Shown here: piece after piece, positions 1-36,277 of the stretch
How positions within the stretch are numbered: the first letter of the stretch is position 1
Layout of the letters: each line of letters opens with the position of its first letter
Virus record (IMG/VR): IMGVR_UViG_3300033148_006253
Coordinates: 1 to 36,277 of that record
Source of the DNA: a virus
Strand: one strand, 5' to 3'
DNA length: 36,277 bases
Program-made: the position numbers and the translations under genes
The notes under the pieces: model-generated
Told to the model about the DNA's origin: nothing
Database searches by the model: none
What the model saw: the letters and a program-made list of their open reading frames with translations, nothing else

Positions 1-375
1 AGGAAATTAGTGGGGACAACTTGCAAATGTGTTCGATTGGTTTATGAGAAAATGCCGGAAGGGTCAAAAAAGGTATTATGGTTATTTGAGCGGTGGGCGG
101 CAGGTGAAGATATAGACAGAGATAAACTCAAAACTACCGCCGATGCCAATGCCGTCTACTCTATCACCGATGCTGCTGCCGCTGCCGCTGCCGCTGTCGA
201 TGCCGTCGTCTGTGTCGCCAATGTCGTCGTCTATGCTGCCAATGCCGCCGATGCCGCCTACTATTGCACCTATTCTGCCGTCTATGCTGCCGATGCCGAT
301 ACCTCTGTGCTTCGGCAATGTGCCGATATTGTAAGGAAGGATTATCCGATAGCACCAATTTTGAGTGAATCTTAA
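1..375 (+). CDS. Alanine-rich conserved phage protein, C-terminal part (5' cut by window edge)
   Basis: The frame is open from base 1. A GTG at 10 is available, but the residues before it (RKLV) and after it fit a phage family I recall, with a KLV..AC.CARL helix, an ERWA.GE segment, a long Ala/Asp/Tyr/Val tract and a C-terminal ..QCADIVRKDYP tail. The gene therefore probably begins outside the window. Here these parts are CKCVRLVY, ERWAAGED, about 58 residues of A/V/D/Y/N, and LRQCADIVRKDYPIAPI. The family is common in phage genomes and of unknown function; it resembles proteins annotated as Imm5-like, but I infer no immunity role. It lies directly upstream of a 49-codon ORF. Confidence 0.75.
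   Translation, partial: RKLVGTTCKCVRLVYEKMPEGSKKVLWLFERWAAGEDIDRDKLKTTADANAVYSITDAAAAAAAAVDAVVCVANVVVYAANAADAAYYCTYSAVYAADADTSVLRQCADIVRKDYPIAPILSES
133..306 (+). repeat. Degenerate triplet tract: 58 consecutive codons ending in C or T
   Basis: Within the alanine-rich gene every codon from ACT (133) to TCT (304) ends in a pyrimidine, mostly GCC, GCT, GTC, GAT, AAT and TAT. On the opposite strand each aligned codon therefore begins with a purine and cannot be a stop, which explains the long antisense reading frame over this stretch. It is a degenerate rather than exact repeat, with short GCTGCC tandem runs near 168-195. Confidence 0.85.
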
Positions 376-376
376 G

Positions 377-526
377 ATGGATAATTCAATAAATAAACAC
401 ATAAAAAAATGGATGACAGACCGAGGCAGTTTCGGTACGATGGAATCCGAAGAAACGTGGTTTGATAATATTTCTGGTGCTGATGATGTTAGGGATGACG
501 ATGAAAAAATTCAAGAAGAAGATTGA
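377..526 (+). CDS. Small acidic hypothetical protein (49 aa)
   Basis: ATG at 377 lies one base after the stop of the preceding gene and the frame ends at TGA 524-526, overlapping the start of the Fis-like gene by 26 bases. The product starts MDNSINKHIKKW and its C-terminal half is strongly acidic (GADDVRDDDEKIQEED). I recognise no family. Position and tight coupling support it; the poor Shine-Dalgarno sequence and short length weaken it. Confidence 0.4.
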   Translation: MDNSINKHIKKWMTDRGSFGTMESEETWFDNISGADDVRDDDEKIQEED

Positions 527-839
527 GTTCTCTCAGACTTATTCAATTGAGTGGGAAGAGGGGGACGATATAGTTGGCGAGTTGGAGAGGTTGGGGATGA
601 AGTTTCTGCCGGCGACTATCGAGTGTAATGCTATGCAAGGCCACGATTTTAGTATTCAGACGGCAGAGGCGACGGCGATTAGAAAGGCATTAGCGGTTAG
701 CAAAAGCATATCGGCAGCCGCACGATTGTTAGGGATAACAAGAGCTACGTTATATTCAAAGGCAAATAAATATGGACTCAAACCAACCACTCGTAAGTGT
801 AATAATTTGCTCCTACAATCGCCCGAAAATAGTGCATGA
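501..839 (+). CDS. Fis-type helix-turn-helix DNA-binding protein
   Basis: The protein is about 112 residues. The segment from about residue 52 (TAEATAIRKALAVSKSISAA, continuing ARLLGITRATLYSKANKYGL) is a typical HTH_8 domain as found at the C-terminus of Fis and NtrC-class activators: a helix, then AARLLGI and the recognition helix TRATLYSKANKYG. The first 50 residues are unrecognised. ATG 501 is preferred over upstream starts because AGGG lies about nine bases before it. The end overlaps the glycosyltransferase gene by 68 bases. It is probably a phage transcription regulator; the target is unknown. Confidence 0.75.
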   Translation: MKKFKKKIEFSQTYSIEWEEGDDIVGELERLGMKFLPATIECNAMQGHDFSIQTAEATAIRKALAVSKSISAAARLLGITRATLYSKANKYGLKPTTRKCNNLLLQSPENSA

Positions 840-2319
840 GGCATTGAGAAGCATAGCATTACAAACCTATACTAATCATCAAACAATTTTAGTTAGAGAT
901 GGTGGTGTCCCGATTGGCAATATTCCGTCCGGGATAGAATATGTTGACAGAGGCGAACACCTTGGCCCTGCGGCTTCGTTCAACCAGGGAATCGCTCGCG
1001 CCAAAGGTAAATATATATGTTATATCGGCGATGACGATATTTGGTATCCCGAACATATCGAAACGTTAGTCAAAGAGGCCGAAAAATCCGGGCCGGAATA
1101 TCTTTTATGGTACACAGATTTATATCGAACTTATTATCGACCGATGGGCGACGAACGGGTGCCGGTAACAAAGAAAATCGAGGTGTGTAGAGAGCCTGAT
1201 ATATGGGTTGAATTGTTTTACAATCAGGTGTTAGGCAGCTCGATGATGCACAGACGGGATGTACTTCAAAAGACCGGATTGATAAACGAGAAGCTGACTT
1301 CTTTGTGTGATTATGACTTGACGCACAAGATGATATTCTTTGGGAGATTCAAACATATTGAGGTCATTACAGGCGAGTATTATTCGCAAATCGACGGGAG
1401 TGATAGAATCAGCGATAAAAAAATAGGCGACCCGAAAAGAGCATTGAAGGATTTATTGATGGTGCGGACGGCAAGACCGCTGAAGCCGTGGGTTATACCT
1501 GATTTAGCGATTGTGGTTGAACCGGATATTATCGATGACAGATTTAATCAGTTATTGATTGAGATTGATGTACATGCCACTTGGCCGCACGAGATTTTTG
1601 TTGTCAGCGATTCCGAGCAGCTTAAGAATATTAAGTATGATTTGATTTTTAGTTCAATTCGACCCGTCGTAAAAAATAAAACTTCACTTGAATTGATATT
1701 ACTACAAACGTTGGCTGAATATATCGCTTACCTGGAAAATGATTGTTATATTCCGCCCGATTCGATTTCATTTTTTGAGCGGCCCTTAGCCTCGGCTATG
1801 CAGTTTCAAAAGAATTTATTTAGATTAGCCGGCGGCTATATAGGTCATCGGCAGATATTCGAGAATGAAAATCATAGAAATGCAATAATCCGCGAACCTG
1901 TGAAAGAGTTCTGGCCGTTAAAATTCGACCATTTATTAACGGCTGCCGAGCGGCTGAAGGCTGCCGGCGAGTGGGTTACTGTCGAGTTATTATATCAGCA
2001 CATTATCAAAACATTCAATACAAACGTCTTATGGCTTAACCGACTGCGGGTTGAGGCATTTTATAAGGCGGGCAAGTTCAGAGAGGCAATCTATTTGGCC
2101 AAGCAAATTCGCAGCAGGAGGGATGATGCCGAGACTTTTGAATACCAGATAAAGGCAGAAAAGGAACTGAAAAAGGGTTGTCTGAATGTCGAAACTTCAG
2201 ATTTATTTACCGAGTTCGACCAGATGAATGTTGACCTGGATTTGACGGGCTTTGAGCAAAAAGAGATTGAGGATATTAACGACCGAACAGAGAAAAGAAA
2301 TCGAAACTTGCCTGGATAA
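772..2319 (+). CDS. Family 2 glycosyltransferase with extra C-terminal domains
   Basis: The 515-residue protein opens with a GT-A fold of family 2: LVSVIICSYNRP (residues 7-18), an acidic turn VRDGG, and the metal-binding acidic cluster GDDDIW (86-91). It would transfer a sugar from a nucleotide-sugar donor; the acceptor is unknown (host surface glycan, virion protein or modified DNA base). From about residue 240 there is a second block, DLAIVVEPD..HEIFVVSDSEQ...AYLENDC, that looks like a degenerate second GT domain. Helical TPR-like sequence follows (LLYQHIIKTF, AFYKAGKFREAIYLAKQI). ATG 772 follows AAAGG. The gene sits inside the 3' end of the HTH gene, so the two are probably co-translated. 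Confidence 0.9.
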   Translation: MDSNQPLVSVIICSYNRPKIVHEALRSIALQTYTNHQTILVRDGGVPIGNIPSGIEYVDRGEHLGPAASFNQGIARAKGKYICYIGDDDIWYPEHIETLVKEAEKSGPEYLLWYTDLYRTYYRPMGDERVPVTKKIEVCREPDIWVELFYNQVLGSSMMHRRDVLQKTGLINEKLTSLCDYDLTHKMIFFGRFKHIEVITGEYYSQIDGSDRISDKKIGDPKRALKDLLMVRTARPLKPWVIPDLAIVVEPDIIDDRFNQLLIEIDVHATWPHEIFVVSDSEQLKNIKYDLIFSSIRPVVKNKTSLELILLQTLAEYIAYLENDCYIPPDSISFFERPLASAMQFQKNLFRLAGGYIGHRQIFENENHRNAIIREPVKEFWPLKFDHLLTAAERLKAAGEWVTVELLYQHIIKTFNTNVLWLNRLRVEAFYKAGKFREAIYLAKQIRSRRDDAETFEYQIKAEKELKKGCLNVETSDLFTEFDQMNVDLDLTGFEQKEIEDINDRTEKRNRNLPG

Positions 2320-2395
2320 ACAATCCGGCGAGAATAGAACTGAGCAATTACTATGTCTAATACGAAAATAATCTAATGATTAAAGGAGCTAAAAA

Positions 2396-2599
2396 ATGAA
2401 GGATTTATTTCACGCGATTGAAATGGTTTTGCGGTCGGGCGGTTTTAGTTTGGACGATAAAATGATTGACCCGAAAGGTCAGGGCCGGAATAAGCCTATA
2501 TCAACCGACCATTTATTTGGCTTATGGTTTGCGGCTAAGAAGTATAGAGATAAGGAAAAAGACAAGGGCAAAAAAGGTGGGCACCGACAGGCTAAGTGA
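2396..2599 (+). CDS. Hypothetical protein (67 aa)
   Basis: A strong AAAGGAG precedes ATG 2396. The product has a small hydrophobic N-terminal helix (MKDLFHAIEMVLRSGGF) and a lysine-rich tail (KKYRDKEKDKGKKGGHRQ). Its last 23 bases overlap the next gene in another frame. I recognise no family; the position before the small-terminase candidate suggests a packaging or regulatory gene of the late operon. Confidence 0.65.
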   Translation: MKDLFHAIEMVLRSGGFSLDDKMIDPKGQGRNKPISTDHLFGLWFAAKKYRDKEKDKGKKGGHRQAK

Positions 2600-2984
2600 T
2601 AAAGAAAAAGAAGTTCTGTACGCAACGTGGTTAGAGACTCGAAGTATCAGAGATACGGCAAAGCGTTGCAAACTTAATCCGCATACTGTTCGGCGATATA
2701 AGAAAAAATACAACTGGGAAAAGCGAAGTCGGAAGGTTGATAATGTTGTTGCTCGCAAAATTGAGCGTGTTGTTGAGCGACGGCGGGCACGTCAGCTAAA
2801 ACAATATCAGCTTATGCAAATGAAGGGGGTGCAAGCATTACAATTAAAAGACCCAGCCGAGATAAAGGTAAGTGATGCCATTACGGCGATTGATGTAGGT
2901 GTTAAGGGTGAAAGGGAGATAACGGGCGATGGTGCGGATGAAATTACAATCACTGTTAAGTGGCCGAAAGGATTAGAATTATGA
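2577..2984 (+). CDS. Putative terminase small subunit (HTH protein)
   Basis: I place the start at GTG 2577, with AAGGG eight bases upstream; longer in-frame versions read through the preceding gene. The 135-residue product has a helix-turn-helix at about residues 21-45 (SIRDTAKRCKLNPHTVRRYK, then a Trp four residues later), as in small terminases that bind the packaging site. A basic helix (RKIERVVERRRARQLKQYQ) and the segment DAITAIDVGVKGEREITGD, typical of the TerS oligomerisation/linker region, follow. In this phage it lies 3.7 kb ahead of terL rather than adjacent. A transcription factor is the alternative. Confidence 0.62.
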   Translation: MGTDRLSDKEKEVLYATWLETRSIRDTAKRCKLNPHTVRRYKKKYNWEKRSRKVDNVVARKIERVVERRRARQLKQYQLMQMKGVQALQLKDPAEIKVSDAITAIDVGVKGEREITGDGADEITITVKWPKGLEL

Positions 2985-3427
2985 CGAAAAAGCAGGCGTC
3001 GTTTTGGATGAGCAGATATTGCCGATTGCGGGATGCTTGGGAATACTGCAAAAGATATGCGATAGGTATTCAACGGTTTTCGAGAGTAGAAGATTTATTT
3101 GTTAAGTGCTGTACTTGCGGGAAGGTTTTGCCGTGGTACAGGACGGATGCCGGACATTACATCGGCAGAGGAATGAGGGGAAGTAGTGGAGCATATTTCG
3201 ACGAAAGAAACGTACACGCGCAATGCAAACAATGTAACGCCTTCAAAGGTGGAGCACCGCGGGAGTATGAAGATTATTTGCGAAAAAAATATGACAAAGA
3301 AGACGGAGATGATATTATCAATACTTTATGGGTGGTTCATCAAACACACAATCAACCTGCACCTGGTATTATTGGCTTATATTACAAAGAAAAGTACGAA
3401 AAATTGGTTAGAGATTTGGGGTTTTGA
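2981..3427 (+). CDS. NinG/Rap-like recombination endonuclease
   Basis: The product is 148 residues. Pattern C-x2-C (C43, C46), GHYIGRG with H59, FDERNVHAQC and C82-x2-C85 followed by NAFKGG matches the lambda NinG (Rap) family. These zinc-binding, HNH-like structure-specific nucleases act on recombination intermediates in the RecA/Red pathway. ATG 2981 overlaps the previous stop (ATGA) and has AAAGG nine bases upstream; an upstream GTG would lengthen it by seven residues. The exonuclease and RecT at 31.8-33.6 kb are plausible partners. The family call is from motif recall. Confidence 0.8.
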   Translation: MTKKQASFWMSRYCRLRDAWEYCKRYAIGIQRFSRVEDLFVKCCTCGKVLPWYRTDAGHYIGRGMRGSSGAYFDERNVHAQCKQCNAFKGGAPREYEDYLRKKYDKEDGDDIINTLWVVHQTHNQPAPGIIGLYYKEKYEKLVRDLGF

Positions 3428-3475
3428 ACATTCGTTTTTTTTAGAGTGGAGCAAAGTGGTTGAAAGTGGAGTAAA

Positions 3476-4279
3476 ATGGAAAACTATACCAAGCTATACA
3501 AAAGTCTCATAACGTCAACCGTTTGGCAGGAAAATCACACGACACGAATATTGTGGATTACGATGTTAGCATTGAGTGATGCCGAGGGAATGGTTGAAGG
3601 CTCTATTCCGGGCCTTGCAAGGTTGGCGGGGATAACCACCGAAGAATGTGTGGATGGCTTAGAACGGCTTAGCAGCCCCGATAAATACAGCCGAACACAG
3701 GAGCACGAGGGGCGGCGTATTAAAGCGGCGAATGGCGGTTGGATAATACTTAATAGGGGCAAATACAGAGACAAACCTAACAGCCGAGCCGAGTATTATC
3801 GGCGGTGGCGACAAAACAAAAAGAACAACAAAAGTGCAACAAAAAGCGTTGCGCGCAACACGAATGATACACAGATAGAGGAAGAGGTAGAGGAAGAGGT
3901 AAACAATAATATAAATATTAATGACAAAAAAAATCGGACAATTTTCGATAATGCCCGCAAAAAATATCCCGGAGCCAAAAGAGGAATAGACCCGGAATGG
4001 GACTATTTTGTATCAATTTGTAAAAAATATAAATTAAACATATCGAAAACCGTCGCGAATATTGTTATAGGCGTAGATAACTTAATAAACTATCGAACAA
4101 AAGTTCAAAAAAATAATGCAGTAGGCGGGAATACATTTCTGCCGCCACCGAAGCATTTCAAAACGTGGATTTACAATCAATGTTGGACCGAGGAATTTCC
4201 AGAAATATCGGAACCTAAAACTCAAGCCCAAATATTAGCAGAAAAGCGAGAAGCTTACGAAAAGAAAAAAAACGAATGA
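3476..4279 (+). CDS. Phage replication initiator-like protein (winged helix plus C-terminal domain)
   Basis: The 267-residue protein has an N-terminal domain (about 5-95: KLYKSLITSTVW, ILWITMLALSDAEGMVE, IPGLARLAGIT, SSPDKYSRT, EGRRI, GGWIILN, KYRD) that I recall from phage replisome organisers of the lambda O/DnaD-like type, a winged-helix origin-binding domain. A low-complexity linker rich in E and N (EEEVEEEVNNNININ) leads to a C-terminal domain ending PPPKHFKTWIYNQCW, as in proteins that contact the helicase loader. GGAG precedes ATG 3476. The next-but-one gene may be the helicase loader. No origin iterons were recognised inside the gene. Confidence 0.72.
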   Translation: MENYTKLYKSLITSTVWQENHTTRILWITMLALSDAEGMVEGSIPGLARLAGITTEECVDGLERLSSPDKYSRTQEHEGRRIKAANGGWIILNRGKYRDKPNSRAEYYRRWRQNKKNNKSATKSVARNTNDTQIEEEVEEEVNNNININDKKNRTIFDNARKKYPGAKRGIDPEWDYFVSICKKYKLNISKTVANIVIGVDNLINYRTKVQKNNAVGGNTFLPPPKHFKTWIYNQCWTEEFPEISEPKTQAQILAEKREAYEKKKNE

Positions 4280-4307
4280 TTGACGCAAGAAGATATTATG
4301 AAAGTGA

Positions 4308-4535
4308 ATGAGAATGATTATTCGAGTCTTTAAGATGAAAGAAAATGCCACTGACGCCCAATGTCAAGCGCTCTCTGAAAAATTGGATTATCATGGCAAA
4401 CTTGTGTGCGACAATGAAAAAACAAAAGAGATTATTGCTCAATTTGACGATGAACTTGACTTGCTTGCATTTCAGGTTGCCATTGGTGCGGTAACGATTA
4501 GCACGGTCAAAGTCCCGAAAGACAATATCAAATAA
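4308..4535 (+). CDS. Hypothetical protein (75 aa)
   Basis: Alternative starts are ATG 4308, 4314 and 4329. The product is soluble, with LSEKLDYHGKLVCDNEKTKE and DDELDLLAFQVAIGAVTI. No family is recognised and the Shine-Dalgarno sequence is weak. The position between the replication genes makes a replication-module role possible but unproven. Confidence 0.5.
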   Translation: MRMIIRVFKMKENATDAQCQALSEKLDYHGKLVCDNEKTKEIIAQFDDELDLLAFQVAIGAVTISTVKVPKDNIK

Positions 4536-4547
4536 AAAGACCGCAAC

Positions 4548-4994
4548 GTGAAAAATCCACAGCAATACTTTGACGACGAGATTTTACCCCGATGGCCGGA
4601 GTGGCAGCCAACAGCACAGCAGGCGAATGATTGGTATAAATTGATTGCGCCGTGCCGGTTAAAAGATGTCGAAATGGCTACTACCAAATTGGCTTACGAA
4701 TGTGAGTTTAAGAAACCCTCCTTGAAAGTGATGAAACGCCTGCTAAAAGATTGTTATATTGACGTAAGCGAATATCGCAAAGAAGCATATCTAATTGAAC
4801 AAGAGACCGGTCAAAAAGCAACAATCATTTTAACAAACAAACAACCGTTTTCTGATGATTTATTAACCGAAATGGCAATACACGAAGCGGGCAAAAGAGG
4901 AAAAATTTATGGCGGCAAATGGATAGCTTATACAAACATTACGTGGGGCGAAGCAATGAAAATATCAGACGATATTCAAAGAAGTAAAAAATGA
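4548..4994 (+). CDS. Hypothetical replication-module protein, possible helicase loader
   Basis: The product has 148 residues from GTG 4548. The N-terminal 60 residues (ILPRWPEWQPTAQQANDWYK, LIAPCRLKDVEMATTKLAYE, KKPSLKVMKRLLKD) have the spacing of a small helical domain similar in style to helicase loaders such as G39P, with WY in the second helix and a proline before the last helix. The C-terminal half is unrecognised. Its place right after the initiator-like gene supports a helicase-loading role, but the similarity is only impressionistic. It overlaps the next gene by ATGA. Confidence 0.5.
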   Translation: MKNPQQYFDDEILPRWPEWQPTAQQANDWYKLIAPCRLKDVEMATTKLAYECEFKKPSLKVMKRLLKDCYIDVSEYRKEAYLIEQETGQKATIILTNKQPFSDDLLTEMAIHEAGKRGKIYGGKWIAYTNITWGEAMKISDDIQRSKK

Positions 4995-5227
4995 AATACA
5001 AAATCCTCAACGGACGTTATCTAAAAAAGCGTCGGCACAAAATAATGTGTTGTTTGGCTTGCGGCAGAGACACACAATCATCTTCTGGGTTGTGTTCAAA
5101 TTGTAGAGGATTTGGTTCTTTCCACTCAACGTCTATTAGAGAAAACAAGGATAGAAAATTAGCAGATAACGAAACACATACATTTGAATCTCAATATGAC
5201 CTCGACACAGACGAGGATTGGCTATGA
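4991..5227 (+). CDS. Small zinc-finger protein (78 aa)
   Basis: ATG 4991 overlaps the preceding stop. A basic start (KYKILNGRYLKKRRHK) is followed by IMCCLACGRDTQSSSGLCSN and a further Cys: two C-x2-C pairs about 13 residues apart, a compact zinc-ribbon pattern. The tail is acidic (YDLDTDEDWL). It is probably a nucleic-acid or protein-binding accessory factor. It overlaps the methyltransferase start by ATGA. Confidence 0.6.
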   Translation: MKYKILNGRYLKKRRHKIMCCLACGRDTQSSSGLCSNCRGFGSFHSTSIRENKDRKLADNETHTFESQYDLDTDEDWL

Positions 5228-5853
5228 TGCAAAACCAAATCATACAAGGCGACTGCTTAGAAGTAATGAAGGATATGCCGGATAATTCGGTGGACTTGGT
5301 TTTGACTGACCCACCGTATGGAATAAACAAAGCAGAGTGGGACAAAGAAGTGCCACAAGGCTATATTCCTGAATGCTTGAGGATAGCTGCTTGTATTTGT
5401 GTAATGCCGGGAATTTGGGCTTTGCCGGAGTGTGTAGCAGAAATGAACGGTAATTACAAAGGCATTATCGCAGGGCACAACAAAAACGGAATGACATATT
5501 CTCCGTTGGGCTACGGAAATTGGATACCTGCGGTAGTTGCTGGCAAGCGACCCAAAAGTGGACAAGATGCATTTGATTTTTGTGTGGCGGGCGACAAGCC
5601 CAGTCATCCCTCACCAAAACCGATAGAATTTATGCTGTGGCTTGTAGATAGATTAAGTTTGCCCAATGACCTAATCCTCGACCCCTTCTGTGGCTCTGGC
5701 ACAACTTGTGTAGCAGCTAAGATGTTAGGCCGGAATTACATAGGCATAGACATATCTGAGAAGTATTGTGAGATTGCCCGCAAGCGTATTGCTGCTGCCG
5801 AGAAGAGTATTACAGTAAAAGAGCTTGAAAAGGGCCAAAAGGTGCTGTTTTGA
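5224..5853 (+). CDS. DNA adenine-N6 or cytosine-N4 methyltransferase (beta class)
   Basis: The catalytic motif IV TDPPYG lies at about residues 29-34 and the S-adenosylmethionine motif DPFCGSGTT near 157-165. This IV-before-I order is that of beta-class amino-methyltransferases. It would methylate an exocyclic amine in a short DNA sequence, probably to protect phage DNA from restriction. The middle part (HNKNGMTYSPLGYGNWIPAV, then KSGQDAFDF) resembles other phage stand-alone methylases I recall; about 209 residues is normal for them. ATG 5224 is chosen over TTG 5218 because GAGG lies seven bases upstream. No partner restriction endonuclease was found. Target base and site cannot be read from sequence. 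Confidence 0.92.
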   Translation: MMQNQIIQGDCLEVMKDMPDNSVDLVLTDPPYGINKAEWDKEVPQGYIPECLRIAACICVMPGIWALPECVAEMNGNYKGIIAGHNKNGMTYSPLGYGNWIPAVVAGKRPKSGQDAFDFCVAGDKPSHPSPKPIEFMLWLVDRLSLPNDLILDPFCGSGTTCVAAKMLGRNYIGIDISEKYCEIARKRIAAAEKSITVKELEKGQKVLF

Positions 5854-6026
5854 AAAACCATATAATTCTATACCCATATTTTTGTTATAATTGTTTAGCC
5901 GCATTCATTGATGAAAGGCCGCCCAATGACTCAAAAATCCGATGTAGATGGTGTAAAAGTAAAAATATCGTCGGGCCGAAAATATCTTTGCAAAAAACAC
6001 AACCGTCCAGCAGTAGTCGAGATTGA
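5850..6026 (+). CDS. Small zinc-ribbon protein (58 aa), TTG start
   Basis: TTG at 5850 overlaps the methyltransferase stop (TTGA) in the style of many neighbours. The frame encodes FCYNCLAAFIDERPPNDSKI followed by RCRWCKSKN, a clear two-knuckle zinc ribbon (C-x2-C, 17 residues, C-x2-C). Stop TGA is at 6024-6026. The 3' half overlaps the next gene in a different frame. The zinc ribbon is unlikely in a random frame, so I favour a real gene; the non-ATG start and overlap lower confidence. Confidence 0.5.
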   Translation: MKNHIILYPYFCYNCLAAFIDERPPNDSKIRCRWCKSKNIVGPKISLQKTQPSSSSRD

Positions 6027-6123
6027 CGGAGAGTATTATTGTTGGCAATGTTGGCCTGGGATAAGAGAAGTGGTTCGGAAGGATAAGGAAAATAATGGGA
6101 ACAAAAACCATGAAAGGCGGTGA
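5926..6123 (+). CDS. Small zinc-binding protein (65 aa), overlaps the preceding gene
   Basis: ATG 5926 has AAAGG seven bases upstream, better than the starts at 5908 or 5911. The protein has C-x2-H (YLCKKHNRP) followed by EIDGEYYCWQCW, a compact zinc-finger pattern, and a basic tail (EVVRKDKENNGNKNHERR). The first 101 bases overlap the zinc ribbon at 5850-6026 in another frame. The end overlaps the next gene (GTGA). Function unknown. Confidence 0.6.
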   Translation: MTQKSDVDGVKVKISSGRKYLCKKHNRPAVVEIDGEYYCWQCWPGIREVVRKDKENNGNKNHERR

Positions 6124-6374
6124 ACAAAATGGCAGGTAATGATTATACGCTCGAAGCCGAAAACAAAGCATTGAAAGAATTTGCTCGAAAAGTTATTGAG
6201 CAAGAATGTTGGGACATATTTGAGCTTGACAGGGGCGAAATTCAAGATTGGGCGGAGAAGGCAGGGTTAATCAAGCTGTGTATAGCAACGGAAGCCGATA
6301 TTGACGATGATTCTGATTTCGATGTCGGCGATACTATTTACAAATTCACAGAAATGATGAGAGGTGGTGAATGA
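6120..6374 (+). CDS. Hypothetical acidic phage protein (84 aa)
   Basis: GTG 6120 overlaps the previous stop; ATG 6129 is an alternative. The sequence has a helical start (LEAENKALKEFARKVIEQEC), then EIQDWAEKAGLI and a tail DDDSDFDVGDTIYKFTEMM. The layout (coiled N-terminus, D-Q/D-WAEKAGLI, acidic C-terminus) recalls small hypothetical proteins common in phage early modules. No function is assigned. Confidence 0.6.
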   Translation: MNKMAGNDYTLEAENKALKEFARKVIEQECWDIFELDRGEIQDWAEKAGLIKLCIATEADIDDDSDFDVGDTIYKFTEMMRGGE

Positions 6375-6375
6375 T

Positions 6376-6429
6376 ATGGAAAAGCACGTGAGAATAAACT
6401 GGTCGTGGAGTATGAAGGGCGACAAATAA
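6376..6429 (+). CDS. Possible 17-aa leader peptide
   Basis: ATG 6376 follows a GGTGGTGA stretch and encodes MEKHVRINWSWSMKGDK, ending TAA whose final A is the first base of the next gene's ATG (6429). The overlap suggests translational coupling, but a 17-codon frame can arise by chance. Confidence 0.22.
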   Translation: MEKHVRINWSWSMKGDK

Positions 6430-6668
6430 TGGCATATTTTGCAAATGGAACCGATGGTCAATTGGCTGAGGCCCGAAACTGTGATAAGTGTAAACACAAT
6501 CTGGATATGGACGATGAGTTGTCAACCTGTCCTATTCTATTTGCGCATCTGCTTCATAATTATACACAATGTTCCAACAAAGCTGTCAAAGAGATATTAG
6601 AGATTTTATGGCCGATGGATGAAGATGGTTTTGCTGGTCAGTGTTCGATGTTTGAGGCGAAAGAGTAA
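6429..6668 (+). CDS. Conserved phage cysteine protein (79 aa)
   Basis: ATG 6429 has AAGGG nine bases upstream. The sequence MAYFANGTDGQLAEARNCDK, then CKHN, CPILFAHLLHNYTQC and a final QCSMFEA, fits a small phage family I recall with the same opening (MAYF.NGT.G...EA..C..C) and C-terminal Cys. The cysteines probably bind zinc. Biochemical function is unknown. Such genes often sit near replication or packaging modules, as here just before terL. Confidence 0.72.
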   Translation: MAYFANGTDGQLAEARNCDKCKHNLDMDDELSTCPILFAHLLHNYTQCSNKAVKEILEILWPMDEDGFAGQCSMFEAKE

Positions 6669-6725
6669 AGTCAATGCTCGCTGTTTGATGAAAAATCATA
6701 GAAAAAATATAGAAGCCAAATAAAT

Positions 6726-8066
6726 ATGATTATTGATTTGAAACAATTGGCTGAAGTTACAAACCCTTCATTCTGGCCGCTGTTCAAGAACAAAAGCCGT
6801 TATTTGGTTTTGTGGGGCGGGGCCGGTTCGGGCAAAAGTTATTTTACAGCAGAGAAGCTGCTATTGAGAATTATAAAAGCGATGGAGAATAACTATATCG
6901 AAAAATTCTTATGTCTGCGAAAAACGATGCCGGCGGCCCGCAAGTCTGTATTTACTTTATTCAAAAGCTATATCACAAAATGGAATCTGTCGAGACTTTG
7001 CGTAATACACGAATCAACGATGGAGATTAACTTTCGGGGCGGCTCTAAGATAATCATCGGCGGTATGGATGACCCTGAAAAGATAAAATCCATCGAAGGT
7101 ATCACTGGGATTTGGATGGAAGAGGCAACGGAATTTTCAATGAACGAAAAAGTCAAAGACTTTACGCAGTTGGATTTGAGGCTGCGAGGCGAGACGCCGA
7201 GCTACAAGCAGATTATTCTTACGTTCAATCCTATTAGCGAGTTGAATTGGATTAAGGCACGTTTCTTTGATAAGCCCGACCCGGACGCAACGCTGCATCA
7301 TTCGACTTATTTAGATAATCGTTTTCTTGATTCGGAATACATTAAGATATTGGAGAAATTAAGTGAGAGAGACCAAAATTATCATCGAGTCTATAAGGAG
7401 GGCAATTGGGGAGTTCTTGAGGGCCTTGTATATGAACGATGGCGAGAGATTGAAAAGTTTCCAAATTACCGAGAGTTCGATTCCTTCTGTTATGGTATGG
7501 ACTTCGGATTCAGTAATAATCCTACGGCGATTGTCGAAGTCGGATTCCAGGGTGATGATTTATATTTGCGGGAAAAAATTTACGAGACTAAATTAACCAA
7601 CCAGGACATCTGCCGCAGGCTTGAAGATATTCGGGAAGGTGTGGTTATCGTCGCTGACTGTGCCGAGCCGAAAAGTATTCAAGAAATAAACAACGAAGGC
7701 TATTTGTGTATAGGTTCAATCAAAGGGCCTGATTCGATTAAGTATGGAATACAACGCGTGAAACAATTCAATATGTATGTCGATTCATTCAGTACAAATT
7801 TAAAAAGAGAATTGGTGTCGTACCGCTGGGCTGTTAAAGCCAATGGTGAGCCGGTATCACCGCCGAAGCCGGAAGATAAAAACAATCACGCGCTTGACGC
7901 CGTGAGGTATGCAGTAGTCAAATTAAAAGGATTAGGCAGGGGCAAGATTAGCATTTATGGTACTGATGACAGGGAGAGCACTAAAGAGCGTATTCGAGAA
8001 AAGGTAAGGGTAACAGAAAGCGACGAAGAGTTGATTGGCGTATTGAATGAGTTGGAAAATGGATGA
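6726..8066 (+). CDS. terL: Terminase large subunit (ATPase/nuclease packaging motor)
   Basis: The 446-residue protein has a Walker A GGAGSGKS at residues 31-38 and a Walker B ending in IWMEEATE (129-136). The C-terminal RNase H-like nuclease has acidic residues D259 (GMDFG), D311 (VADCAEPKS) and D391 (NHALDAVRYA). It matches the Terminase_3/PBSX-type family and translocates concatemeric DNA into the prohead at the portal, then cuts it. Length is normal and all key residues are present, so it should be active. The small-subunit candidate is 3.7 kb upstream; the portal follows after three small genes. Confidence 0.97.
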   Translation: MIIDLKQLAEVTNPSFWPLFKNKSRYLVLWGGAGSGKSYFTAEKLLLRIIKAMENNYIEKFLCLRKTMPAARKSVFTLFKSYITKWNLSRLCVIHESTMEINFRGGSKIIIGGMDDPEKIKSIEGITGIWMEEATEFSMNEKVKDFTQLDLRLRGETPSYKQIILTFNPISELNWIKARFFDKPDPDATLHHSTYLDNRFLDSEYIKILEKLSERDQNYHRVYKEGNWGVLEGLVYERWREIEKFPNYREFDSFCYGMDFGFSNNPTAIVEVGFQGDDLYLREKIYETKLTNQDICRRLEDIREGVVIVADCAEPKSIQEINNEGYLCIGSIKGPDSIKYGIQRVKQFNMYVDSFSTNLKRELVSYRWAVKANGEPVSPPKPEDKNNHALDAVRYAVVKLKGLGRGKISIYGTDDRESTKERIREKVRVTESDEELIGVLNELENG

Positions 8067-8289
8067 AGATAAATTGAAAGAATTTCGACAAGAAATATCA
8101 GAGCTTAGGGCTTGCGGATTATTAGATGAAAACTTATCGGCTGATAAGATAAGAGCTGCAAGAAAAACATATAAACGAATGACTGATGACGAGCGGGCTG
8201 AGGCCAAAAAGATTACAGATGCCGAATTGACAGCAGATAAAAGATTTACAGAAATGTTAAACGATGATATTTATTGGAACATAATCTGA
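8059..8289 (+). CDS. Hypothetical charged helical protein (76 aa)
   Basis: ATG 8059 overlaps the terL end; ATG 8047 would add four residues. The product is highly charged and helical (KLKEFRQEISELRACGLLDE, KIRAARKTYKRMTDDERAEA), ending FTEMLNDDIYWNII. No family is recognised. Coupling to terL and portal suggests a packaging or head-assembly accessory. Confidence 0.58.
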   Translation: MDEDKLKEFRQEISELRACGLLDENLSADKIRAARKTYKRMTDDERAEAKKITDAELTADKRFTEMLNDDIYWNII

Positions 8290-8300
8290 AGGAGTCTAAA

Positions 8301-8720
8301 ATGGACGACAGAAATTGTGGTAATTGTGAAAACTACGTAGCAGGTCTTCATCGCGGTGAAGGTGTATGTATTGCAAAAAAGGGCGGTTTTAATGGTTTGC
8401 AATTTGAGCACGTAAGTGCAAATGAAGGGTTTAGTTGTGATTCGTATAGACCGCGAAAAGTAAGACCGATGTTATCGGTGAAAGATATGGACCACGGGCC
8501 AATTCAACCGCCAAAAGAACAAGAGACACCACCGCCATTGCAGCCAAGAAATAATAATGTTAAGGTTGGCAATATTGTTGGCATTGAGCCTAAACCTATC
8601 GAGGGCGAGTGGTATGTTACTGCGATAGGCACAACGGCGTTATTGGCAATAAATACAAAAACGCAAACAGAACGAGCATTTCCACAAAAACAATATAACT
8701 TCAGGCGATTGAATAATTGA
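8301..8720 (+). CDS. Hypothetical cysteine-rich protein (139 aa)
   Basis: ATG 8301 has a good AGGAG about nine bases upstream; a TTG at 8274 is rejected. The N-terminus has NCGNCENYV...GVCIAKKGG...FSCDSYRPR, four cysteines suited to one zinc site. A proline-rich linker (PPKEQETPPPLQPR) leads to a small beta-type domain (VKVGNIVGIEPKPIEGEWYV, then TAIGTTALLAINTKTQ). Function unknown; it ends with a TTGA overlap into the HTH gene. Confidence 0.62.
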   Translation: MDDRNCGNCENYVAGLHRGEGVCIAKKGGFNGLQFEHVSANEGFSCDSYRPRKVRPMLSVKDMDHGPIQPPKEQETPPPLQPRNNNVKVGNIVGIEPKPIEGEWYVTAIGTTALLAINTKTQTERAFPQKQYNFRRLNN

Positions 8721-8935
8721 TAACTCCGCGTCAATTTAGAGCGTACTATCTCTGTGAATTGATGGGCTGTACACAGACTGAAGCGGCCAGCGCAATGAGT
8801 ATTTCTCAGCCGGCAGTCTGCCGTTTAGTTAATCAAGCCAGAGTTTTTATGTGCGAATCAGCTAAAAATATAACATTGCCAAAATTCCTAAGTTACGAAT
8901 CGACAATGGATTACAGAATCGAGCGCAAGTTTTAG
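8717..8935 (+). CDS. Sigma region 4-like helix-turn-helix protein (72 aa)
   Basis: TTG 8717 overlaps the upstream stop. RQFRAYYLCELMGCTQTEAA, then SAMSISQPAVCRLVNQAR, is the pattern of an RNA-polymerase sigma region 4 or LuxR-like HTH, with QTEAASAMSISQPAVCRLV as the two DNA-contact helices. At 72 residues it lacks other sigma regions, so it is more likely a small DNA-binding protein, perhaps a second packaging-site binder or a late regulator given its place between terL and portal. Confidence 0.62.
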   Translation: MITPRQFRAYYLCELMGCTQTEAASAMSISQPAVCRLVNQARVFMCESAKNITLPKFLSYESTMDYRIERKF

Positions 8936-8947
8936 CGAATAATCCTG

Positions 8948-8968
8948 ATAGTCTTACAGAGAGACTAT
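8948..8968 (+). promoter_or_regulatory. Stem-loop overlapping the portal start codon
   Basis: A perfect 7-bp stem, ATAGTCT with AGACTAT, closes a 7-nt loop (TACAGAG). The first two bases of the portal ATG (8967) lie in the stem and the only purine-rich Shine-Dalgarno candidate lies in the loop and stem. This could dampen portal translation unless upstream translation opens it. Short perfect stems also occur by chance. Confidence 0.4.
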
Positions 8969-11075
8969 GGGATTAAAAAAAGCTATAACACGATGGTTAC
9001 TCAAAGATTATTTGGCCGAGCTTGGCGGGTCAAACGTTAGCGCTATGACGGCGGGGAGACCATATTATCCGAATATCAACCCCGATTCTTTAATCGAAAG
9101 ATACAAATCGTGGGTCTATATTGCAATCCAACGCAATTCAACGACAAGTGCAAGGGTGCCTCTACGTTTGTATTCGCAAAAAAAGAATCCTTTAACCAAA
9201 TCCCGATTCCGCATTAAAAATTTATCAAGCAGACAAAGGCATTATTTAGAAAATTATGCTTCGCCGACGGTGAAAGCAACAATGTCAATATCACCGGAAG
9301 TAGTTGAGATAACCGAGCACCCATTACTTGATTTATTACGAGAAGTAAATGATTTTATGAATCAATTCGAGCTTAAGCAGCATTGCTTTGCTTCATTAGA
9401 TTGCACCGGGCACGCGTATTGGGAAAAGATAAGAGAAAAGAGATTGGGTGTGCCTATTGGCTTATGGCCGTTACCTCCGGGGATGGTAAAGATTCTGCCG
9501 GATAAAACGAAATTTATACGTGGCTACGAATATGGCTACGGTCAGCAAAAGCGATTTATCCCGCCAGAAAATATGATTCATTTCAAATATATCTCGCTTG
9601 TTGATAACTACGGCAGTGTTGGGCCGTTAGAGGCGTGCGTTACCGGGATTGACTTGAGCAATGCAATGAATCGTTATGAAGTAAGTATGTTTCAAAACGA
9701 TGGCAGACCGGATATTGCTTTGAAGTATCCCGAAGCAAATACTCTAAGTGATACCGACCGGAGAAGAATCCGGCGAGATTGGCGGCGCAAGTTTTCCGGC
9801 GCCCAGAATGCCGGCAGTTTGATTATTCTTGAGGGCGGTGTCGATATTGAGCCGATAGGTATTTCACCAAAAGAGATGTCTTTTCTTAAAGGCCGTCAAT
9901 GGTCGAAAGAGGAAATATTAGCCGCATTCGGTGTACCGACCGCGTTTGTTGAGATTCAAAATATAAGCAGGGCAAATGCTCACGAGGCTAAAGTTTTATA
10001 TGCCGAGCAAACGATTATGCCGCGATTGACTCTCGTAGAGGAAAAACTCAATGAAAAATTGGTTAAGGATTTCGACGAATCTTTGTTTTTGGCGTTCGAC
10101 GACCCACGACCGGTTGATGCTGAATTGAGATTGAAACAAATTGCCGTTCGATTGAAAAACAAAATGACGACGATTAACGAGGAGCGGGCGATTGACGGAA
10201 TGGATGAGGTTGAGTGGGGCGACGAGCCGATTAATAATGCACCACCGAGTTTTGACAATGAGGAAAATAACATAGAAGAAGAAAATGTCGAAAGTGAAAA
10301 GAGTTTTACACAACCGATAATTGCAAAGCCTGCGGCGAACTATGAGCCGACATTATTTATTCAAAAGCTGCTACAATTTTATGAAAAAATGAAATTGGAT
10401 TTATTAGCCAAAGTAACAGATGAAGAATTTCGAGGTATAAAAATCAAGACGAACCCTGACGATATTTTGGCTGGATGGTGGAATGTGGGTGCGTGGAATA
10501 AAGGGCTTGTTGATGTGAGTAAACCGTTTGTGCGGGCTTCTTTGCTGATTGGTGGAACAAGAGGGATTAGGAAAGTTAAACCAACTATGAATTTTGAGCC
10601 ATTAAGACCAGAAGTTCAAAACGCGTTAGAGAAACGAATGGGTGTGATTGTAAACGCAAATGTAACTACACGAAAAAGAATTCGCAAAGTAATAGCAGCA
10701 GGAATTGAAGAAGGCGAAGGTGCCAGGGCAATAAGAGCCAGAATTTCAAAAGAATTTATTGATATTGAAAAAGTGCAAGCGACTACTATTGCGAGAACAG
10801 AGACATTGTGGGCCTTTAATGAAGGTGCCGTCCAGGGCTACAAGCAATCAGGCGTAGTTGCATATAAGCAATGGTGGGCGGCTAATGACGACCGAACATG
10901 TTCGTATTGTAGTAGTATGCACGGCACAAAAATCGGTTTGGACCAGAGTTTTTATAATAAAGGCGAAGTTGGTTTGATGCCTGACGGCGAGGAATTTGTG
11001 CCGTCATACGAAGATATAGACCATCCGCCGCTACACCCGAATTGCAGGTGTACAATTGTGCCGGTGCTCGGATGA
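8967..11075 (+). CDS. Portal protein fused to a C-terminal MuF/SPP1 gp7 head-morphogenesis domain
   Basis: The 702-residue protein begins with a portal domain (SWVYIAIQRNSTTSARVPLR, LLDLLREVNDFMN, WPLPPGMVKILPD, MIHFKYISLVDNYGSVGPLE, WSKEEILAAFGVPTAFV) of the HK97/SPP1 type, forming the dodecameric DNA channel. After an acidic linker near residues 425-450, the C-terminal 200 residues carry TTIARTETLWAFNEGAVQGY, a C-x2-C (CSYCSSMHGTKIG) and HPNCRC, the signature of Mu F-like minor head proteins. Usually these are two adjacent genes; here they are one reading frame. The prohead protease follows. The portal is essential for packaging and MuF domains often reach the capsid interior. Confidence 0.93.
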   Translation: MGLKKAITRWLLKDYLAELGGSNVSAMTAGRPYYPNINPDSLIERYKSWVYIAIQRNSTTSARVPLRLYSQKKNPLTKSRFRIKNLSSRQRHYLENYASPTVKATMSISPEVVEITEHPLLDLLREVNDFMNQFELKQHCFASLDCTGHAYWEKIREKRLGVPIGLWPLPPGMVKILPDKTKFIRGYEYGYGQQKRFIPPENMIHFKYISLVDNYGSVGPLEACVTGIDLSNAMNRYEVSMFQNDGRPDIALKYPEANTLSDTDRRRIRRDWRRKFSGAQNAGSLIILEGGVDIEPIGISPKEMSFLKGRQWSKEEILAAFGVPTAFVEIQNISRANAHEAKVLYAEQTIMPRLTLVEEKLNEKLVKDFDESLFLAFDDPRPVDAELRLKQIAVRLKNKMTTINEERAIDGMDEVEWGDEPINNAPPSFDNEENNIEEENVESEKSFTQPIIAKPAANYEPTLFIQKLLQFYEKMKLDLLAKVTDEEFRGIKIKTNPDDILAGWWNVGAWNKGLVDVSKPFVRASLLIGGTRGIRKVKPTMNFEPLRPEVQNALEKRMGVIVNANVTTRKRIRKVIAAGIEEGEGARAIRARISKEFIDIEKVQATTIARTETLWAFNEGAVQGYKQSGVVAYKQWWAANDDRTCSYCSSMHGTKIGLDQSFYNKGEVGLMPDGEEFVPSYEDIDHPPLHPNCRCTIVPVLG

Positions 11076-11123
11076 TAAATAAATATCGAAACAAAAAGAT
11101 TGAGTCATTTAGGAATCGAAAAA

Positions 11124-12125
11124 ATGAAGATGACCGACTACATAAAGCAAAGAAAAGAAAAAGAAAAAAATGGCATGCTTCGTAATTACGGATTGCGTGT
11201 AAGCGAGGTTGACGAAGGCGAGCGGATAGTTGATGCGGTTATATCAACTGACACTATAGACCGGATGAAAGAGGTATTGCTGCCACGGGGAGCAATATTA
11301 GATAATTTCAAAAAGAACCCGGTTGTGCCCTGGGGACACGATTCAAGTGAACCGCCGGTTGGCAAGGCATTGAAAATAAACCGGGGCCGTAACGCGATTA
11401 CAGCTCGAATAAAATTTGCAACAACACAAAGAGCTGAAGAAGTGTGGCAACTATTTAAGGGTGGCTTTTTGCGTGCGTTTTCAGTGGGTTTCAGACCGAT
11501 TAAAGGGCACGAACCGACACCGGAAGAGATAAAGCGAAAACCGGCTTGGGCCGAGGCGCAATATATCTATGATAAGTGGGAACTGCTTGAGTTCAGTCCT
11601 GTTACGATTCCTGCAAACCCGGAAGCATTAGCAGTCGCGATAAAAAACAAAGAGCTGCTATTGTCTGATGAAATTAAAAATGATTTAGAAATTGATTTGG
11701 TGGAGAGAGAATTTGATGATGAACTTGAAATGGAAATAGAAGAAATTGATGAGCCGGACGATGACGAACTTAAGCAAATAGCACTCGATGAAGATGACGA
11801 TAATATATCGGATTCGGAATCAAATCCGCCGATGTATAAAGTTGAGCCTTTAGATTCTATTGTGAATCCGCAGATAGAGGCCGAGGCGTTTTTTGATGTA
11901 GCCGAGCTGATGGATGTTCAGCCGTTATGGCGTACTAATAATTTTGATGTTGAAGAATTCGTCGAAGCTGATGAGTTTGTAGATGCCTTACCTATAATTG
12001 ATGCTCAGCCTTGTATTGATGTAACAGAGATGGTGAGCAAAGAAAACGAGGCAAAACGAATAAGAGAATTGGCAGAAGAAGACAAGCGAAGACGGTTAGG
12101 AATAGTATGGTACGTGCCTGATTAG
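11124..12125 (+). CDS. Prohead protease (HK97-type, U35) with a long acidic C-terminal extension
   Basis: From ATG 11124 the product has 333 residues. DTIDRMKEVLLPRGA, VVPWGHD with catalytic H72, LRAFSVGFRP with S120 and LLEFSPVTIPANPEA are the HK97-family serine protease signature. It cleaves the capsid delta domain and scaffold during maturation. From about residue 180 there is a 150-residue acidic extension (ELEMEIEEIDEPDDDELKQ, repeated VEEFVEADEF/FDVAELMDV-like motifs), longer than the roughly 200-residue canonical enzyme. It could be a fused scaffold-like tail that is itself removed. TTG 11100 is a less likely start. Confidence 0.93.
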   Translation: MKMTDYIKQRKEKEKNGMLRNYGLRVSEVDEGERIVDAVISTDTIDRMKEVLLPRGAILDNFKKNPVVPWGHDSSEPPVGKALKINRGRNAITARIKFATTQRAEEVWQLFKGGFLRAFSVGFRPIKGHEPTPEEIKRKPAWAEAQYIYDKWELLEFSPVTIPANPEALAVAIKNKELLLSDEIKNDLEIDLVEREFDDELEMEIEEIDEPDDDELKQIALDEDDDNISDSESNPPMYKVEPLDSIVNPQIEAEAFFDVAELMDVQPLWRTNNFDVEEFVEADEFVDALPIIDAQPCIDVTEMVSKENEAKRIRELAEEDKRRRLGIVWYVPD

Positions 12126-12195
12126 TCGATAAGGCGAAATGCTTTAAGCGAAAATGAGGCTTAATGATAGTTGATTTTATTAAAGGAAAAAAATA

Positions 12196-13509
12196 ATGGA
12201 TAATAAAGAAACTATAAGACTTTTACAGGAATGGAACAACGCCGGCAAACATTATCCTGTAGGTCAATTGTTAAAGGTTGCGGCAGAAGATGCCAAAAAA
12301 CTGATTGGTGAAGGTATAGCCGAGAAGTACGAACCTGCAAGTAACGACTTGATAGTAGAATCGCCATACGGCGGTGGTCTTAGCGAAGACGAGGTTAAGA
12401 ATATTATCCAAGACGTTATGAGTGAGCAGGAACGTCAGCGCAGAGCCGAGGAAAATGCCGAGCCGAGGATTCTAAAGGACGGCGGATTCCGTTGTTTTGC
12501 CGATTTTATGCAGGAAGTTTTCAGGTCAAGTCAATCGCCGACCGAACGCATGAAAAAATGGGTGGCAGCGGTTAAGTCAACAGGATTAGAAGAGGCTGTC
12601 GGACATGACGGCGGTTTTTTAGTGCCGACTGAGTTCAAAAATACTCTTTATCGGAACATTTTGGAATCGTCCATTCTGCTCGGCAAATGTACGAAAATTC
12701 CGATGAACACAAGTTCGGTAGGCATACCTGTAATCGACGAAAGCACTCACTCAGGCAGCGTTTATGGCGGTGTAGTTGTTTATAAAGTCGCAGAAGGCGG
12801 CTCAAAGACAGCGTCCAAGCCTAAATTCGGCAAGATACAACTTAATCTGCATAAATATGTAGTGTTGATGTATGCCACCGATGAGCTACTTGAGGATTCG
12901 CCGGTTAGTGTTGAGCCTTTGCTTAACACGATGGCGAGTGAGGCTTTAGCGTTTCAGCTTGACGACGATATAATCTTTGGAACCGGTGCAGGTGAATGTT
13001 TGGGTATTACAAATTCGCCTTGTCTTATCTCCGTTACACGAGATAGCGACGACCCAAGCATTGAGATTATGGACGTTTCTAAGATGTGGCAACGCCTCTT
13101 AGCTCGCAGTCAAGGTAAAGCGATATGGTTAGCGAATCATGATTGCTTTGATGACCTTGCAAGACTCAGAAGCGGAACAGGCAGCCCCTACGGTTTAATG
13201 CGTTATAGCACCACTGGTATGGCCGGGGCACCTTATGCGACGTTGTTAGGCCGACCGGTTTTCTTCACCGAACACGCGGCGAGTAACGGCAATGCGGGCG
13301 ATTTGATATTGGGCGATTTCAGTCAATATCTAATCGGCCAAAAAGCCGGCGGTGGGATTCAGTCGGCTACAAGTATTCACGTTGCCTTTACAACTGATGA
13401 GACTGCATTCAGATTCGTTATGCGTGTAGATGGCCAGCCGTGGATGAGGTCGGCAATTACACCGGTGAGAGGCTCCAATACGTTGTCGAGCTTTGTTCAG
13501 TTGTCTTAA
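12196..13509 (+). CDS. Major capsid protein, HK97 fold
   Basis: The product is 437 residues. The N-terminal about 110 residues (helical, charged, e.g. DEVKNIIQDVMSEQERQRRA) fit a delta/scaffold domain. From about residue 130 the mature-capsid pattern follows: GGFLVPTEFKNTLYRNILES, KLNLHKYV-like strands, ATDELLEDS, LDDDIIFGTGAGECLGI, ATLLGRPVFFTEHA, LILGDFSQYLIG, FTTDETAFRFVMRVDGQPW. The first 45 residues also contain a small VGQLLKVAAEDAKKLIGEG segment typical of short phage head-associated domains. A good AAAGGA precedes ATG 12196. The upstream protease should process it. Confidence 0.95.
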   Translation: MDNKETIRLLQEWNNAGKHYPVGQLLKVAAEDAKKLIGEGIAEKYEPASNDLIVESPYGGGLSEDEVKNIIQDVMSEQERQRRAEENAEPRILKDGGFRCFADFMQEVFRSSQSPTERMKKWVAAVKSTGLEEAVGHDGGFLVPTEFKNTLYRNILESSILLGKCTKIPMNTSSVGIPVIDESTHSGSVYGGVVVYKVAEGGSKTASKPKFGKIQLNLHKYVVLMYATDELLEDSPVSVEPLLNTMASEALAFQLDDDIIFGTGAGECLGITNSPCLISVTRDSDDPSIEIMDVSKMWQRLLARSQGKAIWLANHDCFDDLARLRSGTGSPYGLMRYSTTGMAGAPYATLLGRPVFFTEHAASNGNAGDLILGDFSQYLIGQKAGGGIQSATSIHVAFTTDETAFRFVMRVDGQPWMRSAITPVRGSNTLSSFVQLS

Positions 13510-13536
13510 AAAATCTTTATTTTAGGAGTTAAAATC

Positions 13537-14055
13537 ATGGCTAATTCGTTATTTATGGAAGACCATCAGGTAATCAATTTGGTTGTGCCTGTTGCTGATT
13601 TCATTGCCGGCGGTAAAACAACGCCGGAAGTAAAGATGGATAAATGGAACCATTTGACCTTCTTGGTCGTTACCGGTGCCAATGCCGGCGGAGACGAACC
13701 CAAGTTTGAGGTCGAGAGTTGTTCGGATTCTTCCGGTTCGAATAATACCGCAATTGGATTCCAATACACATCCACGCCGGCAGGGGAAACCGAGGCCCAC
13801 CGAGGTACTTGGGCTGCTTACTCGGCTAAAACGTCAGACGGCTACCAGACAAATCCGACAAGTGCAGTCAATCTTATGCACTGTATTGAGGTTGATGCGG
13901 CGGACCTATCAAGCACATCAAACGTACACCACGAGTATGTTCGATTGGTTTGCACAGAATCCGGCTCGTCCGGGATTACCGGTTGCATATTAGCAATCTT
14001 GAGCAATCCCAGATGGGCGACCGACGCTGATGGTCATCCAGATGTAGCAAGTTAA
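13537..14055 (+). CDS. Probable capsid decoration or head-associated protein
   Basis: This 172-residue beta-rich protein (VINLVVPVADFIAGGKTTPE, WNHLTFLVVTGANAGG, HHEYVRLVCTES, ITGCILAILSNPRW) is encoded directly after the capsid gene, with AGGAG before ATG 13537. Position and composition are those of a virion decoration protein made in large amounts; a terminator-like hairpin follows it. No specific family is recognised. Confidence 0.6.
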   Translation: MANSLFMEDHQVINLVVPVADFIAGGKTTPEVKMDKWNHLTFLVVTGANAGGDEPKFEVESCSDSSGSNNTAIGFQYTSTPAGETEAHRGTWAAYSAKTSDGYQTNPTSAVNLMHCIEVDAADLSSTSNVHHEYVRLVCTESGSSGITGCILAILSNPRWATDADGHPDVAS

Positions 14056-14060
14056 TATTA

Positions 14061-14094
14061 AAAAGGGGGAGGCGTGTTATACGCCTTCCCTCTT
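14061..14094 (+). terminator. Intrinsic terminator-like hairpin after the capsid/decoration genes
   Basis: GGGGAGGCGT (14066-14075) pairs with ACGCCTTCCC (14081-14090) across a 5-nt loop, ten pairs with one G-U, preceded by AAAAA and followed by the short T-rich stretch TCTT. The weak T tract suggests a partial terminator that raises capsid expression relative to downstream genes. Confidence 0.55.
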
Positions 14095-14112
14095 AAACTT
14101 AAGGAGCACAAC

Positions 14113-14319
14113 ATGCCGGAGATAGAAGAATGCGCCTTGGGCGTCGAGAATAAAACTAAAATTAGAAATTTAGAGAGAATCGTTATCGAGTTAAAAAATG
14201 ATATTCGTGAGATAAAAGATAAACTATTGCGAAGACCTTCGTGGTTCGTAACAATTTTAATATCAACAATGGCAATGCTGATTGTTTATTTGATGATGGA
14301 ATTGATAAAGGGAAAATGA
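14113..14319 (+). CDS. Small coiled-coil membrane protein, XhlA/holin-like
   Basis: From ATG 14113 (AAGGAG upstream) the 68-residue product has a charged heptad-like helix (KTKIRNLERIVIELKNDIRE and IKDKLLRR) followed by one hydrophobic segment (WFVTILISTMAMLIVYLMM) and a short basic tail. This coiled coil plus single C-terminal membrane span is the layout of haemolysin XhlA-type lysis accessories and some small holins. It lies in the head module rather than beside a lysin, so a different membrane role is possible. Confidence 0.5.
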   Translation: MPEIEECALGVENKTKIRNLERIVIELKNDIREIKDKLLRRPSWFVTILISTMAMLIVYLMMELIKGK

Positions 14320-14322
14320 GAG

Positions 14323-15480
14323 ATGATGGGGTTTGATAGAATTGGCTTATTCACAGATTCACACAAGGCCGATGTTGATAGTACGGATAGACGTATGAGG
14401 TATCGATTAAGTGGCCCCAGATTTTACAGCGAAGCCGACGATGATATAGAAGAAGCCTGTACTGAGTTTAATAATGATTGTGATGTTGTTGTTGAGATTG
14501 GCGATTTTAACGATTTGCATTCTGACAACAGCGTTCACGAAGACCCGCCAAACACCAATACCCATAATACAGGTGCAGAAGGAGAGGCTATATTAGCTGC
14601 TGTCGAGACAAGTTTTGCGACATTCACAGGTCCTCGTTATCACGTTATAGGTAACTGGGATATGTATGATTTTGATTTTCAAAACCCTGCTGATTGGTTT
14701 AAGCACATCCGTAACGGCACAAGAAACCCAGAGACAATCACCGAAATTGCTGCAACAACTTATAATGATATGGATGGCAATTCGAAGGCAGCTCGATATT
14801 ATGCCTTTGAATGTCCAAATGGGACAATAGGAATTGTGCTCGATACGACCGGCAAAAGTGCAGATGACCCTGAACATTACGCAAACGAGGATACTGCTAA
14901 AAGTGTTAGTACCAGTTATGCTTATATTCCTGCCACGCAGAGAACATGGCTGGAAAATACTTTAGCCGCTCATACAGGAGTTCCCATTGTTGTTTTCTGT
15001 CATTATTGGCTGTATCCAGATGTGGGAGGTTACTTTCAATGTATAAATGCCAGTGCAGTAAGAGCGATTCTCGAAGCATACAATACTGCTCGGATAGCAG
15101 CCGGACATAAAGGGAGAGTTCTTGCAGTTTTTAGCGGACATCATCACCCTGGAACCAAGGGATGGTGGAGGGATGTGGATGGACAAGACCCTGTCAATTT
15201 TATTGAAGGTACAACAGACCCAGAAGGTCATATATTTGGAGTTGAGCATAATGGCATTAAGTATTTCAATCTGAGAGGTCAGATAGTTGGTTGGGGTGCT
15301 GATTCAGGTGGAGCGACTGATGATGGTTCAGGTGGTGAGGCTACACCTGCAAATTCTTTTTATAAAGCTATTGTCGGTGAATTTGTTAAAGATGTTTATG
15401 ATATAAAAGTAATTGGTTATGGTGCTAATCCTATCGGCGAAAGCAAGTCCAGTCAGCAATACTTTTTAGGAACTACATAA
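14323..15480 (+). CDS. Calcineurin-like metallophosphoesterase in the virion gene block
   Basis: The 385-residue protein carries the dimetal phosphoesterase motifs in order: DSH (D12, H14), GDFND (D61, D64), GNWD (N111), VFCHYW (H227) and SGHHHPG (H273, H275). The usual GNHD is GNWD, losing the histidine often credited with leaving-group protonation; some phosphodiesterases also lack it. The substrate is unknown (nucleotide, phospholipid or cell-surface phosphodiester). ATG 14326 is an alternative start. Being between capsid-associated and connector genes suggests it is carried on or in the virion. The C-terminal 80 residues after GQIVGWGADS are Gly-rich and end in a small beta domain that may anchor it. 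Confidence 0.8.
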   Translation: MMGFDRIGLFTDSHKADVDSTDRRMRYRLSGPRFYSEADDDIEEACTEFNNDCDVVVEIGDFNDLHSDNSVHEDPPNTNTHNTGAEGEAILAAVETSFATFTGPRYHVIGNWDMYDFDFQNPADWFKHIRNGTRNPETITEIAATTYNDMDGNSKAARYYAFECPNGTIGIVLDTTGKSADDPEHYANEDTAKSVSTSYAYIPATQRTWLENTLAAHTGVPIVVFCHYWLYPDVGGYFQCINASAVRAILEAYNTARIAAGHKGRVLAVFSGHHHPGTKGWWRDVDGQDPVNFIEGTTDPEGHIFGVEHNGIKYFNLRGQIVGWGADSGGATDDGSGGEATPANSFYKAIVGEFVKDVYDIKVIGYGANPIGESKSSQQYFLGTT

Positions 15481-18422
15481 TGAAACAGTTAGCGATTGCT
15501 AATGAAGACACATACGATTTGAATGGTGCCGGATTGCCTGGTGCTATGATAAAACTTGATGGAGATTCACTTTCTTGGACAGATTCTGGTATTGCACATT
15601 GGATGGTAGTTTTTTTAGAAATAGGAAGTACAAGTAACGCATTGAGCGGTACTGGTAATTTAACCATAACACCAAAGATTGGCCTAGGTTCACTGAGTGT
15701 AAGATCTTTGATAAGTCATGTTAAAACGTGTGTTATAGATGCAACAAGAGTGAAATGGTCAACCGACCCATTTCCTCTAACAGCGAACCAAAATTTTCTC
15801 AAATTTTATGTATATTCCGATAACGTCAATGATGTGGAGGTAAGTGTCATCGCAACATTGATAGAGGTTGCTTCTTTTGATAGTAATGGTCGAGTCGATG
15901 TGGGGAAAATGCTGGGAACCGCTGTTACTCTTGGCGGAGCGGGAAGTGATAAACTCGATGTTAATGTTAATGATTGGAATGATGTTACCGCAAAATCAAG
16001 TGCAAGTGATTATCCACAAGTTGACGTAGTTAGTGTTGGCGATGAAACACCAACGACTTTAACTGATATAAAAAATGCGGTCAATAGTGCGGTTTCACAC
16101 ATAACCAGCGGAACGGCGGCAATAAATACGACTGCGATTAGTTCGCCTGATGGCTTCGTTATCACTAAAGGGACGAATGAAGTTAATAATGAAGATTCAA
16201 CGCACGAAGAAAATGAAACTTTTCATAGTTTAGAAGACGACAGCGGTGATACAGACGCTTACTATATATTCAACGTCGGTGGCAATGGCGTTCCTGTAAG
16301 CATTATATGGATTGGTTATGCACAATCGAACAATGATTCGTATGATGTCTATGCTTACAATTTCAACGCCACGACGTGGGAGCAGATTGGGACAATTGCA
16401 GGACAGAACGGAACCGATACTATCGCAAGAACCTTCTGGTTGACAAATGCACAAGTGGGTTCAGGAGAGAATTTAGGAAAAGTCTATTTCAGATTTGTAA
16501 GTTCGAACGGAACTAAATTTGCAACTGATAGAGTTCTATGCTCATATTCGATAGTTACCACTTCGGTCGGTTATGCTAACGGTTCGGTTTGGGTTGATAC
16601 GAATTTGAGCAATACAAATACCGAGTCTTACGTTGACGGAACGGCGGATAATCCGGTCAGCACGTGGGCGGCGGCATTGACGATTGCCGGTAATATGAAT
16701 ATGAAGAATTTTAATCTTATCAACGGCTCGTCGGTAACAATGACCGGCAGTTGCGATAATTATACGTTCTTGGGCAGTGATTATAATTTGGCTTTGGGCG
16801 GTCAATCCTTTGAAAACACACACATCCAAGACGGTCATATTTCAGGTACAGGAACTTCAGGTTCGGGCGAGCTACATATTATCAATTCTTCAATCGGCGA
16901 TTGTACGTTAGGGAAATTTCAATTCAGAAATTGCGGGCTGGAAGGCACAATAACAATAGGCTCTGCGGATTATAGCGTGATGGATTCTTGCTTCGCAGCC
17001 GATGATTCAGGCAATCCGCCGGAAATTGATTTTGATGATAATGCGGCAACTGTTTGCTTGCGCAATTATAACGGCGGTATAAAGATTAAAAATATGGCCG
17101 CCGGCAGCAAATTTACAATTCAGGGCAACGGCAAAGTTACCATAGACAGCACGTGCGATTCCGGCGGAACGATTGGCATAAACGGCAATATCACAAAGAC
17201 TGATAATGTGTCGGGCGGATTCAGCGGCACATTGACCGAAGATGCGAGAATTGATGTTACGCAGATTGAAAATGCAGTATGGGATGCGACCGCGAGCGAC
17301 CATACGAATTCAAATTATTTCGGCGGATATACGAATGATATTCTGGGATACACTGCCGTAACTGATGCTATTATACAAAGTATGCCAAATCTGAAATATT
17401 TGGTTGACCACGCTGTGGACCCGACGAGGGTCGCTGACAATTCTATTATCGCAAAAATGGTATCGAAAGGAGCAACCGCTGACTGGGATGATTTTGTAAA
17501 TACGACCGATTCGCTTCAGGCTATTCACGACGCACAATTAACAGCGACAAATGTCAGCAGTGCCGTTAATAGTGTGCTTAATACGGCGATACCCGGCAGC
17601 CCAACGGCAAACTCTATAAACGAAAGAATCAAAGCGATTGACGACAAATTGCCTTCGGCTGATTATTTGTCCGGTACTTCAGAATCGGATGGCGGATTCT
17701 GCGACGCCGATAAAGCCGATATAAATGAACAATGTGATACTGCTTTAACGGATTATGACGGGCCGACTAATGCTGAAATGGAAGCAAGAACACTGCCAAG
17801 CGATAATTACTTCGACCCGACGACCGATACGGTTGCTAAGGTAACATTGGTCGAAACAACAACGACCAATACAGATATGCGTGGAACAGATAGTGCGGTT
17901 TTGGCGGCGAGTGCGAGGGCGTGGGTAGGCGAAATTGAAGGTGCAAGCTTTGCTACCGGTACTGACAGCTTACAGGCGATTCGTGATAGAGGTGATGATG
18001 CTTGGATGGGTTCGGTGGCATATATCGGCGAGACTTCAGCCGCTTCGGTTGTAAGTGATTCGGTATTTACAATTCATAGCTTCGATGGCATTAGTACGCA
18101 GAATGGGTTTTACGACGATGCCTTGATTCTTGTTAGGGATAAAGACGACACCGACCGAATTGCAATAAGAAGAATCTCAAACTATGATTCTTCTAAACAA
18201 ATAACGGTTGACGCTGCGATTCCTTTTCCGTCAGGTTTAGGCGTGGGCGATACTGTTCAGATTTTGCAAACCGGTTATGCGGGTGTAGGTGTTACAGGCG
18301 GCGATGCAACGGCGGCGAACCAGTTATTGATGATGGGTGCAGGTTATAGCTCTGCTTCACATTCGTTAAAACAAATAAAAGAAAGTTTGAGTGGTGCGGC
18401 GGGTGCACCGAGTTTGGAGTGA
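15480..18422 (+). CDS. Large beta-helix virion protein (putative head fibre)
   Basis: The 980-residue, Ser/Thr/Asn/Asp/Gly-rich protein has several zones. Residues about 1-130 form a beta domain. A block from about 360 to 590 starts SVWVDTNLSNTNTESYVDGT and continues with irregular strands (NFNLINGSSVTMTG, FRNCGLEGTITIG, GKVTIDSTCDSGGTIGING) typical of a right-handed parallel beta-helix. A helical linker from about 600 contains IENAVWDATASDH and NERIKAIDDKLP. A C-terminal beta domain (DALILVRDKDDTDRIAIRRI) ends it. I recall the same beta-helix block in phage proteins encoded between capsid and connector genes. A role in surface decoration or attachment is inferred. ATG 15480 overlaps the previous stop (TAATG). 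Confidence 0.7.
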   Translation: MKQLAIANEDTYDLNGAGLPGAMIKLDGDSLSWTDSGIAHWMVVFLEIGSTSNALSGTGNLTITPKIGLGSLSVRSLISHVKTCVIDATRVKWSTDPFPLTANQNFLKFYVYSDNVNDVEVSVIATLIEVASFDSNGRVDVGKMLGTAVTLGGAGSDKLDVNVNDWNDVTAKSSASDYPQVDVVSVGDETPTTLTDIKNAVNSAVSHITSGTAAINTTAISSPDGFVITKGTNEVNNEDSTHEENETFHSLEDDSGDTDAYYIFNVGGNGVPVSIIWIGYAQSNNDSYDVYAYNFNATTWEQIGTIAGQNGTDTIARTFWLTNAQVGSGENLGKVYFRFVSSNGTKFATDRVLCSYSIVTTSVGYANGSVWVDTNLSNTNTESYVDGTADNPVSTWAAALTIAGNMNMKNFNLINGSSVTMTGSCDNYTFLGSDYNLALGGQSFENTHIQDGHISGTGTSGSGELHIINSSIGDCTLGKFQFRNCGLEGTITIGSADYSVMDSCFAADDSGNPPEIDFDDNAATVCLRNYNGGIKIKNMAAGSKFTIQGNGKVTIDSTCDSGGTIGINGNITKTDNVSGGFSGTLTEDARIDVTQIENAVWDATASDHTNSNYFGGYTNDILGYTAVTDAIIQSMPNLKYLVDHAVDPTRVADNSIIAKMVSKGATADWDDFVNTTDSLQAIHDAQLTATNVSSAVNSVLNTAIPGSPTANSINERIKAIDDKLPSADYLSGTSESDGGFCDADKADINEQCDTALTDYDGPTNAEMEARTLPSDNYFDPTTDTVAKVTLVETTTTNTDMRGTDSAVLAASARAWVGEIEGASFATGTDSLQAIRDRGDDAWMGSVAYIGETSAASVVSDSVFTIHSFDGISTQNGFYDDALILVRDKDDTDRIAIRRISNYDSSKQITVDAAIPFPSGLGVGDTVQILQTGYAGVGVTGGDATAANQLLMMGAGYSSASHSLKQIKESLSGAAGAPSLE

Positions 18423-18425
18423 TAT

Positions 18426-19610
18426 ATGGCTTGTGCAGATTTAGCGATTTTAGGTCAAAAACTTACATTTACTCTTAATATCAAAGATTCCAACGGTACG
18501 CCGGTTGACGCTGATTCGGCTCCGAGTTATTCGGTTTATGAAGATGAAACCGGAACCGCAATACTTAGCGGCACTATGACACTGCTCGACGATGCAGGAA
18601 CGACCGGGTTCTATTCCGAGCAGTTAGATATAACATCGGCTAACGGATTCGAGCGGTATAAATCATATTCGATTCGTTCGACGGCAACAATATCGGGGAC
18701 AGATTATACGCATGTCGATTCTTTTTTGTGCTTGGGTGGCTCTGATACTTTCACGGCGACAACCGGAGCTTTGACGACTTATGCTAATTTGATTAGCTAC
18801 GCGGATATAGCCGAAGGAACAGATGAAACGTTACTTACGGCCTTAATCAATCGCGCTACAAGTGCAATTCAAAAATACTGCGACAGGACATTTATTTCGG
18901 CAAGTTATTGTGAGTTTCACGATGGAGATGGAACAACTGATATTTTAGTCGATGAATATCCAATTATATCAGTTGAGATGTTAGCGGTCGGAAGAATTGA
19001 CGCTGTGGCGTTAAAGAACACTTCGGCTGATGCCTATAATGCTTATGTTCAAGTTGATTCGACTGATATGAAATTGATTGTATCGGGCGGAACGAATGCC
19101 GGAACGAGTACTTTAACATTGGGCGATTATTCGACACTGAATGCTCTTATTACTGCAATAACCGCCTTAGACAAAGGCTGGTCGGCAAGTTTGCAAACAA
19201 GCATTTATTCAAATTGGGGGCCGAGTGAGTTATACCCGATTGATGGAGCGGGATGTTTGTCAAATAGTACCGTAGGTCAATCGAATATAGCTTATTTACA
19301 AATTCCCAACGCACCGGAATATAATTATAGAGTGCAAAAAGAGACAGGTATTATAACGAGAAATTTGAGCTTTCCAAAAGGCATTCAAAATATAATGGTA
19401 AAATATGCCGCAGGCTACGAAACAACGCCGGCGGATTTGGAGCAGATATGTATAGACCTTGTACTTAACTGGTACTATGCGAGAAAAAGAGAAAAGGGAT
19501 TGTTGAAGGAAAGAATCGGCGATTATTCTTATGAGGTACAGGCGAATACGAAAGGAATGCCGAACGATATTAAAAATAGATTAGTTTCATGGCAGAAGAA
19601 ACCGTTATGA
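18426..19610 (+). CDS. Head-tail connector (HK97 gp6-like) with an N-terminal Ig-like domain
   Basis: The first 110 residues of this 394-residue protein (LTFTLNIKDSNGTPVDADSA, SVYEDETGTAILSG, GFYSEQLDITSANGFERYKS) form an Ig-like beta-sandwich usually encoded as a separate small phage protein. From about residue 115 (LISYADIAEGTDETLLTALI, NRATSAIQKYCDRTF) begins the adaptor of the gp6/gp15 type that binds beneath the portal. Inserted beta strands and a final helix (LEQICIDLVLNWYYARKREK) complete it. At 394 residues it is about four times longer than HK97 gp6. The order before closure and gp10-like genes supports the call. Confidence 0.75.
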   Translation: MACADLAILGQKLTFTLNIKDSNGTPVDADSAPSYSVYEDETGTAILSGTMTLLDDAGTTGFYSEQLDITSANGFERYKSYSIRSTATISGTDYTHVDSFLCLGGSDTFTATTGALTTYANLISYADIAEGTDETLLTALINRATSAIQKYCDRTFISASYCEFHDGDGTTDILVDEYPIISVEMLAVGRIDAVALKNTSADAYNAYVQVDSTDMKLIVSGGTNAGTSTLTLGDYSTLNALITAITALDKGWSASLQTSIYSNWGPSELYPIDGAGCLSNSTVGQSNIAYLQIPNAPEYNYRVQKETGIITRNLSFPKGIQNIMVKYAAGYETTPADLEQICIDLVLNWYYARKREKGLLKERIGDYSYEVQANTKGMPNDIKNRLVSWQKKPL

Positions 19611-19939
19611 GTATCTCAAGTTTAATGACTGAGACAGTTACTGTTCAATCGCTAACGACTTCGCAAAACGATATGGGTGGGGTTTCTAAAACATTTGAGA
19701 CCCGAATAGCTTCACTGCCTTGTATGATATGTGAAAAAACAGTTAGCGAGGTTGACCAGTTCGGCAAAAGGACGGCAAGAAACGCAATGATGTTATATTG
19801 TGATTACAATACGACGAGCGCGGCAATTGACGTAAAAGATAGAATTATCTGGGGTTCGCGAACATTTGAGGTTCGTCAGCCTTATAACCCGGCTGGCAAA
19901 GATGTCCTTTTACAAATTGAAATCGAGGAAATAAGTTGA
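19607..19939 (+). CDS. Head-closure (head-tail stopper) protein
   Basis: ATG 19607 overlaps the previous stop; ATG 19589 is possible. Features of the phage head-tail joining family (PF05521, SPP1 gp16/HK97 gp7-like) are visible: LMTETVTVQSLTTSQNDMGG, VSKTFETRIASLPCMI, GKRTARNAMMLYCDYNT, DRIIWGSRTFEV and a final L-strand. It plugs the connector after packaging and forms the tail docking surface. The 110-residue length is normal. Confidence 0.82.
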   Translation: MSISSLMTETVTVQSLTTSQNDMGGVSKTFETRIASLPCMICEKTVSEVDQFGKRTARNAMMLYCDYNTTSAAIDVKDRIIWGSRTFEVRQPYNPAGKDVLLQIEIEEIS

Positions 19940-20385
19940 ATGATTTACGCGTAAAATGGTATGCCCGCGAGTTTATGACTTTGGCGACGAAAGCGAATAT
20001 ATCCGCTATGAAAAAATCAGCGATTCACGTTGAAAGATATATAAAAACTCACTTTACATCACCCGGAGCGGGCAGAGCTTATAAACGTGGGTCAAAGATT
20101 CATAGAGCTTCGTTGGCAGGTCAGCCGCCTGCGGTCGATACAGGAGTTTTGCAAGCTTCGGTGGGGCATAAAGTTATCGACACAGGCGCTGTTGTAATAG
20201 GTGAGGTTGGCACGGATATAGACGCAATGAGACAGCACCCCAGATTTAACGTTGGTTCGGATGTCAACTATGGATTATATTTAGAGTTAGGTACAAACAG
20301 AATGCAACCAAGACCGTGGCTGCGGCCGGCCTTGAAAAAAACAAAAAAGCAGGTCGAAAAATTCTTTAAGGATGCCAACAAATGA
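19936..20385 (+). CDS. HK97 gp10-like neck/tail-completion protein
   Basis: TTG 19936 overlaps the preceding stop and has GAGG eight bases upstream. The 149-residue product shows the gp10-family layout: a basic helical N-terminus (VERYIKTHFTSPG), ASLAGQPPAVDTGVLQASV with the GxPPAvdTG.L..S motif, GTDVNYGLYLE-like sequence (SDVNYGLYLELGTNRMQPRP) and WLRPALKK. It works at the head-tail junction during tail completion. Length and context are standard. Confidence 0.87.
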   Translation: MNDLRVKWYAREFMTLATKANISAMKKSAIHVERYIKTHFTSPGAGRAYKRGSKIHRASLAGQPPAVDTGVLQASVGHKVIDTGAVVIGEVGTDIDAMRQHPRFNVGSDVNYGLYLELGTNRMQPRPWLRPALKKTKKQVEKFFKDANK

Positions 20386-20795
20386 TTGACGATTTATGTA
20401 AGGCAATTAAAGATAGATTCGACAGCTCCGCAGGTGCTTCTTTGAGAGCTGTGCTTGCGGGCGGATTGTGGTTTGTGCAGGCAAAACAGAATGTATCGCA
20501 GCCTTACGCGATATTTACGTGGTTAGGTTCGACGCCGAAAGATTATATGGGTTCGGGAACAACAAATAAATATGAGATTGCCGAAATACAATTTGATATT
20601 TTTTCAAAAGCCGAGGATGGCGGAACGGTGCTTACTTCGGCGGTCGATTTACTTCAAAAACTATACGACTGGTGTAATCTGTCAATCAGCGGCTATACAT
20701 TTATTGCGTTCGAGAGAACCGGAACATCAAGCGTTCAATATGTCGATGATATTTGGCAGGCGACTATAAATTATAAGGCGTGGTTCGATGGCTGA
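20382..20795 (+). CDS. Tail terminator/completion protein (DUF3168/gp17-like), first copy
   Basis: The 137-residue product has IDDLCKAIKDRFDS, AVLAGGLWFVQAKQNVSQPY, AIFTWLGS, a KYEIAEIQFDIFS strand and a C-terminal block SAVDLLQKLYDWCNLSISGY...YVDDIWQATINYKAW. This is the alpha/beta fold of DUF3168 tail terminators that cap the tail tube and join it to the head. The gene overlaps both neighbours. The next gene ends with a homologous domain. Confidence 0.8.
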   Translation: MIDDLCKAIKDRFDSSAGASLRAVLAGGLWFVQAKQNVSQPYAIFTWLGSTPKDYMGSGTTNKYEIAEIQFDIFSKAEDGGTVLTSAVDLLQKLYDWCNLSISGYTFIAFERTGTSSVQYVDDIWQATINYKAWFDG

Positions 20796-21867
20796 TGATT
20801 ACGCATTGAGATTCAAAGGAACGACGGGACATGTGCTGATAGAAAATGCTCCCGATATAGTTTTTACGGGATATGCCCATTATTTCACGATTGAGTTCAT
20901 AGCAAGAACTTCTTACGGCGGGACGATTTTCGACTCGTGGGAGACAGAAAATCATAGAGGTTTTAAGATTAGATTGAACGATATTGGGCGACCGCACATT
21001 TTATTTCAGCCGATAAATATGGTGCCTGTTTTTCAATGTAACATATTAGGCGACTATCTTGCCGACACTTGGTATCACTATGCTCTAACATTGACTTATC
21101 GAACTATAAGATTTTATGTCGATGGGGTACAAAAACAATTAGACATCGACGGCGGAGTCTGGCAGAAAAATATCGGGAGTGGCGCTCCTCTTACTATTGT
21201 GTCAGACAATAAATATATAGGAGTTAACAAACTGATTCCATATCCGAGGGATTATTTCCAGGGTGATATTAAAATGCTGGGTTATTATACAAGCACTGCT
21301 TTGACTTCGGGAGATATTGCCAATAGATATGCCACCGGTTATTTTACGGGCAGTGAAACTGGTTTATCCTGGGCGTCGAATTTTAATGACGGAGAGGGTA
21401 CTTCTGTTACAGACTTAGTAGAAAACAATAATGCTACAATCAATAGTTTGCAGTATGTAAGCTGGTTAGATTTGACGCCGGACGTGCCGGCTGAATTGTT
21501 GCAACAAAGAGTAGTTACGGCGATTAAAGAAAAATTCGATGAGACGAATTTTACAAATCTGAATAGCTTATATTTTCAGGACGCACCGCAATCTACTGAG
21601 CCGAATTATGCGGTCTTTTATTGGGTGCATTCTGATATTGAAACTGATAGCGGATTAGAAGCAATTGAGATACAGTTCAATCTTTATGTTGGTGCGATTA
21701 GCGATTTAGGTACAAGTGTTGATGAGTTTCAAAATACTTTTGATTGGTGCAATTTGAATGTGCCGGGTTATAACGCAATAAAAATGCAACGGCAACGAAC
21801 GCTAAATGTCGGTTATGTCGATGACATTTGGCAAATTACGATAATTTATGAATTATTGATAAGTTAG
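20788..21867 (+). CDS. LamG-like domain fused to a second tail-terminator domain
   Basis: Residues about 1-205 of this 359-residue protein form a concanavalin/LamG-like beta-sandwich (YFTIEFIARTSYGGTIFDSW, GFKIRLNDIGRPHILFQ, TWYHYALTLTYRTIRFYVDG, FQGDIKMLGYYTS, NFNDGEGTSVTDL). Residues about 225-359 repeat the preceding gene: VVTAIKEKFDE, YAVFYWV, AIEIQFNLYVG, SVDEFQNTFDWCNLNVPGYN and YVDDIWQITIIYE align with its AIKDRFD, YAIFTWL, EIQFDIF, DWCNL..GY and YVDDIWQATINY. It is evidently a tandem duplicate that gained an N-terminal carbohydrate-binding-type domain. It may decorate the tail neck. ATG 20788 overlaps the previous gene. Confidence 0.77.
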   Translation: MADDYALRFKGTTGHVLIENAPDIVFTGYAHYFTIEFIARTSYGGTIFDSWETENHRGFKIRLNDIGRPHILFQPINMVPVFQCNILGDYLADTWYHYALTLTYRTIRFYVDGVQKQLDIDGGVWQKNIGSGAPLTIVSDNKYIGVNKLIPYPRDYFQGDIKMLGYYTSTALTSGDIANRYATGYFTGSETGLSWASNFNDGEGTSVTDLVENNNATINSLQYVSWLDLTPDVPAELLQQRVVTAIKEKFDETNFTNLNSLYFQDAPQSTEPNYAVFYWVHSDIETDSGLEAIEIQFNLYVGAISDLGTSVDEFQNTFDWCNLNVPGYNAIKMQRQRTLNVGYVDDIWQITIIYELLIS

Positions 21868-21878
21868 GAGATATAAAA

Positions 21879-22244
21879 ATGGCTGTTTATCACGGCAAAA
21901 GTGGCTCTGTAACTTTCCAGGGAACTGTCGCCAAAATTACACAATGGACTTTGAACACAATTGCCTCTATCGCAGACTCGACGGCGATGGGGGACGGATG
22001 GGAAACGCATGAAGTCGGATTGACGGACTTTAATGCTTCAATAGAGGCAATAGCTCAATCGGCGACAAGTTATATCACGGATTATATAGGTGTATCAGCC
22101 ACATTAAGATTGACATGCTCGGCAGGATATTTCGAGGGTAATGCGATATGTAATAGTCTTACCGAGACTGCAGGTATTGAAGATGTCGGCAAGTTATCTA
22201 TGTCATTTGAAGGCAACGACGCTGATGGAATAAGCTTTACTTAA
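21879..22244 (+). CDS. Tail tube-like protein, first of two paralogues
   Basis: The 121-residue beta-rich product starts MAVYHGKSGSVTFQGTVAKI and includes WTLNTIASIADSTAMGDGWE, THEVGLTDFNASIEAIA and LSMSFEGNDADGISF, the pattern of small phage tail-tube proteins (signal strand, ADSTAMGD loop, final F-strand). GGAG precedes ATG 21879. The next gene encodes a related protein with the same YHGK opening and strand order. It lies immediately before the tail chaperone, the usual place of the major tail protein. Confidence 0.67.
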   Translation: MAVYHGKSGSVTFQGTVAKITQWTLNTIASIADSTAMGDGWETHEVGLTDFNASIEAIAQSATSYITDYIGVSATLRLTCSAGYFEGNAICNSLTETAGIEDVGKLSMSFEGNDADGISFT

Positions 22245-22262
22245 AATTAAGGAGTCAAAATT

Positions 22263-22640
22263 ATGGCAAGTGAATATCATGGTAAAACCTGTAATGCAAC
22301 GTGGGACAGCGAGATTGCAGCCGTGTTAGGTTGGTCGGTAACGGTAGAATGTTCTACCGCAGAGAGTACGGCTCGGCATGATACTAAAACCGGTCGAACG
22401 CGAGAAGTTGGTACATATCGAGCTTCAGCGACGGTAACGGCGAGGGCGAATGGCGATTTTTCTCCTGCCGCCGGGGATAGCTCTACGCTTGTATTGGAGC
22501 GTGGCGTAGCTACTGCCAATAAAGGTTACAAAGGCACAGCAACGTGCACAGGCGCGACAAGAACGGTAACAAAAGATGACGTCGATGCGGTCGAATATTC
22601 GTTTACGTTTAACGGAACAGTAAGCAACGATTTATCTTGA
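22263..22640 (+). CDS. Tail tube-like protein, second paralogue
   Basis: The 125-residue product starts MASEYHGKTCNATWDSEIAA and follows the layout of the upstream tail-tube-like protein: WSVTVECSTAESTARHDTKT for the strand-ADST loop, REVGTYRASATVTARANGD for THEVGLTDFNAS, and EYSFTFNGTVSNDL for the last strand. Identity is low but the order of elements is the same. AAGGAG precedes ATG 22263. Either it is the true major tube protein and its neighbour a minor ring, or both build the tube. Confidence 0.62.
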   Translation: MASEYHGKTCNATWDSEIAAVLGWSVTVECSTAESTARHDTKTGRTREVGTYRASATVTARANGDFSPAAGDSSTLVLERGVATANKGYKGTATCTGATRTVTKDDVDAVEYSFTFNGTVSNDLS

Positions 22641-22683
22641 ATTGATTAACGGATAACTAATACAATATTGTAAAGGAGCAATT

Positions 22684-23121
22684 GTGAAATTGATAGCGAA
22701 GTATGTAACTGAGCTTGAATTATCGGGCAAAGTATATAAAGTTACAAGACTTAAAATGGGCGATTGGTCGGATTTTGAGGAGTGGGTCAAGCAACAACGT
22801 AAAAATGAAATATTAGAAGTTGCTAAAACGTTGTATGGGGATAATATTCCAGTTGAAGTATTTACAAAAATGGTCGAACCACCAAGTGATGATGAATTGG
22901 AACAATGGAAGGCAAGCCTCGCCGGAATACGATATTTATTGTGGCGTGCATTGCTTAAATACAACCCGAATATAACATCGGACGAAGCAGGACAATTGGC
23001 GCGCTTAGATGATATACCTAAAATCAGTGAAGCTATAATGCCAGAAGAAATACTTCAAGCAGAATTGAAAATAAAAGGCCCAAAAAAAAACTTAACTCCG
23101 AAGAGAAAAAGAAGGCACTAA
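22684..23121 (+). CDS. Tail assembly chaperone, short (zero-frame) product
   Basis: GTG 22684 follows AAAGGAG. The 145-residue protein is a helical, charged chaperone of the lambda gpG type: VYKVTRLKMGDWSDFEEWVK, EILEVAKTLYGDNIP, DDELEQWKASLAGIRYLLWR. It ends KGPKKNLTPKRKRRH just past a slippery A9C tract. Such proteins bind the tape measure during tail assembly and are made in short and frameshifted long forms. The tape measure gene follows at once. Confidence 0.78.
   Translation: MKLIAKYVTELELSGKVYKVTRLKMGDWSDFEEWVKQQRKNEILEVAKTLYGDNIPVEVFTKMVEPPSDDELEQWKASLAGIRYLLWRALLKYNPNITSDEAGQLARLDDIPKISEAIMPEEILQAELKIKGPKKNLTPKRKRRH
23085..23091 (+). promoter_or_regulatory. -1 ribosomal frameshift slippery site in the tail chaperone
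   Basis: The zero frame reads CCA AAA AAA AAC TTA, giving the canonical heptamer A AAA AAC with the last two codons AAA and AAC. A -1 slip moves the ribosome into a frame open for 75 codons that ends exactly at the tape measure start. Position near the end of the short chaperone frame is standard for siphophage G/GT-type genes. A downstream pseudoknot was not identified. Confidence 0.75.
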
Positions 23122-23318
23122 AAACATCGACTGCAATTGCCTTGATTAAAAGATTTTTCGGATTTAGTATAGAAGAACTCCGCGAGATGACTATTGAGCA
23201 ATTTGGTGAATGGGTCGAAGAGATGGAAAATATTTATGAATTAGAAGCGGGTCAAAACGAATCTATCGATGATGTACGAGCAAGGGTGGCGGCTGACCCG
23301 GCAGTAAGGATGCTATGA
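23091..23318 (+). CDS. Tail assembly chaperone, -1 frame extension (T part of G-T fusion)
   Basis: This frame is read after the slip at 23085-23091, giving a 211-residue G-T product starting at 22684 (136 plus 75 residues). The extension begins LNSEEKKKALKTSTAIALIK and continues RFFGFSIEELREMTIEQFGE, WVEEMENIYELEAG and ARVAADPAVRML. The short FGFSIEELREMTIEQ helix and final ADPAVRML are what tail chaperone extensions look like. It has no good start of its own. Its TGA (23316-23318) overlaps the tape measure ATG at 23315. Confidence 0.72.
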   Translation, partial: LNSEEKKKALKTSTAIALIKRFFGFSIEELREMTIEQFGEWVEEMENIYELEAGQNESIDDVRARVAADPAVRML

Positions 23319-25186
23319 CTTTAGGCGAAGCACGAGTTGCGATTAGAGCGGATTTGAAACCGCTTAGATGGGGGTTACGAACTGGGCTGAACATTGTTAA
23401 AAGCGGTATGAGAAAAATAGTTCGTACCGTGAAGATTCTATCGGCGGCAATGGTTGCGTCGATTACGGCCTCTATGGTTGTATGGTCAAAATTTAGAAAA
23501 CAGCTCGCTATGGTTAGCACAATGCTAACAGCCGAAACAATGCCACTGATGAAGGAATACTCGGAAGGCATATTGCGTTTAACGAAGCAAACAGGACAAA
23601 GCACAAAGACGTTATCAAAAGGTCTATATGATATTTTATCGGCATCGATAGATACATCGAAAGCATTGGACGTCTTAGAAGTTTCTGTCAAAGCAGGTAT
23701 CGCAGGCATGTCTGAGGCGGGAGTTGCAGCCGATTTAATTACGACCATACTTAATTCCTATCAGATGAAAGCAGAACGTGCGGCAGAAGTGAGTGATAAA
23801 TTGTTTTCGACAATCAAAAGAGGCAAAACCACTTTTCCAGAATTAGCTAATTCGTTGGGAATGGTTACTTCGACAGCCGCTTTGGCTGGAATGAATTTAG
23901 ATGAATTGCTTGCAATAATTGCAACATTAACGAGAGGCGGTATTAAAACATCAAGAGCTGTGTTTGCAATTAACAATGCTTTGCGTGCATTTTTGTCGCC
24001 CGGAGATGCGGCTAAAGATATGGCAAAGAAAATCGGCGTCGAATTATCGACAGCAACCTTGAAAACCGAAGGTCTTGTCGCGAGTATTAAGAAATTCAAA
24101 CGTGCTTCCGCCGAACAATTAGCCGTTATCTTTCCAAATATCAGGGGTTTCAAAGCAATCGCAGGCGCATTGCAGGACACTATTGGGCTTCAAAAAGACT
24201 TTACTTTAATATCAGAAGAATCAGCGGGGACAACTTCTGACGCTTACGAAAAAATGACTCAAGATTTAGGTTTTCAATTTTCGAGAGCAAAGGCTTATAT
24301 CAAAGCGGTGGCAATTTCATTCGGAGATGCAGTAGGACCGCGTGTACAAAGAATGTTTGATGCTCTTATCAAGAAAATTGGCAATTTTGACAAATGGATA
24401 AAAGAAAATGAGGAGATTATCAATTATTGGGCGGCTGTCGCAGAAGAAAAAGTTGGAGATGTGATTGCTTACTTTGAAAATTTGCTCGCCATAATAAAAG
24501 ACAAAGACTGGATGGCAGCATTCAATAAACTGGGTTTGGATATTTCAGAGATGATGAAAAAGGCTTTTGTTTATTTAGAGCCTAAAGCAATAGCTTTGGG
24601 TAAAGCTATGGCGAAAGGTTTTAGTGAGGCAGTAAAAACTGGTGCCAAAGGTTTAAGAGAAGAACATCCAGTTGCGACAAATATAGCAGCAGGTGCGGGG
24701 ATTGCCTGGCTCTCCAGTAAAATAATCAAATTGGGCAGAGATTTAACGAAAGCTACCTCAGCAATCGGCAAATCGGGAATAGGCCTGGGCAAGACAGGAA
24801 TGGCGATAGGAGCCGAGGTGGGACTTGCGGGGGGGGCTACATTCGCTGGTTATGTGGCAGCACTTAGCTTGATTGCGATTAATATTAAAAAAATTACGAC
24901 TGAGTTAAAAGAAATTGTTCCTCTTGGCAAAAGAATATTGGAAGATAAATATCCGGGTTGGAAAAGTGGTGTAAAAGGTAATATTGAAGATGTTATATCT
25001 GATTTTAGAACTGGTAAGTATAGTCCTTTTGGGCAAACTATTTTTTCGGGGATAACTGGGCGATTAACCGGCAAAATCGAGGATAATGTTGCTCGGTCAA
25101 TTGAGAAACAAACAAAACTGCAAGAAGCGATGTTGGCCGAGCTGAGAGCAACCAGTCAAAATAATATGGTTGGAGCGGAATTCTAA
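23315..25186 (+). CDS. Tape measure protein (TP901 type)
   Basis: The 623-residue helical protein fixes tail length and is ejected with the DNA. The TP901-family core lies at about residues 60-300: FRKQLAMVSTMLTAETMPLM, EGILRLTKQTGQSTKTLSKG, LYDILSASIDTSKAL, ELANSLGMVTSTAALAGMNL, DELLAIIATLTRGGI, LSPGDAAKDMAKKIGVELST, FPNIRGFKAI. Two hydrophobic segments follow near 475-540 (ATNIAAGAGIAWLSS; GATFAGYVAALSLIAINI). At the usual about 1.5 angstrom per residue the tail would be roughly 90 nm, an estimate only. TAAGGA precedes ATG 23315. Confidence 0.93.
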   Translation: MTLGEARVAIRADLKPLRWGLRTGLNIVKSGMRKIVRTVKILSAAMVASITASMVVWSKFRKQLAMVSTMLTAETMPLMKEYSEGILRLTKQTGQSTKTLSKGLYDILSASIDTSKALDVLEVSVKAGIAGMSEAGVAADLITTILNSYQMKAERAAEVSDKLFSTIKRGKTTFPELANSLGMVTSTAALAGMNLDELLAIIATLTRGGIKTSRAVFAINNALRAFLSPGDAAKDMAKKIGVELSTATLKTEGLVASIKKFKRASAEQLAVIFPNIRGFKAIAGALQDTIGLQKDFTLISEESAGTTSDAYEKMTQDLGFQFSRAKAYIKAVAISFGDAVGPRVQRMFDALIKKIGNFDKWIKENEEIINYWAAVAEEKVGDVIAYFENLLAIIKDKDWMAAFNKLGLDISEMMKKAFVYLEPKAIALGKAMAKGFSEAVKTGAKGLREEHPVATNIAAGAGIAWLSSKIIKLGRDLTKATSAIGKSGIGLGKTGMAIGAEVGLAGGATFAGYVAALSLIAINIKKITTELKEIVPLGKRILEDKYPGWKSGVKGNIEDVISDFRTGKYSPFGQTIFSGITGRLTGKIEDNVARSIEKQTKLQEAMLAELRATSQNNMVGAEF

Positions 25187-26010
25187 TGGCTTACACCGAA
25201 TCAATTACGTCGCGCGAATATAACGTAACCGCCGATGGCATTTCTTTTATACGGAAATTCACTTGCGACTGGGTGGACTGGAATACCGGTGTCTTTCCGT
25301 ATCGGGTAGGATATAGTTTAGCGAGCGACCCGGAGTGGTATAACACACCGACATTCGGCTTGTATATAACGCATATCAGTGCAACCTACAAAACTCCGAC
25401 GGTGGCCGATGTTGTGCTTTTGTATTCTACTGAAAAGAGCAGGTCAACATTAAAAAAACAGCCGGATACTAAATATAGCTGGGAAGAGAATTTCGATATT
25501 GGATTATTAAGCGAGCCGGTGGATTCGTTTATAGATAAAAACGGTGATGAGCAATCGTGGGCGGAGCTATGGGCTGCGAATGTGGATAATAGTGCATTAA
25601 GTGCTCCTACATTGTTATATTATCAGCCGGAATCTTCCTACTCGTTGACCGTATATAGTTCTACTTTGTATATTTGGCGAATGTTGGGGTGTATAGGTCT
25701 TGTCAATAGCGACTTTTTTTTGAGAAACTATTTTCTGAACGACCAACAGACAGGAATTGTGAGTGATATACCAGGCGATGCCGACGATAAGGAATGTTGG
25801 TTGTTTGTCGGCTGCCCAATAACACGAATTCGATATGACTGCTGGGAATATCGAATGAGATTCATATTGTGCCACGGCTTTAATTCCGGCTGGACGTGGA
25901 ACAAACCTTACGGGATTACAGTCGATTTGTATGATACGATTAGTTTCAGTGGAACATTATTAGAAGGCATGCGCGGGATAGATACACCGAGCTTGCCGCT
26001 TCAGGGGTGA
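25186..26010 (+). CDS. Tail tip-associated protein (274 aa), possible Dit position
   Basis: ATG 25186 overlaps the tape measure stop (TAATG). The product is aromatic and beta-rich (ITSREYNVTADGISFIRKF, WVDWNTGVFPYRVGYSLASD, FGLYITHISATYKTPT, YYQPESSYSLTVYSSTLYIW, WEYRMRFILCHGFNSGW). It occupies the slot of the distal tail protein in siphophages, and WTWNKPYGITVDLYD toward the end could be a hub strand pair. I recognise no family, so Dit is only a position-based guess. Confidence 0.62.
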   Translation: MAYTESITSREYNVTADGISFIRKFTCDWVDWNTGVFPYRVGYSLASDPEWYNTPTFGLYITHISATYKTPTVADVVLLYSTEKSRSTLKKQPDTKYSWEENFDIGLLSEPVDSFIDKNGDEQSWAELWAANVDNSALSAPTLLYYQPESSYSLTVYSSTLYIWRMLGCIGLVNSDFFLRNYFLNDQQTGIVSDIPGDADDKECWLFVGCPITRIRYDCWEYRMRFILCHGFNSGWTWNKPYGITVDLYDTISFSGTLLEGMRGIDTPSLPLQG

Positions 26011-26011
26011 G

Positions 26012-26482
26012 ATGTTATCTGATATTCAAAAAATACGCACCGGCAAATTGCTTAAAGGCAAAGATATTGACGCTTTGATTGAGCGAGTTAATTTATTGAG
26101 TAAATTGCGGGGTTCCGGCGGAATTGGAGTTTCAATCAACCCGACTGGTATGAATATTTATGGCACAGGTTTGTCGGTTCGTGATAAACTAAGAAGGGCA
26201 CAAATAGCCGAAGTACCGGGGAACCAGGATTATATTGTTGCTTCGTTATTAAATGAAACCACAGGCCAGGTTGTTACGGAAGGAATTGGGTTTGAGATTA
26301 AAGTTTATGCCGATATTTGCAATGGTGAGAGATTAGATAGAGCTTCACCCAAAGTGTCAATCGGCGATATTTTATATGTGAAACAATGTTTTTATGATAA
26401 TGATGGCACGCCGGAAAAACGCTGGTATTTCGTAACAACTTTCCAGGCCGCCGAAGAATATATTGGACCGGAGACTTCTTAA
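26012..26482 (+). CDS. Tail-associated hypothetical protein (156 aa)
   Basis: A good AGGGGTGAG precedes ATG 26012. The first 40 residues are helical and basic (IQKIRTGKLLKGKDIDALIE, RVNLLSKLRG), then GSGGIGVSINPTGMNIYGTG introduces a beta domain (YIVASLLNETTGQVVTEGIG, FEIKVYADICNG, DILYVKQCFYDND, RWYFVTTFQAAEEY). The layout suggests a trimeric or ring-like tail-tip component anchored by its N-terminal helix. No family name can be given. Confidence 0.62.
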   Translation: MLSDIQKIRTGKLLKGKDIDALIERVNLLSKLRGSGGIGVSINPTGMNIYGTGLSVRDKLRRAQIAEVPGNQDYIVASLLNETTGQVVTEGIGFEIKVYADICNGERLDRASPKVSIGDILYVKQCFYDNDGTPEKRWYFVTTFQAAEEYIGPETS

Positions 26483-29211
26483 TGACTGTAGCTGTAGTAC
26501 ATGGTGAATCAGATACACTCCTAACTATTAAGGATGATAAAATCCTTACCGGACTGGGAAGAATGTGGGCAAGGGGTGGAGGAGATATGGGTTATTATGA
26601 AGGAGATGACTTCGATTGGGTCGCTATAGGGGAGGCAGATATGTATTATCAATGTTGGCGATCCGACCAGAAGCTATTATGGAATACTATGGCTTTTTAC
26701 GACCATGCGTATGAAGATGATTTTTCACATTGTGCGGCTGTAGTTAAACAATTGATTGATGACGACGAGTATATATATCTTCTGACTTATGAAATTACAG
26801 GTAATGGTCCTAATTTGACGAAAATAGATTCTAATGTGCCGGACAGTGTTTTCTGGTCTGTAATATGGCAGGTGCGGATTGAAGAAGGTGCCGATGTAAA
26901 ATTGACGGATATGTGTTTTGACCACTCCGGCCATCTTATTTTGTGCGGCTTTATTTATTCTGAGTATGGCAGTGGTGGCCCGAATCTTTGGAAAGTCAAC
27001 TGTTCCGATGGTTCTGTAATATGGTACAAGAGCACACCTGATGGTAGGTGTCTCAACGTCGCGGTTGATTCGAATGATAACATTTATGTTGCTTGTGAAA
27101 AACTTTCATACGGCGATGAAGAAGATGATTCAAAAGGTTGTCTGCAAAAATATGATGCCGATGGGAATTTTCTTGCGGCATGGAGTAGTGAAGACGATGA
27201 GATTGACGGCTTGGAAGTAGAAGTATCGCCCGATGATGAGATATTCTTTTCAACTCACAGAGAAATAGATGCCGGTGATGGAGACGCAACATATATACAG
27301 GTATTCGATACGTCATTGGTATTGCAACGGTCTTTTACACGCGAATCGCTTGACCCAGGATTGCCTTACCCCAATTCACACCCGCGAGCAGCGGCATTAA
27401 CTTTCGATGATGACGGCAATTTTCTTTTCATTATATGGACACCTCACGTTGGTGTATCCGACCTTTTATATAAGATGGATACTTCGCTTAATATCATATT
27501 TTGTAAGGAAATCAATGATGGAACTGGAGTTGCTCATTATAGACCTGCTATAAGTTTCACCCCACACAAAAGAATTTTTGTTTCCAATAACAGAAATCCC
27601 TTTAATCAAATACGGGATGAAAATACCGGGGAGATAATACGAGCGGGTTTGCTTTTTTCCGTTTCTTGGGGAGAATATGGAGATTTGGGGCTTTGGGTGA
27701 TTGAGCCTTTTTTTAAGCCGGCGAAACTTTGGACTGATTTATATTTTCCACTTAATAAAAACGAGGATACTCAAGAAGCGGTTAGAGATTCCGGGTGTTT
27801 TCTTAACCCAAATCTTATAACAGCTTTCCAAAGTGGAGTCGCAGGTTCACCCGACTCCGTTTCGGTTGGCGACAGATTTCATAGAGAAAACGAACTTCTT
27901 GATAACAACTCTTTTCAACAAGGGTATATCCAATCAAGATTTGATGCTGTCGATGACCAATGGGCCTATCCCTTTGATTATGAAGTCGCGGCCCACAAAC
28001 TTAATCGAACAATAGCTAAACCTTTTCAGAATTGGCCTTTTTCTACACACGAGGAGGCAGAAGCGCGGGCAGACAAAGATATTCGTTTTTATTATGTCAA
28101 CGCATTTATATTTGCGGCATTCAACGGCAAATACTATCAGTGCATCAAGACCTCTATTTATCTTCAAAGTCTTCTCGATGAGGAATATTACAAAGAGGTT
28201 TCGCCACCAAACCCGAAGTGGGATAGTTTTGCCGGTTTTGGCGGCTGGGGTGAGTATGACACCGAGAACCCGGAAAGTACTACGCCGCAGATTTATACTG
28301 TTGTTTTTCATGGTGTCGAAGATTTAGAAGGAGCTCCACATCCGACGAACGGTATTTATTATTTTAGAAAAGATTGGGGTAGCGACCATGCCCATTCGGC
28401 GTGGCGATTCCGAAAATACAGACCCGGCGGGATAAGCGTCGTGGGCGAATTCATAATGGCCTTTCAAGAGATAGGCGGATACCGCGAGTACACACTTCCT
28501 GCCTGCTGGGTCAAGTTGGGACAGGTAGTGCCACCGGGGGAAGCATGGTCATCGGAAACAAATTATGATGTTGATGACTGGTCTCTGCATAAAGGCAATT
28601 GGTACAAATGTACCGAGTGCGAGGTTATAGAATTTGAATCAGGTGGTTACACGCCGTGTGTTGCTTCGGACATCGGCAAAACGGTGATAGAAAAAGACCC
28701 GCTCGAAGAATATGAACGGGGCAAACTCGCCGCTTATGATAATACGCTGCGCAAATGGTGGATTCAATACGACCAGCAACTTCTTGACAACTACGATTAT
28801 TATATCAAAGGCGGCACCGGATATGGGACGCCTTCAGGTTGGTCAACTACTACCGGTGGCGCACACACTAACAAAGAGCCGCCCAACGGTATTTACTGGA
28901 CACACATATTGGAAAACGAGGAAGAATTTCGTGATTTTTATAAAATCGTTTTCAAAACCGCCACGTGCGAAGATAATTACGGCTGTATGATGGATTGGCG
29001 CAATGCGGCAAATCAGAACAGCGTAGCGGAAATCGGCCAAAACGGTACGGTCAGCGTTTATCCCGGCGCAATTTATCAATGGAACTCAAGAAAAAATTAT
29101 GTTACAGATAATATTGTTGTATGGAACGGTTGCTTTTATCAGGCGGACAATAATAACACAAATTCAGAACCGCCCTCCGGCGATTGGACGCTTTTGGGGC
29201 ATACTTCGTAA
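26482..29211 (+). CDS. Large tail protein: beta-propeller plus carbohydrate-binding modules (putative receptor-binding protein)
   Basis: Residues about 70-450 of this 909-residue protein repeat propeller-blade motifs (DVKLTDMCFDHSGHLILCGF, LWKVNCSDGSVIWYKSTPDG, LNVAVDSNDNIYVACEKL, CLQKYDADGNFLAAWSS, AALTFDDDGNFLFI), like NHL/PQQ-type propellers. The C-terminus (YQWNSRKNYVTDNIVVWNGC, FYQADNNNTNSEPPSGDWTL) is a CBM5/12-type chitin/polysaccharide-binding module. An earlier segment (AWSSETNYDVDDWSLHKGNW, YKC) looks like another. A phage tail protein of this build would recognise a host-surface glycan. ATG 26482 overlaps the preceding stop. Confidence 0.8.
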   Translation: MTVAVVHGESDTLLTIKDDKILTGLGRMWARGGGDMGYYEGDDFDWVAIGEADMYYQCWRSDQKLLWNTMAFYDHAYEDDFSHCAAVVKQLIDDDEYIYLLTYEITGNGPNLTKIDSNVPDSVFWSVIWQVRIEEGADVKLTDMCFDHSGHLILCGFIYSEYGSGGPNLWKVNCSDGSVIWYKSTPDGRCLNVAVDSNDNIYVACEKLSYGDEEDDSKGCLQKYDADGNFLAAWSSEDDEIDGLEVEVSPDDEIFFSTHREIDAGDGDATYIQVFDTSLVLQRSFTRESLDPGLPYPNSHPRAAALTFDDDGNFLFIIWTPHVGVSDLLYKMDTSLNIIFCKEINDGTGVAHYRPAISFTPHKRIFVSNNRNPFNQIRDENTGEIIRAGLLFSVSWGEYGDLGLWVIEPFFKPAKLWTDLYFPLNKNEDTQEAVRDSGCFLNPNLITAFQSGVAGSPDSVSVGDRFHRENELLDNNSFQQGYIQSRFDAVDDQWAYPFDYEVAAHKLNRTIAKPFQNWPFSTHEEAEARADKDIRFYYVNAFIFAAFNGKYYQCIKTSIYLQSLLDEEYYKEVSPPNPKWDSFAGFGGWGEYDTENPESTTPQIYTVVFHGVEDLEGAPHPTNGIYYFRKDWGSDHAHSAWRFRKYRPGGISVVGEFIMAFQEIGGYREYTLPACWVKLGQVVPPGEAWSSETNYDVDDWSLHKGNWYKCTECEVIEFESGGYTPCVASDIGKTVIEKDPLEEYERGKLAAYDNTLRKWWIQYDQQLLDNYDYYIKGGTGYGTPSGWSTTTGGAHTNKEPPNGIYWTHILENEEEFRDFYKIVFKTATCEDNYGCMMDWRNAANQNSVAEIGQNGTVSVYPGAIYQWNSRKNYVTDNIVVWNGCFYQADNNNTNSEPPSGDWTLLGHTS

Positions 29212-29223
29212 GGAGGTACTAAA

Positions 29224-29688
29224 ATGGCATTTTCAGGCTCATATCAAAGAGAAATAAGATTAACGAAAAGTTCGGCATATGGATTGGTTACACCGTCAGC
29301 GGTGTTGACAAGGTCGTTGAGAGATACACTTAGCTCGGCGAGTAATTATATTTCAAGAAAAGAAAATATCACCTCTGGTGCCGATAGTTATGATTTGCAG
29401 GGTTCGCTGACCGATGAGTTAGGTGCGGCTCTTATTTTCGATAAAGTTCACTTAGTACACTTTAAGAATTCTTCAACGACGGAGTCCGGCTCAAATATGG
29501 TCTTTGGCTCGGCGGCAAATACAATTTCACTTTTTAATAGCACCGATGCGGGAATTGTTGTACCGCCACAGGCTTCATTTACTTATCATAACGAAGCTGG
29601 CGTAAGCGTTACGGCAGGGACGGGTGATTTAGTTTATATAGCGGGAACTACCGGAGACGAATATGAATTGATTATTGCAGGAGCTTAA
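29224..29688 (+). CDS. Small structural protein at the end of the tail module (154 aa)
   Basis: The best Shine-Dalgarno sequence of the window, AAGGAGGT, precedes ATG 29224, suggesting abundant product. The sequence is Ser/Thr/Gly-rich and beta-type (SGSYQREIRLTKSSAYGLVT, FDKVHLVHFKNSSTTESGSN, AANTISLFNSTDAGIVVPPQ, ASFTYHNEAGVSVTAGTGDL). This fits a minor tail or decoration protein; a DUF name cannot be given. The lipoprotein gene starts two bases after it. Confidence 0.6.
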   Translation: MAFSGSYQREIRLTKSSAYGLVTPSAVLTRSLRDTLSSASNYISRKENITSGADSYDLQGSLTDELGAALIFDKVHLVHFKNSSTTESGSNMVFGSAANTISLFNSTDAGIVVPPQASFTYHNEAGVSVTAGTGDLVYIAGTTGDEYELIIAGA

Positions 29689-29689
29689 A

Positions 29690-30097
29690 ATGAAACGTTT
29701 TATTTTGATAATTGTAGTTTTGGTTTTTTGTTGCGGTTGTAACGAGGTTCAAGAAATTCGTGGTCTGATTGTCAATTTGAATGATACTATTGACGATTAT
29801 CAAGATGATACTCACAGAGAAATTGACCGCGTGCAAAATCAGCTCGACGAAGTATCGGCTGCCGCCGCAGCGGCTAAGATTAGCGGCGATGATGCCATTG
29901 ACGCACTTAACGCATTACGAGCGGCTAATGTCGCCTCTTCCGGCTTCAATCCTTACGCCGGACCGATTGATGCTGTTATCGCAGCGGTCATCGCACTGGC
30001 CGGCGGCGGTGCGGTTGGGTCGCTCAGTACTGCAAAAAAATATGAGCGTTCCAAGCGCAAATACGCCGAGAACAAATTGAACAAAGGCAGCAGCTAA
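29690..30097 (+). CDS. Lipoprotein with C-terminal membrane span, unimolecular-spanin candidate
   Basis: From ATG 29690 (AGGAG upstream) the 135-residue product has a lipoprotein signal (MKRFILIIVVLVFCCGC, acylated Cys probably C17), and a helical linker with acidic/basic alternation (DTIDDYQDDTHREIDRVQNQ, LDEVSAAAAAAK). A hydrophobic segment follows at about residues 92-113 (PIDAVIAAVIALAGGGAVGS), then a basic tail. A lipid anchor in the outer membrane plus a C-terminal inner-membrane span is the u-spanin layout, which fuses the two membranes at lysis. The -3 lipobox residue is Cys rather than Leu. It is the last gene before the strong late terminator, but no endolysin was recognised. Confidence 0.6.
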   Translation: MKRFILIIVVLVFCCGCNEVQEIRGLIVNLNDTIDDYQDDTHREIDRVQNQLDEVSAAAAAAKISGDDAIDALNALRAANVASSGFNPYAGPIDAVIAAVIALAGGGAVGSLSTAKKYERSKRKYAENKLNKGSS

Positions 30098-30133
30098 TTT
30101 GGAATTTCATTTTTTTCATCGTTCGCTCCACTG

Positions 30134-30160
30134 AAAAAAGCGGCTTCGGTCGCTTTTTTT
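30134..30160 (+). terminator. Strong intrinsic terminator with UUCG tetraloop
   Basis: AAAAAAGCGGC (30134-30144) pairs with GTCGCTTTTTT (30149-30159) around a C(UUCG)G tetraloop with one G-U pair, followed by T-rich sequence. The stem is flanked by its own A6/U6, so it may work in both directions. It closes the long structural operon. Confidence 0.92.
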
Positions 30161-30190
30161 TGCATTTTTTTTGAGCTATAAGTCTTTATA

Positions 30191-30274
30191 TTGTATACAC
30201 TTACAGTTTTTGTATAAAATTTTCTCATTTTTTTTGAATTTTTTTCTTGCAATTTCCGATAATTGTGTTATCAT
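30191..30274 (+). promoter_or_regulatory. Promoter region of the downstream (probably early) unit
   Basis: The best candidate is TTGCAA (30247-30252), 16 bases, then TATCAT (30269-30274) with TG at 30266-30267, an extended -10 promoter. A weaker upstream candidate is TTGTAT (30191-30196), 16 bases, TATAAA (30213-30218). Both are sigma70-like and lie in AT-rich DNA between the terminator and the first small gene. This is consensus reading only. Confidence 0.55.
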
Positions 30275-30338
30275 TGTTACCAGAGTTAAAAAAAGATACT
30301 AATCCAAATATTGAAACTTTAATTGAAAGGGTAAAATT

Positions 30339-30560
30339 ATGACACAAACACAAATCATTGAAGAACTTAACGAATTGGCCGAAGATTACGGCATTGACGC
30401 GGAGGGTACAGTTAAGAAAATTGACAATTTTCTGACTGCACAGGGATTCGAGATGTGCGGAGGCGAAATGCAACTCGTTGACAAATGGGAGAGAGGGTCA
30501 AAGTCAATTATAGTATCTTGGGAACCAGAGAAAAACAGAGTGGGCATTAGTGATGGTTGA
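30339..30560 (+). CDS. Hypothetical small protein (73 aa)
   Basis: ATG 30339 follows the leader TTGAAAGGGTAAAATT, shared with several neighbours. The product (QTQIIEELNELAEDYGIDAE, GTVKKIDNFLTAQGFEM, then KSIIVSWEPEKNRVGISDG) is a small alpha/beta domain with no recognised family. It is the first gene after the promoter region. Confidence 0.62.
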   Translation: MTQTQIIEELNELAEDYGIDAEGTVKKIDNFLTAQGFEMCGGEMQLVDKWERGSKSIIVSWEPEKNRVGISDG

Positions 30561-30590
30561 GTTTTCTCGCTTTATTTTGGATGACTAACA

Positions 30591-30635
30591 ACCCGCACCG
30601 GAACACCGCCGGTTCGACTCCGGCGGCGGGTTTTT
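30591..30635 (+). terminator. Two-tier hairpin resembling a tRNA acceptor plus T-arm
   Basis: CCGCCGG and CCGGCGG form a 7-bp stem closing the loop TTCGACT, a perfect T-loop sequence. The outer ACCCGC (30591-30596) pairs with GCGGGT (30626-30631), which runs into TTTTT. The whole is compatible with an intrinsic terminator and with a tRNA-like acceptor/T-arm minihelix; D and anticodon arms are absent. It could also be a tRNA 3'-end copy, such as an attachment core, but no integrase is present. Confidence 0.5.
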
Positions 30636-30681
30636 GTGAAGCAAAACAAGAATATGGTTTATTGAATGAAAGGGTAAGACT

Positions 30682-30834
30682 ATGACTACAAAAGAAGCAC
30701 GCAAATTAGGTTATAATGTATATCGCAGGTCGAACGGCCGCTGGAGCGCATTCAACGAAAAAGGGTTTTTTGGTGATTATCGCACACGGGCGATATTACT
30801 AAAAGAAATCGAAAAACACGAAGCAAATTCGTAA
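30682..30834 (+). CDS. Hypothetical small basic protein (50 aa)
   Basis: ATG 30682 follows TGAAAGGGTAAGACT, the same leader with the same seven-base spacing. The product starts MTTKEARKLGYNVYRRSNGR and continues WSAFNEKGFFGDYRTRAILL, then KEIEKHEANS. It looks like a single beta-hairpin plus helix; WSAFNEKG.FGDYRTRAIL is reminiscent of small DNA-binding or adaptor proteins. No function is assigned. Confidence 0.6.
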   Translation: MTTKEARKLGYNVYRRSNGRWSAFNEKGFFGDYRTRAILLKEIEKHEANS

Positions 30835-30846
30835 CAATCTCCTCCA

Positions 30847-30868
30847 CCGCGCCGGTAACACGGCGCGG
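30847..30868 (+). other. Perfect 8-bp GC hairpin in an intergenic gap
   Basis: CCGCGCCG (30847-30854) pairs with CGGCGCGG (30861-30868) across the loop GTAACA. No T tract follows, so it is not a standard terminator. It shares CCGG plus AACAC with the hairpin region at 30597-30606. A processing site or RNA stabiliser is possible. Confidence 0.6.
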
Positions 30869-30902
30869 AATTGGATGTTGTTTGAATTGAAACTATTTTT
30901 AG

Positions 30903-31091
30903 ATGAATATAATGAAAGAATCGCAGAAAATGAAGGATACTTTTCTAAGAATAACTAAAAAAACTTATAAGACAATCAAGAAGGCACAGGCCGCCGAGAT
31001 AGGTCGGCGGGGCGTGATGATAAGTCTGAAAAAATTCACCGAACAAATTGTCGCCGCCGGGTTAAAATCTGTCGGTAAAAAAAAATACTGA
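30903..31091 (+). CDS. Hypothetical small basic protein (62 aa)
   Basis: Starts at ATG 30903, 30912 or 30930 are possible; no clear Shine-Dalgarno sequence. The product is lysine-rich (RITKKTYKTIKKAQAAEIGR) and ends MISLKKFTEQIVAAGLKSVG followed by KKKY, similar to the second half of ribbon-helix-helix proteins. A small DNA-binding role is a guess. Confidence 0.45.
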   Translation: MNIMKESQKMKDTFLRITKKTYKTIKKAQAAEIGRRGVMISLKKFTEQIVAAGLKSVGKKKY

Positions 31092-31116
31092 ATTGATATT
31101 TTGAAAGGGTAAGATG

Positions 31117-31287
31117 ATGGCAAAAAGAAAAGCATTAGGCTGCAAAGTGTCCTGCAAACAAGGCAAATCTCACCACGTAAGTATGATAACTGGTATTTGC
31201 TCAATTTGCAAAAAGCAGATACATTCTCCTAACCCTGAATTTGGAAAAATGTGGCGCGGCGCCTTGTCCTCAGCATTTGGTAAATAA
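31117..31287 (+). CDS. Small zinc-ribbon protein (56 aa)
   Basis: ATG 31117 lies seven bases after TTGAAAGGG; ATG 31114 is too close. The protein MAKRKALGCKVSCKQGKSHH, then TGICSICKKQIHSPNPEFGK, has C-x3-C and C-x2-C about 15 residues apart, a zinc-knuckle pattern, and a basic N-terminus. Function unknown. A hairpin-containing spacer with an orphan copy of the leader follows. Confidence 0.6.
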   Translation: MAKRKALGCKVSCKQGKSHHVSMITGICSICKKQIHSPNPEFGKMWRGALSSAFGK

Positions 31288-31395
31288 AACTTTAATGTAA
31301 AGGGGTAAAATAAATAGAACAGTTTTACCCGAATCTCGTTCCTCTGCCGACTCGCTTCGGCAGGGGGCGGGATATAAAGAAAGTGAGGTTTGAAA
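31288..31395 (+). other. Structured intergenic region with orphan ribosome-binding leader
   Basis: A copy of the leader (TAAAGGGGTAA, 31298-31308) is followed by TAA/TAG instead of a start. GGGTAAAA (31303-31310) pairs with TTTTACCC (31323-31330). A second hairpin, CCTCTGCCGA (31341-31350) with TCGGCAGGGG (31357-31366), closes a 6-nt loop. No gene fits here. It may be a decayed gene leader, a small RNA or a control element for the next gene. Confidence 0.5.
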
Positions 31396-31680
31396 ATGAA
31401 AAAATGGCATTACATGACAATGCTCTCTTTGATTGTTTACTTTATTTGTATTCCTGTGTTAAGCTATCGTTTGGGTCAACAACGTGGTTTTGCAATAGGT
31501 TTTAGGTCCGGGCGAGAGTACATACCGTCAATACGCGAAATTCAAAAGAAAATAGGTTGTGTCAAAATTGATGGTATTATCGGTGCTGAAACGCTTAGAA
31601 AATGGGATGACGCCTATTGCGAGCAGGAATGGCTTAAAGAAGCCGACAAATATGTGGCCAAGGACGGACTGCTTGAGTAA
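31396..31680 (+). CDS. Membrane-anchored peptidoglycan-binding-like protein (94 aa)
   Basis: ATG 31396 follows GAGG at good spacing. Residues about 5-24 (HYMTMLSLIVYFICIPVLSY) form one N-terminal membrane span. Residues about 46-72 (SIREIQKKIGCVKIDGIIGA, ETLRKWDDA) match half of a PG_binding_1 domain (Q.kLG...DG..G..T...W). An N-in, domain-out cell-wall-contacting protein is inferred; it could take part in lysis or superinfection blocking. No catalytic domain is present. Confidence 0.68.
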   Translation: MKKWHYMTMLSLIVYFICIPVLSYRLGQQRGFAIGFRSGREYIPSIREIQKKIGCVKIDGIIGAETLRKWDDAYCEQEWLKEADKYVAKDGLLE

Positions 31681-31721
31681 GGAATTGGTGATGGAACGTG
31701 ATACTTTGCAGGACGCCGCGA

Positions 31722-31741
31722 CGAAGGCACGGATGCCTTCG
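31722..31741 (+). other. 8-bp hairpin upstream of the exonuclease gene
   Basis: CGAAGGCA pairs with TGCCTTCG over the loop CGGA. A T8 run begins 12 bases later, just before the shared leader TTGAAAGGGCAA of the exonuclease gene. The distance makes it a poor terminator; it resembles the other GC hairpins of this region. Confidence 0.5.
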
Positions 31742-31773
31742 GCCTGCTATAATTTTTTTTGAAAGGGCAATAA

Positions 31774-32676
31774 ATGATAACTGTAAAACAAAAAGAGCAG
31801 CGAAAAAATCATATCGGCGGCTCGGATATAGCCGCTATATTGGGGCTTAGCCCATTTGCGAATGCGTATGATATTTGGCTCCAAAAGACCGGGAAATTAG
31901 AGACGACCGATGAGCCAACTGACGCTATGGCGGTGGGCAATTTTCTTGAAAAGGGTGTACTTGATTATGCCGAATCTAAATTAGGACCACTGAAAAGAAA
32001 TCAATACCGCTCGGCCAAACACACTGGATTACCATTGGCTGTTAATTGTGATGCGATTGTTCTTGAGACCGGTGCTCCGGTTGAGGCTAAGACATCACAA
32101 TTATTTTTTCCGTATGGCCAGGGGCTATGGGGTGAACCGGGAACCGACGCTGTACCACCGGCCACGGTAGTCCAATGCCACGCACAAATGATATGCGTTG
32201 ATTGCGATTATTGTAACGTGGCGGCGTTAGTGGGCGGTAAAGGTTTGCTTATGTATATTGTGTCGAGAGATGCTGAGATTGAATCTATCATTCGACAAAC
32301 GATTAAAAAATTCTGGGAAAAAAATGTTTTAGCGGACATACCGCCTGAAGATATTATGCCTTCGATGCATTCGTTAAAAAGAATCAAGCGGGAGCCGAAG
32401 TCAATCGTTGATGTGCCGAAGGATTTAGTTGAAAAATGGCTTGAGACTAAAGAGGCGGAGGCAAAAGCAAAGAAGGCCCGGATTAAGGCGCAAGTTGAAT
32501 TATTGACTTATCTTGGTAAGGCCGAGGCGGGGCGATATGATGGTGGCCTGATTACTTATTTCGAACAGAGCAAGCGAGGTATTGACACAAAAAAATTAAA
32601 AGAATTACAGCCGGATTTGGCTGAGAAATTTGCAAAAATTAGTAAGTATCGAGTTTTGAGAAACAAAAAAGGTTAA
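31774..32676 (+). CDS. YqaJ-type recombinase exonuclease (lambda Exo-like)
   Basis: The 300-residue protein has HIGGSDIAAILGLSPF (residues 13-28), the acidic E60 in NFLEKGV, D93 in VNCDAIV and the E104-x-K106 pair in VEAKTS, the YqaJ/lambda Exo nuclease signature. It digests duplex DNA 5' to 3' and leaves single strands for annealing. A charged helix (EAEAKAKKARIKAQVELLTY) and a short C-terminal domain (KRGIDTKKLKELQPDLAEKF) follow. Genes for RecT and associated phage proteins come next. The leader TTGAAAGGGCAA precedes ATG 31774. Confidence 0.9.
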   Translation: MITVKQKEQRKNHIGGSDIAAILGLSPFANAYDIWLQKTGKLETTDEPTDAMAVGNFLEKGVLDYAESKLGPLKRNQYRSAKHTGLPLAVNCDAIVLETGAPVEAKTSQLFFPYGQGLWGEPGTDAVPPATVVQCHAQMICVDCDYCNVAALVGGKGLLMYIVSRDAEIESIIRQTIKKFWEKNVLADIPPEDIMPSMHSLKRIKREPKSIVDVPKDLVEKWLETKEAEAKAKKARIKAQVELLTYLGKAEAGRYDGGLITYFEQSKRGIDTKKLKELQPDLAEKFAKISKYRVLRNKKG

Positions 32677-32686
32677 GGAGCGAATA

Positions 32687-33646
32687 ATGGCAAAGAATAA
32701 TTTAGCACGTCGAAAACAACAATTGAAAGGATTGTTGAGCGAGGAGAATTTCAAAAAGAGTTTGCTTGATGTTTTGCCGAAGCATTTGACGCCCGAAAGA
32801 GTGGTTAAGATGGTATTGTTGGCGGCGTCAAGACAGCCGAGAATCTTCGAGTGCACGGATGCTTCTATCATCAAAGCAGCCATTACAAGCGGTCAGTTAG
32901 GTTTGGATTGTTCGGGAACATTAGGCCAGGCATATTTAGTACCGTATTTCAACGGCAAGATTAAGAAATATGAAGTTCAATTTATTCCCGGCTATCAGGG
33001 TTTAATCTCGCTGGCGAGAAGATCGGGTGAGATTCGTCGGATTGAGAGCCGAATCGTTTGTGAGAATGATAAGTTTGAGTTCGAATATGGCTTTAACCAG
33101 AATTTGAGACATATTCCTAACTTGCAAAACCCCGGACCGATGTCGTGTGTTTATGCAATTGCCGAATTCGTGGATGGTTCTAAACAGCTTGAAATTATGA
33201 CCGCGAAACAAATTGAAGGAATCAAAAATCGCAGTAAGGCAAAGAATGCCGGCCCATGGGTTACTGATTATGGCGAGATGGCACGCAAGACGGTTGTGCG
33301 TAGATTGTTCAAATATTTGCCTTGTTCGACGGAATTAGAGGTTGCGATTGAGGCGGATAATCAGCAATATGACTTTGAAACGCAAACGAATATCTCGGCA
33401 GGCATTGAAGGCACAAAAAAACAGCTTAAAAAGGTGGTCGAATCCAAAGAGGTAAAAGACGAAACGAACAATGATGTTGATTCAGAGACTACAACTGAAA
33501 CTCCGGTGGACGAAATTCCTGATAATGAAGTTACATTGAAATATCATTGCGTCAAGTGTGAGCATGATTTCGATGAGCCTAAAAAATCAGGGAAAGCTAT
33601 ATTGTGCCCGAAATGTTTGAGCGACGATATAATAAACAATCCGTAA
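32687..33646 (+). CDS. recT: RecT single-strand annealing protein with C-terminal zinc ribbon
   Basis: The 319-residue protein has the RecT core: HLTPERVVKMVLLAASRQPR, SIIKAAITSGQLGLDCSGTL, GQAYLVPYFNGK, VQFIPGYQGLISLARRSGEI, WVTDYGEMARKTVVRRLFKY, LPCSTEL. It anneals complementary single strands exposed by the upstream exonuclease. After an acidic linker (KDETNNDVDSETTTETPVDE) the end is YHCVKCEHDFDEPKKSGKAI and LCPKCLSDDI, a two-knuckle zinc ribbon not normal for RecT. The ribbon may recruit a partner or DNA. AAGGAG precedes ATG 32687. Confidence 0.95.
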   Translation: MAKNNLARRKQQLKGLLSEENFKKSLLDVLPKHLTPERVVKMVLLAASRQPRIFECTDASIIKAAITSGQLGLDCSGTLGQAYLVPYFNGKIKKYEVQFIPGYQGLISLARRSGEIRRIESRIVCENDKFEFEYGFNQNLRHIPNLQNPGPMSCVYAIAEFVDGSKQLEIMTAKQIEGIKNRSKAKNAGPWVTDYGEMARKTVVRRLFKYLPCSTELEVAIEADNQQYDFETQTNISAGIEGTKKQLKKVVESKEVKDETNNDVDSETTTETPVDEIPDNEVTLKYHCVKCEHDFDEPKKSGKAILCPKCLSDDIINNP

Positions 33647-33689
33647 GTGCCGATACCGTGATTGAATACACCCTTTCAAAGGCAGTTTC

Positions 33690-33715
33690 CCGGCTTCTGC
33701 CGAACAAAAAGCCGG
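33690..33715 (+). other. Hairpin in the spacer after recT
   Basis: CCGGCTT (33690-33696) pairs with AAGCCGG (33709-33715) around a 12-nt loop. The spacer also contains ACCCTTTCAA (33670-33679), the exact reverse complement of the shared leader TTGAAAGGGT. A T tract is missing, so termination is uncertain. Confidence 0.45.
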
Positions 33716-33774
33716 AGGCATTATTTGTTTTATATTGATTGACATTAAGAAATTTTAATCAAAAGGAGCGTAAC

Positions 33775-34425
33775 ATGAAAAAGATAAATGAGATGAAGAA
33801 GATTACTATTGAGCCGGCGAATTTCAGAAAAGCTGTATTTGAAATCAGAGGTTTAACGCCGTATGTGCAATTAAAATTCACCGAGAAGGCAAAGCAGCAA
33901 ATGATAAACAAACAAAAGGCCGGGCAGATAGCAAAAAAAGGAGAGAAAAGAAAACCGAAAGATTTTGAGAAACTATACGAAGAATCGATGCACATATCAG
34001 ATGAGGGATGGTATGGGATTCCATGTGCTGCTATTCGGTCGGCAATGATTTCGGCTTGCCGGATGGCTGGATTCCAAATGACAAGGGCTAAACTTGCATT
34101 TTGGGTTGTGCCGGACGGAATTGACAGAGATGATAATTTGACAACTCTCACGAAAATTACAAAAGGAAAGCCTAAGCCTTTATATGCACCGGTTACTATT
34201 GGTCCAGGAACAACTGATATTATCCCCCGCGCAATTTGGGCTCCGGGCTGGGAGGCGAAAGTTATTATTGAGTTTGATTCCGACCAATTTAGTTTAGTCG
34301 ATATATCGAATTTATTATATCGTGCAGGGATACAGGTGAATATTGGTTGTGGTCGTAACGATTCAAAAAAATCGGCGGGCATAGGACTTGGAAAATTTAC
34401 AATAATTGGAAAAGATGAAAAATGA
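33775..34425 (+). CDS. Conserved phage protein of the RecT neighbourhood, unknown function
   Basis: ATG 33775 follows AAGGAG; the product is 216 residues. FEIRGLTPYVQLKFTEKAKQ, KKGEKRKPKDFEKLYEESMH, ISDEGWYGIPCAAIRSAMIS, ACRMAGFQMTRAKL, PGWEAKVIIEFDSDQFSLVD, ISNLLYRAGIQVNIGCGRND and SKKSAGIGLGKFTI match a phage family I recall encoded near recombinases or replication genes. The small-residue-rich end (G.GR.DSK.S.GIG.G.F) resembles the Gly-rich loop of RAMP-type RNA-binding folds, but that is speculation. It overlaps the next gene by ATGA. Confidence 0.8.
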   Translation: MKKINEMKKITIEPANFRKAVFEIRGLTPYVQLKFTEKAKQQMINKQKAGQIAKKGEKRKPKDFEKLYEESMHISDEGWYGIPCAAIRSAMISACRMAGFQMTRAKLAFWVVPDGIDRDDNLTTLTKITKGKPKPLYAPVTIGPGTTDIIPRAIWAPGWEAKVIIEFDSDQFSLVDISNLLYRAGIQVNIGCGRNDSKKSAGIGLGKFTIIGKDEK

Positions 34426-34868
34426 AAACGAAATATACTGACGAATTGGAGTTCATACGCAAGCGACACGCCGGTCTTTTGAGACCGAGAGATATAGTAG
34501 CTTATGCCGAGCGTTCGGACACGGCTTTACATTCGTATTTTGAATGGGATGACGATAAAGCTGCGTATGAATATAGATTGGAGCAGGCGAGAAGATTGAT
34601 AAGAATTCACGTCTGCCTTTTACCAAATGACAACAAAACCATTCGAGTTTATGCGTCATTGCCATCAGACCAAAAAAAATCGGGCGGTGGTTATAGAACG
34701 ATTGTCAATATTCTAAATCACGCCGAAAGACGCGAAGAAATGCTGAAATACATTCTTGACGAATTGATTCGAGTGAAAAACAAATATGAGCATTTTTATG
34801 AACTCAAAAATATATGGATTGAGATTGATAAGGCAAAAGAAAAAAGAAAAGATGTTATGACGGCGTAG
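34422..34868 (+). CDS. Conserved phage protein (148 aa), partner of the preceding gene
   Basis: ATG 34422 overlaps the previous stop. FIRKRHAGLLRPRDIVAYAE, DTALHSYFEWDDDKAAYEYR and LEQARRLIRIHVCLLPN match a frequent phage family (LRPE.VV..AR....LH..FEWDD..AA..YRL.QAR.LIR). It is a two-part helical/beta protein of unknown role, often beside recombination genes. Its TAG stop (34866-34868) lies within the first units of the AGCNN array, so the gene ends exactly where the array begins. Confidence 0.82.
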   Translation: MKTKYTDELEFIRKRHAGLLRPRDIVAYAERSDTALHSYFEWDDDKAAYEYRLEQARRLIRIHVCLLPNDNKTIRVYASLPSDQKKSGGGYRTIVNILNHAERREEMLKYILDELIRVKNKYEHFYELKNIWIEIDKAKEKRKDVMTA

Positions 34869-35045
34869 CTCAGCACAGCTTGGCCAAACGCAGCGAAGCT
34901 CAGCACAGCAAAGGCAAAGCTGGCGGCGCGCAGCGCAGCGAAGCGTGGCGGAGCGCAGCCAAGCGAAGCGGAGCGCAGCCAAGCAAAACAAAGCTGGCGG
35001 GGCGTAGCATATCGCAGCATAGCACAGCGAAGCCCAGCGAAGCTA
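34862..35045 (+). repeat. Degenerate pentanucleotide array, consensus AGCNN, about 36 units
   Basis: From 34862 to 35045 almost every fifth base pair starts a unit AGCNN; variants are GGCNN, CGCNN, AACNN or ATCNN. The GC dinucleotide keeps one phase at 34863, 34868, 34873 and so on, apart from one unit pair near 34912-34920 and a single one-base phase change near 34996. The last two positions take most of the 16 possible dinucleotides, so only AGC is held. Longer identical blocks occur at multiples of five: GGAGCGCAGCCAAGC at 34950 and 34970, AGCTCAGCACAGC at 34867 and 34897. GC content is far above the neighbourhood. Confidence 0.9.
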
Positions 35046-35162
35046 ATGATGCGAAATATCAGGAAAAATGGTGTGTCGGCAAGCCTTTGCAAGACTTATG
35101 TACATGATATTGAAGTCGTCGGCAACATCCACCAGAACCCCGAATTATTGGAAAATAAATGA
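35046..35162 (+). pseudogene. C-terminal remnant of a YopX-family gene (38 codons)
   Basis: The frame from ATG 35046 encodes MMRNIRKNGVSASLCKTYVH followed by DIEVVGNIHQNPELLENK. The end is the typical YopX C-terminus (..DIEVIGNI.ENPELL), but the preceding about 90 residues of a YopX protein are missing; the same frame runs back through the AGCNN array without a stop to 34869. Replacement of the N-terminal part by the array is inferred. It overlaps the next gene by ATGA. YopX is a phage family of unknown function. Confidence 0.65.
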
Positions 35163-35530
35163 TGTATCCATTTGAGCAAATAAAAAATAACTTACTCAGC
35201 AGAAATGCCAAAATACAAATCGGAGAAGATGGCTTGGGTGGCCTTTATGGTTGGGGCAACGAAATCTTTGTCTTTATTTTTTCTTGGGGTAGGGGTTGGG
35301 AGCATTTGTCTGTTTCAGCAAAAGACAGATGTCCGACCTGGGATGAAATGACTTATTTCAAAGACATATTTTGGAAGCCGGAAGAATGCTGCATCCAATA
35401 TTTTCCCCGTAAATCTCAATATGTAAACAATCACCCGAATTGTTTGCATATCTGGCGCCCACTTAATGAAATCATACCTGAACCGCCGACAAATTTATTA
35501 GGAATTGTATCTGATGAAAGCGAGAATTGA
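35159..35530 (+). CDS. Conserved phage protein (DUF7694-like), 123 aa
   Basis: ATG 35159 overlaps the YopX remnant stop. WGRGWEHLSVSAKDRCPTWD, EMTYFKDIFWKPEECCIQYF, PRKSQYVNNHPNCLHIWRP is a well-conserved phage signature (GWEHLSVS..R.PTWDEM...KD.FW..EE...Q.HP....YVN.HP.CLHLWRP). I recall it as DUF7694, but could not check the number. Function is unknown. Confidence 0.82.
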   Translation: MMYPFEQIKNNLLSRNAKIQIGEDGLGGLYGWGNEIFVFIFSWGRGWEHLSVSAKDRCPTWDEMTYFKDIFWKPEECCIQYFPRKSQYVNNHPNCLHIWRPLNEIIPEPPTNLLGIVSDESEN

Positions 35531-35531
35531 A

Positions 35532-35642
35532 ATGTACACAAAAGGTAAGTGGAGCGCGAAAGGAACAATCATACAAAGCGAAGACGGTGTTACAATTGCT
35601 CAAGTTTGGCCGAATGTCAAATTATTGGCCAATAAAAATTGA
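35532..35642 (+). CDS. Truncated small phage protein (36 aa)
   Basis: ATG 35532 encodes MYTKGKWSAKGTIIQSEDGV and TIAQVWPNVKLLANKN. It looks like the first half of a common phage protein (M.YT.G.W......I...DG..IA.V.P..... then EANARLI..APELL), lacking the ANARLI..APELL end. Either it is a short version or a broken gene. The next 122 bases up to 35764 contain no convincing gene. Confidence 0.45.
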   Translation: MYTKGKWSAKGTIIQSEDGVTIAQVWPNVKLLANKN

Positions 35643-35764
35643 GGTGAATGTCCGCGAAAATCAAACAACGTCCATAGCAAAACATATTAATGTAATTCAT
35701 ATATCTTTGCAAATTAATTGCTATAAAAAATTATAGAAATCAGAATATTTGATAAGAACAAAAA

Positions 35765-36058
35765 ATGATTGAGATACGAGTAATTAGCGACCAAAATAAT
35801 TTAGTAAAAACAGTTACACAGTTGGCAAATTCCAGATATATTGGTTGTATTTATAAAGACACTCGTTTTTCATTAGAGAATGTCGCTGGAGATAACTGGA
35901 TTTTTGTATCACGAGACTATGACTGGGGCCATATAGGAGCTAAATCATCTTCTAAAACCGATGCAATAGAATATGTTCGTTCTTTGGACGCTCGCTTTTT
36001 CCGTTTTGATGCTCCAAAGGAATTGTATCTTTGGATGGCAAAAGAGGATAAAAAATAG
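35765..36058 (+). CDS. Hypothetical protein (97 aa)
   Basis: ATG 35765 has only a weak ribosome-binding site. The sequence is alpha/beta with MIEIRVISDQNNLVKTVTQL, DNWIFVSRDYDWGHIGAKSS, SKTDAIEYVRSLDARFF and a final ELYLWMAKEDKK. No family is recognised. It sits in the early unit with other accessory genes. Confidence 0.6.
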   Translation: MIEIRVISDQNNLVKTVTQLANSRYIGCIYKDTRFSLENVAGDNWIFVSRDYDWGHIGAKSSSKTDAIEYVRSLDARFFRFDAPKELYLWMAKEDKK

Positions 36059-36080
36059 ATGACAGACCGAGGTATATAAA

Positions 36081-36260
36081 ATGAAATTTATGATAAAACA
36101 AGGTTGGATATGGGAAATAAGATATTCAAACGGGCAACTCGCTGCTAAAAGCAATACTTATAGCACCAAAAACGCTGCTAAACGAGGGTTAGGAAGATTT
36201 CTGCGAAGCATCCGTGGTCTTTGGAATGAACGTCTGTGGAACCAGTTCGATGAATTATAG
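36081..36260 (+). CDS. Small DUF1508/YegP-like protein (59 aa)
   Basis: ATG 36081 follows GAGG. MKFMIKQGWIWEIRYSNGQL, AAKSNTYSTKNAAKRGLGRF shows the short beta-strand, S..Y.tK..A..G pattern of DUF1508/YegP repeats, with a basic C-terminal helix (LRSIRGLWNERLWNQFDEL). It is shorter than typical paired repeats. Function unknown. Confidence 0.55.
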   Translation: MKFMIKQGWIWEIRYSNGQLAAKSNTYSTKNAAKRGLGRFLRSIRGLWNERLWNQFDEL

Positions 36261-36272
36261 TAAGGGAACGAA

Positions 36273-36277
36273 ATGAA
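36273..36277 (+). CDS. Start of a further gene, cut by the right edge
   Basis: AAGGG is followed at good spacing by ATG at 36273 and two more bases. Nothing can be said of the product. Confidence 0.4.

Follow-up and report, generated by a model that had tools for sequence, protein, structure and literature searches.

A tail terminator duplicated in tandem, with its second copy fused to a LamG-type domain: a possible neck decoration in an uncultivated phage

What would a phage do with two tail terminators encoded side by side, the second of them enlarged by an N-terminal domain of another kind? The question is raised by a bacterial virus whose source is environmental DNA alone. The sequence analysed, called here the window, is the entire IMG/VR record IMGVR_UViG_3300033148_006253 (36,277 bases). 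The neck and tail genes concerned are listed below with the evidence for each assignment.

19589..19939, + strand: head completion or stopper-type protein (HCP); PF05521, E 1.6e-8
19936..20385, + strand: Neck1, tail completion protein; phrog_5, E 1.3e-13
20382..20795, + strand: TT1, predicted tail terminator of canonical size, 137 aa; AlphaFold2, VIA-align, weak PF11367 match
20788..21471, + strand: LamG/ConA-like N-terminal part of LamG-TT2, residues 1-228; PF13385 match over residues 11-178
21472..21867, + strand: TT2, predicted C-terminal terminator domain of LamG-TT2, about residues 232-359; paralogy with TT1, AlphaFold2
21879..22244, + strand: major tail protein, copy 1 (MTP1); phrog_1407, E 4.6e-9; own Shine-Dalgarno-like site
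22263..22640, + strand: major tail protein, copy 2 (MTP2); 32% identity to copy 1, E 2e-10
23315..25186, + strand: tape measure protein (TMP), 623 aa; phrog_991, E 8.2e-50

The frames of TT1 and of LamG-TT2 (20788-21867, 359 aa) are both unbroken at these coordinates. The LamG-TT2 gene starts before TT1 ends and is without a clear Shine-Dalgarno site, in contrast to MTP1 and MTP2, where Shine-Dalgarno-like sites are present. Because of this overlap and of the missing site, translation of LamG-TT2 is probably coupled to that of TT1, an arrangement which fits a part needed in few copies. Among the window proteins that were scanned, none was recognised as a tail sheath.

Outside this region, the window carries a gene for a family 2 glycosyltransferase near the start of the record (772-2319, 515 aa; PF00535, E 1.6e-21) and, at 31774-33646, a YqaJ-type recombinase nuclease adjoining a RecT that may bear a zinc ribbon at its C-terminus.

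Paralogy and fold of the terminator domains

A sequence-only reading of the locus had proposed that the C-terminal domain of the 359-residue protein repeats TT1. This was borne out: TT1 aligns with residues 242-355 at 38% identity (129 columns, E 1e-22), and the two motifs it had named, DWCNL..GY and YVDDIWQ.TI.Y, are included in the alignment. When 14 window proteins were compared all against all, TT1/TT2 and MTP1/MTP2 were the only strong matches; from this and from the E value, chance similarity between TT1 and TT2 was rejected and, as judged by sequence, the two are paralogues. The boundaries within the fusion could be refined, with the LamG-containing part ending at about residue 228 (1-228) and the terminator domain covering about 232-359.

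In profile comparisons, TT1 matched PF11367 at E 0.0011 (19.5 bits, under the cut-off of 24.5) and TT2 gave no match to it; six of the nine A6 members matched the same family with E values of 0.1 or lower, down to 1.4e-10. Structure prediction with AlphaFold2 gave a mean pLDDT of 89 for TT1 and of about 90 for the TT2 domain, and both models conform to the terminator fold, in which two helices flank a four-stranded antiparallel sheet. Compared with solved structures by VIA-align, TT1 came closest to a gene transfer agent terminator chain (Z 15.9), with T5 p142 at 13.3 and lambda gpU at 11.1; for TT2 the best match was the phiCD508 neck (Z 14.7), with T5 p142 at 13.1 and lambda gpU at 11.4. Nearly all of the best solved matches of the two proteins are phage-tail terminators or tailocin caps. 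The predicted C-terminal fold is thus that of a terminator and not an unrelated one, and assignment of both models to this fold is well supported. Some loops of TT2 are shorter than those of TT1.

TT1 and TT2 resemble lambda gpU, SPP1 gp17 and T5 p142 in predicted fold and in being encoded after Neck1 and before the major tail protein. Those three, however, are single small proteins, whereas the window has a second copy preceded by a LamG part of ~228 residues.

The LamG domain and a second copy of the fusion

The N-terminal part had been taken for a LamG-like sandwich, and the profile search agrees with the LamG assignment: residues 11-178 match Pfam Laminin_G_3 (PF13385) with 36.7-37.6 bits (E 5.6e-9), above the curated cut-off of 27.6. 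That this part is a LamG-type domain is therefore well supported at the level of the profile match. The AlphaFold2 model of residues 1-231, a part for which only two sequences could be aligned, has a pLDDT below 50.

A second copy of the fusion comes from an 18,168-base contig, IMGVR_UViG_3300035698_002773 (L017 hereafter), found with a two-sequence profile of TT1 and TT2. Its gene order is that of the window, i.e. HCP-Neck1-TT1-LamG:TT2-MTP1-MTP2-chaperone-TMP, so that in both phages the terminator genes sit between the neck proteins and the major tail protein. The L017 fusion is unbroken, has the same junction and is 45% identical to the window protein from end to end. Its LamG part scores 26.5 bits against PF13385, just under the cut-off, and the residues common to the two LamG parts resemble the core motifs of the fold. 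Whether the fusion is one gene, or two joined by a sequencing error, had been a concern; its continuity in an independent contig settles the matter in favour of a single gene. An internal start giving TT2 alone was also considered and found without support, since neither phage has a Shine-Dalgarno-like site at an in-frame start close to the junction.

Identity between the window and L017 is 71% for the stopper-type protein and 67% for TT1, against 45% for both TT2 and LamG. The slower divergence of TT1 compared to TT2 is as expected if the former is a core part and the latter an accessory one. The Nei-Gojobori pN and pS values for the same pair of phages (0.24 and 0.75 for TT1, 0.34 and 0.75 for TT2, 0.40 and 0.81 for LamG) have pS near saturation and are only indicative; taken as such, they point to purifying selection on the LamG and TT2 domains. 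The two phages also share a large protein encoded between the capsid and head-tail adaptor genes, at 15480-18422 in the window (980 aa) and at 1075-2880 in L017 (601 aa); these relatives differ by about 380 residues and have no family match.

The same domain pair was thus found once more, in L017, but not in 50,697 phage records, which were scanned with exact short peptide patterns that can miss distant members; the fusion is known from two phages only. The pattern-based scan of those records, with the same limit as to distant members, detected no TT1 relatives either, and exact short peptide patterns, again liable to miss distant members, found no relatives in species genomes. PDB sequence searches with LamG and the terminators, and single-protein viral scans, returned nothing useful. 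As to the suggestion that such a fusion is undescribed, no description of a terminator fused to a LamG or laminin G domain was found in the open-access literature, but larger terminators with extra domains, e.g. PVC16, are already known (PMC11784142). Some predicted viral proteins resemble terminators of extra length, for instance A0A8S5QQ35 (385 aa). In Psychrobacter phage vB_PmaS_Y8A, considered as a possible further case, the ConA-like lectin and the terminator are separate genes and not a fusion.

History of the duplication

In L033, which is more distantly related, a single terminator immediately precedes MTP1 and MTP2, and LamG-TT2 is absent; L007, L009 and L014 each encode a single terminator and a single major tail protein. 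In a small tree, the TT1 and TT2 sequences of the window and L017 cluster apart from the L033 terminator (96/97), for which reason the terminator duplication is probably lineage-specific, having taken place after the split from L033 and before the window and L017 parted. The duplication of the major tail protein appears common to the window, L017 and L033 (90/86) and looks older than that of the terminator. The alignments behind these groupings are short and some branches long, so that the evidence is moderate. The idea that two major tail proteins require a second terminator is unsupported: with its two tail proteins, L033 makes do with one terminator, so a second tail protein does not call for TT2.

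Tandem paralogues of the major tail protein are found in the window (21879-22640), L017 (6411-7187), L033 (1992-2783), L024 (979-1830), L027 (154-1011), L023 (5945-7101), L026 (5216-6381) and L029 (5974-7096). The pair of the window, L017 and L033 seemingly has a single origin; that of L024, the members of which are 63% identical, is a separate duplication. In L024 a NUMOD3 / TnsA-like endonuclease gene (223-954), probably a homing endonuclease, separates the terminator from the major tail proteins. In L026 a gene for a PIG-L type deacetylase adjoins one for a group 1 glycosyltransferase (3342-5122), within the structural module and immediately upstream of the major tail proteins; L023 (4145-5934) and L029 (4071-5836) have similar genes.

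A possible role at the neck

The reading that we tentatively favour is that of a duplicated terminator in which TT1 acts as the cap and LamG-TT2 as a decoration docked at the neck. After a lineage-specific tandem duplication, TT1 would have kept the ordinary tail-capping role and TT2, having gained an N-terminal LamG domain, would have turned to neck decoration. The terminator domain of TT2 would dock at the head-proximal end of the tail, either as a second stacked ring or in a mixed hexamer, and up to six LamG domains would face outward as an accessory means of attachment to surfaces, with glycans as the probable ligands. The paralogy, the two terminator folds, the LamG match, the conservation in L017 and the pN/pS values support this reading; the ring assembly of LamG-TT2, its neck position and stoichiometry, the outward display and glycan binding are what we infer. 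Of the sequence-only reading, the duplication and the fusion are well supported by sequence, by the terminator models, by gene order and by the second contig, and its neck ring of glycan-binding domains is the conjectural part. It may be, although we consider this somewhat less likely than not, that a siphophage-type virus here builds an additional terminator ring bearing lectin domains, or else a mixed hexamer, and so reuses the capping fold to hold adhesion domains as a collar at the neck. If so, the terminator ring, usually viewed as a minimal cap, can duplicate and become a surface-binding platform, the head end of the tail could hold an adhesion device, and LamG fused to a terminator fold provides a simple genetic signature to seek in other uncultivated phages.

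One point counts against a neck ring: the N-terminal fusion might hinder ring formation, because the T5 terminator, when tagged at its N-terminus, which is situated at the interface between subunits, remained soluble and monomeric (PMC11784142). This result calls for caution in assuming that TT2 forms rings like lambda gpU. The favoured reading is further weakened by the low-confidence LamG model, by the L017 LamG score just below the cut-off, by the near-saturated pS values and by the small number of phages, two, in which the fusion is known.

Carbohydrate-binding modules displayed around the neck are known from the neck passage structure (NPS) of lactococcal 936 and P335 phages (PMC6669499), and LamG-TT2 may work like these decorations, on a different scaffold. 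The likeness is confined to the proposed role. In the NPS protein a BppU-like domain at the N-terminus is followed by a coiled coil and then by a carbohydrate-binding module at the C-terminus, whereas in LamG-TT2 the module is N-terminal, is carried by a terminator domain and has no fibre; this domain order, LamG then terminator, led us to reject LamG-TT2 as an NPS protein. Within the reading that we favour, a LamG collar could perhaps be a way of decorating the neck that differs from NPS fibres. Surface-binding domains have likewise been added to known tail structural proteins, but there on the tube or baseplate and not on the terminator (PMC6669499). JBD30, which has a single major tail protein and lacks a terminator ring, was rejected as a parallel.

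A neck position is also compatible with a purely structural use, which we regard as rather unlikely: LamG would be a clamp or decoration stabilising the head-tail joint and would not bind glycans. Many LamG/ConA-like domains bind no sugar, and such sandwiches are widespread protein-binding modules. The same paralogy, fold and conservation evidence applies here, as does the resemblance of the shared LamG residues to fold-core motifs. However, LamG diverges faster than TT1 and the stopper-type protein, which is not what one would expect of a part constrained by its contacts with conserved rings.

Unlikely, too, is a division of labour in which TT1 caps the tube and a TT2 ring joins tail to head, or the reverse, with LamG incidental. 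The terminator fold is kept in both copies and paired terminators with distinct roles, T4 gp3/gp15 and P2 gpR/gpS, exist in myophages (PMC11784142). These systems and PVC16 resemble the window in having two terminators per particle or a terminator with extra domains, but they are contractile, and the extra part serves the sheath or repeats the terminator fold; here it is LamG-like, and with no sheath recognised among the scanned proteins, what calls for a pair in myophages is lacking. Moreover, a single terminator suffices in L033 and other relatives.

It is very improbable that LamG-TT2 acts away from the neck, whether at another site of the tail, as a factor in assembly or outside the virion: the shortened TT2 loops would agree with it, but the terminator fold is retained and the place of the gene between TT1 and MTP1, inside the neck and tail operon, is conserved in both phages. 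An artefact, be it an assembly error merging two genes or a chance similarity, can be dismissed in view of the paralogy and of the same unbroken fusion, with the same junction, in the independent contig L017.

Follow-up and report, generated by a model that had tools for sequence, protein, structure and literature searches.

A 184-base array of degenerate AGCNN pentanucleotides occupies positions 34862-35045 of the window, the whole 36,277-nt stretch of viral DNA analysed here (IMGVR_UViG_3300033148_006253), and the question it raises is what could hold a triplet fixed every five bases while leaving the two bases that follow it free to vary. Our answer is that it is very probably an array of vrRNA guides belonging to a phage-encoded VIPR system, with approximately three guides built on an AGC core. 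VIPR was first reported in an April 2026 preprint and is proposed as the ancestor of CRISPR effectors; it consists of a phage RAMP protein, Vipr, of ~20 kD, together with an accessory gene and with vrRNAs whose 9-16 units follow GGY/NN or a related consensus, and SUSP1 is the main experimental model (bioRxiv 10.64898/2026.04.26.720920, PMC13142463). The first-pass annotation of the window held that no described element followed such a rule, which was true until that date and has been overtaken by the preprint (PMC13142463). With the window, this kind of system, known since April 2026, gains a member that falls outside the SUSP1 type and has a core unlike the GGY consensus of the main text.

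A five-base period in which a triplet stays fixed while the dinucleotides roam had been read from the letters alone, and autocorrelation at lag 5 had been set beforehand as the check. Identity at this lag was 0.609 for 34862-35045 versus 0.295 +/- 0.040 in 2000 first-order shuffles, above every one of them (maximum 0.475), and the best 180-nt stretch anywhere in the window scored 0.611, with scores of 0.411 or less across 100 window shuffles. Further peaks stood at lags 10, 15, 20, 25 and 30 (0.52-0.55), and TRF gave periods of 5, 10, 20 and 25, including a period-20 block at 34928-34984 with 89% matches; recurrence at 20 and 30 bases had been noticed earlier. The sharply raised GC content was likewise borne out (0.636 in the array versus 0.397 and 0.366 in the kilobases on either side). 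What had been described as about 36 consecutive units comes to ~37 by manual count, and the phase is broken by one additional base at ~34912 and by two 4-nt AGCT units (34918-34921 and 34992-34995, + strand). Because GGC stands directly after each of these 4-nt units, the array resolves into three blocks, each with a GGC start, and is not a single 36-unit run. The core is RGY in 33 units (26 AGC, 7 GGC), and the exceptions are AAC twice, CGC and ATC. Elsewhere in the window, short tandem repeats were seen in a left-end ORF (139-292), CCGCTG and ATGCCGCCA being among their units.

The array had also been placed right after the recombination genes. It does lie downstream of a YqaJ/RecE-like exonuclease gene (31774-32676) and RecT (32687-33646), but two further genes stand between, and the array belongs with those two. 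The first is vipr (33775-34425, + strand), encoding a Cas7-like (RAMP) protein of 216 aa from its ATG, in an ORF that opens at 33739 (216-228 aa). The second, an accessory (vap-like) gene of 148 aa assigned to phrog_15946 (34422-34868, + strand), overlaps the end of vipr, and its own stop codon (34866-34868) is overlapped by the first units of the array. Both genes are intact, and accessory genes of this group adjoin vipr in 86 of the 87 loci that carry phrog_15946. Among cultured relatives, Mycobacterium phage Donkeykong, which grows on M. smegmatis, has this accessory gene too. The gene relevant to the array is the ORF two genes upstream, vipr, and not the RecE/RecT pair. Directly after the array follows a 38-aa 3' remnant of yopX (35046-35162; PF09643 positions 98-128, E 6.4e-6) and beyond it a DUF7694 gene; the remainder of yopX was apparently displaced by the array. 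Scanning the locus for promoters and terminators gave nothing above shuffles.

A search of phage genomes with a degenerate pattern, proposed at the outset, was run on viral contigs with eight AGCNN units. Setting pure microsatellites aside, it returned at least 155 distinct degenerate arrays in at least 51 loci, the window included, and many of them flank one gene family. Among the matches listed, arrays lie mostly on the strand of the neighbouring genes, and ~11% of units are not AGC, the deviations being mostly AGT and GGC. Pure microsatellites of AGCAC, AGCGC, AGCAG and AGCCA were encountered in L006, L012, L022, L028 and other viral contigs, with no link to Vipr. Their existence, together with the 20-nt internal repeats of the window, would suit growth by replication slippage followed by mutational blurring, one of the explanations first put forward. 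However, mutation alone blurs all five positions, yet in the at least 155 arrays, among the matches listed, the AGC core positions are 95-98% conserved and the NN positions near-uniform over all 16 dinucleotides. Slippage leaves this triplet-only conservation unexplained, the arrays moreover follow one gene family with the core triplet changing along with it, and we regard a plain microsatellite as extremely improbable.

The same collection bears on whether the array could be coding, as a low-complexity S-x-A-x-x repeat fused in frame to the C-terminus of YopX. The frame of the yopX remnant is open through the array (34869-35162), ending in the YopX tail, but it holds no ATG, GTG or TTG start before 35046. 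By our estimate open frames are about as frequent as random NN would give, and 43 of 155 arrays, among the matches listed, have no open forward frame; taken as a class, then, the arrays are non-coding. The earlier opinion that selection on a protein repeat was unlikely is upheld, and we attach next to no weight to a coding origin.

The gene family that the arrays flank is Vipr. It is present at 37 of the 51 array loci among the matches listed, and several of the others end at contig ends. In the converse test, viral contigs were searched by protein alone; this gave 160 loci, 118 of them with a 5-nt array on the sense strand close to the gene, versus one array in 98 control stretches from loci without Vipr. 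Core triplets are GGC or GGT in most relatives (mixed GGY too) and AGC or CGC in some. Iterated HMM searches that started with the window ORF, and likewise those that started with a relative at L010, converge on this one family, whose HMM matches SUSP1 Vipr with E 3.5e-48; between the L010 relative and SUSP1 Vipr the identity is 39%. Homologues are annotated as hypothetical in many sequenced phages, Escherichia phage SUSP1 (L327) among them. Pfam and NCBIfam hold no Vipr family model, the best being a weak Csm4 match (E 0.03), and Rfam gave no match from 12 sources. The AlphaFold model of the window protein (pLDDT 89.6) best matches Cmr, Csm3 and type VII Cas7 subunits with Z 12.8-13.0 over ~155 residues (Foldseek, VIA-align), and that of the L010 relative (pLDDT 91) likewise matches these Cas7-type subunits. 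Members share the ending G-I-G-x-x-R-P...G-R-F, which resembles the glycine-rich loop of RAMP proteins. Structure matches and the HMM link to SUSP1 together describe a RAMP homologue with an RRM core and glycine-rich loop, in a family of its own.

This association also bears on a reading at the level of DNA, in which the array would be a phased binding site, or an iteron for recombination or replication tied to RecE/RecT. A 5-nt phasing is about half a helical turn, and the recombination genes do lie upstream. Against it, the arrays accompany Vipr amid quite different neighbours, such as DNA ligase in Felixounavirus and tail genes in Medea1, and their NN positions hold target information when one base is skipped (see below). 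A phased binding site was the nearest of the guesses first offered; a guide RNA that a Cas7-like protein reads fits better, and we consider a DNA-level site most unlikely.

Three known systems come closest. With VIPR the locus shares the phage RAMP protein, the adjoining accessory gene (here the phrog_15946 gene beside vipr), a fixed triplet with hypervariable NN every five bases and, at the family level, the one-base skip. It differs in its accessory gene, which is unrelated to SUSP1 vap1 (no similarity of the two proteins was detectable by hhalign), and in its core; as this is mostly AGC, with RGY in 33 of ~37 units, we speak of a related consensus and not of strict GGY. Class 1 CRISPR-Cas (Csm3, Cmr, type VII Cas7) is alike in fold, glycine-rich loop and a row of guide units, but CRISPR uses a contiguous spacer whereas the window has a 5-nt step with non-pairing triplets. 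The stretch contains no identical repeats with contiguous spacers, and no cas1/cas2, Cas10 or other cas genes were seen in the window, where one RAMP-like and one accessory gene stand beside the array. Sites of TRAP, the trp RNA-binding attenuation protein, also present a triplet every five nucleotides with free spacers, ~11 times. Protein and triplet are unrelated there, however, and TRAP spacers carry no target information; no G/U preference before AG was found in the at least 155 arrays among the matches listed. TRAP-like and RecT 5-nt-step ideas were dropped after the link to Vipr emerged.

The 4-nt units divide the array into its putative individual guides. Cassette 1 (34862-34921, + strand) runs GGC-GT, AGC-TC, AGC-AC and so on to a closing AGCT, with the extra base already mentioned, and has NN of GT TC AC TT CA GC GA TC AC AA. 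Cassette 2 (34922-34995, + strand) is bounded by GC[AT]|GGC joints at both ends, with NN of GG GC GC GA GT GG GC CA GA GG GC CA AA AA. Cassette 3, the last (34996-35045, + strand), lacks a closing joint and reads GG GT AT GC AT AC GA CC GA (TA). Their unit counts, about 12, 15 and 10, fit the vrRNA range. In loci with the window-type accessory gene, GC[AT]|GGC joints are spaced by 5n+4 in 299 of 345 cassettes, mostly 39-59 nt, a rule that cassette 2 obeys exactly (74 nt = 14 x 5 + 4). GGC is the first unit even where the core is AGC (L050, L065) or CGC (L179).

In the preprint, a constant 3' tail characterises the SUSP1 clade (type II) and other types have other array layouts (PMC13142463). 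The window has no such tail after its repeat tract, its cassettes being joined directly; this excludes the type II layout and not VIPR, because the preprint gives other types other layouts. Unlike the window, a SUSP1-like AGC clade carries a constant 57-nt hairpin-bearing stretch after the guides. Six closely related phage loci hold 33 distinct guides and have just one of them exactly in common, from which guides appear to turn over as whole cassettes. One locus, L018 (8674-9019), has a single array of 69 AGCNN units with no interruption or visible joints, well above 9-16 units per guide.

The following course, from RNA processing and RNP formation to DNA binding and repression, would hold by analogy with the preprint. 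The operon of vipr, accessory gene and array reads from left to right, and Vipr, as a Cas7-like subunit, would polymerise along each guide in steps of 5 nt. The protein would hold the fixed RGY triplet (in the window AGC, with GGC opening each guide), leaving the free NN of successive units to pair with target DNA as NN-x-NN-x-NN, where one target base, usually the wobble base of a codon, is skipped per unit. The complex would then repress transcription of its target, probably a gene that belongs to a competing phage or prophage.

The reading of NN with one skipped target base is the rule given in the preprint (PMC13142463), and it could be recovered from other data. We compared the NN strings of 515 unique arrays with 4.75 Mb of fetched phage DNA on both strands, skipping 0, 1 or 2 bases; over stretches of ten units, matches that reached 19/20 or better numbered 0, 89 and 0 respectively. 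With three skipped bases nearly only the arrays themselves matched, having that spacing. An L267 guide (5072-5127) matches, in codon phase and with the wobble base skipped, the conserved T-K-A-H-K-E-L-T region of vipr genes from more than 25 other phages. This supports the one-base skip rule independently of the original authors' data set. AGC-core arrays alone gave 0, 9 and 0 matches at 19/20 for the three skips, and 14 blocks at 18 or more with skip 1 versus 4-5 with other skips and 6-9 with shuffled unit order; one AGC guide, from L020, finds its match in L052 vipr, where again the wobble base is the one skipped. The rule thus extends, modestly, to AGC cores.

For the three guides of the window no target above chance was found, in viral contigs for all three, in genomes for guide 1, or in its own genome. 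An exact-match scan with guide 1 gave none in viral contigs and two in genomes, neither convincing, one lying in a planctomycete ORF that resembles an outer-membrane barrel. Guides 2 and 3 had 17 and 19 viral-contig matches, about what a rough codon-usage estimate gives, and extension past the searched units failed; against the window's own genome nothing exceeded background. A guide of the L050 relative also found no target match. This absence counts against VIPR identity, as do the AGC core in place of the main-text GGY, the long branch of the window Vipr and its weak direct PHROG match (E 4.6e-4 to phrog_4652, the SUSP1-type Vipr family).

Some of these points could instead indicate decay, in which once functional guides have been damaged in the window copy and now direct nothing. 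Four of ~37 cores are not RGY, guide 1 carries an extra base, the last cassette lacks its closing joint, the Vipr ends a long branch and no guide target was found. It should be considered, however, that vipr and the accessory gene are intact and 33 cores remain RGY, that core deviations are common elsewhere (the ~11% given above, among the matches listed), that guide 2 fits the cassette rule exactly, and that in the fetched sequence known targets are lacking for most guides, whichever the phage. We judge decay unlikely, though a good deal more plausible than the readings that dispense with guides.

Taking the array as a VIPR guide array, a more tentative proposal, which we hold possible but would not favour, is that it represents an undescribed subtype with an AGC (elsewhere CGC) core, GGC in the first unit only, tail-less head-to-tail guides and a 4-nt joint, with repeated switches of the core. 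In a 163-protein tree, many of whose inner branches are weak, the AGC label needs 9 changes versus 33 with shuffled labels, and the window Vipr is placed with relatives whose cores are GGC and GGT. The Vipr of L127, where the core is GGT, is 55% identical. Sampling of AGC loci went in part via the repeat, so core frequencies are biased. Under the subtype reading, repeated switching along the Vipr tree would mean that the protein-RNA code itself evolves and that specificity residues could be mapped by comparison; the switches between GGY, AGC and CGC would make the residues that read the core triplet testable through naturally diverged Vipr proteins and their guides. Finally, with one base skipped, AGC guides of L098 (+ strand, ~6894-6972), L077 and L121 (- strand, ~5866-5905) match their own locus beside the array, at best at 23-24 of 26-28 bases, which could be self-regulation.
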